DNA from: a virus
Virus record (IMG/VR): IMGVR_UViG_3300042549_006377
Location: 1-24,500 of that record
Length of the DNA: 24,500 nt
Reading direction: 5' to 3' (one strand)
This document shows, piece after piece, positions 1 through 24,500 of this stretch. Under the pieces are notes generated by a model that was not told where the DNA came from, did not search any database, and was given only the letters and a program-made list of their open reading frames with translations. Positions within the stretch are counted from its first letter, which is position 1, and every line of letters begins with the position of its first letter. The position numbers were made by a program, and so were the translations under genes.

Positions 1-71
1 TGAGTCTCGGATGGTGTTCTACAGGACTGTAAATATACAAGTAGAATAATTGCAATCAAAATCTTTTTCAT
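1..71 (-). CDS. Putative lipoprotein, N-terminal fragment (runs off left edge)
   Basis: Reading leftwards from an ATG at 71 gives a short basic start (MKK), a hydrophobic stretch (ILIAIILLVYL) and the lipobox-like QSC, so the protein is probably a lipid-anchored envelope protein. Only about 23 codons lie in the window and the function cannot be told. It starts 5 nt after the palindromic element 76-128. The YadA-like gene holds the same position behind the paralogous element at 10671. Confidence 0.55.
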   Translation of the reverse strand, partial: MKKILIAIILLVYLQSCRTPSET

Positions 72-75
72 GTTT

Positions 76-128
76 TTTTTGTTTCGCAGTATTGTAATAC
101 CCCGCAATGCGGGGATATGTGAGTTAGC
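76..128. repeat. Palindromic element, copy 1 of a pair closing a cassette-like array
   Basis: It aligns along its length with 10671-10728. Both begin GTTTCGCAGTA, continue with a palindromic TATTGTAATAC/ATACAATACTG block and a GCAATGCGG-type block, and end in GAGTTAGC(G/A)G. Copy 1 contains the near-perfect palindrome CCCCGCAATGCGGGG. Both copies lie just downstream (in transcription) of an array of short cassette-like genes and just upstream of an envelope-protein gene. The GTTAGC end resembles the conserved end of the attC-like sites in the arrays. Confidence 0.6.
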
Positions 129-342
129 GGCAACTGCTGACCTGCTCCAAATCATCATTTGACCAATCATTATACATTTTGTAAAGGGTATTGATTTTAT
201 CATTTGTTGGCGTGTCATCAGCATAATGCCTACCAATGTATAATTCTCTTTTAAATACTGTTAATCCGTTCCACCAAGAAGCAGCAGCCGCTAACAGCAC
301 ATTGGCGTTATTGCTTTGCTCTTCGTTTGATACTTTTGTCAT
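124..342 (-). CDS. Hypothetical cassette protein, 72 aa
   Basis: The start is taken at 342 (MTKVSNEEQ). A start at 411 would read back through the attC-like palindrome. Residues about 10-20 (NNANVLLAAAA) are encoded by the inner arm and end of attC-like site 289-410. The 67-aa protein at 11341 and the HNH protein at 11608 carry a similar N-terminal string (NNANTLLSAV, NDAKPVLSAAA). The C-terminus (SSCR, then stop) comes from the sequence TGCCGCTAAC, which also ends the HNH cassette. A WWNGL motif follows the repeat-encoded part. No family is recognised. Confidence 0.6.
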   Translation of the reverse strand: MTKVSNEEQSNNANVLLAAAASWWNGLTVFKRELYIGRHYADDTPTNDKINTLYKMYNDWSNDDLEQVSSCR

Positions 343-410
343 AATATTAAGTTTGGTGTTTCTAATTAAATTCTGTGGCAACAACGCCAATCTGCAAAAC
401 GTTAGTTGCA
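289..410 (-). repeat. attC-like imperfect palindrome
   Basis: On the transcribed strand the site opens with CTAACG just after the upstream stop. It contains the arm ATTGGCGTT (383-391), whose exact complement AACGCCAAT lies at 301-309, and it closes with TGTTAGCGGC. About 120 nt long with outer (CTAAC/GTTAG) and inner (TTGGCGTT/AACGCCAA) complementary boxes, it has the architecture of an integron attC site, though the outer boxes do not match the classical GTTRRRY consensus exactly. The start codon of the 72-aa gene sits between the arms. Confidence 0.55.
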
Positions 411-644
411 ATTTTTCTTACACCACATTATCTTGCTACCTCTCCGCAAATGAACTAATCGTAATTCATAACCTTTATTCATCATTTGTTGCATTTCTTC
501 TAATTCTTTAAGTTCTACATCATTGAAAGAGCGTTCATTTGCTCCATCTTTAATCTTAATGTAATTCTTAGCAAAATCATAAAAACTGCAACTAACATCG
601 TGTATAGCACATTGCTTTTCGTGTTTCAAATTATCTTTATTCAT
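402..644 (-). CDS. Hypothetical cassette protein, 80 aa
   Basis: Starts with ATG at 644 and ends at KKNCN, the stop TAA being part of the CTAACG box of the attC-like site. The protein is charged, with an acidic helical middle (ELKELEEMQQMM) and basic ends. Residues 8-21 (HEKQCAIHDVSCSF) are encoded by an attC-like arm closing in TGTTAGTTGC, as in the other cassettes. No family recognised. Confidence 0.6.
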   Translation of the reverse strand: MNKDNLKHEKQCAIHDVSCSFYDFAKNYIKIKDGANERSFNDVELKELEEMQQMMNKGYELRLVHLRRGSKIMWCKKNCN

Positions 645-716
645 ATTATTAAGTTTTGTGTTTGCATTTGTTTTTTTTAATTAAGTTCCTACTGATAAGC
701 CGCCAAACGTTAATAC
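585..716 (-). repeat. attC-like imperfect palindrome, weaker copy
   Basis: On the transcribed strand, ATTAACGTTTGGCGGC (near 715-700) and GCAATGTGCTATACACGATGT followed by TAGTTGC (near 612-587) sit in the same relation as the paired boxes of site 289-410. The inner complementarity is poorer. The start of the 80-aa gene lies between them. It joins the ThyX gene end to the first cassette. Confidence 0.35.
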
Positions 717-1354
717 CCGAACGCCTTTAACGTCCACTTAAAGGGATTTCCCTCTATGTTTTTCACAGCTTCTAGCATTTGACTTGCCACCTCCCTAGTC
801 TCTTGCTGCGCATCCGGTTTTAACCTAAGGTTCCATAAATGAATAAATGCTAGCAAACTTCCCGTCCAAATAAATGTAGTATTAAGATTTAAAGGAAGAA
901 TTGTCCTTGCTTGTTCTTTAGATACGCCTAATTTTAACAACTCTTCGTATGCTTTTTTGCACTGATCAATTACACATCTTTCAATATAAGCGGCTGACAA
1001 TTGTGATTGTATTAGTCCATCACTCCCCTGCTTGCTATCTTTAGATTGCTTTCTCCATTCCTTAATAGTAGTGTAACTATCACTAAAGTCTACATACCTA
1101 CCACTTATACTATTGGCGGATAGTCCAATTTGATGTTTAAAAAGCTGTCTTTCTACATAAATAGGACAAGTTATTCTAAACTGTAACTGAGGGTGTCTAA
1201 AAGGCGCTGTGTGTTTATGTTCAACTAAATATTCTATAAGTCTTTCATCCTTTTCATCTAGCATGTCTTTTGACTTGCCGAATGACACACGAGCCGAATT
1301 TACCGCCATTAAATCATCTCCAAAATGCGAAAGCAATTCTACTTTATTTTCCAT
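710..1354 (-). CDS. thyX: Flavin-dependent thymidylate synthase ThyX
   Basis: ThyX makes dTMP from dUMP using methylenetetrahydrofolate, FAD and NADPH, and phages use it to feed DNA synthesis. The 214 aa contain the family core: an HKHTAPFRHPQLQF segment near residue 46, then ERQLFKHQIGLSANSISGRY, which corresponds to the ThyX signature RHRxxS with the following SANxxSxRY stretch. Here the signature reads KHQ rather than RHR, an unusual variant. Towards the C-terminus ARTILPLNLNTTFIWTGSLL and FIHLWNLR correspond to the usual ARxxLP...WTxNxRxLxxFxxLR region. It overlaps the DUF3310 gene by 11 bp, so the two are probably co-translated. Slightly short for the family but apparently complete. Confidence 0.92.
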   Translation of the reverse strand: MENKVELLSHFGDDLMAVNSARVSFGKSKDMLDEKDERLIEYLVEHKHTAPFRHPQLQFRITCPIYVERQLFKHQIGLSANSISGRYVDFSDSYTTIKEWRKQSKDSKQGSDGLIQSQLSAAYIERCVIDQCKKAYEELLKLGVSKEQARTILPLNLNTTFIWTGSLLAFIHLWNLRLKPDAQQETREVASQMLEAVKNIEGNPFKWTLKAFGY

Positions 1355-1571
1355 TCTCTAATAATTGTATTTTTCTGTTAAGATAAAATGATGCCTTCTT
1401 TAAATCTTCAATCTCCGTTTCTACGCTTTTCTTCCCGGCTCTAGCTATGTACTTCGCTACATTAAATAAATAGGCGTCCATGTGCAAGCCCCATGCTTCG
1501 CACACATTAATTACTTCATACGTTCCTTCACCCCCATAATGGGATGGGTGATCTACTAAATTATTTGGCAT
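1344..1571 (-). CDS. DUF3310 family protein (T7 gp1.7-like nucleotide kinase family)
   Basis: 75 aa with the DUF3310 pattern: DHPSHYGG at the N-terminus, then NVAKYIARAGKK and EIEDLKKASFYLNRKI. The family is common in phages; T7 gp1.7, a dGMP/dTMP kinase, carries this domain. A role in nucleotide supply fits its place between ThyX and dCTP deaminase, but kinase activity of this short version is inference. It overlaps ThyX by 11 bp. Confidence 0.85.
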   Translation of the reverse strand: MPNNLVDHPSHYGGEGTYEVINVCEAWGLHMDAYLFNVAKYIARAGKKSVETEIEDLKKASFYLNRKIQLLENGK

Positions 1572-1622
1572 TATTTATTGTTTTAGTTATTGTTTTTTTC
1601 TCTAAATTCAATCCTAGAATCG

Positions 1623-1817
1623 TTAATATGCAATAATATTATTAACAATTCGGTTAGCTTCCGAATAGCTTAGTTTAATATTACTGTCCTTAGCTCGTTG
1701 GATAGTAATATTATTACCATCGTCAACAGCTTTCATTACTATTTTGCCCCTGTACTCTTTATTCCAATGTTTAGAATATTTTACACAATTATTATCTATG
1801 TCGTACTCATTAGACAT
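1623..1817 (-). CDS. Hypothetical protein, 64 aa
   Basis: Small mixed-charge protein in the nucleotide-metabolism block. It has no transmembrane segment and no recognisable motif; the C-terminal half (LSYSEANRIVNNIIAY) looks helical. Its place in a tight same-strand gene row supports it as real. Confidence 0.6.
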   Translation of the reverse strand: MSNEYDIDNNCVKYSKHWNKEYRGKIVMKAVDDGNNITIQRAKDSNIKLSYSEANRIVNNIIAY

Positions 1818-1846
1818 TAAATTAGGCTATGCTTCTATGTGAACCC

Positions 1847-2095
1847 TTACCATATTTTTAGTATTTTATCTCCTTTAGTTAATATTCTTATTTCAAAGTG
1901 GTTGTCATAAAAGGATACAATATCGCTAACTAAATTGTTTATATTACTAAAATTAATCATTAAGTACTGATTGATTGAGTGTATAAACCCATTGAAATCT
2001 AAGACACGCTTTGGATTAGTATCCAAGTACACATCGTACATGAATTGATAAGTCATATTTGACCTATTAGCTAGATAGTATTCCTTTGTTATCAT
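1847..2095 (-). CDS. Hypothetical protein, 82 aa
   Basis: Starts one base after the stop of the dCTP deaminase gene, which supports co-transcription. Rich in Asn, Tyr and Ile with several aromatic residues; no known motif seen. It ends in a short basic and hydrophobic tail (GDKILKIW). Confidence 0.65.
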   Translation of the reverse strand: MITKEYYLANRSNMTYQFMYDVYLDTNPKRVLDFNGFIHSINQYLMINFSNINNLVSDIVSFYDNHFEIRILTKGDKILKIW

Positions 2096-2096
2096 T

Positions 2097-2630
2097 TTAA
2101 AAGTTTTTAAACATCATTGATTCGACCGGTAGGCTTGATTGATGATTGTACTTTGCTGATTTTTTTGTATCATAAGGATTAATTACATTTCCCTTTATAG
2201 CATGATATACTAATTGGCCTATTGGCATGTTTGCATATATTCTAACAGGCTTTACGGCGGTAATTTCTAGCGTCCAATACCCTTTAAAATTTACGTCACC
2301 TAGCCCTGCTGTTATATGGATAGAAATACCTAACCTGCCGGTGCTTGACTTGCCTTCTAATATTGGAACATGGCGGTAAGTTTCTGTGTACTCGATAGTA
2401 GAACCTAGATAAAGCACGTTTGGCTGTAATACAAATCCTTCTTTCGGTATGTTAAAACAATTAATCTTATTGTGCTTCTTAGCGTCTAATACTTCTGAGT
2501 CGTAAACAGCTAGTGTCTTGCCCAAGTGAACATCGTAACTATTGCTACCTAAATGTTCTATGTTAAATGGGAATATCGCAATATTACCATCTTCCATTTG
2601 ATTTAATATTTCACTGTCTGATAGTATCAT
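2097..2630 (-). CDS. dcd: dCTP deaminase (Dcd/dUTPase family)
   Basis: Deaminates dCTP to dUTP (some members go on to dUMP), giving the substrate for ThyX. The 177 aa match the family: N-terminal ILSDSEI, then LGSNSYDVHLG, the phosphate-binding EGKSSTGRLGISIH, the loop TAGLGDVNFKGYWTLEI whose Glu corresponds to the catalytic base, and PIGQLVYH. Asp in GLGDVNFKG takes the place of the usual DPGF/DAGF. Length is close to the usual 180-190 aa. With ThyX and the DUF3310 protein it forms a dNTP-supply cluster. A bifunctional dCTP deaminase/dUTPase cannot be excluded. Confidence 0.9.
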   Translation of the reverse strand: MILSDSEILNQMEDGNIAIFPFNIEHLGSNSYDVHLGKTLAVYDSEVLDAKKHNKINCFNIPKEGFVLQPNVLYLGSTIEYTETYRHVPILEGKSSTGRLGISIHITAGLGDVNFKGYWTLEITAVKPVRIYANMPIGQLVYHAIKGNVINPYDTKKSAKYNHQSSLPVESMMFKNF

Positions 2631-2641
2631 AAATTTAGTTT

Positions 2642-2668
2642 AAAAGCCCCCGAACTCTCAGGGGCTTT
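2642..2668 (-). terminator. Hairpin terminator between SSB-like gene and dcd
   Basis: On the minus strand AAGCCCC and GGGGGCTT form a GC-rich stem around TGAGAGTTC, followed by a weak T-rich tail. It lies in the 44-bp gap after the 79-aa gene. One copy of the dispersed GYTCGGGGG motif (2647-2655) forms its 3' arm. The A-rich flank on the other side may let it work in both directions. Confidence 0.65.
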
Positions 2669-2674
2669 ATTGAT

Positions 2675-2914
2675 TTAAAATGGTAATCCGTCATTGCTCT
2701 GCTTGTCTTCTGCTTTTTTTTCAGTAGGAACCCAAGTATTTAACTCTAGGTACGGTCTACCATCCTTAGAACTTTTAAGTACAAAGTTTTTCCAACCATC
2801 GAACTTAACGCCAATCTTTTCCCAATCCTGAGGACCAAAAGAGATGGCTGTTTCAACTTGTCCAAACTTGTTTTCCTTTTGGGATACTTTCCCAACATAG
2901 ATTTTTTCGCTCAT
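2675..2914 (-). CDS. Small protein with SSB-like acidic C-terminal tip, 79 aa
   Basis: Visible features are a beta-rich N-terminal half (KIYVGKVSQKEN, QVETAISFGP), a middle GWKNFVLKSSKDGRPYLELNTW and a polar linker ending in SNDGLPF. The acidic-hydrophobic end resembles the DDDIPF-type tip through which bacterial SSB and phage ssDNA-binding proteins contact partners. It sits at the head of the dNTP genes and beside replication genes, which would suit an ssDNA-binding or recombination accessory protein. The fold is not proven. Confidence 0.65.
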   Translation of the reverse strand: MSEKIYVGKVSQKENKFGQVETAISFGPQDWEKIGVKFDGWKNFVLKSSKDGRPYLELNTWVPTEKKAEDKQSNDGLPF

Positions 2915-2919
2915 GTTTA

Positions 2920-3066
2920 TTAAAATTTAAAAGTTAATTCAAACGCAAAATTTAAGAACCCTACCGCTAACGCAACTTCCTTTCGATAACTATCATAAAT
3001 CAGTGCAACTGCCGGAAATAATAAATAGATAAACTCTTCCTTTTCTACATTAAAAGTTGTTTTCAT
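2920..3066 (-). CDS. Hypothetical small hydrophobic protein, 48 aa
   Basis: The ATG at 3066 overlaps the TGA stop of the upstream nuclease gene in an ATGA junction, and the ORF ends 6 bases before the next gene, so the spacing supports translation. The product has a charged start and two hydrophobic stretches (EFIYLLFPAVALIY and VALAVGFLNFAFEL) that could be one or two membrane segments. No family recognised. Confidence 0.6.
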   Translation of the reverse strand: MKTTFNVEKEEFIYLLFPAVALIYDSYRKEVALAVGFLNFAFELTFKF

Positions 3067-3398
3067 ATAATTTTATTTAATTTAAGCATGTCAATTAATT
3101 CTTTGAAACTATCTAAGCTCATTGCTACGATGGTTCCTTGTCTTGTTTTTTTGTGGAACACTAGATTGTAATTAGAGTCTTTAGGCATACTGTCTAGTAC
3201 TTTATGAATACTACCAAGATTCTCTACCGCCTTTAATTGGCAGTTAAATGGATTGGTATTGGTTAAGTCTACCTTAAGATCGTCTAGCATCTTTGATTCG
3301 TACCGAGAGGTTTTACAATTCTCGAACCCCCGATCTCGCCACCATTTAGCTATCTCCCTTTCGTATGTATGCCCTTTGGCTCTAGCGTTAATCTTCAT
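3063..3398 (-). CDS. Putative PDDEXK nuclease / Holliday junction resolvase-like protein
   Basis: 111 aa. The N-terminus NARAKGHTYEREIAKWWRDRGF is typical of small archaeal-type and phage resolvases, where an early Glu is a metal ligand. KVDLTNTNPFNCQLKAVE follows and fits the D-(x)n-(E/Q)xK core, with Asp at about residue 44 and QLK replacing the usual ExK/QVK. Expected role: cutting branched recombination or replication intermediates. It lies in the replication block and overlaps the next gene through ATGA. The family call rests on motifs only. Confidence 0.7.
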   Translation of the reverse strand: MKINARAKGHTYEREIAKWWRDRGFENCKTSRYESKMLDDLKVDLTNTNPFNCQLKAVENLGSIHKVLDSMPKDSNYNLVFHKKTRQGTIVAMSLDSFKELIDMLKLNKII

Positions 3399-3591
3399 AG
3401 TGTATTTTTGTTTGTGTGTACATTGGCGGTAAAGTGTAAAACCTATTGGATTTTTTTACTACACCTTCCTCTACCATGTTATTTAATTCGATTGATACGT
3501 CCGCAAAACTAGAAGAGAGTAGACTGAATATCCCTACTATGCTTACTGACGGGTGGTTTGCTATCGCTCTTTTTATCTGTTCTCTTAACAT
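3388..3591 (-). CDS. Small winged-helix-like protein, 67 aa
   Basis: The pattern REQIKRAIANHPSVSIVGIF, then ELNNMVEEGVVKKSNRFYTL, reads as a short winged helix: helices followed by a beta wing after a GVV turn. That suggests DNA binding, perhaps a replication initiator or transcription factor. Its first 83 bp overlap the 3' end of the 126-aa gene in another frame, and its end overlaps the nuclease gene by 11 bp. Its only Met is the first residue, so a shorter ATG form that avoids the overlap is not available. Confidence 0.65.
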   Translation of the reverse strand: MLREQIKRAIANHPSVSIVGIFSLLSSSFADVSIELNNMVEEGVVKKSNRFYTLPPMYTQTKIHYED

Positions 3592-3889
3592 AAATTCTTT
3601 TTGCTGTTAAAAAATCTTCTATTGTTGACCATTCAACTTCGTTATGGAAAGTGCTAAGATAGAAAATATTTTTATTAATTGGGTCAACTAAATAAAATTT
3701 ATTTTCATTTGGCACAACTTCTTCCGGCTCAGCTAGCCTTAACATATCAATCCCCTTTTCTAATATCACCCACTCCCTGATTTTACCTCCGTTATTAGCG
3801 CTCTTCCATGAATCTTTATAGATTACCTGCTGCAAGGAATCGTGTATAATCGGTTGGTTGGTTTTTAAATTTCGTTTTATCGAGGACAT
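3509..3889 (-). CDS. Hypothetical protein with C-terminal clamp-binding-like motif, 126 aa
   Basis: Overlaps the primase-helicase gene by 74 bp at its start and the winged-helix gene by 83 bp at its end. The C-terminal part is a basic disordered linker (KRTDKKSDSKPPVSKHSRD) ending in QSTLF. That matches the QxxLF type of motif that docks proteins on the beta sliding clamp. The body (residues 20-95) is beta-rich and unrecognised. A clamp-linked replication accessory role is inference. Confidence 0.65.
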   Translation of the reverse strand: MSSIKRNLKTNQPIIHDSLQQVIYKDSWKSANNGGKIREWVILEKGIDMLRLAEPEEVVPNENKFYLVDPINKNIFYLSTFHNEVEWSTIEDFLTAKRIYVKRTDKKSDSKPPVSKHSRDIQSTLF

Positions 3890-5537
3890 TTAAGTTACTT
3901 GTTGGTGTGTAAATAGAATTTGATATGTTAAAAACAAAGCTGTCGGTGCCTAGCTGACCTGAGAATTTAAACCTTACTTTCCAAAAGTGAATCTCGGTTG
4001 TGTTCTCACGCCTGTAAACTGTGATGCCATTATCGGGGGCGTTGTAATAGTGGGAAGAGTCGCCAACATCATAGCCGGTAGGGATTTCGTAAACGCCATT
4101 TGCCTTGCTCATTTTTTTAGGGTGAGCCACTAGCCAAACGTGTACATCGTGCTTTCTTGCAAACTTCCTTAGGTCTCTCATCATATCACCTATGGCGTTA
4201 TGCCTTTTATCCCCCGAACTGACAATTCCACGCTCAACAGAAGACATGTTGTCTATAACGATACCCCTTATTCCGGTGCGCTTAATCATCTCTTCGGCCT
4301 TGGCCATGATGGACTCTATTGTGCTATCATTCTCGTCAAGTTCGTAATACTTAAAGTGGTCGTTGATAAATAAAGTCTCCATTTCTACCTCCGACTTTGT
4401 GATTCTCTGACAGTTCGGGGAAAAGAAAAAACTCTTACCGGTCTTAATAGAAATCAAATCAGTAATAGCCATCTTTGCGCTTGCCTCCTCAGCAGAGTAC
4501 AACATAAACGACCATCCATGACGGTTAGCTAAATTCATCAAGACATTCTTTAGCCAAGTAGTTTTACCATGACCCGGTATCCCGGTAATCAAAGTAACCA
4601 TTCCGGGGTGCCAAACGAAGTGGTCGTCCATATTTGCCCATCCGGTATCGTACCCCTTAGGATAACCCTCTTCCCACAGTAAGGCCATATCAGCCCCATT
4701 AACGACCTCAATACCGTCAATAGGGAAATACTCGGCATTTAAAATACAAGCCTCTAATGCCTCCTTTCCGTGCGATTTCAGCGTATCGTTAGCGTCCTTT
4801 TCAGGGAAGACAACTACCTTACAGTTTTGTTTACCTAGTCTTCTAGCTAACTCATCCCTAAGGTTTCTGCCGGCCTCATCCATATCAACTGCCAAGTAAA
4901 TAGTTTTGCCTTCCAAATACGGGAGCATTTCTTCCAACCACTCTAGCTTCTGATTACCCTTAGATGCGCCATTTGGAACGCTTACCGCATTCTTAATACC
5001 CGCTTCGTAAAACGCCATAACATCACACTCGCCTTCACAAATAACCAATGAGTCAGAACTGTTATCCAATGCAACATCAAGTCCATACAAGCACAACTGA
5101 GCGCCGCTAACAAGCTTAAAGTTCTTGTCACGATCCCTAAATTTAACATTGACTAATTCGTTATTGATGAAGTAATTAAAGTGTATGGCGTTTCTATTCT
5201 CTCCGGCTTGTGGCATGAATACAGATCCTTCTGATACTTGGTATCTAAGAAGAGTTTGATTAGTTATCCCCCGAGCTGCGAACCAATCTATTACAGGCTG
5301 AGAAAGCCTTTTAAGTTCAGTTGTGTTAGGGCGAGTGTATTCCTTTTTAGAAAAGTTACTTACCCCTCCTTTGAAGTCGCAATGATGGCACCTATAAAGA
5401 CCCTTCTCTACGTTAACCGATAAAGATAAATCGCTTTTGTTTTTTCGATCAGGGCTGCACTTCGGGCATTTAACCTTAACGTCTCCTCTTGATCCTAGTT
5501 TAACATCTATCCCTAGATTACGTAGTTTATTGATCAT
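3816..5537 (-). CDS. Primase-helicase (DnaG-type primase fused to DnaB-type helicase)
   Basis: T7 gp4-like bifunctional replication protein, 573 aa: it unwinds the fork and makes RNA primers. Domains in order: a zinc ribbon with CPKC (Cys24, Cys27) and CHHC (Cys50, Cys53); a TOPRIM domain with ICEGECD (Glu168, Asp172) and AVDMDEAG (Asp218, Asp220); a linker; and a RecA-like helicase with Walker A GIPGHGKTT (319-327), a GIVIDNMSS Walker B-like segment and WLVAHPKK. All expected motifs are present. It starts at 5537 in an ATGA overlap with the small coiled-coil gene, and its 3' end overlaps the 126-aa gene. Confidence 0.95.
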   Translation of the reverse strand: MINKLRNLGIDVKLGSRGDVKVKCPKCSPDRKNKSDLSLSVNVEKGLYRCHHCDFKGGVSNFSKKEYTRPNTTELKRLSQPVIDWFAARGITNQTLLRYQVSEGSVFMPQAGENRNAIHFNYFINNELVNVKFRDRDKNFKLVSGAQLCLYGLDVALDNSSDSLVICEGECDVMAFYEAGIKNAVSVPNGASKGNQKLEWLEEMLPYLEGKTIYLAVDMDEAGRNLRDELARRLGKQNCKVVVFPEKDANDTLKSHGKEALEACILNAEYFPIDGIEVVNGADMALLWEEGYPKGYDTGWANMDDHFVWHPGMVTLITGIPGHGKTTWLKNVLMNLANRHGWSFMLYSAEEASAKMAITDLISIKTGKSFFFSPNCQRITKSEVEMETLFINDHFKYYELDENDSTIESIMAKAEEMIKRTGIRGIVIDNMSSVERGIVSSGDKRHNAIGDMMRDLRKFARKHDVHVWLVAHPKKMSKANGVYEIPTGYDVGDSSHYYNAPDNGITVYRRENTTEIHFWKVRFKFSGQLGTDSFVFNISNSIYTPTSNLNVLDKTKFKNQPTDYTRFLAAGNL

Positions 5538-5695
5538 TTGTATAGTTTTTTGTATAGCAACCTTAACTCTTCATTCTTTGCAGCTATATCTTTTTTCAGA
5601 TACTTTGCTTGCCGGTGTAGCTCATTGAAATTGTCAATCATTTTGACTAACTTATCTTCCAACTGCTCTACTTTTAATTTAATGTTGTCCGCCAT
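5534..5695 (-). CDS. Small coiled-coil protein, 53 aa
   Basis: Fits between the phg_2220-type gene (17-bp overlap) and the primase-helicase gene (ATGA overlap). The protein (MADNIKLKVEQLEDKLVKMI, then LHRQAKYLKKDIAAKNEEL) is almost wholly heptad-like and charged, so it probably forms a coiled coil, perhaps a partner of the helicase. Function unknown. Confidence 0.7.
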   Translation of the reverse strand: MADNIKLKVEQLEDKLVKMIDNFNELHRQAKYLKKDIAAKNEELRLLYKKLYK

Positions 5696-6104
5696 TTTGT
5701 TTTGATTTTAATATCCAATACTCATTGGCGTCCTCCCAATAAGTCATAAATTTATTTTTACTTCCGAACAAAGTAGCCGGCCTAAGGTATTGCCTCATCT
5801 CCGGATCGTTACCCCACTTTTCTTTTTTATGAAGAATAACGCTTTCAAAGTGAGCAAATGTAACCTTAGGAATTTGTCTTATTACTGCCTTTATTTTTTC
5901 AGTATTAGAATAATTTGTTTCGCAAGTTTCATTAAAAAAATCTAGTACTTTCTTAGCTAAGCCCTTGTCATCAAACGATTCAATTTCTTTTTTCATTTGA
6001 ATCCAATGCATATCGTCATCGGCATTAAATATTATTAATAAATTGATAGCGGCAAGAGCATCGGCCTTTGTACTGAATAGGTTAATTATCTTCTGAGTAT
6101 TCAT
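5679..6104 (-). CDS. Phage conserved protein with Phg_2220 C-terminal domain (replication-associated)
   Basis: 141 aa. The C-terminal half (SNTEKIKAVIRQ, TFAHFESVILHKKEKWGNDP, EMRQYLRPATLFGSKNKF, TYWED) matches the Phg_2220_C domain, usually found at the end of phage DnaD-like replication proteins. Its signature is the W...D..M..YLRP.TLF...F..Y run. The N-terminal 60 residues are helical and unassigned. Its place directly before the primase-helicase supports a role in replication initiation or helicase loading, which is inferred. Confidence 0.85.
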   Translation of the reverse strand: MNTQKIINLFSTKADALAAINLLIIFNADDDMHWIQMKKEIESFDDKGLAKKVLDFFNETCETNYSNTEKIKAVIRQIPKVTFAHFESVILHKKEKWGNDPEMRQYLRPATLFGSKNKFMTYWEDANEYWILKSKQNGGQH

Positions 6105-6288
6105 TCATTACGCTTTTAATTGTATCAATACTCCATCCCGCTAGAACCAATAAGTTAGCTATTGCCTCTATTGCATCAGGAAGGCTTGTCTCATCAATCA
6201 CGTCCTTGTTCATAAATGGAAGGCCATTTGCCCCCCATTCATTCTCATAGGTGTATTTATTCTTGTAATGCTCGATAGTTATTTTCAT
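6082..6288 (-). CDS. Hypothetical protein, 68 aa
   Basis: Begins in an ATGA overlap with the OB-like gene and overlaps the Phg_2220 gene by 23 bp. A beta-like start (MKITIEHYKNKYTYE) is followed by two helices (DAIEAIANLLVLAG and TIKSVMNEYSED). No family recognised. Confidence 0.7.
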   Translation of the reverse strand: MKITIEHYKNKYTYENEWGANGLPFMNKDVIDETSLPDAIEAIANLLVLAGWSIDTIKSVMNEYSEDN

Positions 6289-6578
6289 ATCTCCCTGATT
6301 GATTGTAAATTAATTTTATGAAAAAACAGTTCGGGGGACTTACGGTTATTCTCAGAACTTATCTTAACAGTAAACTTGCATACTGAACCGACCTCCGGTA
6401 ACTCTAAATCGTACCAATCAGTAACAGCTAACCTATTCTTACCAATTAATAACGGCTCTTGGTTATTGTCTGACAACAGAAACAAGATAGTCCGGTACGT
6501 ATAGTCTGTATTATTTTTATTAAAAACAATGGGGTCTGATACGCTGATAATCCTTCCGTGAAACGTTATGTTACTCAT
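6285..6578 (-). CDS. OB-fold-like protein, DUF3127-type, 97 aa
   Basis: The beta-rich pattern ITFHGRIISVSDP, YTYRTILFLLSD, LAVTDWYDLELPEVGSVCKFTVKI and LFFHKINLQSIREI is that of a small OB fold of the kind seen in Bacteroidetes DUF3127 proteins, thought to bind nucleic acid. In this block an ssDNA-binding role is plausible. One copy of the GYTCGGGGG motif lies inside the gene and encodes SPEL. Overlaps both neighbours by 4-8 bp. Family call moderate. Confidence 0.6.
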   Translation of the reverse strand: MSNITFHGRIISVSDPIVFNKNNTDYTYRTILFLLSDNNQEPLLIGKNRLAVTDWYDLELPEVGSVCKFTVKISSENNRKSPELFFHKINLQSIREI

Positions 6579-6963
6579 GTGTTATGTATTTTTCTAGTTT
6601 TAAGTAGGGTTCGGTATTGTAATTAAGTTTAATGTAATTTAATACTAAGCTTGTTTTGTAGTAAAACTTCTTGATATTGTCTTCTTCAAGGTTTATGTAA
6701 CCTCTATTTACTCTTCTCTGAGCTTCCTTAAATGAAGCCTTAAACTCGCTTAACTTGTTTCGGTATGAGTCGTAGCCCATATCTAAGAAGTTTGTAATGT
6801 CTCCGGATTTAAACCCGTACATGTCAGCCACACCAACAAAAATCATTCTAGCTAAATCCTTGGTTCCTTCCTGATCCTGATTCAATTGAAGGGGCTTTAA
6901 CGCCGATCTGTCAAAGATAAACTGTGGTCTCATTGCTCTTTCGATGTCTCTAAGTTTTGTCAT
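6571..6963 (-). CDS. DnaA domain-IV-like helix-turn-helix protein, 130 aa
   Basis: The start is taken at 6963 (MTKLRDIERAMRPQF), 2 bases after the stop of the YqaJ gene; an upstream ATG would overlap that gene. Residues 45-85 (EGTKDLARMIFVGVADMYGF, KSGDITNFLDMGYDSYRNKL) follow the layout of the DNA-binding C-terminal domain of DnaA: a K.D.AR helix, a tyrosine/phenylalanine helix and a turn before the recognition helix. The classical DHSTV is replaced by YDSYRN. It may bind phage DNA; origin binding is inference. A second DnaA-like gene is at 14740. Confidence 0.6.
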   Translation of the reverse strand: MTKLRDIERAMRPQFIFDRSALKPLQLNQDQEGTKDLARMIFVGVADMYGFKSGDITNFLDMGYDSYRNKLSEFKASFKEAQRRVNRGYINLEEDNIKKFYYKTSLVLNYIKLNYNTEPYLKLEKYITHE

Positions 6964-6965
6964 GT

Positions 6966-7967
6966 TTATTGTTTTAATTTTACTAAAAAGGATTTTCTCC
7001 AAGTTATTTTTCCGGATGGCAAGGTCATACTAGTAGCGCCTTGCTTTTCCATGTGTTGTTTTAATTTGTTTTGTAATAGTTGTTTATTTTCTTCTAAGGA
7101 TTTTATCTCACTACTTACAGTGACATACTCCAAAGCTAAGTTATTTTCAGCTTCTTCGCCAATTATATTTATTTCTTCTTCCCTTTGCTTGTGCTTCTCA
7201 GATATGAATCTATTGAAATCATCAGAGGCGTCCGCATCAGGCTCGTATTGGCTAGCTATTTGCCATAACATATCCTTATCAGTTATGCCGGCAGTGGCTT
7301 CTCTAAAAGCTAATACCCTAGACTGAAACTCATTGGCCGATTCTAATATTGCATTCTGAATAATTGGGTCAGCTTCGTAAACCACTCTTCCCAACTCCCT
7401 GCCATCCTTAAGATAACAAATGCACGCCCACTTAAATCCGGTAACTAGCATGTAATGGTTAATCTGACAAACGTATGATGGGGGAATACCGCCAACGTAA
7501 CTATCGGAGGCGTAACCTGATATAGTTTTGATTTCTAATATACCATGTTCGCTTTTCTTGCCATCAAACTTTGTTATAATCCCATCAATATTTGCAGCAA
7601 GAGCCGGATACTTAGGATTTACAATTATTTTCTTGTACTTTCTGTACTTGTTTACTTTATTATTTGCTAAGGTATTGGCAATCCATCCTTCGTCAGTGCC
7701 GTCATAGTACTGCCAACACTTTGCAACGTAATCTTCCAACTGCTTACCGTGAAGTAAGGCGTTGTTCATTACACTAGGTAGTGGGACTAATCCAATGGCG
7801 TTATAAAATAAACTTATAGGCGATTTGTATTTGCTGAGCCCTAATAAGACTGCGCAATCCGATCCGCCTATACAACCCTTTAATGAGAACTGAGACCTAG
7901 CAAACTGCCATTCTTCTTCGCTCATTTTAGAGGCATCAATCAAGGTAAAGTTTTTAAATGCTTTCAT
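6966..7967 (-). CDS. YqaJ-type viral recombinase exonuclease
   Basis: 333 aa, lambda-exonuclease-like PDDEXK nuclease that resects double-strand ends so the annealing protein can act. Seen: GGSDCAVLLGLSKYKSP near residue 34 (family start GGSDxAxxLGxSxYxSP), GKQLEDYVAK, the metal-ligand Asp in ALAANIDGII, the ExK in GILEIKT, and QINHYMLVTG (the family QxxHYM). After residue 240 comes a coiled-coil tail (EEAENNLALEYVTVSSEIKS onward). It lies immediately after the annealing protein gene, a standard phage recombination pair. Confidence 0.92.
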   Translation of the reverse strand: MKAFKNFTLIDASKMSEEEWQFARSQFSLKGCIGGSDCAVLLGLSKYKSPISLFYNAIGLVPLPSVMNNALLHGKQLEDYVAKCWQYYDGTDEGWIANTLANNKVNKYRKYKKIIVNPKYPALAANIDGIITKFDGKKSEHGILEIKTISGYASDSYVGGIPPSYVCQINHYMLVTGFKWACICYLKDGRELGRVVYEADPIIQNAILESANEFQSRVLAFREATAGITDKDMLWQIASQYEPDADASDDFNRFISEKHKQREEEINIIGEEAENNLALEYVTVSSEIKSLEENKQLLQNKLKQHMEKQGATSMTLPSGKITWRKSFLVKLKQ

Positions 7968-7979
7968 ATTTTTTAAATT

Positions 7980-8010
7980 AAAAAAGGCAGGCCGTAGAAA
8001 CAGCCCGCCG
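7980..8010 (-). terminator. Rho-independent terminator after the annealing-protein gene
   Basis: On the minus strand GGCGGGC and GCCTGCC form a 7-bp stem (one G-T wobble) with loop TGTTTCTACG, followed by TTTTTT. It lies between the annealing protein and YqaJ genes, so full-length transcription of the recombination pair would need readthrough or a second promoter. Confidence 0.8.
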
Positions 8011-8033
8011 TAGTGCTTAAACGATGGAAATAT

Positions 8034-8687
8034 TTATTTCTTGTTAATAAGAGTTGTTAATAAAGTTCTTTGTTGTAAGGTTAAATCGTACTTTGGTAGT
8101 GCCGCCTTTACATCATCAACCTTTCCGTCATTAATAGCTTTTACCATTGCATCATAGGTCTTAGAATCTAGCTTCTTTAATTCTGCCGGTTCGGGGGAAG
8201 AAGGTTTCTCAGGTTGTTTAACCTTTTTACTGCTTCTAGTATTAATATGTTTAGTAAGATCCCAAACTCTCTGTCCGCTATCATCTACAACATTACCAAA
8301 CTGATCGCACGGCAATGTAACCGGAGGTATTTCATAAATAAATCTACCAATACCCCACTGAACAGCAGCTCTTTTAAAGGCGTCCGATGCTGACGATTTT
8401 CCCGCTTGCTCGAACATATTGTCTTTAGAGTCATTCTCTATTCTTGATCCGGCATCCCACTTCCAATAAGTTTTTCCGTCAACCTCTATACCAATACCGG
8501 CAAATATAAACCCTGCAATCTCCTTAAAATCTGACTGCCAAGCTGCACCTGAGGAGTCCAACAGAGTCATCACATCCCTAGCATCAATGTAGGCAGTACA
8601 GATGGCTTTAGTTTTGTCTTTGTTCCTAGACTGCACCCGCCACTGATAGGGGATTTCTTTGCTAAGCTGTTTAATTAGTTCATTCAT
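8034..8687 (-). CDS. Rad52/Sak-like single-strand annealing protein
   Basis: 217 aa. The N-terminal 130 residues match the Rad52/Rad22 superfamily: IPYQWRVQSRNKDKTKAICTAYIDARDVM, LLDSSGAAWQ, an EVDGKTYWKWDAG segment, and AGKSSASDAFKRAAVQWGIGRF, the typical S-D-A-FKRA-WG-GR motif. It anneals complementary single strands, working with the exonuclease encoded next. After residue 150 comes a Pro/Lys-rich linker and a small helical tail. The linker codons SSPEP contain a copy of GYTCGGGGG (antisense). The ATG lies 15 nt after the tRNA-Met gene. Confidence 0.88.
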   Translation of the reverse strand: MNELIKQLSKEIPYQWRVQSRNKDKTKAICTAYIDARDVMTLLDSSGAAWQSDFKEIAGFIFAGIGIEVDGKTYWKWDAGSRIENDSKDNMFEQAGKSSASDAFKRAAVQWGIGRFIYEIPPVTLPCDQFGNVVDDSGQRVWDLTKHINTRSSKKVKQPEKPSSPEPAELKKLDSKTYDAMVKAINDGKVDDVKAALPKYDLTLQQRTLLTTLINKK

Positions 8688-8701
8688 TCGATAAAATTTA
8701 G

Positions 8702-8774
8702 TTGCGGGAGTTGGATTCGAACCAACGACTCAGAGCTTATGAGGCTCCGCTGCTGACCACTGCATTATCCCGCA
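8702..8774 (-). tRNA. tRNA-Met (anticodon CAT)
   Basis: Folded by hand: acceptor TGCGGGA/TCCCGCA (7 bp), D arm around AGTGGTCA, anticodon stem GGAGC/GCTCT with loop CTCATAA, variable GAGTC, T arm GTTGG-TTCGAAT-CCAAC, discriminator A. No CCA is encoded. A first T-A pair suggests an elongator rather than initiator tRNA. CAT could also be an Ile tRNA after C34 modification. Confidence 0.88.
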
Positions 8775-8779
8775 TTTAG

Positions 8780-8850
8780 GAGTGGGAGCCGGAATCGAAC
8801 CGGCAACTAAACGAACAGGTGAAAACGTCCCTGCCAACCTTTTTCCCACT
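8780..8850 (-). tRNA. tRNA-like gene, aberrant anticodon arm and D arm
   Basis: The acceptor AGTGGGA/TCCCACT (7 bp) and T arm GCCGG-TTCGATT-CCGGC are perfect, but only about 36 nt separate position 9 from the T stem, and no normal D arm or 7-nt anticodon loop can be drawn. The best stem is GCAGG/CCTGT with a 10-nt loop GACGTTTTCA. If TTC is the anticodon it would be Glu. Either a decayed phage tRNA or a tRNA-like RNA. The 5' end overlaps the stop codon of the next gene upstream. The T arm plus flank is identical to that of the tRNA-Thr-like gene at 15682. Confidence 0.5.
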
Positions 8851-9076
8851 ATAAAGAATTAATATACTCGTTAATTATACCGTACTCGGAAGCGGTAAAG
8901 TAAATACACTGCCAATCAAAAGTAAACACAATCTTTTTATCCTTTAAAATTGCTTTAATAAAATGATTAGTGCACAAATCGCTTTGATTAGCTAAAAGCC
9001 ATTTACGGTAAGGCTTTAATTCGTAAGTCTTACCGTTAAGCGTAAACGTATCGTTAATATAATCGTATTTCACCAT
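8849..9076 (-). CDS. Hypothetical protein, 75 aa
   Basis: Start chosen at 9076 (MVKYDYINDTFTLNGK). The longer reading from 9112 adds only a short hydrophobic run. The protein opens with a beta-hairpin-like YDYINDTFTLNGKTYELKPY and ends EYINSL. Its stop overlaps the 5' end of the tRNA-like gene. No family recognised. Confidence 0.6.
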   Translation of the reverse strand: MVKYDYINDTFTLNGKTYELKPYRKWLLANQSDLCTNHFIKAILKDKKIVFTFDWQCIYFTASEYGIINEYINSL

Positions 9077-9117
9077 GCGAATGTACGACACTATAAGTAA
9101 AAATATATTCACATTGA

Positions 9118-9441
9118 CTACAATTTACTCACATAGACGTTATTCATTTTGGTAGAAAGTTTTTTGTTGTAAATCAGTACATCAATTCTTTTTGTGTGCC
9201 TCTTGTTCATTAGGTCGTGTACGTAATAGATACCATTAAATATTCCGGCGTTAGATACGAGCACCCGATCTCCCCATTTTAAGGTTTTTTTAAGGTCTCT
9301 TGATACTGCTATTATTTTTTTATTGGACGATCCTATTCTGTAACCTGAGGCTGTAATGTTTGGACTACTATCGCACTCCCGAACCGTAGGCATGTAGGTA
9401 GTAAGTGTTACTATCTGTATTAAAATGGCTAATAGTTGCAT
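9118..9441 (-). CDS. Secreted 3D-domain protein (double-psi beta-barrel type)
   Basis: 107 aa. Residues 1-16 (MQLLAILIQIVTLTTY) are a hydrophobic signal-like segment. What follows fits a 3D domain, named for three aspartates, found at the end of lytic transglycosylases and RlpA-like proteins: ITASGYRIG, KIIAVSRDLKKTLKWGDRVLV, IYYVHDLMNKRHTKRIDVLI. The last segment supplies two of the conserved Asp. Likely exported and acting near the cell wall; a cell-wall or lysis role is inferred. Neighbours are a small ORF and the YadA-like adhesin, so this is an envelope-directed cluster. Confidence 0.65.
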   Translation of the reverse strand: MQLLAILIQIVTLTTYMPTVRECDSSPNITASGYRIGSSNKKIIAVSRDLKKTLKWGDRVLVSNAGIFNGIYYVHDLMNKRHTKRIDVLIYNKKLSTKMNNVYVSKL

Positions 9442-9466
9442 GTTTTAAGTTTTATTTAGTGTCAGT

Positions 9467-9652
9467 TTAATCAGTAGCTATGTCTTCCGGCATTATAACC
9501 GACCTTATATAACCCTTACTCTTAAACTCTTCAATCTTTAATTCTAATTCTAAGACCGCCTCTCCGCTATAAATCATAGCGTCAACTAGTTCGCCTAATA
9601 TTTTATGTCTTTCAGGCAGAGACATTTCGCACCATGTTGGTAGTTTGTTCAT
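9467..9652 (-). CDS. Hypothetical protein, 61 aa
   Basis: Soluble, acidic and helical (ERHKILGELVDAMI, EAVLELELKIEEFKSKG). It lies between the adhesin terminator and the 3D-domain gene on the same strand. No family recognised. Confidence 0.6.
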   Translation of the reverse strand: MNKLPTWCEMSLPERHKILGELVDAMIYSGEAVLELELKIEEFKSKGYIRSVIMPEDIATD

Positions 9653-9667
9653 GTGTTTAGTTTTAAA

Positions 9668-9688
9668 GCCCCTCCATTACAGAGGGGC
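9668..9688 (-). terminator. Terminator after the YadA-like gene
   Basis: On the minus strand GCCCCTC, loop TGTAATG, GAGGGGC, then TTTAAAA. A strong 7-bp GC stem 9 bases after the stop of the adhesin gene. Confidence 0.8.
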
Positions 9689-9696
9689 TGTGTTAT

Positions 9697-10638
9697 TTAG
9701 AATCCAAAAGAAAATCCAAGGCCGGCAGCAGCAGCTCGTGTGTTACTACCTGACGCCACGTTTGCAGAAATCTTAGCATTAGGGCTTACAAAGTAAGAGA
9801 ACCCTGCTGAAACAGCGGCAGCATTACCATAAAATCCTGTACCAAAAGACAAGTTTCCTCTCTTCTGAGAGTTGTAAATCTGTGATCCGTTAGCCGCACT
9901 CATAGCCGCAGACATTGCAGCAATACCCATCATCTCATTTGTTATTGCTCCTTCGGCAAGTCTCGCCCTTCTTGATTCAAGGCTTAAATCGGTACGCAAT
10001 TCACGCTCTGCTTCTCTAGCTCTTTCTGCTTCCTTATCAATTCTATTACCTAACGCATTCTCTGCGTTGATTGCTCTAATACTTTCAGCGTCCGTGTATG
10101 CTTTTGCTTCTGCTTTATTAGACTCAACGGTTTTGGTTAAGTCAGCTACCTTAGTGTCGGTTGCGCCAATACGCTTATCTAGGCGAGCAACTTCTGTGTT
10201 GACCTTATTGTCTAATGAAGTAAACTTACTGTCTGTATAATCATTAGATGTTTTAATGGCTTCATCTTTAGCTTTCTTAATATCTAATGTTAACGAAGAC
10301 TTTACGGCGTCTAATTGCGAGACATTTACTGCATCATTTGAATTTACGCCTTTACCTAGATTAGTTATTTTAGTACTTCCCATACTAATTCCTTCGCCAT
10401 TAACTCCTGTAATAGATAGTTTTTGTCCTATTGACATAAATCCACTAACAGATGAGTTACCTTTTATTGTTGTTTTATCGTCAAGGATAATTTCTCCGTT
10501 GCCGGTAGCGTTTATTGTAATAATACCTGCGTTTCCCGAACCTCCCGTTATTGTATTACCTGACGGTAATGTAATGTTTTGTGCGTTTAAAACTACCGTA
10601 TTCATTAATACAGTTAATGCGAAAATAATTCTTTTCAT
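9697..10638 (-). CDS. YadA-like trimeric autotransporter adhesin
   Basis: 313 aa. Signal peptide 1-19 ending VLNA; a beta-roll-like head with short repeats (TLPSGNTITGGSG, IIINATG-type strands); a neck motif VNSNDAVNVSQL near residue 100, as in YadA/Hep_Hag proteins; a long coiled-coil stalk (about 110-235) with register breaks at TDSK and TDAES; and a C-terminal anchor of four beta strands ending in FSFGF with a terminal Phe. All parts of a type Vc autotransporter are present in miniature. It would be surface-exposed on the host cell, so lysogenic conversion, adhesion or blocking of competing phages is conceivable; a virion fibre is less likely given the signal peptide and anchor. Confidence 0.85.
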   Translation of the reverse strand: MKRIIFALTVLMNTVVLNAQNITLPSGNTITGGSGNAGIITINATGNGEIILDDKTTIKGNSSVSGFMSIGQKLSITGVNGEGISMGSTKITNLGKGVNSNDAVNVSQLDAVKSSLTLDIKKAKDEAIKTSNDYTDSKFTSLDNKVNTEVARLDKRIGATDTKVADLTKTVESNKAEAKAYTDAESIRAINAENALGNRIDKEAERAREAERELRTDLSLESRRARLAEGAITNEMMGIAAMSAAMSAANGSQIYNSQKRGNLSFGTGFYGNAAAVSAGFSYFVSPNAKISANVASGSNTRAAAAGLGFSFGF

Positions 10639-10670
10639 TTTGTTTTTATTTTTTGATTATTAAATACTTT

Positions 10671-10728
10671 ATTGTTTCGCAGTAATACAATACTGCGCAT
10701 TGCGGTGATTTGAGAGTTAGCAGTAATG
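10671..10728. repeat. Palindromic element, copy 2 (pair of 76-128)
   Basis: Aligned with 76-128 (see that entry). Contains the palindrome CGCAGTAATACAATACTGCG and the block GCATTGCGG, and ends GAGTTAGCAG. It lies between the DUF7448 gene and the adhesin gene and could also act as a terminator or processing hairpin. Confidence 0.6.
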
Positions 10729-10733
10729 CTACA

Positions 10734-11162
10734 TTAATACTCCGAATCAACGCCTACCAAAATAAAATCAACAGACTCGGAATAGTATCCATTTGATTCA
10801 CCGTACCACCTAACATCTACATATCCATTTTTTGTTGCGAATTTGTAAAATGTCCAAGTGCAAGAATCAGGTTCGTAATTACCCTCTTCATCTACCTTTG
10901 AACCCCATTCGTTTGTTTTATTGAATTTGCTTTCAAATGTTTTTACAAAATCATCATTAGACACTTCTTCTGCTAATAGAATTGGTGTACCTATTAAGTC
11001 GTCCAAATCGCCACATATATCTTCAATAGATACAGATTCGCAACAATCTTGTGAGTGATATAATTTATACACCTCACCTGTTTCACAATAGAAAATTAAT
11101 TCGTCATTGTTGTTTTCAATTTTGGTAAGCGTTTTGCCTACTAATTCTTTTACGTCTCTCAT
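10734..11162 (-). CDS. DUF7448-like protein, 142 aa
   Basis: The pattern [58 protein letters not shown], and near the end [18 protein letters not shown] with [14 protein letters not shown] matches a small acidic family often found in phages and mobile elements (DUF7448). Function unknown. The strict QDCCE and NGYYSE motifs suggest a binding pocket. First gene after the palindromic element in the second cassette-like array. Confidence 0.75.
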
Positions 11163-11197
11163 TTTTTATTTCAATTTTAAGTTATTGCTAATTAAAC

Positions 11198-11342
11198 CGC
11201 ACTACTGCTAACACACGTTTGGCAAAAGTGGCGGTGCAGTACTCCGCTCGACATTACTGCTATATTCAACATTCGTCCTCCGCATCGGCATTTGTGGTAA
11301 AAATCGCCACCTTCGCCAAGCGTGGGAGCGTTAGCGGCAATT
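11198..11342 (-). repeat. attC-like imperfect palindrome, fully intergenic copy
   Basis: About 145 nt with nested complementary boxes: GCTAAC (near 11208) with GTTAGC (near 11330), TTGGC (11219-11223) with GCCAA (11315-11319), and GTGGCG (11228-11233) with CGCCAC (11305-11310). The spacer between arms is about 70 nt. This box order and length are those of attC sites. It fills the whole gap between the 67-aa gene and the DUF7448 gene. Confidence 0.6.
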
Positions 11343-11544
11343 AACGTTTAATCACAAACCAATAAAATCTATGTTTAGCGATTGCTAAATGAGTTAACCC
11401 CCATCTATAAGGTTTACCTTCCCATATATTGCTTTTGTTCTTTACATAATCTAAATCAGATTTGTATTGGTGATAAGCTAATTTAACTGCCGATAACAGC
11501 GTATTAGCGTTATTGCCTTGTTCTTTTACTTCAAATTTTTCCAT
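11341..11544 (-). CDS. Hypothetical cassette protein, 67 aa
   Basis: Residues 10-19 (GNNANTLLSAV) are encoded by the inner arm of the attC-like site upstream, as in the 72-aa gene at 124. The rest (AYHQYKSDLDYVK, IWEGKPYRWGLTHLAIAKHR, FYWFVIKR) is aromatic and basic, without a known motif. The stop overlaps the next attC-like box (CGTTAATTGCCGCTAAC). Confidence 0.6.
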   Translation of the reverse strand: MEKFEVKEQGNNANTLLSAVKLAYHQYKSDLDYVKNKSNIWEGKPYRWGLTHLAIAKHRFYWFVIKR

Positions 11545-11620
11545 ATATTTTAAATTTATTTTTTCAATTTGAAATTCGTGTTAGCACCAACGCCAATACG
11601 CAAAACGTTAGCGGCAACTG
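11484..11620 (-). repeat. attC-like imperfect palindrome
   Basis: On the minus strand CTAACG, then GTATTGGCGTT, and about 75 nt later AACGCTAATAC and TGTTATCGGC. The inner arms are complementary at 10 of 11 positions. The start codon of the 67-aa gene is between the arms. Confidence 0.6.
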
Positions 11621-12027
11621 CTACCAACACGTTCAAAATGAAATTTCCCATCCCATAAAGTGTGCTTAATTGAACCCATATTCATAGCCACTTGCATTTT
11701 AGTTTTGCTTTTGAATAAGTATTCCAATTTCTCATTTAGCATCTTGTGGAGTTGCTTTCTATATCCTTCCAAATCTGTATGGCATTTGTAATTGTTGCAA
11801 TCCTTACAGCTTGGATTCAGGTTTTCCAAATCATTTGTTCCACCAAAAATCTGTGGTTTAATATGGTCAACATTCCATCCTTTAGCCAAATCAACGCCAC
11901 AATAAGCACACTTTCCACCGCACTTGTCAAATACTATTGCTCGAATTTTAGCTTTCGATAACTTAACCGCAGCAGCCGATAACACGGGTTTTGCGTCATT
12001 GGGGGCTGATGTGCTTCTATTAAACAT
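11608..12027 (-). CDS. HNH endonuclease
   Basis: 139 aa. Classical HNH fold with zinc cysteines: CGGKCAYCGVDL (CxxC), GWNVDHIKPQIFGGTNDLEN (DH and N of the catalytic core), then NPSCKDCNNYKCHTDLEGYR (second CxxC). It cuts DNA with a metal ion. As a free-standing cassette gene it could be a homing-type or restriction-like nuclease; the target is unknown. The N-terminus (NDAKPVLSAAA) is encoded by the attC-like arm, and the C-terminus (GSSCR) runs into the next attC-like box. Confidence 0.88.
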   Translation of the reverse strand: MFNRSTSAPNDAKPVLSAAAVKLSKAKIRAIVFDKCGGKCAYCGVDLAKGWNVDHIKPQIFGGTNDLENLNPSCKDCNNYKCHTDLEGYRKQLHKMLNEKLEYLFKSKTKMQVAMNMGSIKHTLWDGKFHFERVGSSCR

Positions 12028-12115
12028 TGTACTTAAATTTAAAATTATTACTACTATTGGGATTTAGTGCTTCGATTGCCCCACCTGACGGCAAGCGAAA
12101 ACACGTTAGTGGCTA
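11967..12115 (-). repeat. attC-like imperfect palindrome
   Basis: On the minus strand ACTAACGTGTTTTCGC, CCGTCAGGTGGGGC, then about 75 nt later GCCCCCAATGACGCAAAAC and CGTGTTATCGGC. The second pair is the imperfect reverse complement of the first, with GTTTTGCGTCA opposing GTTTTCGC..CCGTCA. The start of the HNH gene lies between the arms. Confidence 0.5.
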
Positions 12116-12369
12116 TTAATTGCCTCGTGAGCTATTCTCCATATTTGTTCGTGCGTTGTATTTTGATTATCACATATCTTTTCAATGTTATATAAGGCAA
12201 TTAACAGTTCGCTTCGCCCACTAACATCGGATATACTCAATAATTTTAACTTAGCATCGTGGTATCTACGAAGTGCATCTTTTATTTCATTCAGTTCCTT
12301 GTAGCTGTACCTGCATAAATCTATTCCCGCCTCTTGTAAGCAATTTTCTTTAATTTCGTTATCTGTCAT
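12106..12369 (-). CDS. Hypothetical cassette protein, 87 aa
   Basis: Helical, charged protein (NEIKENCLQEAGIDLCRYSY, KELNEIKDALRRYHDAKLKL, SELLIALYNIEKICDNQ). Its final codons (AINSH) and stop form the CACTAACG box of the attC-like site. Unlike the next three cassettes its N-terminus is not clearly palindrome-derived. A remnant box CTAACGGACGGTAAACGGC lies upstream at 12405-12427. No family recognised. Confidence 0.6.
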   Translation of the reverse strand: MTDNEIKENCLQEAGIDLCRYSYKELNEIKDALRRYHDAKLKLLSISDVSGRSELLIALYNIEKICDNQNTTHEQIWRIAHEAINSH

Positions 12370-12433
12370 TGTTTCTATTTTAAAGTCGTTAAAATTACTG
12401 CGTATAGCCGTTTACCGTCCGTTAGCAGTAAGT

Positions 12434-12613
12434 TTACAATCCTAAACTCTTAGCATCTTTCCATTCATCCTGAGAAAGCTCTCTACTATAAAGTAAATGT
12501 ACTTCCCTACCTAACTTAATCTCAATAGCCATAAATGCTTCCAATGAACTTACTTCTGCAAATTCTGTTACATATTTTCCATCACGTAAGAATGTTAAAT
12601 GATACCTTTTCAT
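12434..12613 (-). CDS. Hypothetical protein, 59 aa
   Basis: ORF from ATG at 12613 (MKRYHLTFLRDGKYVTEF) ending DAKSLGL. The first strand pair and the EVSSLEAFMAIEIK helix look like a compact alpha/beta protein. It fills the gap between the 193-aa gene and the second cassette-like array, and its stop is followed at once by ACTTACTGCTAACGG, so it may be the outermost cassette gene. Confidence 0.65.
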   Translation of the reverse strand: MKRYHLTFLRDGKYVTEFAEVSSLEAFMAIEIKLGREVHLLYSRELSQDEWKDAKSLGL

Positions 12614-12619
12614 TATTAT

Positions 12620-13201
12620 TTATTTATTAATGTATGGATTTTCAGTGGTTAATAAATTATAACAAATTCCGTTTTCATCATTAAATGGATCTATGGCTGT
12701 TGTTATATAAACTCCTTTCTCTTTCCGCATAAATTGCGCACATATCCAATCAGAATTTTCACTATCTCTCACCCATACAATTTGCCCTCTTTCGGGTAAT
12801 AGTTCTGCTCTTTCTTGGCTGAAACCTTGTAAGGTGTATTCTGTGAAGGATAATAAAGGGGTTAAACTATCTAAATCATTGTCAAGACCGGCATAAGTAT
12901 AATAATCGTTATAACCGTTGCATTTATCAAATGCAACCTCAATAGGATATTTTGTACTAAAAGATATATCAGTAACTTCACCCCATCCATAGCGAGCATC
13001 GTACACTTTATCCCCAACTTTAAATACTGTTTTCATATTATTTACTATTTGATAATTTAATGAATCAATTAATTCTTTTTCGGTTACTCCTAATGGAACT
13101 CTAACAACTTTATTCTCAAAATCAATAAGATTTCCTATTTCTTTTATTCTTTCTATCGGGGTAGTGTTAGGGTCTTGTTCAGCTTTTACTTTTATAATCA
13201 T
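12620..13201 (-). CDS. Hypothetical protein with small beta-barrel (KOW/Tudor-like) segment, 193 aa
   Basis: The start overlaps the integrase stop in an ATGA junction. Residues 55-100 (MKTVFKVGDKVYDARYGWGE, VTDISFSTKYPIEVAFD) resemble the short beta-barrel seen in phage proteins of the form FKVGDKVYxxxxGWGxVxxI. A second similar segment near 140 (ERGQIVWVRDSENSDWICAQ) suggests a two-domain protein. Function unknown; it may act with the integrase. Confidence 0.7.
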   Translation of the reverse strand: MIIKVKAEQDPNTTPIERIKEIGNLIDFENKVVRVPLGVTEKELIDSLNYQIVNNMKTVFKVGDKVYDARYGWGEVTDISFSTKYPIEVAFDKCNGYNDYYTYAGLDNDLDSLTPLLSFTEYTLQGFSQERAELLPERGQIVWVRDSENSDWICAQFMRKEKGVYITTAIDPFNDENGICYNLLTTENPYINK

Positions 13202-14385
13202 TGTTTAAATATTTTATTGTAATAAGATCCTATTTCACTTTTAAAATTACTCTCTACAAATCCAACGTACCGGTTAAAGGAACTTGAATTTGGTTTGTGA
13301 CCACTTGCAAATCTGACATGCTCGGGGGACACTCCGTTAGAAAGCATACAAGTAATAGCTGTTTTCCTTAACATGTGTGGATGAACCCAATCGTACATTT
13401 TTTTTGTTTCAACTACCTTAGACCCATCCGGCTTAGTTATTTTAATGGATACTTCTTTGTGCATGGCAGGGAACTTGCTGAAATACTTTTTAATGTTTTT
13501 TCTGTAATAGCTTTCGTCAGCGTTCAGACTATATACTCCCCCGAACTCGGAAATATTGCCGGAAATATGATCTGCCAATACCTTAGGAAGCGGGATGGAA
13601 GTGTTGGTTCCGGTCTTCTTATTCTCTTTAATCAAGAATCCATTATTTATATCCGACTTGTCTAAGCTGATTGCATCCGATATTCTAAGCGAAGTAACCA
13701 TCATAACGCATGATAACTCCCACATAAACCGGTCTTTATTGTTAGTATGCAGCGTATTTAATACAAAGTCGTTAACAAATTCTTGATCCAATACTACTAT
13801 TGGCGGCTCGTTTCTACCCAAACTTTTTATTTTAGGTAAATTCAGGAACAACTTTTCTTTGTAGTGGTTAACTATGATAGTTATGTTCTTGATTACGTCA
13901 GCTCGTGTGTTAATTTTGTACTCCTTTTCTTGCATCCAACTATCTAAACCATTAAAGTATGCGTCAAATCGGTCAGAAAGGGCTGATTTAACCCTTAAAT
14001 CCAATCCGTCAAGTGTAAAGTCGTTAAGATCAATAGAGCCCTTAAATGAGGCGTATTCTCGCAAAGTTTTAATAGAAAATCCGTAGGTGCTGATTGATGA
14101 TGGCTTGATGATGGAGTTGGACTTTGTTCTAATAGTCCCCCGAACTGCCTCCCTTATATATTTTTCGCAAAGTTCCACTAAGTCGCTGCTGCTTTCGCCT
14201 TTGGTTTCTAAGTATCTGTTCTTGATATTAGCAATACCGCCATCAGTGATAAGCCTCTCTATCTTAAACAGTTCTTCTTTAGCCAAATTCAAGTCCTTGC
14301 ATCCGGTAGATAGCCGGATAGCTTCTTTGTTGTGGTAAATTCTAGCGTAATAAACGCCATCACGGGAGTATAGTTTTATATTCAT
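13198..14385 (-). CDS. int: Tyrosine-type site-specific integrase
   Basis: 395 aa. Cuts and rejoins phage and host attachment sites. The start is taken at 14385 (MNIKLYSRDGVYYARI), where ATG overlaps the upstream TGA; an in-frame ATG at 14403 would add six residues. Order: an N-terminal arm-binding domain typical of Bacteroidetes phages and conjugative elements; a core-binding SAM-like domain (about 75-185); and the catalytic domain with the first Arg in TSLRISDAISL, HMLRKTA (HxxR), SGHKPNSSSFNRY and nucleophile Tyr near residue 373. The region between HxxR and Tyr contains GVSPEHVRFASGH, the usual G-H box. Three GYTCGGGGG motifs lie in the gene. Shows that the element is, or was, able to integrate. 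Confidence 0.93.
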   Translation of the reverse strand: MNIKLYSRDGVYYARIYHNKEAIRLSTGCKDLNLAKEELFKIERLITDGGIANIKNRYLETKGESSSDLVELCEKYIREAVRGTIRTKSNSIIKPSSISTYGFSIKTLREYASFKGSIDLNDFTLDGLDLRVKSALSDRFDAYFNGLDSWMQEKEYKINTRADVIKNITIIVNHYKEKLFLNLPKIKSLGRNEPPIVVLDQEFVNDFVLNTLHTNNKDRFMWELSCVMMVTSLRISDAISLDKSDINNGFLIKENKKTGTNTSIPLPKVLADHISGNISEFGGVYSLNADESYYRKNIKKYFSKFPAMHKEVSIKITKPDGSKVVETKKMYDWVHPHMLRKTAITCMLSNGVSPEHVRFASGHKPNSSSFNRYVGFVESNFKSEIGSYYNKIFKQ

Positions 14386-14705
14386 ACGTATTGGGTTTGA
14401 CACTGCTCCATCAGCTCTTCAATTGAAAAGTCGATGTCTTCGCAGTCCTTAATGAGCGCCTTTAATTTAAGTAAATTTTCTTCTGTGAATGCGAATCTGT
14501 GGGACGAGAAGTACTCATACGGTAAATGGTCGTCAGTCAGTTCTATTTCGGCCAACTGAAAGGCTAGAGTTTTTTTAGTAAATGCTGCATCTAAAAATGC
14601 GGTACACGTAAAGATTACATTGTACTTTTTGTTTTCTTCTAGCCATTTATTTTTAGGTATTTCCTTTGGCCTATTGGCGTTATTTATACAGATAGTTTCT
14701 ACCAT
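14382..14705 (-). CDS. Hypothetical protein, 107 aa
   Basis: The start is chosen at 14705 (MVETICINNANRPKEIP): an in-frame ATG at 14720 would lie within the hairpin and T-run of the preceding terminator. Pattern IPKNKWLEENKKYNVIFTCT, LAFQLAEIELTDDHLPYEYF, then ENLLKLKALIKDCEDID. It resembles small phage proteins that precede integrases but is not assigned to a family. ATGA overlap with the integrase. Confidence 0.65.
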   Translation of the reverse strand: MVETICINNANRPKEIPKNKWLEENKKYNVIFTCTAFLDAAFTKKTLAFQLAEIELTDDHLPYEYFSSHRFAFTEENLLKLKALIKDCEDIDFSIEELMEQCQTQYV

Positions 14706-14738
14706 AAAAAAAACCGGCAAATGCTGCCGGTTCGGGGG
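14706..14738 (-). terminator. Terminator/attenuator carrying the GYTCGGGGG motif
   Basis: Just after the stop of the DnaA-like gene the minus strand reads TCCCCCG, then AACCGGCA, loop GCATT, TGCCGGTT and TTTTTT. The perfect 8-bp stem with T-run is a textbook rho-independent terminator. The last T is immediately followed by the ATG of the next gene, leaving no room for a separate promoter or leader, so it probably tunes rather than stops expression of the integrase pair. Confidence 0.8.
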
Positions 14739-14739
14739 A

Positions 14740-15066
14740 TTAAATGTTATTAATAAGTGTAAGTACCTCTACTAAGTTAGGGTCAGGAGAATCGCTTATT
14801 TTTTTAGTAAGAGCTTTGTGTATATCGTAATACAAAACATCGCTTCTCATCCAACTTTCGTGCTGATTTCTGTGGTATATAATGGAGGTATGATCTCTAT
14901 ACTTTAAGAATGCGGCAATCTCTTCAAGAGTAAACCCGTACATTCTAGTGGCAATATAAATAAATGCCACCTTAACTCTGATATTGTGGCGCTTTCTACC
15001 TTTAATACGGAGTACGTCAATATCAGTTATCTCCTTTATCCAATTTCTTAATTCTTCTAGCTTCAT
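14740..15066 (-). CDS. DnaA domain-IV-like DNA-binding protein, 108 aa
   Basis: Residues 20-75 (GRKRHNIRVKVAFIYIATRM, YGFTLEEIAAFLKYRDHTSI, IYHRNQHESW) match the C-terminal DNA-binding domain of bacterial DnaA: K.R....K..A.YIA, the helix T.EEIA.FL, and DHTSIIYHR in place of DHSTVxHA. No AAA+ ATPase part is present. Such stand-alone domains in Bacteroidetes phages probably bind DnaA-box-like sites, to steer replication or compete with host DnaA; that role is inference. Confidence 0.82.
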   Translation of the reverse strand: MKLEELRNWIKEITDIDVLRIKGRKRHNIRVKVAFIYIATRMYGFTLEEIAAFLKYRDHTSIIYHRNQHESWMRSDVLYYDIHKALTKKISDSPDPNLVEVLTLINNI

Positions 15067-15226
15067 GTTCTTTAATTAATCTAACTAAACGGTCGTTAAG
15101 TGCTTCCATGTATATAATCTGCCTATTTATACAAGCTTTACGGTCTACATCATTGGAACTTAACGCCTGATTTAATTCGTTTACAATTTTGTTAAATGTT
15201 CGGTTTATTGTTGGGATACTACTCAT
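15023..15226 (-). CDS. Hypothetical helical protein, 67 aa
   Basis: Overlaps the DnaA-like gene by 44 bp and the 80-aa gene by 8 bp. All-helical composition (TFNKIVNELNQALSS, KACINRQIIYMEALNDRLVR, LIKEHEARRIKKLDKGD) suggests a small coiled-coil protein. No family recognised. Confidence 0.65.
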   Translation of the reverse strand: MSSIPTINRTFNKIVNELNQALSSNDVDRKACINRQIIYMEALNDRLVRLIKEHEARRIKKLDKGDN

Positions 15227-15461
15227 AATACAATGCTATTTTTCCGTTAGGTAATGGTTCAAATCCCATAATTAAATAGTCTTTATATAAAGATTTCTTT
15301 ACAAACTCTTGCAAATGCCAACCTACTGCCGATGAATTTTCAACTACGCAGTTAGGCTCTTTGCCTACAAATTTATCGGGGAAACGATTAAAGCCATTTA
15401 GATCGAATCCAAACGGCTTGTTAAGTTCTATGTGCTCAATAACTTTTTTAAATATACTCAT
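15219..15461 (-). CDS. Hypothetical protein, 80 aa
   Basis: Starts in an ATGA overlap with the NUMOD1-like gene. Notable segments: NKPFGFDLNGFNRFPDKFVG and YLIMGFEPLPNGKIALYYE. No known domain is seen. Soluble. Confidence 0.65.
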   Translation of the reverse strand: MSIFKKVIEHIELNKPFGFDLNGFNRFPDKFVGKEPNCVVENSSAVGWHLQEFVKKSLYKDYLIMGFEPLPNGKIALYYE

Positions 15462-15661
15462 CTGAATGTAATTTTTTTGTTTAAACGATTAGTGTAACTT
15501 CTGTGTTTGAATTTGATGCAGTCCTGAATGATTGAATGCTTAAGTCCGGTAAGGCGGGAAGCTTCGCTCATCGTTTCGCATTCTGCAATCAGTTCTTTTT
15601 TGTCTATGTCGTAGACCTTGACTTTACGTTTATTAAAGTCGTTTAATTCGTGTACTTTCAT
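15458..15661 (-). CDS. NUMOD1-like DNA-binding protein, 67 aa
   Basis: The start is taken at 15661 (MKVHELNDFNKRKVKVYD); the longer reading would run back through the tRNA-Thr gene. VKVYDIDKKELIAECETMSE, ASRLTGLKHSIIQDCIKF and SYTNRL follow the NUMOD1 pattern (a strand, then helices with A...TG....I..C), a small DNA-binding module usually fused to HNH or GIY-YIG homing nucleases. No nuclease domain is attached here, so it may be a remnant or a stand-alone binder. It starts 20 nt after the tRNA. Confidence 0.7.
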   Translation of the reverse strand: MKVHELNDFNKRKVKVYDIDKKELIAECETMSEASRLTGLKHSIIQDCIKFKHRSYTNRLNKKITFR

Positions 15662-15681
15662 GTTGTTTAGGTTTGTTTTAG

Positions 15682-15751
15682 CGACCAATGCCGGAATCGA
15701 ACCGGCAACTACCTGATACAATCAGGCGCTTTCCCATTAAGCTAAGTGATC
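15682..15751 (-). tRNA. tRNA-Thr-like (anticodon TGT)
   Basis: Acceptor GATCACT/ATTGGTC (one wobble, one C-T mismatch), D arm GCTT-AATGGGA-AAGC, anticodon stem GCCTG/CAGGT with loop ATTGTAT, T arm GCCGG-TTCGATT-CCGGC, discriminator G. One base shorter than normal between the D and anticodon arms. Probably functional or slightly decayed. Its T arm equals that of the tRNA-like gene at 8780. Confidence 0.65.
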
Positions 15752-15767
15752 ATTGCATTTCTGCAAT

Positions 15768-15977
15768 TTAATAAAGATTGGCTAGTGCCTCGTCTTCGGT
15801 CTTATAAACTTTAGAAGTGGCGAGAATTGAATTGTCGGACAATTCCTTTCTAACCGCTCTGAATCCATTTTTAACGGGGTAAACTTCCGTTTTTTGACCT
15901 AGGACTTTTTCTGAATTAGCTAGAATTTCACTAGCTAGTAAATGTTGGTTGTACGGTACTTGATTTAATGCTCTCAT
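15768..15977 (-). CDS. Hypothetical protein, 69 aa
   Basis: Sequence such as QHLLASEILANSEKVLGQKT and YPVKNGFRAVRKEL is not assigned to a family; it looks like a small alpha/beta protein ending in a helix (TEDEALANLY). It is preceded by a terminator (16023-16050) and structured leader copy 16070-16108, so its expression may be attenuated. Confidence 0.65.
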   Translation of the reverse strand: MRALNQVPYNQHLLASEILANSEKVLGQKTEVYPVKNGFRAVRKELSDNSILATSKVYKTEDEALANLY

Positions 15978-16022
15978 AATATGTGTTTTTTACGAATTTA
16001 CTAATAATTGTTTTTAAAAGGC

Positions 16023-16050
16023 AAAAAAGAGAGGCAGCCTAAGCCACCTC
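16023..16050 (-). terminator. Terminator/attenuator before the 69-aa gene
   Basis: Minus strand GAGGTGGC, loop TTAG, GCTGCCTC (8 pairs, two wobble), then TCTTTTTT. It lies between structured leader 16070-16108 and the start of the 69-aa gene, 46 nt before the ATG. Confidence 0.75.
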
Positions 16051-16069
16051 CCTAACCTCAACAACTTGT

Positions 16070-16108
16070 TACTAGTTGCGATTGAACGCCACGGCTTGAC
16101 CGCTAGTA
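16070..16108 (-). ncRNA. Structured leader, type I, copy 1
   Basis: Minus strand: outer stem TACTAG/CTAGTA; hairpin CGG-TCAAG-CCG; hairpin GCG-TTCAAT-CGC: a three-way junction. The core CGGTCAAGCCGTGGCGTTCAA is shared with the other copies while the stem bases differ and stay paired. It follows the stop at 16116 and precedes a terminator, not a start-associated string as in the other copies. Confidence 0.7.
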
Positions 16109-16115
16109 TAGAACT

Positions 16116-16304
16116 TTATATAAGTCCTAAGTCAGACTGCCTGAAAAGTGATCTTAACTTGCAGTCGTTCATGTATTCCTTTACATCAATATTAAGTTCC
16201 CTTAAAATGATTAAAGTTCTACTGTGGTTTGATGGTTTAATGAATCTTCTTATAATTCGTCCATCAGGTTTAGCGGATACTACCGCTTTTGTTTTTTTGC
16301 GCAT
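16116..16304 (-). CDS. Hypothetical basic protein, 62 aa
   Basis: The start at 16304 (MRKKTKAVVSAKPDGRIIRR) is preferred to one at 16352, which lies inside the structured element 16330-16383. The protein is strongly basic, with a possible nucleic-acid-binding N-terminus. No family recognised. Spacing between two structured elements supports it. Confidence 0.55.
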   Translation of the reverse strand: MRKKTKAVVSAKPDGRIIRRFIKPSNHSRTLIILRELNIDVKEYMNDCKLRSLFRQSDLGLI

Positions 16305-16329
16305 GAGGCTTGATTTGAAGATTAAAAAA

Positions 16330-16383
16330 GAAACTGCATGTGTATCGCTCACAATAACTTCTAAAAAGTTTGCAGTTCGGGGG
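16330..16383 (-). ncRNA. Structured leader, type II, copy 1 (with GYTCGGGGG motif)
   Basis: Directly after the stop of the 23-aa ORF the minus strand reads TCCCCCG, then outer stem GAACTGCA/TGCAGTTTC, inner hairpin AACTT-TTTAG-AAGTT, inner hairpin TGTG-AGCGATA-CACA, followed by CTTTTTT. The same architecture with different stem bases occurs at 18682-18733. The T-run makes it terminator-like. Confidence 0.65.
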
Positions 16384-16384
16384 A

Positions 16385-16456
16385 CTAAATGTTATCAGCT
16401 AGTGTACATAGTAACAAGACTAAGACAATAGCAATAACTTTAAGGGCGTTTTTCAT
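16385..16456 (-). CDS. Tiny membrane peptide, 23 aa
   Basis: MKNALKVIAIVLVLLLCTL followed by four residues: a basic start and one hydrophobic segment, possibly a one-span membrane peptide or truncated lipoprotein (CTLAD). It uses the slot between a 73-aa gene and a type II element. Too short to be sure it is translated. Confidence 0.45.
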   Translation of the reverse strand: MKNALKVIAIVLVLLLCTLADNI

Positions 16457-16517
16457 AGTGTAGTATTTTATACCCGATAGGGCATTATTAATAAGGTTTA
16501 AGGGGAAACTGTACCCG

Positions 16518-16739
16518 TTAAGGTACGTTGAGCATAGCTTCAATAGCCCAATGATGAAGCGTATCCCATGTAATGCCAATACTTGCATCATGGCTAGATA
16601 TCATTTTTTCTAGCGCCCATTTAGCCTGATTCTCGCTTAATCCCCAATCGGCAAAGTCGTTTATTGACCATTTAACCGATTCTTTTTTGTACTGTTCAAA
16701 TTCAGCTAGTAGCTGTTCGTACTTTTGTTTGTAATCCAT
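16518..16739 (-). CDS. Hypothetical protein, 73 aa
   Basis: Preceded by the start-associated string (CAAAACCTCAAAAAATG) and structured leader copy 16760-16798. N-terminal coiled coil (YKQKYEQLLAEFEQYKKESV), then an HTH-like helical part (WGLSENQAKWALEKMISSHD). No family recognised. Confidence 0.7.
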   Translation of the reverse strand: MDYKQKYEQLLAEFEQYKKESVKWSINDFADWGLSENQAKWALEKMISSHDASIGITWDTLHHWAIEAMLNVP

Positions 16740-16798
16740 TTTTTGAGGTTTTGATGAGTGCCTATTTACAATTGAATGTTACGGCTAAACCGATAGGC
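16740..16798 (-). ncRNA. Structured leader, type I, copy 2, with start-associated string
   Basis: Minus strand: outer stem GCCTAT/ATAGGC; hairpin CGG-TTTAG-CCG; hairpin ACA-TTCAAT-TGT; then CACTCATCAAAACCTCAAAAA up to the ATG at 16739. Confidence 0.75.
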
Positions 16799-16805
16799 GA
16801 AATGA

Positions 16806-16982
16806 TTAATATAAATACTCGATAGCTTCTCCTAGAGTATAAATATCATCCAAAGTATAAGGACAAGGCGAATATTCACATTGCGGGTAATTCTCAATAG
16901 CCTTACCTATATTATTTGTATGTACAATACATAGGGGTTCATTTTGATGATATGGCACAATGTAATAATAATTTTTTTTCAT
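16806..16982 (-). CDS. Hypothetical protein, 58 aa
   Basis: ORF with start-associated string directly before the ATG at 16982 (ACCTCAAAAACATG). It opens MKKNYYYIVPYHQNEPLCIV and is rich in Tyr and Cys (YPQCEYSPCPY), ending EAIEYLY. No family recognised. Confidence 0.65.
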   Translation of the reverse strand: MKKNYYYIVPYHQNEPLCIVHTNNIGKAIENYPQCEYSPCPYTLDDIYTLGEAIEYLY

Positions 16983-17041
16983 GTTTTTGAGGTTTAATGA
17001 GAGCCTATTTGTAATTGAATACCACGGCTAAACCGTCAGGA
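16983..17041 (-). ncRNA. Structured leader, type I, copy 3, weakest outer stem
   Basis: Core CGGTTTAGCCGTGGTATTCAA conserved; inner hairpins CGG..CCG and GTA-TTCAAT-TAC; the outer stem is only CCT/AGG. The start-associated string ACCTCAAAAAC precedes the ATG at 16982. Confidence 0.65.
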
Positions 17042-17048
17042 AGTTTTG

Positions 17049-17156
17049 CTATTCAAATATAGCGTTAAATTCTACATCAGTGTCAGGCTCCTTAAGTGCA
17101 TCATTTGCGATTAATACAGAAATAAAGATAGCGCCTAAAATAATAAAAAATGTCAT
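17049..17156 (-). CDS. Tiny membrane or secreted peptide, 35 aa
   Basis: From ATG at 17156: MTFFIILGAIFISVLIANDA then an acidic tail (LKEPDTDVEFNAIFE). One N-terminal hydrophobic span with acidic exterior. The start-associated string ACCTCAAAAACATG is present although no three-way leader lies in the 21-nt gap to the upstream stop. Confidence 0.55.
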   Translation of the reverse strand: MTFFIILGAIFISVLIANDALKEPDTDVEFNAIFE

Positions 17157-17177
17157 GTTTTTGAGGTTTTTTAAGGT

Positions 17178-17375
17178 TTAAAATAAAATTCCGTTTTTAT
17201 CTAGCTTATTTGCTAGTTCTAACTTTTCAGGATCGTTTTTTATGGCTCTCATTCTGAAAAACATCATTTTATCTATTACAAATGTGCTTTCTTCTTTTGG
17301 GATACCATATAATCTAACATGCTCTATTAATTCAAGCACGTTTTTCTTAAAGGTTGACTTTTCTTTTGTAGTCAT
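17178..17375 (-). CDS. Hypothetical protein, 65 aa
   Basis: Basic helical protein (KSTFKKNVLELIEHVRLY, EESTFVIDKMMFFRMRAIKN). Start-associated string at the ATG (17375). No family recognised. Confidence 0.7.
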   Translation of the reverse strand: MTTKEKSTFKKNVLELIEHVRLYGIPKEESTFVIDKMMFFRMRAIKNDPEKLELANKLDKNGILF

Positions 17376-17435
17376 GTTTTTGAGGTTTAATAAGAGCCTA
17401 TTCGTAATTGAATACCACGGCTAAACCGATAGGCT
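17376..17435 (-). ncRNA. Structured leader, type I, copy 4
   Basis: Outer stem AGCCTAT/ATAGGCT (7 bp), hairpins CGG-TTTAG-CCG and GTA-TTCAAT-TAC, then CTTATTAAACCTCAAAAAC to the ATG. Confidence 0.78.
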
Positions 17436-17441
17436 AGTTAA

Positions 17442-17726
17442 CTAAATTTTAATCCACGAACCGTCCCACTTTTGCCCGTTTAAATACCATTCGCCCTTTT
17501 TTTGGCAGATACTTACATTAGGGATAGCGTTCAAGCGCTCTTTTGTAGTGTTAGTTTGCCATCCCGCATTAGAGATAAAAATACCTTCGCTGTTTTTTTT
17601 GGCGATTAAATTGTTGTGTAGTCTTAATTCTACACAGTCGGGATAAATACGAACAGTAGTGTTATCCTTAACAAAATTTTGACTGTTCAAAAAAGCGCTA
17701 ACCGCTTGTTGTGTAATTTGTTTCAT
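17442..17726 (-). CDS. Hypothetical protein, 94 aa
   Basis: Start chosen at 17726 (MKQITQQAVSAFLNSQNF) because the start-associated string ends there; an upstream in-frame ATG lies inside the structured leader. Beta-rich segment TTVRIYPDCVELRLHNNLIA, then KERLNAIPNVSICQKKGEWY and LNGQKWDGSWIKI, a small beta protein. Bacteroidetes phages often carry such 90-100 aa proteins of unknown role. Confidence 0.72.
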   Translation of the reverse strand: MKQITQQAVSAFLNSQNFVKDNTTVRIYPDCVELRLHNNLIAKKNSEGIFISNAGWQTNTTKERLNAIPNVSICQKKGEWYLNGQKWDGSWIKI

Positions 17727-17784
17727 GTTTTGAGGTTTGTTGAGCTCCCATTTGCGATCGAACGCCACGGCTTAACCGACGGGA
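17727..17784 (-). ncRNA. Structured leader, type I, copy 5
   Basis: Outer stem TCCC/GGGA, hairpins CGG-TTAAG-CCG and GCG-TTCGAT-CGC. Stems differ from copies 2-4 but remain paired. Start-associated string AAACCTCAAAACATG follows. Confidence 0.75.
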
Positions 17785-17791
17785 AAGGGGA

Positions 17792-18142
17792 TTATACGAT
17801 AGGCGAAGGGATAATTTCAAATACTCTTAAGCAAATATTATTAGTGTATAAGGTTTTTTTACCTTGTTTCCATTGCTCAATTTCTGCTTCGGTAGCTTCT
17901 GAATTATTACCGTCTACCAAATTTGAATAACGCAATTCATTTGAATTTTCTTCGTCAATCCCACAATGATCAAAATTAAAAGAAAAGTACAATTCCTTTT
18001 CAAAATAGAGCTCAATTGCTTTTTTTACATTTTCAGCTTCTATTTTAGCTTCCTGAGTCCAACCGTTTACATGGCCTAATTCACCCTGATCATAACTATC
18101 TACATAAACATCATGGATAGTTTTAATTAAAAAATACTTCAT
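17792..18142 (-). CDS. Hypothetical acidic protein, 116 aa
   Basis: Starts MKYFLIKTIHDVYVDSYDQG. The arrangement YFLIKTIHDVYVD, then EAKIEAENVKKAIELYFEKE and LRYSNLVDG suggests an alpha/beta domain. Start-associated string at the ATG. No family recognised. Confidence 0.72.
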   Translation of the reverse strand: MKYFLIKTIHDVYVDSYDQGELGHVNGWTQEAKIEAENVKKAIELYFEKELYFSFNFDHCGIDEENSNELRYSNLVDGNNSEATEAEIEQWKQGKKTLYTNNICLRVFEIIPSPIV

Positions 18143-18203
18143 GTTTTTGAGGTTTTAATGAGAGACTATTCACAATTGAATGTCACGGCTGAACCGATAG
18201 TCT
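18143..18203 (-). ncRNA. Structured leader, type I, copy 6
   Basis: Outer stem AGACTAT/ATAGTCT, hairpins CGG-TTCAG-CCG and ACA-TTCAAT-TGT, then ACCTCAAAAAC. Nearly identical to copy 7, pointing to a recent duplication. Confidence 0.78.
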
Positions 18204-18208
18204 ATTTT

Positions 18209-18463
18209 TTACAAATTACCACTAGCTTCTTTTAAAGAATGATAATCGTAATTTTCGTTTTGATAAAGATCATCAAGTAAACTTTCTTTTAAGTAAAAGC
18301 GTTCTACATTAGAATCACCAAAATAGCAATAAAGTACAAAGTCATGTAAAGTAGGGAAGCATATGGCTTCGCCATCCTTTATATGTACATGTATAGCTTT
18401 AAAGCTATTAGACCTAATTTCATAGCTAGAATCCGCACCTTTTAGGCTTTCGTTATGTAACAT
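18209..18463 (-). CDS. Hypothetical protein, 84 aa
   Basis: Starts MLHNESLKGADSSYEIRSNS at the start-associated string. The mid part FKAIHVHIKDGEAICFPTLH and FVLYCYFGDS is beta-rich and aromatic. No family recognised. Confidence 0.7.
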   Translation of the reverse strand: MLHNESLKGADSSYEIRSNSFKAIHVHIKDGEAICFPTLHDFVLYCYFGDSNVERFYLKESLLDDLYQNENYDYHSLKEASGNL

Positions 18464-18524
18464 GTTTTTGAGGTTTTAATGAGAGACTATTCACAATTGA
18501 ATGTCACGGCTGAACCGATAGTCT
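18464..18524 (-). ncRNA. Structured leader, type I, copy 7
   Basis: The same fold and nearly the same bases as copy 6 (AGACTAT/ATAGTCT outer stem), lying between the 43-aa ORF and the 84-aa gene. Confidence 0.78.
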
Positions 18525-18529
18525 ATTTT

Positions 18530-18661
18530 TTAGCATCCTAGCCCGTCACAACTGCAATTTCCATCACATTCAATATGAAGCGGCATATTGCAATAATGTT
18601 TATTATAATCAATTGGCAAATTTATTAGCAATATTGCTAATATTAAAAGTAATTTTTTCAT
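18530..18661 (-). CDS. Small secreted Cys-rich peptide, 43 aa
   Basis: Start chosen at 18661, where the start-associated string ends; the longer reading would pass through the type II leader. MKKLLLILAILLINLPID is a signal-like segment, and the mature part has five cysteines within 20 residues (NMPLHIECDGNCSCDGLGC plus an upstream Cys). Possibly exported. Function unknown. Confidence 0.65.
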   Translation of the reverse strand: MKKLLLILAILLINLPIDYNKHYCNMPLHIECDGNCSCDGLGC

Positions 18662-18733
18662 GTTTTTGAGGTTTTGTTGAGGAACTGCCCGTGTATTGAT
18701 CACGTTAACATCTACATGTTGGCAGCTCGGGGG
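18662..18733 (-). ncRNA. Structured leader, type II, copy 2 (with GYTCGGGGG motif)
   Basis: Minus strand: stop, TCCCCC, outer stem GAGCTGCC/GGCAGTTC (8 pairs), inner hairpins AACAT-GTAG-ATGTT and CGTG-ATCAATA-CACG, then CCTCAACAAAACCTCAAAAAC to the ATG of the Cys-rich peptide. It combines the type II fold with the start-associated string of type I. Confidence 0.7.
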
Positions 18734-18734
18734 A

Positions 18735-19052
18735 TTAATAGTTAATAAAGTACTCTTCATTATAAGAGTACCTTTCGCCTACATAAGAGGGATTATAAAC
18801 AAGATAACCAACTTCATTAACCTTTATGGCTATCGCATCCTGCTCTAAGGTAACACATAAACGCTCTACCATAATAGTAATGTCCGACAATTCCCAATTT
18901 TCAGTTATTTTACTAACTACTGTGGGTTCAACTGCTTCGCCCCATTGGCTTTGGCCTAGTCTACTCTCAGCTAAAAACATTAAGTTTAATATTCTGCTGC
19001 ATTGCTCAAATGAGTACGGGTTATTATTTAGCCCAATGTTTAGTTGTATCAT
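18735..19052 (-). CDS. Hypothetical protein, 105 aa
   Basis: Starts MIQLNIGLNNNPYSFEQCSR at 19052, directly after CCTCAAAACAAA. Segments LNLMFLAESRLGQSQWGEAV, ITIMVERLCVTLEQDAIAIK and VGYLVYNPSYVGERY suggest an alpha/beta fold. It resembles small phage proteins that pair a helical N-terminus with a Gly-Tyr-rich end, but I cannot name a family. The stop is followed at once by the GYTCGGGGG motif (as TCCCCCGAGC). Confidence 0.72.
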   Translation of the reverse strand: MIQLNIGLNNNPYSFEQCSRILNLMFLAESRLGQSQWGEAVEPTVVSKITENWELSDITIMVERLCVTLEQDAIAIKVNEVGYLVYNPSYVGERYSYNEEYFINY

Positions 19053-19114
19053 TTTGTTTTGAGGTTTAATGAGAGCCTATTTACAATTGAATGTCACGGC
19101 TTAACCGATGGGCT
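19053..19114 (-). ncRNA. Structured leader, type I, copy 8
   Basis: Outer stem AGCCCAT/ATAGGCT (one mismatch), hairpins CGG-TTAAG-CCG and ACA-TTCAAT-TGT, then CATTAAACCTCAAAACAAA to the ATG at 19052. Confidence 0.75.
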
Positions 19115-19119
19115 AGTAG

Positions 19120-19302
19120 TCAAAAACTATTGTCTATTGAATTGTCAACTAAATCGCTAAATACTGAAAAACTAGTAATAATTGGCTCATACTCTAGTTT
19201 ATAATTAGGATCTAAAACACTAACTGAACTTTTTATTTCGTCCGTTTTTTTAGCCTTATTAATATTATCATAATAAGCTTTTTTCTGTTCTAAATAAGTC
19301 AT
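19120..19302 (-). CDS. Hypothetical protein, 60 aa
   Basis: Start at 19302 (MTYLEQKKAYYDNINKAKKT), preceded by a start-associated string (AAACCTCAAAAC). Basic start, acidic end (VFSDLVDNSIDNSF). First gene of the small-ORF run, so probably closest to the promoter. No family recognised. Confidence 0.65.
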   Translation of the reverse strand: MTYLEQKKAYYDNINKAKKTDEIKSSVSVLDPNYKLEYEPIITSFSVFSDLVDNSIDNSF

Positions 19303-19984
19303 TTTTTTGTTTTGAGGTTTCACCGTTCTGCGGATCATCAGTATAGACAATATATCTATATACCTCTACGACCTTATTAGCCTCGTGACTACGCCTATAT
19401 TAAAGTGAATATATCGAAATTAATAGCGAAAGGAAGACTACTAATTAACACATGTAAGGGGTAAGACGGGTAAACTATTGTTTATTTGTGGGTTGCAGTC
19501 GTGTAGGATGCAGTGCCGTTGTCCGTGCTTAACGGCGATGTACCGTGTCGCATGTGTAACTTTCGTGCCAATATTTCAGAGAACTTGAAAACGATTCGTT
19601 AACCGTTAACAATGCAAACATACGCCCAATGTGAATATCAAACCAAATTTATTTTTAAAAAATGCCAATTAAAGTTTTGTTAAAAGCCGAAAATGCAATA
19701 CAGTATTGAATTGTAGCCAAATGTTAAAGTTTTGTTAACGCTAATAAATGTGAATATAAATACTAGAAAACAATCAAAGTTTGACGGCTCGGGGGACTAA
19801 TAGTGTAAAGGGATATATAAGACCAAATAAACAGTAAAATAGGCGCAAAACAATATAAATAAGCGCAAATAACGATTAAAGCAGAATAAACGCATTCAGG
19901 TACGAATAAAAACCGTATAAACGATTCTGACAGCCTTTAAATGTTAAAATAGTGTTAAGTTTAGTTAAAGAAATGTTAAACGGG
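19303..19984. other. Non-coding control region upstream of the small-ORF run
   Basis: No convincing ORF in about 680 bp. It holds: a GC-richer block (19490-19570) with hairpin GCCGTT (19515-19520)/AACGGC (19531-19536); three copies of a GTGAATAT motif (near 19406, 19631, 19751); several GTTAA repeats (CCGTTAACAATG, AAAGTTTTGTTAA twice, GTTAAGTTTAGTTAAAG); a possible leftward -7 box TAAATTTG at 19644-19651 with no well-spaced partner; a GYTCGGGGG copy (19787-19795); and one half of a direct repeat (19905-19930). It looks like a long leader or operator region. Confidence 0.5.
19905..19930 (+). repeat. Direct repeat, left copy
   Basis: AATAAAAACCGTATAA, then (A/T)CGATTCT, is repeated at 20743-20768; similarity continues weakly for some 8 bases (CAGCCTT versus GCGCCTT). 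The copies flank the small regulator gene and the purine-rich repeats, 838 bp apart. Possible replication or operator repeat. Confidence 0.65.
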
Positions 19985-20308
19985 TTATAGTCTAAAATTG
20001 ATTAAATAACGGTTAACACGATAAATAAATTCCCTACCTTCTGCCGTAACCGTATAAAAGTCTTTATCCTTTATAAGAAGATTATTTTCGGCTAAAGTGA
20101 TTAATCCTTCCCGTATAGTTCTGACTGTAAAGGTTAGAAAGTATTTGTCACATAGTCGGCCAACAATTGCAGCCGATATGTTGCCATGTATCCGCCTACA
20201 TAGGTATAATAAGGTTAGCTCAGATAAAGTAAGGTTTTTAACTTTCATCCTTTGCGAAGTTAATCGGACTGCTTCGGGAAATAGAAATAAATATTTATCA
20301 ACTTTCAT
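19985..20308 (-). CDS. Putative winged-helix regulator or initiator, 107 aa
   Basis: The start is taken at 20308 (MKVDKYLFLFPEAVRLTSQR); an ATG at 20317 lies in the -7 box of the promoter. Helices MKVKNLTLSELTLLYLCRRI, GNISAAIVGRLCDKYFLTF, RTIREGLITLAENNLLIKDK and strands FYTVTAEGREFIYRV form a typical winged helix with the wing at the C-terminus. It stands alone in the non-coding region between the two transcription units, as an origin-binding or lysis-lysogeny regulator would; which is unknown. Confidence 0.72.
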   Translation of the reverse strand: MKVDKYLFLFPEAVRLTSQRMKVKNLTLSELTLLYLCRRIHGNISAAIVGRLCDKYFLTFTVRTIREGLITLAENNLLIKDKDFYTVTAEGREFIYRVNRYLINFRL

Positions 20309-20314
20309 ATACAA

Positions 20315-20322
20315 CAAATATA
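20315..20322 (-). promoter_or_regulatory. Promoter -7 box TATATTTG for the winged-helix gene
   Basis: The minus strand reads TATATTTG-TTGTAT-ATG. This matches the Bacteroidetes -7 consensus TAnnTTTG and puts the transcription start at or within a few bases of the ATG, so the mRNA would be leaderless. No clear -33 TTG is seen. Confidence 0.55.
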
Positions 20323-20344
20323 TAGATTATTAGACTAATTGGAA

Positions 20345-20362
20345 AGGTTGCCGGCTCGGGGG
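20345..20362. other. GYTCGGGGG copy upstream of the winged-helix gene
   Basis: TTGCCGGCTCGGGGGTA lies 40 bp upstream of the -7 box. It is one of five copies that lie in long non-coding gaps or directly after stop codons. Confidence 0.6.
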
Positions 20363-20479
20363 TATACTTGTTACATAGATAGAGAACAAAAGAAACTGTA
20401 ACATATTTAATAGAGATTAGTTACAAATAAAAGAATTGGTAACTTATTTACTAGGACGGGATAAACAAAGTAATTAATA

Positions 20480-20700
20480 ATGAAAGTATAGTTAAAGAAC
20501 TAAAATATGGATGGATTAATATATAAGGGGAATAGATGGCAAAGTATTAATTTAAAGGTAGATGGATTGAATAGATAATAAAGTATTTAATAAAACTAGA
20601 TACATTAAAAGAATAAGAGAATGATTGATAAAGGTATTAAATGATGAAAAGTAAGGGGGTTGAATGGATGATAAAGGATTGAAATACTGAAATAAAGGGG
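20480..20700 (+). repeat. Purine-rich degenerate repeats (possible origin iterons)
   Basis: The plus strand is strikingly purine-rich and holds about four diverged units of roughly 45-50 nt with the theme GATGGATTGAATAGAT(A/G)ATAAAGTATTAA (near 20508, 20561, 20610-20640, 20663). No coding potential is seen. Repeats of this kind next to a small DNA-binding protein gene are typical of replication origins or partition sites; here it is inference. Confidence 0.45.
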
Positions 20701-20742
20701 GGTTATTGCTGTTTTGCGTCCAATATTACCGAACAAATGCCA

Positions 20743-20768
20743 AATAAAAACCGTATAATCGATTCTCA
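20743..20768 (+). repeat. Direct repeat, right copy
   Basis: Second copy of the repeat at 19905; only one difference (A to T) in the first 24 bases. Confidence 0.65.
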
Positions 20769-20798
20769 GCGCCTTCATTCGCTACTTTTGCCCCAATT

Positions 20799-20858
20799 TA
20801 CCCCAATATATACCAATGGGATAATATATTTTTTATATATGATTCCCTTTTTGGGGTA
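20799..20858. repeat. Large inverted repeat
   Basis: Arms TACCCCAA (20799-20806) and TTGGGGTA (20851-20858) enclose a second palindromic part (GGGATAATATAT...ATATATGATTCCC). It could extrude as a cruciform or be a bidirectional terminator between converging and diverging units. Confidence 0.6.
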
Positions 20859-21646
20859 GTTTAACACAGTTCAGCACAGTGTATGTGTTACGGGCATAAA
20901 CATAACACGCTATGTATCAACACATTACATACATACGTGAACTAACAAGTCAGTAGTTAGCCGCCTGATTTTGGATTTTGGAATTGGAATTTGAGACCCC
21001 ACTCGGTCGCTCGTTCGCAGTTCGCATACGGACTCATGTGTACCCGATATATGATATAACCCCCTCTCTTCACCCTCACAAACCCCTTAATCGCCACGTT
21101 GGGACGTAGGATTTTGATTTGTCAAATACCACGACTTCTTGTTTGGCGTATTTCTTCATTACAGGCTGATTTAGACACTTTAATTTTAAAATGATACAAT
21201 CACCCTCTTTCTCCCCTCCCCTCCTTAAACAGCCCCAAAATGGGCATTAATTAATATACCCACTTACAAACCCCATGTGGAGAAGTTTGTTTTATTAGTT
21301 CGGGGGTATTGGTTAAGTTTGCTTGTCAGTTTATGCGTCTTTTTCTCGATTCGGCTGATAGTAAGAAGTGATTAGAATGGGGCGGTAGTAAATCACAGGG
21401 GAGTGCGAAATAATGAACCCTACTACCATGACAGAGGATATGTCATCAAGTTACATTAGAGTGTTGTAATTCCTAATATCAACACAGCCATAAGCGGTGG
21501 AGAGGAGACTCGAAACATATAGCAGAGGTTAGCACTGAATAGTTTAAACACTTGTTAGGGCTATTTGTGCTTTAACCACTGTACGATGAAGGAAAAGATC
21601 TGAAACATATATTTAGAATAGTAATTATAATTGTTAATTAATGTAA
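20859..21646. other. Non-coding region, mostly unexplained
   Basis: No ORF with credible composition. It contains the inverted repeat set GTATGTGTTA / TAACAC / AACACATTACATAC (20881-20932), possibly an operator; a GYTCGGGGG copy (21298-21306); and a GC-richer stretch 21370-21560. Nothing recognised between 20940 and 21290. Confidence 0.4.
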
Positions 21647-21673
21647 TTGTTAATTGTTTTTTTCTTATATTTG
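21647..21673 (+). promoter_or_regulatory. Promoter of small RNA unit A
   Basis: TTG (21647-21649), 16 nt, TATATTTG (21666-21673): a good match to the Bacteroidetes TTG/TAnnTTTG promoter. Predicted start near 21679. Confidence 0.65.
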
Positions 21674-21679
21674 CTTAAC

Positions 21680-21770
21680 AGTACTAATTAATATACCATA
21701 AGAATTATTAATAAGTCATTTTGGCTCGGTCATGGGCTAGTTACCGGAGTTTTGCTTCGGTAACATTTTT
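21680..21770 (+). ncRNA. Small RNA candidate A
   Basis: About 90 nt from the promoter to a terminator: CATGGGCTA, stem GTTACCGGAG (21740-21749)/CTTCGGTAAC (21755-21764), loop TTTTG, tail ATTTTT. No ORF. Unit B repeats the same plan (promoter, CATGGGC, hairpin of CCGGAG/CTTCGG type, T-run) with compensating stem changes. Confidence 0.6.
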
Positions 21771-21830
21771 AAATTATCATTTATAGTAAAAACGTCAGGT
21801 TAAACCTGATATTAATAATATAAATAAATT

Positions 21831-21860
21831 TTGTAGTTGTTTAATAAAAGTTTACATTTG
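21831..21860 (+). promoter_or_regulatory. Promoter of small RNA unit B
   Basis: TTG (21831-21833), 19 nt, TACATTTG (21853-21860). Predicted start near 21866. Confidence 0.65.
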
Positions 21861-21865
21861 TATCC

Positions 21866-21930
21866 GGTCAAGTTTTTTTATCAGCCATGGGCAGCTGCCG
21901 GAGTACGGGAATACTTCGGTAGTATTTTAA
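21866..21930 (+). ncRNA. Small RNA candidate B
   Basis: About 65 nt: TCAGCCATGGGCAG, stem CTGCCGGAGTA (21895-21905)/TACTTCGGTAG (21912-21922) with two wobble pairs, loop CGGGAA, tail TATTTTAAAAA. Paralogue of unit A. Confidence 0.6.
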
Positions 21931-21993
21931 AAATTTATTATATGAGACTTTAAATAAACTTATAGGACAGGGCGAGTTGTCTGAGCAGTCCTT

Positions 21994-22149
21994 GGTCGGG
22001 TGGCGGAATGTAAGTGCATATGGAATAGTATGTGCTTACTTGGTAGACGCTAAGTTAGAATTGGTATTGGGAGATGCAGCGTGGAAACTGTACCGCCCGT
22101 CAGAAAAGCCGCTAACAACCATTACAGGTTCAAATCCTGTCCTCGACCG
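21994..22149 (+). tRNA. tRNA-Leu-like locus with internal insertions
   Basis: Ends fit a tRNA: acceptor GGTCGGG (21994-22000)/CTCGACC (22142-22148), T arm ACAGG-TTCAAAT-CCTGT, and a 5' part TGGCGGAAT...TTGGTAGACGC as in bacterial tRNA-Leu. Between GGAAT and TTGG, in the D loop, lies an 11-bp hairpin GTAAGTGCATA/TATGTGCTTAC (22010-22039). An anticodon arm GCTAA-GTTAGAA-TTGGT would read TAG (Leu), but it uses two bases of the D stem. The stretch to the T arm is about 57 nt, far longer than a normal variable arm. One extra C separates T arm and acceptor. A pseudogene, an interrupted tRNA or an attachment-site remnant are all possible. Confidence 0.5.
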
Positions 22150-22197
22150 CTCCCATGCTGACAATAGCATTGGTAAATTCAACGGAAGTTGATGACA

Positions 22198-22220
22198 GCC
22201 GGGAAAGCCCGGCACTTTTT
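22198..22220 (+). terminator. Rho-independent terminator after the tRNA-like locus
   Basis: GCCGGG-AAAG-CCCGGC followed by ACTTTTT: a strong stem. It ends 3 bases before the ATG of the HNH gene, so that gene is expressed by readthrough or has its own promoter. Confidence 0.85.
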
Positions 22221-22223
22221 ATT

Positions 22224-22478
22224 ATGAAAAAGCACACTAAAATTTATTTCGACTACTTTGGCCACGGTGAGCAATCCTTCGTTCCGTGCGAGGTTTGTGG
22301 AATGCGTGCAAATGACATTCATCATATCGAAGCTCGGGGGATGGGTGGTAGTAAAGAAAAAGATAATATAGAAAACCTGCAAGCTTTGTGTAGACCATGC
22401 CACATAAACTTTGGCGATAAAAAACAACACATGCAGTTTCTCCGTGATATTCACGAACTTCGATTGAAAGTAATTTAG
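22224..22478 (+). CDS. HNH endonuclease, small
   Basis: 84 aa from ATG 22224 (MKKHTKIYFDYFGHGEQSFV); a longer reading would run back over the terminator. CEVCGMRANDIHHIEARGMG (CxxC, HH), DNIENLQALCRPCHINFGDK (N and the second CxxC, H) are the classic HNH elements. First protein gene of the rightward unit. Possible roles: DNA-end processing at packaging, or a homing nuclease. The GYTCGGGGG copy at 22333-22341 encodes part of EARGMG. Confidence 0.88.
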   Translation: MKKHTKIYFDYFGHGEQSFVPCEVCGMRANDIHHIEARGMGGSKEKDNIENLQALCRPCHINFGDKKQHMQFLRDIHELRLKVI

Positions 22479-22484
22479 TATAAT

Positions 22485-22515
22485 TTGATTTGTATTAATA
22501 AAAGTTATATATTTG
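22485..22515 (+). promoter_or_regulatory. Promoter of the antirepressor gene
   Basis: TTG (22485-22487), 20 nt, TATATTTG (22508-22515), a good TAnnTTTG box. Start expected near 22521, giving a leader of about 100 nt. Confidence 0.6.
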
Positions 22516-22529
22516 TAATAGAAAGATAT

Positions 22530-22612
22530 GTAGGAAATGTCTTAACAAAAAGATTTAACCCCTGAGATTTTAGAATGTGTTCCTACCACTTCTTTTATTG
22601 ATGGGGTTTTTT
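22530..22612 (+). promoter_or_regulatory. Structured leader, interleaved stems (pseudoknot or attenuator)
   Basis: Stem a: GTAGGAA (22530-22536)/TTCCTAC (22580-22586), 7 bp. Stem b: AACCCC (22557-22562)/GGGGTT (22603-22608), then TTTT. The order a-b-a'-b' gives either a pseudoknot or two mutually exclusive folds, and the second is terminator-like. It lies between promoter and antirepressor, so a control role is suggested. Confidence 0.5.
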
Positions 22613-22623
22613 AGATTAATAAT

Positions 22624-23391
22624 ATGCAAGAATTAATTAAAGTAAAAAACACAGAGTTAAAAAAGACTGAAAATCAGTTTATCCATGAAGTATTTGGTAA
22701 TTTAACAACAATCACCAATGAATTAAACGAGGTATTTTTTGTATCTAATGAGGTATCATCTATTTTAGATTATTCAGAAAATAGAAAAATGTTAGAAAGG
22801 CTAGATGATGATGAAATTGTTAAATTATCATACGAAGAAACCAAACGGCTTTCACCGACGGTTGACATTCATTCATCAGGAATACAACTTCTAACAGAAT
22901 CAGGACTTTATTCAGCTGTTTTAGGCAGTAGAAAACTAGAAGCTAAACAATTTAAAAAGTGGGTTACAAGTGAAGTTTTACCATCAATTAGAAAAAATGG
23001 TATCTATGCTACAGAAGTTACGGTGGACAAAATGTTAAATGACCCGGATTTTGCTATTGCTCTTTTAACAAGCTTAAAGAACGAGAAGAAATTAAGACAA
23101 GAAGAGGAATCTAAAAACGCTATTTTAATGCATGTAAACAAAACCTACACTACGACTGAAATAGCAAAAGAAATTGGAATGACATCGGGTAACCAATTGA
23201 ATAATATACTATGTAGCTTAAGAGTTCAATATAAGCAAAATAAAACCTACGTCCTTTATTCTAATTATGCAGGAAATGGTTATGACGATATTAAGCAGGA
23301 GGTGTTAGATAGCGGTCATGTAATTTATCACAGGAAATGGACTCAGTTAGGTAGAGCGTTTATTTTAAATTTACTTAGCAAAAAACAATAA
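22624..23391 (+). CDS. Phage antirepressor (BRO-N plus KilAC)
   Basis: 255 aa. Residues about 18-125 form a BRO-N domain: FGNLTTITNELNEVFFVSNE, VSSILDYSENRKMLERLDDD, LLTESGLYSAVLGSRKLEAK, QFKKWVTSEVLPSIRKNG, the last being the family signature. Residues about 170-250 are a KilAC domain: MHVNKTYTTTEIAKEIGMTS, NQLNNILCSLRVQYKQNKTY, HVIYHRKWTQLGRAFILNLL. Antirepressors of this type counter the phage repressor and favour lytic growth. The gene has its own promoter and structured leader. Confidence 0.92.
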   Translation: MQELIKVKNTELKKTENQFIHEVFGNLTTITNELNEVFFVSNEVSSILDYSENRKMLERLDDDEIVKLSYEETKRLSPTVDIHSSGIQLLTESGLYSAVLGSRKLEAKQFKKWVTSEVLPSIRKNGIYATEVTVDKMLNDPDFAIALLTSLKNEKKLRQEEESKNAILMHVNKTYTTTEIAKEIGMTSGNQLNNILCSLRVQYKQNKTYVLYSNYAGNGYDDIKQEVLDSGHVIYHRKWTQLGRAFILNLLSKKQ

Positions 23392-23426
23392 TTTTTTCAC
23401 AATAATATTAATTAATACACAAAACC

Positions 23427-23639
23427 ATGACAAAAGAAGAAGCATTACAAGTATTACAAGTTTTCGTAGATTTTTCTTGGGAATGTTTCCGAGAGGAATA
23501 CGTATCGACTGATCTAGAATTAATGTTACTTGAAATAAAAGAACTAGATGTAACAGGATTTTTAGAACATGAAGATGGTGAGACAATATTAGACATCAAG
23601 AAACTAGCCGAAGCGGCATTAAATACTTTAAAGAATTAA
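23427..23639 (+). CDS. Hypothetical acidic protein, 70 aa
   Basis: Very acidic helical protein (EEALQVLQVFVDFSWECFRE, STDLELMLLEIKELDVTGFL, DIKKLAEAALNTLKN), perhaps a small interaction or inhibitor protein. It follows the antirepressor on the same strand after 35 bases. No family recognised. Confidence 0.7.
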   Translation: MTKEEALQVLQVFVDFSWECFREEYVSTDLELMLLEIKELDVTGFLEHEDGETILDIKKLAEAALNTLKN

Positions 23640-23642
23640 TAG

Positions 23643-23650
23643 TATATTTG
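23643..23650 (+). promoter_or_regulatory. Promoter -7 box TATATTTG for the GroES-like gene
   Basis: TATATTTG-CGTAT-ATG: the expected start lies at the ATG (23656), so the mRNA would be leaderless, as for the winged-helix gene at 20308. No clear -33 box. Confidence 0.5.
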
Positions 23651-23655
23651 CGTAT

Positions 23656-24231
23656 ATGCAACCCGTTTTTAACAAAATATTCGTACAGATAGATAAGAAG
23701 TTCCGTGATGAGGTTACTACCGACAGCGGAATAGTTTTCTATAAGGATACTTCCTACGCATTGGAGGATAACTCGACTACGTTTGGTACTGTGGTAGCCA
23801 TACCGGTTAACGTTGACAAGAACTTGGTAGATAAGGATTTTATCCATAATGTTCAAGTTGGCGATAAGCTTTACTTTAACTTTAATGTGGTGCTCGATCC
23901 GGACAATTTGATTGAGCACGAAGGCCAAGAGTATTGGATTGTTGACTATTGGAATGCTATCTGTATAGTTCGTGATGGCGTTGTTATTCCTACCGGGTCT
24001 TACATCTTGGTATCCCCTGTAGAGGAGGAGATTAAATCTGATTTGATTGTTATACCTGATATTGCTAAGAAGAAGGAGAAGAATCGTGGTATAGTTTGGT
24101 CCACGAACTGTCCGGATTTGCCGGTCGGTTCTGAGGTAGAGTACGATGCTATAGGTAAATTTTGGAACGTGATAGAGGGAAAGAGGGTATATTGCATGTT
24201 CAACGATAACATATCACTTAAATTTAATTAA
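23656..24231 (+). CDS. Tandem GroES-like (co-chaperonin) protein, 191 aa
   Basis: Two GroES/Cpn10-type units. Unit 1 (about 1-98): VFNKIFVQIDKKFRDEVTTD, a loop with SGIVFYKDTSYA, STTFGTVVAIPV, VQVGDKLYFNF, EGQEYWIVDYWNAICIVRD. Unit 2 (about 99-191): PTGSYILVSPVEEEIKSDLI, VIPDIAKKKEKNRGIVWSTN, PVGSEVEYDAIGKFWNVIEG, MFNDNISLKF. Each has the Cpn10 order of strand, mobile loop, GxV strand and (V)GxxV/LxF strand. T4 gp31 shows that phages supply their own co-chaperonin to fold the capsid protein in GroEL; the same role is likely here. A double-domain form is unusual. Codons look less AT-rich than the preceding small ORFs, like the genes further right. Confidence 0.75.
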   Translation: MQPVFNKIFVQIDKKFRDEVTTDSGIVFYKDTSYALEDNSTTFGTVVAIPVNVDKNLVDKDFIHNVQVGDKLYFNFNVVLDPDNLIEHEGQEYWIVDYWNAICIVRDGVVIPTGSYILVSPVEEEIKSDLIVIPDIAKKKEKNRGIVWSTNCPDLPVGSEVEYDAIGKFWNVIEGKRVYCMFNDNISLKFN

Positions 24232-24232
24232 C

Positions 24233-24500
24233 ATGTTAATGGAAATGTCTTTGATTAAGCCTGACGTACTCATCAGGAAGTTTTACTCTCTATCTGTATT
24301 AGCTCACATCGAGCACATCAATACTAAGGTTGGGTTTCACCACGAGGCTCTTGGTGAGTTTTACGAGCAAGTAAACGATGTAAAGGACCGGATAGCTGAG
24401 TATTTGATTGGCGATCAGCAATTGTCAAGAGTTAACGTGCCAATGCTAGAGATTGGTACCGACATCAAGGCCGAAGCTTACAGTGCGGCAGAGATGCTGT
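24233..24500 (+). CDS. DUF5856-like ferritin-fold protein, N-terminal part
   Basis: Starts one base after the GroES-like gene; ATGs at 24233, 24239 and 24245 are in frame. About 89 codons are visible: KPDVLIRKFYSLSVLAHIEH, INTKVGFHHEALGEFYEQVN, DVKDRIAEYLIGDQ, then LEIGTDIKAEAYSAAEM. This matches phage DUF5856 proteins, which have the Dps/ferritin four-helix layout (xxHIxHxxTxxxxxHxALxxFYExxxDxxDxxxE). Function unknown in phages. The gene continues beyond the window. Confidence 0.7.
   Translation, partial: MLMEMSLIKPDVLIRKFYSLSVLAHIEHINTKVGFHHEALGEFYEQVNDVKDRIAEYLIGDQQLSRVNVPMLEIGTDIKAEAYSAAEML

Follow-up and report, generated by a model that had tools for sequence, protein, structure and literature searches.

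Background

REP sequences near stop codons and the intercistronic RNase III sites of phage T7 are RNA structures at gene boundaries that affect mRNA processing or translation. REPs are chromosomal hairpins, and RNase III sites require longer duplexes. In mitochondrial tRNA punctuation, structured RNAs lie between cistrons (PMC8601606). The element described here shares that arrangement, and RNase P and RNase Z are the enzymes proposed to cut at it. Mitochondria, however, use true tRNAs, whereas the putative mark here is a 41-nt fold of phages with no anticodon arm.

The distance from the T-loop to the 5' end of tRNA is 12 bp for RNase P, which also cuts hairpins made of acceptor and T arms (PMC11143913). 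Its further substrates include the phage C4 and M3 RNAs, T4 gene 32 mRNA and riboswitches (PMC11143913). The T-loop is needed and the D-loop is dispensable (PMC4919913). With its phage origin, a putative acceptor/T-arm shape and a predicted T-loop some 12 layers away from the 5' end, our candidate element would resemble the model substrates and the C4 and M3 RNAs (PMC11143913), but it has no RCCA, a loop of 6 nt and a three-way junction. As is proposed for the element, the tRNA-like domain of tmRNA is the upper half of a tRNA without an anticodon arm; tmRNA itself, unlike the element, is a long molecule, which becomes charged and puts tags on proteins (PMC3985003).

Among phages, the SAS of cluster K mycobacteriophages are 13-bp sequences tied to start codons, and the ESAS add 17-bp inverted repeats (PMC3203893). 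These too recur beside many small phage genes, and half of them have inverted repeats (PMC3203893). The present element differs in its narrower spacing to the stop codon, its covarying stems and carriers with little protein overlap. The PeSLs of T4-like phages, as cited in PMC4503421, are also conserved intergenic elements and are linked to the shuffling of small genes, but they are described as promoter-terminator motifs. The element here has no U-run behind it, and a sigma-70 consensus gave no excess of sites in the operon.

Results

Eight elements in an operon of tiny genes

The window is the whole stretch of DNA analysed, 24,500 nucleotides of IMG/VR record IMGVR_UViG_3300042549_006377. 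All eight copies of the original prediction were found, between positions 16069 and 19114, as elements of about 41 nt; all lie on the minus strand, and no strand had been given before (Table 1). The core pattern CGGTYNAGCCGTRRYRTTCRAT occurs eight times in the window versus zero times in 100 dinucleotide-preserving shuffles. An exact core had been attributed to every copy; most have it, but the copies at 16069 (CGGTC) and 16759 (TAACA) deviate. The copies at 18484 and 18163 are identical over 72 nt.

Seven copies sit between a stop codon and the next ATG, as predicted, and the eighth is that at 16069. No gene separates this last element from an intrinsic terminator about 15 nt on; the next ATG follows at a distance of 91 nt, and a further gene lies beyond the terminator. 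That terminator was the one found on the minus strand in a scan of the operon, which placed none at any of the eight elements. Sigma-70-like sites were not in excess in the operon (13 versus 14.3 in shuffles), with a consensus that may not be that of this phage or its host. The window holds 10 copies of the string AACCTCAAAA versus 0.11 expected; those at 17159 and 19310 stand ahead of genes that lack an element before them.

Table 1. Elements, genes and other features of the operon (positions in the window)
Feature	Position	Strand	Remarks
Element 1, three-way-junction RNA	19074..19114	-	62.6 bits
Element 2	18484..18524	-	59.6 bits; identical to element 3
Element 3	18163..18203	-	59.6 bits
Element 4	17745..17785	-	59.2 bits
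Element 5	17395..17435	-	61.8 bits
Element 6	17002..17042	-	51.9 bits
Element 7	16759..16799	-	60.7 bits
Element 8	16069..16109	-	58.9 bits; behind last gene, ahead of terminator
Intrinsic terminator behind element 8	16028..16053	-	terminator scan
Tiny gene	19120..19302	-	start by eye; with element 1, cassette missing from L010
Gene, 105 aa	18735..19052	-	no family found
Tiny Cys-rich gene	18530..18661	-	start by eye
Gene, 84 aa	18209..18463	-	missing from L010 along with one element copy
Gene, 116 aa	17792..18142	-	no family found
Gene, phrog_554 / PF23790	17442..17723	-	family match
Gene, 65 aa	17178..17375	-	no family found
Tiny ORF	17049..17156	-	no element ahead
Gene, 58 aa	16806..16982	-	different ORF at this place in L010
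Gene, 73 aa, phrog_10258	16518..16739	-	family match
Tiny hydrophobic ORF	16385..16456	-	start by eye
Last gene ahead of element 8	16116..16304	-	start by eye
Second-type junction, outer stem GAGCTGCC/GGCAGTTC, loop AUCAAUA	18682..18728	-	ends by eye; also in L010
Second-type junction, hairpin AACTT/AAGTT (L010: AACAT/ATGTT)	16331..16378	-	ends by eye

A conserved fold with covarying stems

The element folds as a three-way junction of a variable outer stem, a short hairpin and a hairpin with the loop UUCRAU. The paired changes reported earlier in the outer stem were recovered as TACTAG/CTAGTA at 16069, GCCTAT/ATAGGC at 17395 and 16759, AGACTAT/ATAGTCT at 18484 and 18163, and TCCCGT/ATGGGA at 17745, and those in hairpin 3 as ACA/TGT, GTA/TAC and GCG/CGC. 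The outer stem changes as pairs in most copies but not in all: that at 19074 has a C.A mismatch and that at 17002 is broken (CCTGA versus ATAGG). A related record, L010, has CCTGA/TCAGG at the place of the broken stem, and element 6 is apparently chimeric, judged by these letters.

The conserved fold is strongly supported, and its covariation was kept when more copies were aligned. Every pair of the outer stem and the third hairpin varies on both sides. This holds when each record supplies a single row (27 rows), and covariation is then 0.736 versus 0.170 in shuffled alignments. The stems are free to vary and the short hairpin with its loop is replaceable among copies; the UG junction and the UUCRAU loop are conserved in sequence. 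Of the 73 aligned copies, 70 have this loop, one has GUCAAU and two are out of register; both the search patterns and the model bias these counts. G.T pairs outnumber A.C pairs by 17 to 4 (p 0.007) when the outermost pair, 1-41, is left out, and by 24 to 14 (p 0.14) when it is included. The excess speaks for RNA of the gene strand rather than for DNA.

Comparison with tRNA

The 3' strand runs 11 or 12 nt from the putative T-loop to the stem base in 74 of 85 fitted copies; the fit gave its best score to a J31 of 2 nt and was made with no null. In 59 of these 74 it is a plain outer stem of 6 or 7 plus 2 plus 3. Lengths are traded in a few copies (outer/J31/H3 of 6/1/4 in four and 9/0/3 in two). 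A T stem of five layers would need U19-A34, which never covaries (U-A 51, U-G 4, other 10; n=65), and position 20-33, where 61 of 65 copies lack a standard pair. With 6 nt the loop is one shorter than the 7-nt loop of tRNA, and a pair other than the G-C found in tRNA closes it. A pyrimidine, U or C, stands at position -1 in 55 of the 73 copies. The 3' flank begins with C in 59 of the 73, followed by U (46) or A (18), with a consensus of C(U/A)A; the RCCA paired by bacterial RNase P was not found in these flanks. The flank consensus of the 73 copies also has no U-run 3' of the element, which is therefore not of the intrinsic-terminator type. ARAGORN and a tRNA model did not see the window's elements as tRNA.

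Position relative to stop and start codons

In 58 of 87 contexts the element comes 3 to 11 nt past an upstream stop codon, versus 3.6% of random positions, and the spacing is 5 or 6 nt in 36 of the 87 (context counts leave out L078, which is inside the L015 contig, and L032, L034 and L206). With loci counted once, 34 of 59 have a stop at 3 to 11 nt and 24 of 59 have none there; in the set with one row per record it is 16 of 27. No upstream stop falls inside 60 nt in 16 of the 87 contexts. Crude gene calls put both neighbours in the direction of the element in 70 of 87 contexts. A start codon is at most 120 nt away in 84 of 87, and the distance to the next ATG varies widely. The likeness to cluster K start-associated sequences drawn in the original prediction extends to repeated elements beside small genes, but the narrow spacing here is to the preceding stop and not to the start. 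The 13-bp cluster K sequence GGGATAGGAGCCC, with up to three mismatches, has 2 matches in the window versus 2.04 expected, neither in the operon.

A stimulator of stop-codon readthrough was considered and rejected as a general explanation: an in-frame stop comes before the end of the element in 33 of 59. The next start is in frame 0, 1 or 2 in 22, 16 and 14 cases (n=52). Several phages have a further hairpin downstream of the element.

Distribution in other viruses and genomes

The same element, here called family 1, occurs in 62 other IMG/VR records and in one weak case, mostly as one copy and at most as six; L051 (22.9 bits) was retained as weak, and L101 and L115 were rejected as copies. 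The copy at L011:1965 and that of L078 are divergent, with altered short hairpins. Two different records, L009 and L018, hold the same 41 letters. A search with a looser first pair in the short hairpin gave no additional accepted copy.

Rfam 15 at the gathering threshold matched two tRNAs in the window and nothing at the elements; at E up to 10 it gave five weak matches in 16000-19500, none over a family-1 element (both scans cover the window's copies). Against named phages, blastn with two single elements gave 11 rows, every E 0.6 or worse. Four named-phage places (L317-L320), in phages to which four more of the rows belong, were compared with the model, leaving out two rows of Achromobacter phage Axy13 and one of Klebsiella phage KLB16: three had no match, and L319 matched in part, at chance level (9.1 bits, E 3.6). 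Four strict-pattern matches in bacterial genomes were rejected, with at most four outer pairs and two of three hairpin-3 pairs; two of them still reach 25.1 and 22.4 bits, thanks to the core. A model search covered 395 genomes of Bacteroidia, the class to which a Prevotellaceae genome belongs; its filters let weak matches drop out, and it gave no credible copy. Its three matches, two antisense in a sigma-factor-like ORF and one in a chromosomal ORF, were rejected.

The carrier phages have little protein overlap, and no protein family is common to more than 9 of 38 phage sets, from partly fetched records. Lacking a widely common protein family, the element probably has a reader that is universal in hosts, or the RNA works alone. 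Sequence comparison makes secure, as a predicted structure, a family of phage RNA elements of about 41 nt with a three-way junction at gene boundaries.

Cassettes that differ in a relative

Compared with the window, L010 has two cassettes missing and one ORF swapped, and the cassette ends fall in or at elements. Gain, loss and swap with ends at the element, as for mobile cassettes of the PeSL type, were thus seen in one relative.

Discussion

The element may be a punctuation mark between genes. We tentatively propose that it is a minimal tRNA mimic, at which host tRNA-end enzymes such as RNase P separate cistrons; on its sequence features we hold this possible rather than likely. The outer stem would stand for the acceptor stem, and the short variable hairpin for both the D arm and the anticodon arm. 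The hairpin with the UUCRAU loop would be the T arm, with a T-loop 11 to 12 layers from the stem base, near the 12 of tRNA. Host RNase P in the first place, and perhaps RNase Z, would recognise this shape. A cut at the stem base, just past the stop codon, would split a long phage transcript into its cistrons, in the manner of mitochondrial tRNA punctuation. The loop sequence, the length of the 3' strand, the replaceable short hairpin, the stop-codon spacing, the base at position -1 and the lack of a widely common protein family speak for the mimic. Against it stand the flanks without RCCA, the two layers that are not covarying pairs, the 6-nt loop with its closing pair, the negative tRNA scans, the contexts with no close upstream stop, and the copies behind terminator-like hairpins or followed by another hairpin. 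The conserved core could double as a homology seam for the gain, loss and exchange of cassettes made up of a gene and an element. The full scheme, in which phages of different lineages use a 41-nt tRNA mimic, cut by RNase P and perhaps RNase Z, as punctuation and the same mark as a gene-swap seam, is rather doubtful.

The main rival of the tRNA mimic is an uncut structural insulator, itself a possible though tentative reading. A compact fold just past the ribosome halted at the stop would block exonucleases and sliding or re-initiating ribosomes, and each tiny cistron would thereby be stable and independently translated. REP hairpins near stop codons are said to act much in this manner. The spacing of 5 or 6 nt, set against the ribosome footprint, would place the stem near the edge of the terminating ribosome; an element stands at most operon boundaries, including the one preceding a terminator; and no phage factor would be required. 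Yet a plain hairpin would suffice for insulation, which leaves the conserved UUCRAU loop and UG junction amid free stems unexplained, and some copies lie behind terminator-like hairpins. Such copies, identified by eye at six loci (L014, L017, L029, L045, L242 and L031), also bear on antitermination, in which an RNA that binds RNA polymerase, as the put sites of phage HK022 do, would keep the long operon transcribed past terminators. Element 8, directly ahead of a terminator with a gene beyond, would suit this role, but an element directly behind a hairpin could not act on it, eight copies per operon seem redundant and the stop-codon spacing is left unexplained; we consider antitermination quite unlikely.

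Conserved loop sequences on a three-way junction, with a start codon close by in nearly all contexts, would also be expected of a regulatory RNA that binds a ligand, a trans-acting RNA or a protein, whether riboswitch-like, a translational operator or a binder of the tRNA elbow through its loops. This is unlikely, as no expression platform is obvious by eye, the 38 phage sets have no widely common protein family and the short hairpin and its loop are replaceable. A DNA element without an RNA role (promoter, recombination site or single-stranded DNA fold) would account for the cassette ends and for the 41 letters common to L009 and L018. The G.T excess, smaller with the outermost pair, favours one strand, however, and co-directional neighbours (by crude calls), the common position behind stop codons and the lack of a sigma-70-like excess within the operon also make it very unlikely. 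A self-cleaving ribozyme between cistrons would fit the size, junction and intercistronic place and the lack of a common protein factor, but its conserved unpaired bases would lie mostly inside a hairpin loop and no Rfam family, ribozymes included, matches the window's elements; it seems scarcely probable.

Present in no fewer than 62 further viral records, this RNA family offers a handle on how phages run long operons of tiny genes without an assigned role. Should the element prove to be a tRNA mimic that RNase P cuts, it would be the first tRNA-punctuation system in phages within the literature searched, and it could be transferred as a part with which to split transcripts. If the tRNA-mimic reading is wrong, it would still be a new mRNA boundary element.

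A second type of three-way junction

Two further gaps of the operon carry another three-way junction of unlike sequence (Table 1). Among 16 stretches looked at in other records, such a fold was seen in L010 only. From the putative T-loop to the stem base, the second-type elements measure 8/0/4 by eye, giving 12.

Eight elements in an operon of tiny genes

The window spans 24,500 bases of an IMG/VR virus record, and an operon of tiny genes occupies its minus strand from about 19300 down to 16116. The original prediction placed eight copies of an RNA element in front of such genes, and the presence of all eight was confirmed: eight cores of the approximately 41-nt three-way junction (outer stem, short hairpin and hairpin 3) are present in the operon, and dinucleotide-preserving shuffles yielded none. 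The start-associated string AACCTCAAAA occurs in ten copies within the window and stands alone, without the element, in the gaps before 17156 and 19302.

Three-way junctions of the minus-strand operon
Feature	Position	Strand	Basis
Element 8, core	16081-16102	minus	core pattern match
Second-type three-way junction, sequence unlike the element	16331-16378	minus	operon gap
Element 7, core	16771-16792	minus	core pattern match
Element 6, core	17014-17035	minus	core pattern match
Element 5, core	17407-17428	minus	core pattern match
Element 4, core	17757-17778	minus	core pattern match
Element 3, core	18175-18196	minus	core pattern match
Element 2, core	18496-18517	minus	core pattern match
Second-type three-way junction, sequence unlike the element	18682-18728	minus	operon gap
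Element 1, core	19086-19107	minus	core pattern match

The string CCCCCGARCYG recurs on the minus strand at 14738, 16383, 18733, 19795 and 20362. It directly follows a stop codon at the first three sites and perhaps at 19795. At 14738 it starts a terminator-like hairpin, and at two sites it starts the second-type junction. In other records, CCCCC stands ahead of a GAACT outer stem on the element core (L128, L129 and one copy of L305), and L166 has the second-type outer stem GAACTGCA/TGCAGTTC joined to this core.

A search with the window primase-helicase matched 1,429 records of named phages, led by two unannotated faecal phages, vB_RanS_PJN03, a Tenacibaculum phage and Flavobacterium phages (33-34% identity). 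From these matches, the host is likely a member of the Bacteroidota.

Covariation and fold

The predicted conserved fold with paired changes was borne out. In an alignment of 65 sequences 92.5% of cells pair and covariation is 0.731, as compared with 0.170 (sd 0.014) in shuffles and at most 0.132 in slid versions. A hand-chosen alignment with one row per record (27 rows, 27 records) gave 91.2% pairing and 0.736, versus 0.170 when shuffled. The controls for both alignments are not tree-aware. In the larger alignment, changes on both sides were found in all seven outer pairs, all three hairpin-3 pairs and the third short-hairpin pair. The remaining three short-hairpin pairs are invariant there, most rows having been selected by that very sequence. 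In copies found independently of the pattern the second short-hairpin pair varies too (CAC/GTG in L260, L305 and L307), and the U.G becomes C-G in L260 and L307. Of 73 rows, 70 carry UUCRAU as the loop of hairpin 3. The fold, like the position counts given below, is a result of the analysis.

Outer pair 1-41 is formed in about half of the copies. G.T exceeds A.C by 17 to 4 (p 0.007) with this pair excluded and by 24 to 14 (p 0.14) with it included; the fourth short-hairpin pair (U.G in 65/65) was left out of both counts. By this excess, RNA of the gene strand appears favoured over the other strand.

A second small hairpin was seen by eye a few bases downstream of the element in L260, L307, L262, L014, L017 and L029. 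In the last three its stem varies as pairs around an AGCCRA loop.

Distribution of the element

Outside the window the element was found in at least 62 other IMG/VR records, plus one weak case. One pattern scan of IMG/VR yielded 35 stretches; judged by stem pairing, 25 were accepted (10 already known from a prior scan), one was weak (L051) and nine were rejected. Further scans yielded 109 stretches with 13 new accepted, at least 120 stretches with at least 21 new contigs accepted, and 42 stretches that added no accepted copy. An element-independent search with the protein encoded at 17442-17723 recovered, apart from the near relative L010, ten loci in other records. The element is absent in seven of the ten and present in three (L204-L206), with a CGC/GCG short hairpin instead of CGG/CCG. 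Whole-record model scans found it in 24/24, 13/13 and 24/24 records, as expected since every record had been picked for carrying one. A single strong match is the most common outcome; there are six in L010 and in G436, four each in G437 and G438, and three in G439. An identical 41-nt element occurs in two different phage records (L009, 3785-3825; L018, 6001-6041).

No credible copy was found in a bacterial genome collection by strict pattern or in 395 Bacteroidia genomes by model search; three model matches in the latter lay within or antisense to chromosomal ORFs and were rejected. Two short blastn queries, a weak test, found none in named phages. A comparison of 2,427 predicted proteins covered 38 sets (25 partial or whole records, 12 loci and the window; L274 and L305, counted as two loci, belong to a single record). 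No family is shared by more than nine sets. The sets link into 21 groups at three or more common families, 13 at two and three at one.

The window copies are absent from Rfam and the literature searched, mostly outside subscription papers, gave no description of the element. Within these limited searches the element would be new. A survey of RNAs from the human microbiome gives 3,161 candidates in its supplements (PMC8040213), and the element may already be among them without a label.

Genomic position

The 91 copies counted lie in 87 distinct contexts. In 58 of these an open-frame stop codon precedes the outer stem by 3-11 nt (by 5 or 6 nt in 36), as compared with 3.6% of 4,350 random positions; 16 contexts have none within 60 nt upstream. 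Counting one copy per locus, the stop is at 3-11 nt in 34 of 59 loci, 24 loci being without any such copy, and in the one-per-record alignment 16 of the 27 records have it there. A downstream ATG (frame of at least 35 codons) follows 1-110 nt from the element in 84/87 contexts. By crude gene calls both neighbours are co-directional in 70/87, and in the other 17 one or both are opposite or missing. The element comes after a terminator-like hairpin, by eye, in L014, L017, L029, L045, L242 and L031; a terminator scan places element 8 upstream of one. Stop-codon readthrough was rejected as a general role because 33 of 59 tested contexts have an in-frame stop ahead of the element end. True tRNA genes (Met, Thr) at 8701-8774 and 15681-15751 (minus) lie between co-directional same-strand ORFs, thus real tRNAs too occupy gene boundaries in the window.

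Possible processing by RNase P

The element shares the topology of a tRNA except for the anticodon arm. The T-loop lies 11-12 nt from the stem base in 74 of 85 fitted copies (87 tried, without a null model). RNase P measures a distance of this type and requires the T-loop, the D-loop being apparently dispensable. Its substrates include hairpins built of acceptor stem and T arm, the phage RNAs C4 and M3, and some mRNAs (PMC11143913, PMC4919913, PMC4919922). RNase P would recognise the tRNA-like element and cut at the stem base just past the stop codon, which would account for the stop-codon spacing. Cutting would need no phage factor, and this fits the absence of a shared protein family. We infer the cleavage, the enzyme and the benefit of processing, and regard a tRNA mimic cut by RNase P as a tentative reading. 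Against it are the absence of RCCA at the 3' flank, a U19-A34 pair without covariation, the 6-nt hairpin 3 loop and the loci without a nearby stop codon. An uncut structural insulator is an equally tentative account of the element.

Elements as probable recombination seams

Compared with the window, L010 is without two cassettes, one of gene 19120-19302 and element 1, the other of gene 18209-18463 and one of the identical elements. At the place of window 16806-16982 it has a different ORF; one boundary of this swap falls within element 6, towards its 3' end, and the other at the 5' edge of element 7. The element 6 outer stem pairs in L010 (CCTGA/TCAGG) and is unpaired in the window. Because the ends of cassette gain, loss and swap fall at elements, these probably serve as seams for recombination, at least in the case of the window phage and L010.

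Two sets of interspersed repeats in the window are unrelated to the element: 378-411 with 11584-11617, and 281-313 with 11483-11515 and 11969-12001 (76-85% alike). An antirepressor-type gene (phrog_130) lies at 22624-23391 on the plus strand; the integrase and the tiny-gene operon are on the other strand.
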